Shown: positions 1-12,296 of the stretch, piece after piece
How positions within the stretch are numbered: the stretch's first letter is position 1
Layout of the letters: every line of letters begins with the position of its first letter
NCBI GenBank assembly: GCA_025996865.1
Contig: BNTV01000132.1
Span: forward strand, 1 to 12,296
Direction: 5' to 3'
DNA from: Bacteroidia bacterium
Lineage (GTDB): Bacteria; Bacteroidota; Bacteroidia; Bacteroidales; Azobacteroidaceae
Length of the DNA stretch: 12,296 nucleotides
Program-made: the position numbers and the translations under genes
Notes under the pieces: generated by a model
The model's input: the letters and a program-made list of their open reading frames with translations, nothing else
Told to the model about the DNA's origin: nothing
The model's database searches: none

Positions 1-62
1 TTTTGCAAAATTAGTAATAGTGAGTTTTTAAGGTAATTTTTTAAATTTAATTTTTTACAAAG

Positions 63-1889
63 ATGAAAAGAAATCTTTTTTTTCTAATTATGATTGCAAT
101 TGCGTTAATAACAGGCAGTTGCAGCAACGACCTCGATGAAGTTCCTGCGCCTGCCGCGGGCAGCAGCGGTCATGCAATCACGTTTGAGTCCTGGACAAAC
201 AAACCGCTCCGGGCGGCTACTAAAGCCGACGACGTTACGGATTTTGCCGTGCTGGCTACGGATACGACCACGGGGGCGATAGACACGGTGCTTATTAACG
301 GTGTTCGCGTTACCGGCAGCAACGCTACGAGCTGGACTTACACTCCGCTTGCCTTCTGGCCGGAAACAGCCGCTGTTAATTTCTTTGCTTTCTCCCCGAC
401 GGCGGCAGTGGGTATTACCAACGGTGCAACAGCATTGGCGGGTCAATACGATACGATTCCCGGTGAACCAAGCATCGAGTATGAGTTGCCCACCGTGCTT
501 ACCAACCAGGCAGACTTGCTGGTGGCCCGTCATTCCGGCACTTATGCCGCTGAAGGCGCTTCCGGGGTTACCTTGAATTTCCGCCACGCCCTCTCGCGCG
601 TCCTGTTCCAGGCAAAGAGCGAAAGCTCGATGGGTTTTATCGTGTCGAGCATCAAGCTGAAAAATGTCAAGAGCAAGGCTACGCTGGATTTGAACAATGT
701 GCCCAAGGATGCCACAGCGTTTCCTTACCCGACCGATAATGCTACCATTGATACGGTCGGATACCAAACATTTTGGGAACCTGATAGCCCAACAGCACCC
801 ACCGTTGTTGACCTGGAGGCAAATCTGACAACTACTGCCGTTGCGGGCGGCGGCGCCTGGACTTACATTGTCGGCGACGCCGATGCGCTTTACGTCATTC
901 CGCAGGAAAACGAAGCTTCTGATTTGAAGAATGCAACCCTGGTAACCGGCGCAGACCCTTCTTCTCTGTTTTATATCGAGATTACCTATAAGGAAGATGG
1001 TTTAGGTGCGGTAGACAGGACTTATGCGGTTCCTGTTCCGGCCATCGTTGGCGATGCATATAAATCTTCCATCGCGTTTGAAATGGAGCGGCAATATACC
1101 TTCCAGTTTGAACTGTTTGGCAAAAAACCCATCGAATTTAAAGGTGTTACGGTAAGCGATTACGATGAAGTTACCCAGGAAGAGCTGCTTCGCTTGCATT
1201 GGGCAGGTTCAAACATCTATTATGACGCTGCGCTTAAGCATTTGACGTTTGCCGACAGCGACGATAAGAGCAAAGAGCAGTATCAGGGGGTTTATTTCAA
1301 GTGGGGCAGCCTTACAGGTATCTCGCCCCTAGGAGCATACGTTCAAGGCTCTACGGTGACTTATCCGATGGGAGGCGAGGCTAGTGCTGCTCCGGCTTGG
1401 ACGGCTATTTCTTACGTTACGTCTGATCCCGGCGCTCATCCCCGTGATGCTAAATACCTGACCGAAACAGCCTATGACACTATCAGCGGAGTAGGCGATA
1501 TATGCAAGTATTTAACAGAGAGGGGTTGGGCTCCAAAAGGTAAACGCTGGCGCATGCCGACTTCGGCTGAGTTTGGAGACGCGGGCGATTACGGTAATGT
1601 CGGCGCCACCACTTGGCCTGCTGTTTCTGCCGTGAATGCAGACGGCACCACTGCCCTTGCCAACGGAAAGCAGTTGCGAAAATTAAACACCCCGTTCTTC
1701 CCCACTTCCGGGTTTCGTAACTATACGGGGGGCGCAGTGGGCTACACGGGTTCGAACGGCTACTACTGGTCATCATCACCGTACAGCTCTACTAACGGCT
1801 TCAGCTTGCTCTTCGTTGTCCCGGCGGCGTACCCAGCGTACAGCCACGATCGGGCGGACGGCTTCCCTGTCCGCTGTGTGTCAGAATGA
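63..1889 (+). CDS. Fimbrillin-family lipoprotein with C-type-lectin-like C-terminal domain, candidate DGR target
   Basis: Probable surface adhesin or fimbrial subunit. Residues 1-20 form a lipoprotein signal peptide: a charged MKRN start, a hydrophobic core, then a lipobox ITGSC with Cys20 as the lipidation site. Residues ~37-350 read as an Mfa-like/FimA-like fimbrillin domain, with the usual features of an early ITFE strand, an Arg-Ala after the N-terminal linker (R50-A51), a W-Y-P-x-x-x-W-P segment near 91-100, FFAF at 107-110 and LNFRHALSRV at 171-180. Residues ~380-608 form a second domain with WRMPTSAEF (496-504), YYWSSS (567-572) and a terminal GFPVRCV, the signature of FISUMP/C-type-lectin-like domains; Cys481 and Cys605 could pair. 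In Bacteroidales this domain pair is a frequent DGR target. The ATG at 63 directly precedes the signal peptide; no clear Shine-Dalgarno is seen, which is normal in this phylum. The gene looks more GC-rich than the toxin-antitoxin region to its right. It lacks a T9SS sorting domain, so export as a Sec lipoprotein is inferred. Confidence 0.88.
   Translation: MKRNLFFLIMIAIALITGSCSNDLDEVPAPAAGSSGHAITFESWTNKPLRAATKADDVTDFAVLATDTTTGAIDTVLINGVRVTGSNATSWTYTPLAFWPETAAVNFFAFSPTAAVGITNGATALAGQYDTIPGEPSIEYELPTVLTNQADLLVARHSGTYAAEGASGVTLNFRHALSRVLFQAKSESSMGFIVSSIKLKNVKSKATLDLNNVPKDATAFPYPTDNATIDTVGYQTFWEPDSPTAPTVVDLEANLTTTAVAGGGAWTYIVGDADALYVIPQENEASDLKNATLVTGADPSSLFYIEITYKEDGLGAVDRTYAVPVPAIVGDAYKSSIAFEMERQYTFQFELFGKKPIEFKGVTVSDYDEVTQEELLRLHWAGSNIYYDAALKHLTFADSDDKSKEQYQGVYFKWGSLTGISPLGAYVQGSTVTYPMGGEASAAPAWTAISYVTSDPGAHPRDAKYLTETAYDTISGVGDICKYLTERGWAPKGKRWRMPTSAEFGDAGDYGNVGATTWPAVSAVNADGTTALANGKQLRKLNTPFFPTSGFRNYTGGAVGYTGSNGYYWSSSPYSSTNGFSLLFVVPAAYPAYSHDRADGFPVRCVSE
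1719..1880 (+). other. Candidate DGR variable region (VR) at the 3' end of the fimbrillin gene
   Basis: DGRs copy a template repeat into a target gene while changing template adenines, so AAC and AAT codons in the template become codons that differ at bases 1 and 2 and keep the third base. Here residues 581, 583, 585, 586, 590, 593, 594, 595, 596 and 599 are encoded by agc, ctc, gtt, gtc, tac, tac, agc, cac, gat and gac, all NNC or NNT and all reachable from AAC or AAT in that way. They are interleaved with fixed residues (F584, R597, A598, G600, F601) that match the family framework, in which these sites are typically Asn-rich before diversification. The segment ends just before the stop codon, as DGR VRs usually do. 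The limits are approximate because no template repeat is present for alignment. Confidence 0.62.
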
Positions 1890-1908
1890 GTGTGATCTGA
1901 GTGCCTGC

Positions 1909-1934
1909 TGACGATGGGATTTATCCCATCGTCA
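1909..1934 (+). other. Hairpin/cruciform just after the candidate VR
   Basis: The arms are 1909-1919 (TGACGATGGGA) and 1924-1934 (TCCCATCGTCA), a perfect 11-bp inverted repeat around a 4-nt loop (TTTA). It begins 19 bases after the fimbrillin stop. No T-tract follows (the next bases are AGGCCGG), so it is a poor intrinsic terminator. In characterised DGRs a short hairpin or cruciform directly downstream of the VR stimulates mutagenic homing, and the stem length, tetranucleotide loop and position here fit that role. The structure is read directly from the sequence; the role is inferred. Confidence 0.6.
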
Positions 1935-2014
1935 AGGCCGGTGCGTAATTGTAAACAAGATGACGGGCGTTTCTAACCAAGGTTTGGCCGGAATAATGGT
2001 ATATTATATATTCG

Positions 2015-2040
2015 ACAGGCGCAAATTCATTCGCGCCTGT
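2015..2040. repeat. 8-bp inverted repeat (hairpin)
   Basis: ACAGGCGC at 2015-2022 is the exact reverse complement of GCGCCTGT at 2033-2040, with a 10-nt AT-rich loop. It is GC-rich against an AT-rich background and lies 25 bases before the next hairpin. No T-run follows directly, so it is not a standard terminator. Its function is unknown; it could belong to the leader of a short transcript or be part of a 3' processing signal for the fimbrillin mRNA. Confidence 0.5.
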
Positions 2041-2064
2041 GTGGGTATATTTTATGTGTGTGTC

Positions 2065-2100
2065 GTGTGGAGATGCGCGGGAGCGTGTCTCCACACTTTT
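2065..2100 (+). terminator. Probable rho-independent terminator
   Basis: GTGTGGAGA (2065-2073) pairs perfectly with TCTCCACAC (2088-2096) and TTTT follows at 2097-2100. Inside the loop, CGC and GCG can close a further 3-bp stem around GGGA, giving a compact two-tier hairpin. It is the best terminator candidate for rightward transcription from the fimbrillin gene, although it lies 176 bases past the stop. The T-tract is short (four), so strength is uncertain. Confidence 0.55.
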
Positions 2101-2168
2101 AATGAAGAAAAGAGACATCCCATACTCAATGCACAAAGCCATGCCGCGCAAAGCTCCTGATACTCTTA

Positions 2169-2208
2169 AAAACGTAATAACGTTTTCAGTAAAACGTTAT
2201 TACGTTTT
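2169..2208. repeat. Perfect 18-bp inverted repeat with nested palindromes
   Basis: The arms 2169-2186 and 2191-2208 are exact reverse complements separated by the 4-nt loop CAGT. Each arm is itself a smaller palindrome: AAAACGT, a 4-nt spacer (AATA or TATT), then ACGTTTT. The unit therefore occurs four times in alternating orientation, and another ACGTTTT lies at 2224-2230. The stem is AT-rich (CG only at the four ACGT cores). It could be a bidirectional terminator, a protein-binding array or the remnant of a mobile-element end; the sequence does not decide between these. Confidence 0.7.
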
Positions 2209-2295
2209 GTTCAAATTGTACTGACGTTTTGCTTTATTCGTCCTTACATTTTTTCAAACTTCAAGTTGACTGGAGCTGACCGAAAAGTCTGGTTT

Positions 2296-2418
2296 CGTCA
2301 TTGCGAGACTCCAATAAACACGTTTATCAAAAAGGGAAATGACGAGATAAAGTGAAGTAATTAAAAATCAATGAGTTGTGAAAACTCGTCATTATAAGCC
2401 GTAGGCGAAGCAATCCGG
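2296..2418. repeat. Degraded dispersed intergenic repeat (CGTCATTGCGAG / CGAAGCAATCC type)
   Basis: CGTCATTGCGAG occurs at 2296-2307. A second copy begins CTCGTCATT at 2385 and runs to GGCGAAGCAATCCGG ending at 2418. AATGACGAG at 2338-2346 is the exact inverse of CTCGTCATT at 2385-2393. The pairing of CGTCATTGCGAG with CGAAGCAATCC is a motif I recall from repetitive intergenic elements in many bacterial genomes. The family assignment rests on memory, not on other copies in this window. Confidence 0.45.
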
Positions 2419-2521
2419 AGCATTGAATGTTAGTCTTGAATTCGGGAGTAAGTTCGCGTAGAACCATCCGCTGAGGTGTCTTGATGAGGGAGGCGAAAAT
2501 TGCTGATGCCTTGTCGCCCAT

Positions 2522-2552
2522 TTTGCAGTTCAAATAAATAGTTGTATATTTG
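2522..2552 (+). promoter_or_regulatory. Bacteroidetes-type promoter for the toxin-antitoxin pair
   Basis: TTTG at 2522-2525 and TATATTTG at 2545-2552, spaced by 19 bases, match the Bacteroidetes primary-sigma consensus TTTG (-33) and TAnnTTTG (-7). Transcription would start near 2558-2560, leaving a leader of about 20 bases before the antitoxin ATG at 2579. Type II modules are normally autorepressed, but no clear operator palindrome overlaps this promoter. Confidence 0.65.
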
Positions 2553-2578
2553 CATCAAGTAAAAAAATTATCAGAGCA

Positions 2579-2785
2579 ATGGAACAGTTAACAGGAATAG
2601 AATACGAAAAAGATGCAACGGGGCGAACAAGGTACATCCGCATTGATATTGACAAATACGGCGAAAACGAGACTTTACAAGACTTCTTAGACGGAATCGA
2701 AGTAATGTTTAACAAAGACAAAGAAACCGTTACCCTGCAAGAATTTAACGAACATATTGATAAACGGCTAAAAGAATATGTATAA
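2579..2785 (+). CDS. Probable antitoxin of a type II toxin-antitoxin pair
   Basis: Small, charged protein of 68 residues encoded directly upstream of a RelE/ParE-type toxin, the classical antitoxin-first order. The N-terminal half (GRTRYIRIDIDKYG, residues 15-28) looks like a short beta strand leading into acidic helices (29-68), a plausible toxin-binding tail. I see no clear ribbon-helix-helix, helix-turn-helix or Phd motif, so the DNA-binding family cannot be named. Its last 8 bases overlap the toxin start, which implies translational coupling. The ATG at 2579 follows the promoter at 2522-2552 by a short leader. The antitoxin call depends mainly on the neighbour. Confidence 0.68.
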   Translation: MEQLTGIEYEKDATGRTRYIRIDIDKYGENETLQDFLDGIEVMFNKDKETVTLQEFNEHIDKRLKEYV

Positions 2786-3032
2786 AGTTGTTATCAATAA
2801 GCAGGTACTTAAATCGTTAGACAAAGTGCCTGCCGACTACCTTTTGAAAATTAGAGAAGCGGTAAACAGTTTAGAACAAGAACCGCGCCCATTTGGCTGT
2901 ATAAAAATGTCCGGCTTCGTAAATTTATATCGCATCCGTGCGGGCATCTACCGCATTGTTTATTCTATCGAAGACACTATTTTAACCGTCGAAATTGTTA
3001 AAATAGACCATCGAAGCAGGGTTTACAAATAA
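2778..3032 (+). CDS. RelE/ParE-family toxin
   Basis: 84 residues, the usual length for this superfamily. The N-terminus (MYKVVINKQVLKSLDKVP) forms the first strand and helix. The segment from residue 51, YRIRAGIYRIVYSIEDT, then VEIVKIDHRSRVYK to the C-terminus, fits the RelE/ParE pattern Y-R-x-R-x-G-x-Y-R-x-x-Y followed by a terminal H-R-x-x-V-Y. RelE-like members cleave mRNA on the ribosome, while ParE-like members poison gyrase; the basic C-terminal HRSRVYK suits an mRNA interferase but does not prove it. The start overlaps the antitoxin stop by 8 bases. The gene faces the permease gene head-on, with 145 bases between stops and no strong terminator there. Confidence 0.85.
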   Translation: MYKVVINKQVLKSLDKVPADYLLKIREAVNSLEQEPRPFGCIKMSGFVNLYRIRAGIYRIVYSIEDTILTVEIVKIDHRSRVYK

Positions 3033-3177
3033 ATTAAACTTTCATGCGTACCAAAACCTGAAAGCCGATACGGTGGGAATTGTTTGCTTTTTGTTGTTTT
3101 GAGTTTTAAAAAGCTAAATATTAAATTGAGGTGCTGAACCTGGAAGACCGTATGGTATATAATTCTTTGCCTTTTAT

Positions 3178-4263
3178 TTACCGGGGCGCCTTACTATAAA
3201 GATAAGCTGCAATGACTATATACAAAATATTGGGTATCCAAACGGCAACGAAAGCGCTTACCGCCCCGGCTATCGCCATCGACGATGAAACCTGCATGAA
3301 GAGGATATAGGAAAAACTTAACAATAAGCCCATGCCGATATTGAAGCCCATGCCGCCTTTTATTTTCCGGGAACTCAAAGAAGCGCCGATAATGGTCAGA
3401 ATAAAGGCGGCAAATGTCATGGCGTATCGTTTATGATATTCTATTTCAAAAAGTTGAATATTTCCTATGCCGCGTTCCTTTTGCCGGTCGATATATTTTT
3501 TTAATTGGGGAGTCGTCAATTGTTCCGAGTCATCAACTGAAATCATAAAATCCGAAGGAACAATGGTTAAGGTTGTATCTATCTGCTCGCCCAGTGTGAT
3601 TTTTTCCCGCATTCCGATAAAGTCCCGAATCATGTAATTTTCTATTTTCCAATGATATGCCGAATCCCAAGTGATATTTTTAGCCGTTAATCTCGAAACT
3701 AATTTTTTGTCGTCAAACTTGTCCAACGAAAAGTCCCGTCCTCTTCGGGAAGAATTGTCAAAACTGCCGAAATGGGCAATCACTCCGGGTTCTACTTCCA
3801 ACTGGATATTCGTGTCATAATGCTTTTTTCTGTCTCTTATGTACGTGTTTTCAAAGTTGATACGTCCCACATTGGCTGGAGGAATGATGTAACTGTTCAG
3901 TAAAAAAGTACAAAGCGCAATTATGCCGGCTGATATTAAATAAGGCCTGATGAGGCGGTCGAAGTTCAACCCACTCGCCATCATCGCTATAATCTCCGAA
4001 TTATCAGCCAGTTTTGAGGTAAAGAAAATAACAGCGATAAATACAAAAAGTGGACTGAAAAGATTAACGAAATACGGAATAAAATTCAGGTAATAATCAA
4101 TAACAATCGCGTGCATGGACGGCGAAGTCTTGATGAAATTATCTATTTTGGCGTTGATGTCAATCATTACGACGATAGCGATAATCAACGTAATGGTAAA
4201 CACATACGTACCAAGGAATTTCTTGATGATGTACCAATCAATGATTGTAAAAAACTTTTTCAT
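3178..4263 (-). CDS. LptF/LptG (YjgP/YjgQ) family permease
   Basis: Inner-membrane subunit of the Lpt ABC transporter that extracts lipopolysaccharide and passes it to the periplasmic bridge. The 361 residues show the family layout: three N-terminal membrane helices (~14-34, 62-83, 106-127), a soluble periplasmic region (~135-275, a beta-jellyroll in known structures) and three C-terminal helices (~279-297, 304-326, 332-356). The cytoplasmic stretch SEIIAMMASGLNFDRLIRP (89-107) corresponds to the coupling helix that contacts the LptB ATPase. The length is typical. Which of the two paralogues it represents cannot be decided from this window. The ATG (complement of 4261-4263) lies 7 bases after the tgt stop, so the two genes are very probably co-transcribed; the tgt-permease pairing is common in Bacteroidetes. 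Confidence 0.9.
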   Translation of the reverse strand: MKKFFTIIDWYIIKKFLGTYVFTITLIIAIVVMIDINAKIDNFIKTSPSMHAIVIDYYLNFIPYFVNLFSPLFVFIAVIFFTSKLADNSEIIAMMASGLNFDRLIRPYLISAGIIALCTFLLNSYIIPPANVGRINFENTYIRDRKKHYDTNIQLEVEPGVIAHFGSFDNSSRRGRDFSLDKFDDKKLVSRLTAKNITWDSAYHWKIENYMIRDFIGMREKITLGEQIDTTLTIVPSDFMISVDDSEQLTTPQLKKYIDRQKERGIGNIQLFEIEYHKRYAMTFAAFILTIIGASLSSRKIKGGMGFNIGMGLLLSFSYILFMQVSSSMAIAGAVSAFVAVWIPNILYIVIAAYLYSKAPR

Positions 4264-4270
4264 TGTCGAA

Positions 4271-5401
4271 TCATAATCTGTTTTGAATTTTGGGCAGCAT
4301 GGACATTTTCCACATCCCGAAATCTCCTTCGATAATGTGTTTCCTTGCTTCTTTCACCAACCACAGGTAAAATGCGAGATTATGAATAGAAGCGATTTGC
4401 AAACCTAAAATTTCGTCTGTTACAAACAAGTGGCGAAGGTACGCTTTTGAATAGAAATTATCAATAGCAGAAGCGCCATTTTCTTCAACCGGACTGAAAT
4501 CGTTTTCCCATTTTTTATTCCGTATATTCATAATCCCCTCTTTTGTAAATAGTTGTCCGTTTCGTCCGTTTCGGGTAGGCATGATGCAATCAAACATATC
4601 CACGCCCCGTTCGATGGCTTCCAGCAAATTCGCCGGTGTGCCGACGCCCATCAGGTAACGCGGTTTATCTTTCGGAAGAATTTCGTTGACTAATTCAATC
4701 ATTTCGTACATTTTTTCAACCGGTTCGCCAACTGCCAATCCACCAATGGCATTTCCACCGGCGTTTTTTGAAGCGACATTTTCGGCGGCCTTTTGCCGCA
4801 AATCCCGGTAAACGCAGCCCTGAACGATAGGGAACAAACTTTGTTCGTAACCATATTTGGCTTCCGTTTCGTCCAAGCGGCGGATGCAGCGATTGAGCCA
4901 GCGTTCGGTCAGTTCGAGGGATTTTTTGGCATATTCGTAGTCGGCGTCTCCCGGCGTACATTCGTCGAATGCCATGATGATGTCGGCTCCGATACTTCGT
5001 TGGATATCCATCACTTTTTCTGGGGTAAACAGATGTTTTGAGCCGTCGATGTGAGAACGAAATTCAGCGCCTTCTTCCCGGAGTTTCCGGTTTTCAGCCA
5101 GAGAAAAAACCTGAAATCCGCCGCTATCGGTCAGAATCGGCCGGTCCCAACCGTTGAAACGGTGCAAACCGCCGGCCTGTTCAAGGATTTCAACACCCGG
5201 GCGCAAATACAAATGATAGGTATTTCCCAAGATAATTTCAGCCTTTATATCTTCCTTTAATTCGCTGAAATGTACAGCTTTGACGGTTCCTTGCGTGCCG
5301 ACAGGCATGAAAATCGGCGTTTCGATTGTTCCGTGTCCGGTGGTGATTCGGCCGGCGCGGGCGTTGGAGGATTTATCTGTATGTTGTAATTGAAATTTCA
5401 T
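4271..5401 (-). CDS. tgt: tRNA-guanine(34) transglycosylase (queuine tRNA-ribosyltransferase)
   Basis: Exchanges guanine-34 for the queuine precursor preQ1 in tRNAs with GUN anticodons. Starting at MKFQL gives 376 residues, the family length; an in-frame ATG 21 bases upstream adds an atypical MSYCMHS and is less likely. Motifs present: FMPVGTQGTV (31-40), ILGNTYHLYLRPG (57-69), ILTDSGGFQVFS (89-100, with the substrate-site Asp92), AFDECTP (144-150), GGLAVGEP (220-227), RYLMGVG (248-254) and MFDCIMPTRNGRNG, whose Asp271 is the expected nucleophile. The zinc ligands known from Zymomonas and E. coli (CxCxxC plus a later His) are only partly present: the three cysteines are absent between 301 and 325, while His340 in SIHN remains. 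I recall the same gap in other Bacteroidetes homologues, so it is probably lineage-typical. It is followed by the Lpt permease after 7 bases. Confidence 0.95.
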   Translation of the reverse strand: MKFQLQHTDKSSNARAGRITTGHGTIETPIFMPVGTQGTVKAVHFSELKEDIKAEIILGNTYHLYLRPGVEILEQAGGLHRFNGWDRPILTDSGGFQVFSLAENRKLREEGAEFRSHIDGSKHLFTPEKVMDIQRSIGADIIMAFDECTPGDADYEYAKKSLELTERWLNRCIRRLDETEAKYGYEQSLFPIVQGCVYRDLRQKAAENVASKNAGGNAIGGLAVGEPVEKMYEMIELVNEILPKDKPRYLMGVGTPANLLEAIERGVDMFDCIMPTRNGRNGQLFTKEGIMNIRNKKWENDFSPVEENGASAIDNFYSKAYLRHLFVTDEILGLQIASIHNLAFYLWLVKEARKHIIEGDFGMWKMSMLPKIQNRL

Positions 5402-5446
5402 TGAGTGCATGCAATAAGACAACTTGTATCGGTTATAACGACTATT

Positions 5447-5677
5447 TTACGCATTTTTAATATCTTCCAACAAATCTTCTATTTTTGTACTAAACGGCGA
5501 AACGCCATATTTTCCCATTAATTCTATAAATCCACGTTTGGATAAATTAGCCAATGTAGATGCTTGCCCTGACGAAAGAACTTCGTCTTCATAGAGTTTT
5601 GCCGCAAGATAAACAGATAAATCAAAAGTAGGAAGTAACCCCAAATTTTTCGGAATATTTAATGTTAGTGTTGCCAT
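5447..5677 (-). CDS. UPF0175-family small protein (antitoxin-like regulator)
   Basis: 76 residues with the UPF0175 pattern: a beta strand and proline at the N-terminus (LTLNIPKNLG, 4-13), then LAAKLYEDEVLSSGQASTLA (24-43), SKRGFIELMGKYGVSPF (46-62) and an acidic helix ending EDLLEDIKNA. The middle resembles a helix-turn-helix (GQASTLANLSKRGFIELM). Members often act as antitoxins of PIN-domain toxins encoded next door, but no such toxin is present: the next gene downstream is tgt. It starts 2 bases after the DedA-family stop, so translation is probably coupled and the gene sits inside the operon. Family membership is fairly clear; role here is unknown. Confidence 0.8.
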   Translation of the reverse strand: MATLTLNIPKNLGLLPTFDLSVYLAAKLYEDEVLSSGQASTLANLSKRGFIELMGKYGVSPFSTKIEDLLEDIKNA

Positions 5678-5679
5678 AA

Positions 5680-6345
5680 TTAATTGTCTTTGATATATTT
5701 TTTACTCTTCCTCCTCTGCCGCACCACCTCAAAAATTCCCGGCAACAACGAAACAAGAATAATCACCACAATCAAAAGGCTCAGATTGTGCTTCACAAAT
5801 TCATTTTCTCCAACGAAATAACCGGCGTACATGAACAGGGGAACCCAACAAATGCCTCCGATTACATTAAAACTGAAAAAGTGGGTATAAGTCATTTTTC
5901 CCATTCCGGCTACAAAAGGCGCAAATGTGCGGATGATGGGTACGAAACGAGCGATGATGATGGTTTTGCCCCCATGCTTCTCGTAAAATTCGTGGGTTTT
6001 ATCCAAATAGGCTTTTTTGAATATTTTGGAGTCGGGATTCCTGAAAAGTTTTTCCCCGAAAAATTTGCCGATAAAATAGTTGCTGGCGTCGCCCAGTATC
6101 GCCGCCGCTATCAACAGCAATACCATCAAGTGGACATTGATATGATTGGAACCCAATGCGGCTAATGTGCCGGCCACAAACAAAAGCGAATCACCGGGAA
6201 GAAACGGTGTGACTACCAATCCGGTTTCGCAGAAAATAATCAGGAAAAGGATTCCATAAATCCACAAGCCGTAGTTTTGAACTAATTCCGCTAAATGTAC
6301 GTCGATATGAAGAACGAAATCAACGAAGAATTGTAAAATATCCAT
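5680..6345 (-). CDS. DedA-family inner-membrane protein
   Basis: DedA (SNARE-associated/VTT) proteins are polytopic inner-membrane proteins needed for membrane homeostasis; several act as lipid scramblases or flippases and some depend on the proton motive force. The 221 residues show [19 protein letters not shown] (38-56), [13 protein letters not shown] (85-97) and [20 protein letters not shown] (132-151). Glu40, Asp52, Arg133 and Arg139 correspond by motif to the residues reported as essential in E. coli YqjA/DedA. Hydrophobic stretches lie at ~27-48, 50-66, 71-91, 150-178 and 187-207, and the C-terminus is basic ([13 protein letters not shown]), as expected for a cytoplasmic tail. It is the first gene after the promoter at 6370-6401 and overlaps no neighbour. 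The substrate cannot be told from sequence. Confidence 0.92.
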
Positions 6346-6369
6346 GAATAATCGGTATTAATGAAAGCG

Positions 6370-6401
6370 CAAATTTACATGATTTTTTTTAAATTCGCAA
6401 A
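6370..6401 (-). promoter_or_regulatory. Bacteroidetes-type promoter for the DedA-UPF0175-tgt-permease operon
   Basis: Read on the minus strand, TTTG (complement of 6398-6401) and TAAATTTG (complement of 6370-6377) are separated by 20 bases, matching the -33 TTTG and -7 TAnnTTTG consensus. The spacer contains an A-run. The predicted start near 6363 gives a leader of about 18 bases before the ATG at 6345. The -33 element begins 6 bases beyond the sprA stop, so the operon can be transcribed independently of sprA. No distinct sprA terminator fits in the 62-base gap. Confidence 0.6.
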
Positions 6402-6407
6402 TGACAA

Positions 6408-9400
6408 TTATCGCATTAAACTGACTTTAACGCTTATTCCGAAACTGGATTTGGCGAGCTTGTATGCCGAAGCCGAAACCAAAGGATTACTGATTTGCCT
6501 GTCGAAAAAGGCTTGAACGGATACTAATTTACTCAAACTGTAATCGGCCGAAAGCTTGATCATGGTTTGCGAATTTCCGGCGGTAGCCTGCGTCAGATTG
6601 TCTTGAATCTTGCGAATCAGACTTTGTGTCATATTGTAGGAAACATCGACCGCAACTTTCATTTCGTTATTGAAATTGGGACCGCCGGTTTTCCTGATTT
6701 TCAGTACGCGGTTGAAATTTTCAAAACGATAGCCGGTACCGAGTGTGAGATTCTGCTGTTTGGTTTCTACAATTTGGTAGGCAGAAACATTCAGATTGAC
6801 ATTCCGGTTGGTATTGTACTTGAGGGAAAGACTCATATTGTTCATGAGCGTGGAATTGACTCCCAACAACGGATTAAATGCTTCGACGATACTGACGGCT
6901 GTAATATCGTAAGGAGATGACGGATAGGGATGATTGTCCGTCACATTTTTGATGAATCCAAGTTCGTCGTCACCGGCGCCGACCCAGGTACTGAAAGAAT
7001 TGAAAGCGCCGACGCTATAAGTGCTTGTATAAGCATGTTCAATCGTAAATGACTTGAAGTTTTTCTTGATAAACGGTACTTGCAGCAAGCCGTCGTAAGT
7101 GATTTTCCAGTTGGGAAGAAGTTTCTTCAAGGCAGGGAAAGCCGACAGTCCGACGGATTTCACATTTTGTCCGGTATAGGCTGCAATGAAAGCCGGAATC
7201 AATACATCGGTGGAATTTAACTCGACGCCGCCGTTTTGGGGATCAAAAGGCCGGCCGGCCAAAGGATCGTCTTTCATAAAACCGGAATTCGGATAAGTTA
7301 TTCTGTTATAAGCCTGTTGCAAACGATTAGCGATAGTTTCCCGGTTGTCCAGAAAGTTTTGGAATGCTTGGGAATGATAGCCGTTGTTGGCATTGCTCGA
7401 TTCGAAAGCCGTGCCTAAGGAAACAGTGGTCATTCTGAAATTACCGGTTAATTGGCGGGGCATGGAACTCAGATTATTTCCGTACATGAAATAAGTTTGT
7501 TGCTGGTCTGTCCTTGTGCGGGTAGCATTCAAGGCGATGCGCATACCGGTAATCGGCTCCAGATTTGCCGTAAAATTGAAAGTTCCCGTTTTATTAAGCA
7601 TGGCCGGCGTGATGTTATTTTCATTATTTACCAGCCAATTATTTCTTTTCGCTCTTTCGATGTAGCTTTCATCAACCAGTCCGAAAGCGAAATCCAAGCC
7701 GGGTGCGCTCCCGTACGGGGTTGAATTTTGACCGAAAAAATCACCGATATAAGGACCGAAATTGGGAAGGTTCATGTCATTTCCTTCCTGGTAAGAAAAA
7801 CCGAACGACCTTACCATCATCAATCCCCGGGCTACGACTTGCATGGTCTTGTACCAGCGTTCATCTTCGAGCGGCGGCAATTGTGAAATGACAAGTTTCA
7901 GGTTCACCGAGTCTTTGTTCTGGATTTGAATGGAATTATTGTCAAGGGTTTTGTATTTGAGGTCGTACAACTTGCCTTTCCCGTCCCGCGCAACAATTCG
8001 TAAGCGCTTGTTATTCAACTGATGAGCAAGGACTGTCGCCGAATCGGAATTGAGCGTGACATTGCCTTCGTATTTTTTCTTTTTCAATTCGGCTTTTTGC
8101 GCTTCCGCATCTTTAGTTGCATTTGCAGTGGCATTTGCATTGGCGCCGGTTGCTCTCCTCGTATTCCGGACGGAAGTTGAATTTCTGGTAACGGTAAATC
8201 TTTTATTGGCATCCGATAAAAATTTGGATTTATTGTACAGACTCAGCAAATCGAATTGAATATTGTCTATTCCGATGGTCCGGTTGTTGCTGATCACATT
8301 TCCCATTTCAATACTTTCCGCTTCGGGATTGTCTTCCGAACCGAGCGTAGCACCTCTTTGCCATTTGTATCCGCTATTATACGTCAGGGCGCCTTTGATA
8401 AAACCGAGCGCCGGGATCATATTGAAAGGCAGTGTATAGGTGGCTGTAAAGGCTTGTTTGTAATCCATCGGATCACCCATATCCTGAATGTCTTGCCAGA
8501 CGGATTTTTTCTTTCTGATGTATTCATCGTCCGGAAGGAAGTAATCGTCTGTTCTTTGTTGAAGCGTTTGTATCCGTGCATCTGTCGCCGAATTGAAAGA
8601 GAGATTCAGGTTTTTTGTCAAACTCCATTGGACTTTCAACGAGCGGTTCCAGTAAAAATCATCGCGGAAAGAAGGCGGAAGCATGTTTTCGCCCAAATCA
8701 CCCAAATCCCGCAGTTGCACTTCATAATAGTTCCGGGTTCTTTCCATATTGATATCCAGAATTTTCGGCAAGTAACCGATTTCAATATTCTCCAGAAATT
8801 TCGAACCCGAACCGGAAGATGCCGTTCTTTGTTGTCCTTCTTTCGGCTTTTTGTCTGTTTTACCGAAAGGTTTCCAAGGCTTAAAAGGCAGGGAGTAGGA
8901 ATAATTCAGGTTTGCCGCATCGGCAATTGTTTGTTCGCGTTGTGTAGTTGCATCTTGCAGATAGTCTTCCACATGCGAATAATCGAAAGTGAAATTGGCC
9001 GGATCGTAAGGCATCGCCTTTTTACTCCGGATATCTGCCTTGACATTATTGAAAGCAATCGATTTGGTTGTTTTCTTATTCTGGGCAATTTGGCTGAGGG
9101 AATCTCTTTCCGCCTGTGTTTCCATCGCGTCCAAAGCGTCTTTCAGCAAAACATCCTGATCCAAAGGGTTGTATTTCGGACTGATAACGTCTTCCGTGTA
9201 GGAATAATAAAACGGGAGGCTGACTTTGGCTTTTTCGGGGAAAAAGCGGCCGAGGTTGATTTGCGAGGAGACATTGTATTGATAGATATCATCAATGTTC
9301 CGGTCCATAATGCCTTGATCCAGACTGCCGAATCCTGCGGTTTCTTTCCTTCCCGAAAAGCTGACCGAACCCATGTCCGAAAGCCCGACATAGAGATTGG

Positions 9401-12296
9401 CGTTGCCTGCCCAACCTCCGTCTTCGTTGAAATCGGTCAATCGCAGTTCGTTCGCCCAGATTTCTGCGGATTGAGTAGCGCGGGAATTGTTCCGGACGCC
9501 AATCATGACTACCCGGATGTCGGAAATGGTCGGATTTCCGACAACGGTTACTTTGTTCATCGGTTTTTCCGGGTCGAAAATGGAGAAAGGCGTGTAATAG
9601 GTAACTACCGAACCGGCTTTCCGTTTTTCCTTGTTTCTTTCCAATTTGAGATTTGTGAGCAGTTCAAAGGGGAAATCGATCATGTTTGATTCGGGCCAAA
9701 CGATTTTCCTTGATTCGGTTGTCTGGATGTAACGTCCTTGAGGCGTGAGTTTTAACGGTACTTCGTATTCGTAGTAATTGTTCTTATAGTCGGAGCCTAA
9801 ACGGATGAATACGGATAAATCGTTGTCCTGTAAATTCGTAGGTCTGTCGAGCACTTTTTCGGCGTGGGTAAACATTTGCAGGCGGCGGTATTGGCGCGTA
9901 TCCAAACCGGTTGATTTGTAAATGGCGCGGGCATCGCCTTGCGAAAGATCGGATATGAGAAGCGACATGGATTGTTCGTTTTGCTGCCGCAACTGGGTTT
10001 GTCCGGGATCCAGAATCCGGTTTACCCCCGGAGGCATAACGTAATTGACCGGTTCTTTGCTGCCGTTTTCTTCGATGTTTACCGTTGCCATGCTGATGCT
10101 GCCGCGTCCCTGGGGCGGCAACTTGGGATCGAACAAATCTTTTGTGTAGGTACGCCACTGGCCGTAAGCGAATTGCAGCGTTCCGAAACGAAGGATGACG
10201 GAATCGGAAAAATTAGTCAGAACCATCCGGATAAAACGGATGGTTTTGAAATCGGGAATATTGCCTACTTTCTTTTCGTATTCGTTGATGGGAATACTGA
10301 ACTTATACCAGTTAACCGTTTCACTTTTACCGTTTTTCAACAAGGGTTTCGCTTCCATTTTTTGCACGATGTAGTTTTTACCGACAATCATACTGTCGGG
10401 GCGAATCGAGATTTTATACTGGAAGTATTTTTCGGTTTCGTTGAGGGTATTGTCCTGGTTAATGTCTTCTACATCAGGAACAAGCCGGGCTGTCGTATTG
10501 TAGTTTTCGGGCGAAGTGGAAGCGTCGGCCGAGTTTCCTTCCACGCCGTTATAATGTTTGTATCTTTCGAGAATGGATAATTGCATTCTGTCGTAATCGC
10601 TGCCTCTGAAATAGTGGTAGTTATCTCCGGCCGGGTCATTGAAAGGAGAAAACAGGTCATTCCGCATGGTTTCTTTCGCTTCCGGGGAAAGTACACGATC
10701 CAGTTCGGTCAGATAGTTGGCATAAGTAGGATAAGTAAATTCGGCTTCGGTGGATAAACCGTTGAATCCTACGTCCTGTATTTTTCTTGCACCGGCTGCA
10801 TTGTCAAAAGCATATACCATGGACTGTTGTTTGGGCACCAAGCCCCAGACTGTTTTTTCGACTTTGGTGGTGTCTCCGTCAATCGGCAAGCCGTTTTCGA
10901 AGAATTTTTTTTCGTCTTTCAGAATATCTTCCGATATTTCGCCCAGGTTGAAGTATAAATCTCCTCCGCGGGCATTTTCTTTTCCGATGAACGGGTCTAA
11001 AAGCCAAAATTCGATGGTTTCGATGTTGTTGGATTCAAAATCGGTATTTCCGCTTTCGATTCTGCGGGTGATACCGCCCCAACGGTCTTCGGGATTGCGG
11101 AGCTTCCCGTCGGGATTCATTCCCAAAGCGTCCAAGTTGTACGGTCCGCGTTCCTGCGGGTAATAGGCAAGGTTGAGTACGGGAATTGTTGCGGATTCTC
11201 CGAAAGTCGGGTCTTTATCGGGGAAAAGTTCGCGTTCCTCAATTTCCCGCACATAGTGATTCGACAATTGGTCTAAATCGTTTTTGATATGGCCGGGCGT
11301 GAGCGACGATTTGCGGGTGAATAAAGCGTCGATGTAATACCAAGCCAGCAACGACCGGTTTTTGCCGTAATCTATGTCGTTTGCTTTTTTGGATTCCGGG
11401 AATGTAGAAGGCGTTGACGCCAAGCTCCACGAATAAGGAGAACGCAGGTCGATGATTTGTTTGGCTTGTTCGAAATCGTCGATATAGGAATAGTTTCCTC
11501 CGTATTTGCTTTTGTAATGACCGGGAATCAGGTGGGCGTACTCGGCGGTGAAAGTGATTTGGGAAGGTTCGGTGAGTTCCAATAAAGGGATTTTGTCCAA
11601 CAAATTGGTCAGGAGCTGCGATTGCGTTGCGTAATTGACGTTGAATCCGAACAAGGTATTGTCGATGGATTCCTGTCCGGGTTCGGTTTTCATTGTGAGC
11701 GGCATTTCGCTCAGATTCATGATGGTAGCTCCGATGTTGAATTGCTTGTTTACGGCATAATTCAGATTCATGCCCATCATGGTTTTCCGTTGCATACCGA
11801 AAGTCGAACGGTCTTCGGATGAAGTCTGGATATTCGCATTTTCATACACCGGATTGATGATGGTCACTTGACCGGTAGCATAGTCGATGGTATAATCGAC
11901 GTTTTCTTTCAGCCGGACGCCATTTGCGGTGACCGTGACCGAACCTTTGGCAATGTTCATTCCGTTGAGGTTGATGTTGGATGCATTCGAACCTTTATAT
12001 TCCCCGCTGAGGATGAATTTGTTCTTTTCGGCCGTTTGCCGCGCCACAGTCAATGTCGAATCGTACAGTTCCTGAAATACATATTTGTCGGCAATCCGGT
12101 CGTCGCCAATCATTTTCCTTAGATGAGAACCAAAAGGTTCGACTACGGGGAAGATGATTTTTCCGGCATCGGGAATTACGGTGAGGCCGGGTACAAAGTC
12201 GAAGAATCCGTCGGGATGCGCTTCATTGCGGGAATCCAGACGGTCTAATCTTTCAACCCTGAGCAACAGCTGATTAGCGATTTTTCCTTCGGTGAT
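6408..12296 (-). CDS. sprA: SprA/Sov, outer-membrane translocon of the type IX secretion system (5' end outside the window)
   Basis: SprA forms a very large outer-membrane beta-barrel through which folded T9SS cargo passes; it is also needed for gliding in motile relatives. The frame stays open to the right edge (residues ITEGKIANQLL at the border), giving the last 1962 residues of a protein that is usually about 2400-2500 long. Recognisable pieces: GRIIFPVLEPFGSHLR-like KIIFPVVEPFGSHLRKM near residues 48-64, AGDNYHYFRGSDYD with EGNS nearby, a Ca-site-like DINQDNTLNETE at 611-622, and long runs of alternating polar/aromatic strands to the C-terminal SVKVSLMR, typical of an outer-membrane strand. 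An Ala/Asn/Lys-rich insertion lies at ~1382-1410. There is no frameshift or internal stop. The TTG at 12266 is not the real start. The stop is 62 bases before the DedA-family gene. Confidence 0.95.
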   Translation of the reverse strand: MTEGKIANQLLLRVERLDRLDSRNEAHPDGFFDFVPGLTVIPDAGKIIFPVVEPFGSHLRKMIGDDRIADKYVFQELYDSTLTVARQTAEKNKFILSGEYKGSNASNINLNGMNIAKGSVTVTANGVRLKENVDYTIDYATGQVTIINPVYENANIQTSSEDRSTFGMQRKTMMGMNLNYAVNKQFNIGATIMNLSEMPLTMKTEPGQESIDNTLFGFNVNYATQSQLLTNLLDKIPLLELTEPSQITFTAEYAHLIPGHYKSKYGGNYSYIDDFEQAKQIIDLRSPYSWSLASTPSTFPESKKANDIDYGKNRSLLAWYYIDALFTRKSSLTPGHIKNDLDQLSNHYVREIEERELFPDKDPTFGESATIPVLNLAYYPQERGPYNLDALGMNPDGKLRNPEDRWGGITRRIESGNTDFESNNIETIEFWLLDPFIGKENARGGDLYFNLGEISEDILKDEKKFFENGLPIDGDTTKVEKTVWGLVPKQQSMVYAFDNAAGARKIQDVGFNGLSTEAEFTYPTYANYLTELDRVLSPEAKETMRNDLFSPFNDPAGDNYHYFRGSDYDRMQLSILERYKHYNGVEGNSADASTSPENYNTTARLVPDVEDINQDNTLNETEKYFQYKISIRPDSMIVGKNYIVQKMEAKPLLKNGKSETVNWYKFSIPINEYEKKVGNIPDFKTIRFIRMVLTNFSDSVILRFGTLQFAYGQWRTYTKDLFDPKLPPQGRGSISMATVNIEENGSKEPVNYVMPPGVNRILDPGQTQLRQQNEQSMSLLISDLSQGDARAIYKSTGLDTRQYRRLQMFTHAEKVLDRPTNLQDNDLSVFIRLGSDYKNNYYEYEVPLKLTPQGRYIQTTESRKIVWPESNMIDFPFELLTNLKLERNKEKRKAGSVVTYYTPFSIFDPEKPMNKVTVVGNPTISDIRVVMIGVRNNSRATQSAEIWANELRLTDFNEDGGWAGNANLYVGLSDMGSVSFSGRKETAGFGSLDQGIMDRNIDDIYQYNVSSQINLGRFFPEKAKVSLPFYYSYTEDVISPKYNPLDQDVLLKDALDAMETQAERDSLSQIAQNKKTTKSIAFNNVKADIRSKKAMPYDPANFTFDYSHVEDYLQDATTQREQTIADAANLNYSYSLPFKPWKPFGKTDKKPKEGQQRTASSGSGSKFLENIEIGYLPKILDINMERTRNYYEVQLRDLGDLGENMLPPSFRDDFYWNRSLKVQWSLTKNLNLSFNSATDARIQTLQQRTDDYFLPDDEYIRKKKSVWQDIQDMGDPMDYKQAFTATYTLPFNMIPALGFIKGALTYNSGYKWQRGATLGSEDNPEAESIEMGNVISNNRTIGIDNIQFDLLSLYNKSKFLSDANKRFTVTRNSTSVRNTRRATGANANATANATKDAEAQKAELKKKKYEGNVTLNSDSATVLAHQLNNKRLRIVARDGKGKLYDLKYKTLDNNSIQIQNKDSVNLKLVISQLPPLEDERWYKTMQVVARGLMMVRSFGFSYQEGNDMNLPNFGPYIGDFFGQNSTPYGSAPGLDFAFGLVDESYIERAKRNNWLVNNENNITPAMLNKTGTFNFTANLEPITGMRIALNATRTRTDQQQTYFMYGNNLSSMPRQLTGNFRMTTVSLGTAFESSNANNGYHSQAFQNFLDNRETIANRLQQAYNRITYPNSGFMKDDPLAGRPFDPQNGGVELNSTDVLIPAFIAAYTGQNVKSVGLSAFPALKKLLPNWKITYDGLLQVPFIKKNFKSFTIEHAYTSTYSVGAFNSFSTWVGAGDDELGFIKNVTDNHPYPSSPYDITAVSIVEAFNPLLGVNSTLMNNMSLSLKYNTNRNVNLNVSAYQIVETKQQNLTLGTGYRFENFNRVLKIRKTGGPNFNNEMKVAVDVSYNMTQSLIRKIQDNLTQATAGNSQTMIKLSADYSLSKLVSVQAFFDRQISNPLVSASAYKLAKSSFGISVKVSLMR
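8115..8144 (-). repeat. Short hexanucleotide near-tandem repeat inside sprA
   Basis: Read on the coding strand, five 6-base units of form GCN-AAY/AAT or GCN-ACT encode Ala-Asn, Ala-Asn, Ala-Thr, Ala-Asn, Ala-Thr (residues 1385-1394 of the partial protein). A lysine-rich stretch follows (KAELKKKKY, to base 8070). It probably marks a flexible loop between barrel strands. Units of six bases change length without breaking the frame. Confidence 0.55.

Follow-up and report, generated by a model that had tools for sequence, protein, structure and literature searches.

Does the 3' end of the fimbrillin-like gene in this stretch of DNA (12,296 nucleotides, hereafter the window) record the mutagenic homing of a diversity-generating retroelement (DGR), and, if so, which template and enzyme acted on it? 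A sequence-only reading had answered the first part in the affirmative from this one copy: ten codons among residues 581-599, in a C-type-lectin-like fold, looked like AAC or AAT triplets altered only at adenines. Comparison with paralogs in the same genome and with genomes of the same genus makes it highly probable that this gene is one of the remote targets of a DGR, with a 3' end rewritten by adenine-directed homing.

The target gene and its variable end

Table 1. Coordinates of the target gene and its parts in the window
Feature	Positions	Strand	Basis or remark
Target gene	63..1889	+	608-aa fimbrillin-like protein; C-terminal domain FISUMP-like, C-type-lectin-like
Variable region (VR) with constant ends, homologous to the G026 template	1706..1887	+	DNA match of the template from the same-genus genome G026 to C132 (the window contig), 77% identity
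Variable codons 551-599	1713..1859	+	Codon alignment of 11 copies and comparison with the template
Constant stretch closing the VR at its 3' end, where an IMH (initiation of mutagenic homing) would lie	1860..1880	+	Codons 600-606 nearly constant in 11 copies; putative role
Perfect 12-bp inverted repeat, 20 bases past the stop	1909..1934	.	Possible homing hairpin or terminator; role doubtful

Tested as a fimbrillin (Mfa_like_1, type V pilus proteins), the product scored above the family cut-off and gave a fold match. It fell short of the curated cut-offs for FISUMP (25.5 of 33.9 bits for PF09603 and 21.1 of 41.65 bits for TIGR02145), so we call the C-terminal domain FISUMP-like only. Structure comparison returned lectin-like folds for the target, a modest support for the C-type-lectin fold; by sequence, a search of solved structures gave 3ufi at E 0.047 and nothing meaningful for the C-terminal domain, and an Rfam search returned no match. 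The gene probably encodes a surface protein of the type-V-pilus (fimbrillin) kind, with the changed residues on a C-type-lectin-like end. Elsewhere in the window, we noted an intergenic perfect 18-bp inverted repeat with a 4-base spacer (2169-2208), a small gene pair (2579-3032, + strand) that is probably a toxin-antitoxin module, its second member being a ParE-type toxin (PF05016), and a gene for a SprA-type secretion/motility protein (6408-12296, - strand) that is truncated by the contig end.

Gene, frame, residues, and coordinates of the sequence-only reading all match the sequence. The ten codons it had singled out are 581 S AGC, 583 L CTC, 585 V GTT, 586 V GTC, 590 Y TAC, 593 Y TAC, 594 S AGC, 595 H CAC, 596 D GAT, and 599 D GAC. 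Set against the G026 template, nine of them can indeed be derived from AAC or AAT by adenine changes, and these nine are every AAC/AAT template codon between 581 and 599; codon 586 is AGC in the template and needs one non-adenine change. As a footprint in its own right, the pattern is at chance level, since at least ten such codons occur in 506 of the 590 stretches of 19 codons along the gene, 61% of whose codons end in C or T. Without the relatives, the pattern therefore has no weight, and we rejected it as proof of a DGR by itself. The proposed start of the VR at position 1719 (codon 553) fits the variation of codons 553, 560, 561, 565, 574, 577, and 578 among the 11 copies of the own genome. 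As had been claimed, the gene ends in a VR, but this VR is longer than the ten codons, with template homology over 1706-1887. The original observation is thus confirmed in part, and its interpretation as mutagenic homing is supported, by the own-genome copies, the G026 template, and the sister-locus pair described below rather than by the codon pattern.

Adenine-biased variation in a dispersed family and against a same-genus template

When positions 1640-1889 were used as a DNA query, the own genome gave 11 places, counting the one in the window; the other ten are 70-83% identical, and each lies in an open frame of the family. The whole-protein profile gave 15 own-genome matches, namely 12 fimbrillin copies with the C-terminal domain, one without it, and two distant genes; the twelfth fimbrillin copy (C37) has a more diverged end. 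When the 11 copies are aligned, the noted codons vary at positions 1 and 2 and keep the third base; in 150 of the 153 cells at the 14 AAC/AAT codons of the template, that base is C or T. Within the VR, positions with an adenine consensus vary in 146/394 cells versus 181/1154 at other positions. Upstream of the VR, adenine positions vary like the others (58/548 versus 196/1813 cells), so the adenine excess is confined to the VR.

We searched 58 genomes, the own one included, with the VR. Matches were found in four of them, and long ones only in the own genome and in G026, which has five. One of the five, on contig C144, is a template, with AAC or AAT at the codons that vary in the targets; before it stand a fimbrillin target gene, a 158-aa gene, and an Avd-type gene. 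The Avd-type gene matches PF22296 at 41.6 bits (cut-off 40). No Pfam family matches the 158-aa gene; its counterpart in a second G026 cassette, on contig C92 (35% identical), reaches 20.7 bits for MutS domain I (cut-off 20.6). Directly compared, the VR on C144 differs from the adjoining template at 13/48 adenines versus 1/135 other bases, the window copy differs from it at 22/46 adenines versus 19/133 other bases, and the 11 own copies together differ at 246 of 504 adenines versus 212 of 1462 non-adenines (C 78/571, G 54/484, T 80/407). At the codon level the footprint of the window copy is less clean: of the 60 codons compared, 30 differ from the template, and adenine changes suffice for 13 of these, whereas 17 need at least one other change. 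Some of the latter changes recur in the own copies, which would follow from divergence of the own template from that of G026; part of the 17 reflects template divergence between the two genomes.

At the sister locus, the C144 target and P0010 (FACS18947_2470), from another genome, differ at 14 of 58 VR residues and at none of 234 outside it, so this type of DGR is at work, or was until very recently, in the sister lineage. Placed by offset, 13 of the 14 differences are at template codons AAC or AAT and the remaining one is at AGC. Two contigs carry an identical copy of the 158-aa neighbor; the longer, of 19,031 bases, matches the P0010 contig in length, and we take it to be that contig. The window gene and its nearest relative, P0002, are too distant for a test of confinement to the VR (46/541 differences outside, 25/58 inside).

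At non-adenine positions, the window copy has 10 differences from the own-copy consensus in 130, nine in the 5' half of the VR and one in the 3' half. Over all 11 copies the counts are 97 and 56, with two copies reversed; the excess in the 5' half fits copying that begins at the 3' end. Signs that the VR has been reset in the own genome are mixed, as judged by base differences. Among the eight closest copies, third positions at non-adenine sites differ in 21/756 cases in the VR 3' half versus 193/2009 upstream, but over all non-adenine sites the contrast is small (155/1736 versus 604/6027), and the window differs from its closest copy (L007) more there than upstream (5/62 versus 8/216).

We propose that RNA of an adenine-rich template repeat would be copied into cDNA by a DGR reverse transcriptase that acts with Avd and errs at adenines, and that this cDNA would replace the homologous 3' end of the gene. 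Replacement would begin at the constant end (1860-1880) and run a variable distance upstream. Past homing is strongly supported; in the own genome the system may or may not still be active.

Whether the inverted repeat behind the stop serves as a homing hairpin is doubtful. A hairpin behind the VR matters for BPP-1 homing, according to the part of PMC3240598 drawn on here, and the same type of stem stands behind seven own-template loci of the genus (L039, L129, L130, L131, L135, L136, and L139). Among the 11 own copies, only two carry a perfect stem of at least 7 bp, with a loop of up to 8, in the 110 bases past the stop, so we rejected the hairpin as a family trait and gave it no weight as support. 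A transcription terminator is a possible alternative role.

The missing core and the rival explanations

A whole-genome search for an adenine-biased template beside a DGR reverse transcriptase, the check put forward with the sequence-only reading, gave a divided answer. No template was found in the own assembly: the VR DNA search led to the 11 places, all family frames; a further DNA search, with the template region of G026 as query, led to 10 places and a pattern search to seven matches, all among these 11; and a repeat search of the window showed no long repeat of the VR. The own assembly yielded no counterpart of the 158-aa gene, and no Avd was found in the own genome, a weak negative since the control genomes gave no match either. 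One DGR-type reverse transcriptase was found, tied to another template: RVT_1 matches lie on four own contigs, of which only C133 carries IGNLTSQ, which we take to be the DGR-type motif.

Contig C144 of G026 holds no reverse transcriptase. It ends 929 bases past the template, behind an IS200-like transposase gene (PF01797; L039 232-630, + strand) that lies where the enzyme would be expected. Of the two RVT_1 places in G026, that on C9 belongs to a prophage-like DGR and that on C92 to a DGR with a different template, and we rejected both as the source of the enzyme for the C144 template because each has its own template/VR pair. The own assembly is 88.21% complete, in 421 contigs. A contig end falls no more than 62 bases from six of the 11 target genes, so assembly may have dropped a further sequence of this kind. 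The template and enzyme that acted on the window copy would then be in assembly gaps or lost from the genome.

To the second of these outcomes we give a real, if minority, share of the probability. The family would have been diversified by a DGR whose core (template, Avd, and reverse transcriptase) has since been lost, leaving the copy frozen, a reading that also accepts past homing and departs from ours only as to the present state. Core parts were not found in the own assembly, Treponema denticola strains without the core DGR retain target genes (PMC4891356, in the part drawn on here), and the window's non-adenine differences from the own consensus fit such a relic; the incomplete assembly, with its targets at contig ends, speaks against it, as does the scarcity of third-position differences in the VR 3' half, which looks as if it had been reset, small as the contrast is over all non-adenine sites. 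It is rather improbable that the reverse transcriptase of another cassette, such as C133, acts in trans with an unassembled template for this fimbrillin family. C133 does carry the only DGR-type reverse transcriptase of the own genome, and G026 likewise has its DGR reverse transcriptases away from the template contig, but the enzymes of C133, C9, and C92 each have a template/VR pair of their own, and the enzyme proper to the G026 template may lie beyond the point where its contig stops.

Ordinary divergence of paralogs, with diversifying selection on the binding face and no retroelement, is very unlikely and is contradicted by the comparison with the template. It would be compatible with the chance level of the codon pattern and with the differences between paralogs outside the VR. 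Selection on the protein would not, however, limit change to the adenines of a separate repeat, as on C144, nor does it give the confined differences between two genomes at the sister locus, and adenine and other sites are equal upstream.

Known systems and other DGRs of the genus

Read as a remote DGR target, the window gene belongs to a family that resembles the DGR targets of Treponema denticola in being dispersed and in differing mostly at template adenines. In the passages of PMC4891356 used here, that system has one template and dispersed targets, seven in ATCC35405, many of them predicted lipoproteins, with VRs about 77% alike that differ mostly at template adenines. It belongs to another phylum, whereas here there are 11 DNA-alignable fimbrillin-type copies and a template only in a same-genus genome. 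According to a review (PMC12632263), Bacteroides DGRs diversify the tip pilins of type V pili; they have in common with the present case a Bacteroidales host, a pilin-type target, and a C-terminal variable end. Unlike the DGR of Bordetella phage BPP-1 with Mtd, as far as it is described in the part of the source consulted, the target is a cellular surface protein and not a phage tail protein, the template is not adjacent, and a 12-bp stem lacks the GRNA loop, a hairpin being present in 2/11 own copies only.

This kind of system is already known; what makes the case interesting is how large the dispersed target family is and that the lineage is one of symbionts. The family adds a large dispersed set of DGR targets, 11 DNA-alignable copies versus the seven given for ATCC35405 in the cited part. 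It suggests that adhesins are diversified in a programmed way in a lineage whose members include bacteria named Candidatus Symbiothrix. A title in the reference list of PMC2717939 presents Candidatus Symbiothrix dinenymphae as a bristle-like ectosymbiont of termite gut protists, and we infer that the window bacterium lives on protists. We tentatively suggest that in one gut symbiont associated with protists a single template RNA may rewrite the termini of roughly a dozen dispersed pilus-type adhesins, giving each cell a reshuffling set of lectin-like tips with which to recognize its protist host. If active, the system lets one ask whether the choice of symbiotic partner is fed by programmed mutation. 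Judging by titles and abstract openings, and with subscription papers mostly outside the scope, none of the papers listed on DGRs with termites, protist symbionts, fimbriae, Dysgonomonas, and fimbrillin dealt with this.

With a DGR reverse transcriptase as query, 12 of the genus's 38 genomes, the own one included, gave matches at E up to 1e-10, and an adenine-biased template/VR pair was clear in 13 of the 21 loci examined (for example, 17 adenine and 0 other changes at L131, and 24 and 0 at L136). L131 330-419, L142 3742-3850, and L145 were dropped from the pair listing as palindromes or AT-rich chance matches, together with one reverse reading of the L143 pair. Many adenine-biased pairs lie at L128-L146, in same-genus genomes, several of which have more than one DGR reverse transcriptase. 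The complete cassettes of the genus (G026 C92, which is L143, and L130, L131, L135, and L136) show 10-24 adenine changes and none at other bases; that of C92 holds a MutS_I-like gene, Avd, and a reverse transcriptase. They differ from the window family in having other templates and a target that adjoins the cassette.

In the own genome, C133 (L053, about 110-2563, - strand) carries a second, complete DGR with an FGE-sulfatase-like target, an HRDC-domain gene, and a reverse transcriptase. Its template lies in frame inside the 3' end of the reverse transcriptase frame, an overlap that forms a described class (PMC3521204, in the portion cited), and 20/45 adenines are changed versus 3 other bases; as a source for the fimbrillin VR, this FGE-type template is ruled out by its sequence. 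The phage-like DGR of G026 C9 (L146, 3331-3636) has its own template pair, with 15/29 adenines changed and 1 other base. A search of relatives' contigs, with own-genome records left aside, found related fimbrillin genes at 17 loci of Prevotella sp. Kf353_bin95 (L077-L090 and L092-L094), perhaps another large target family.
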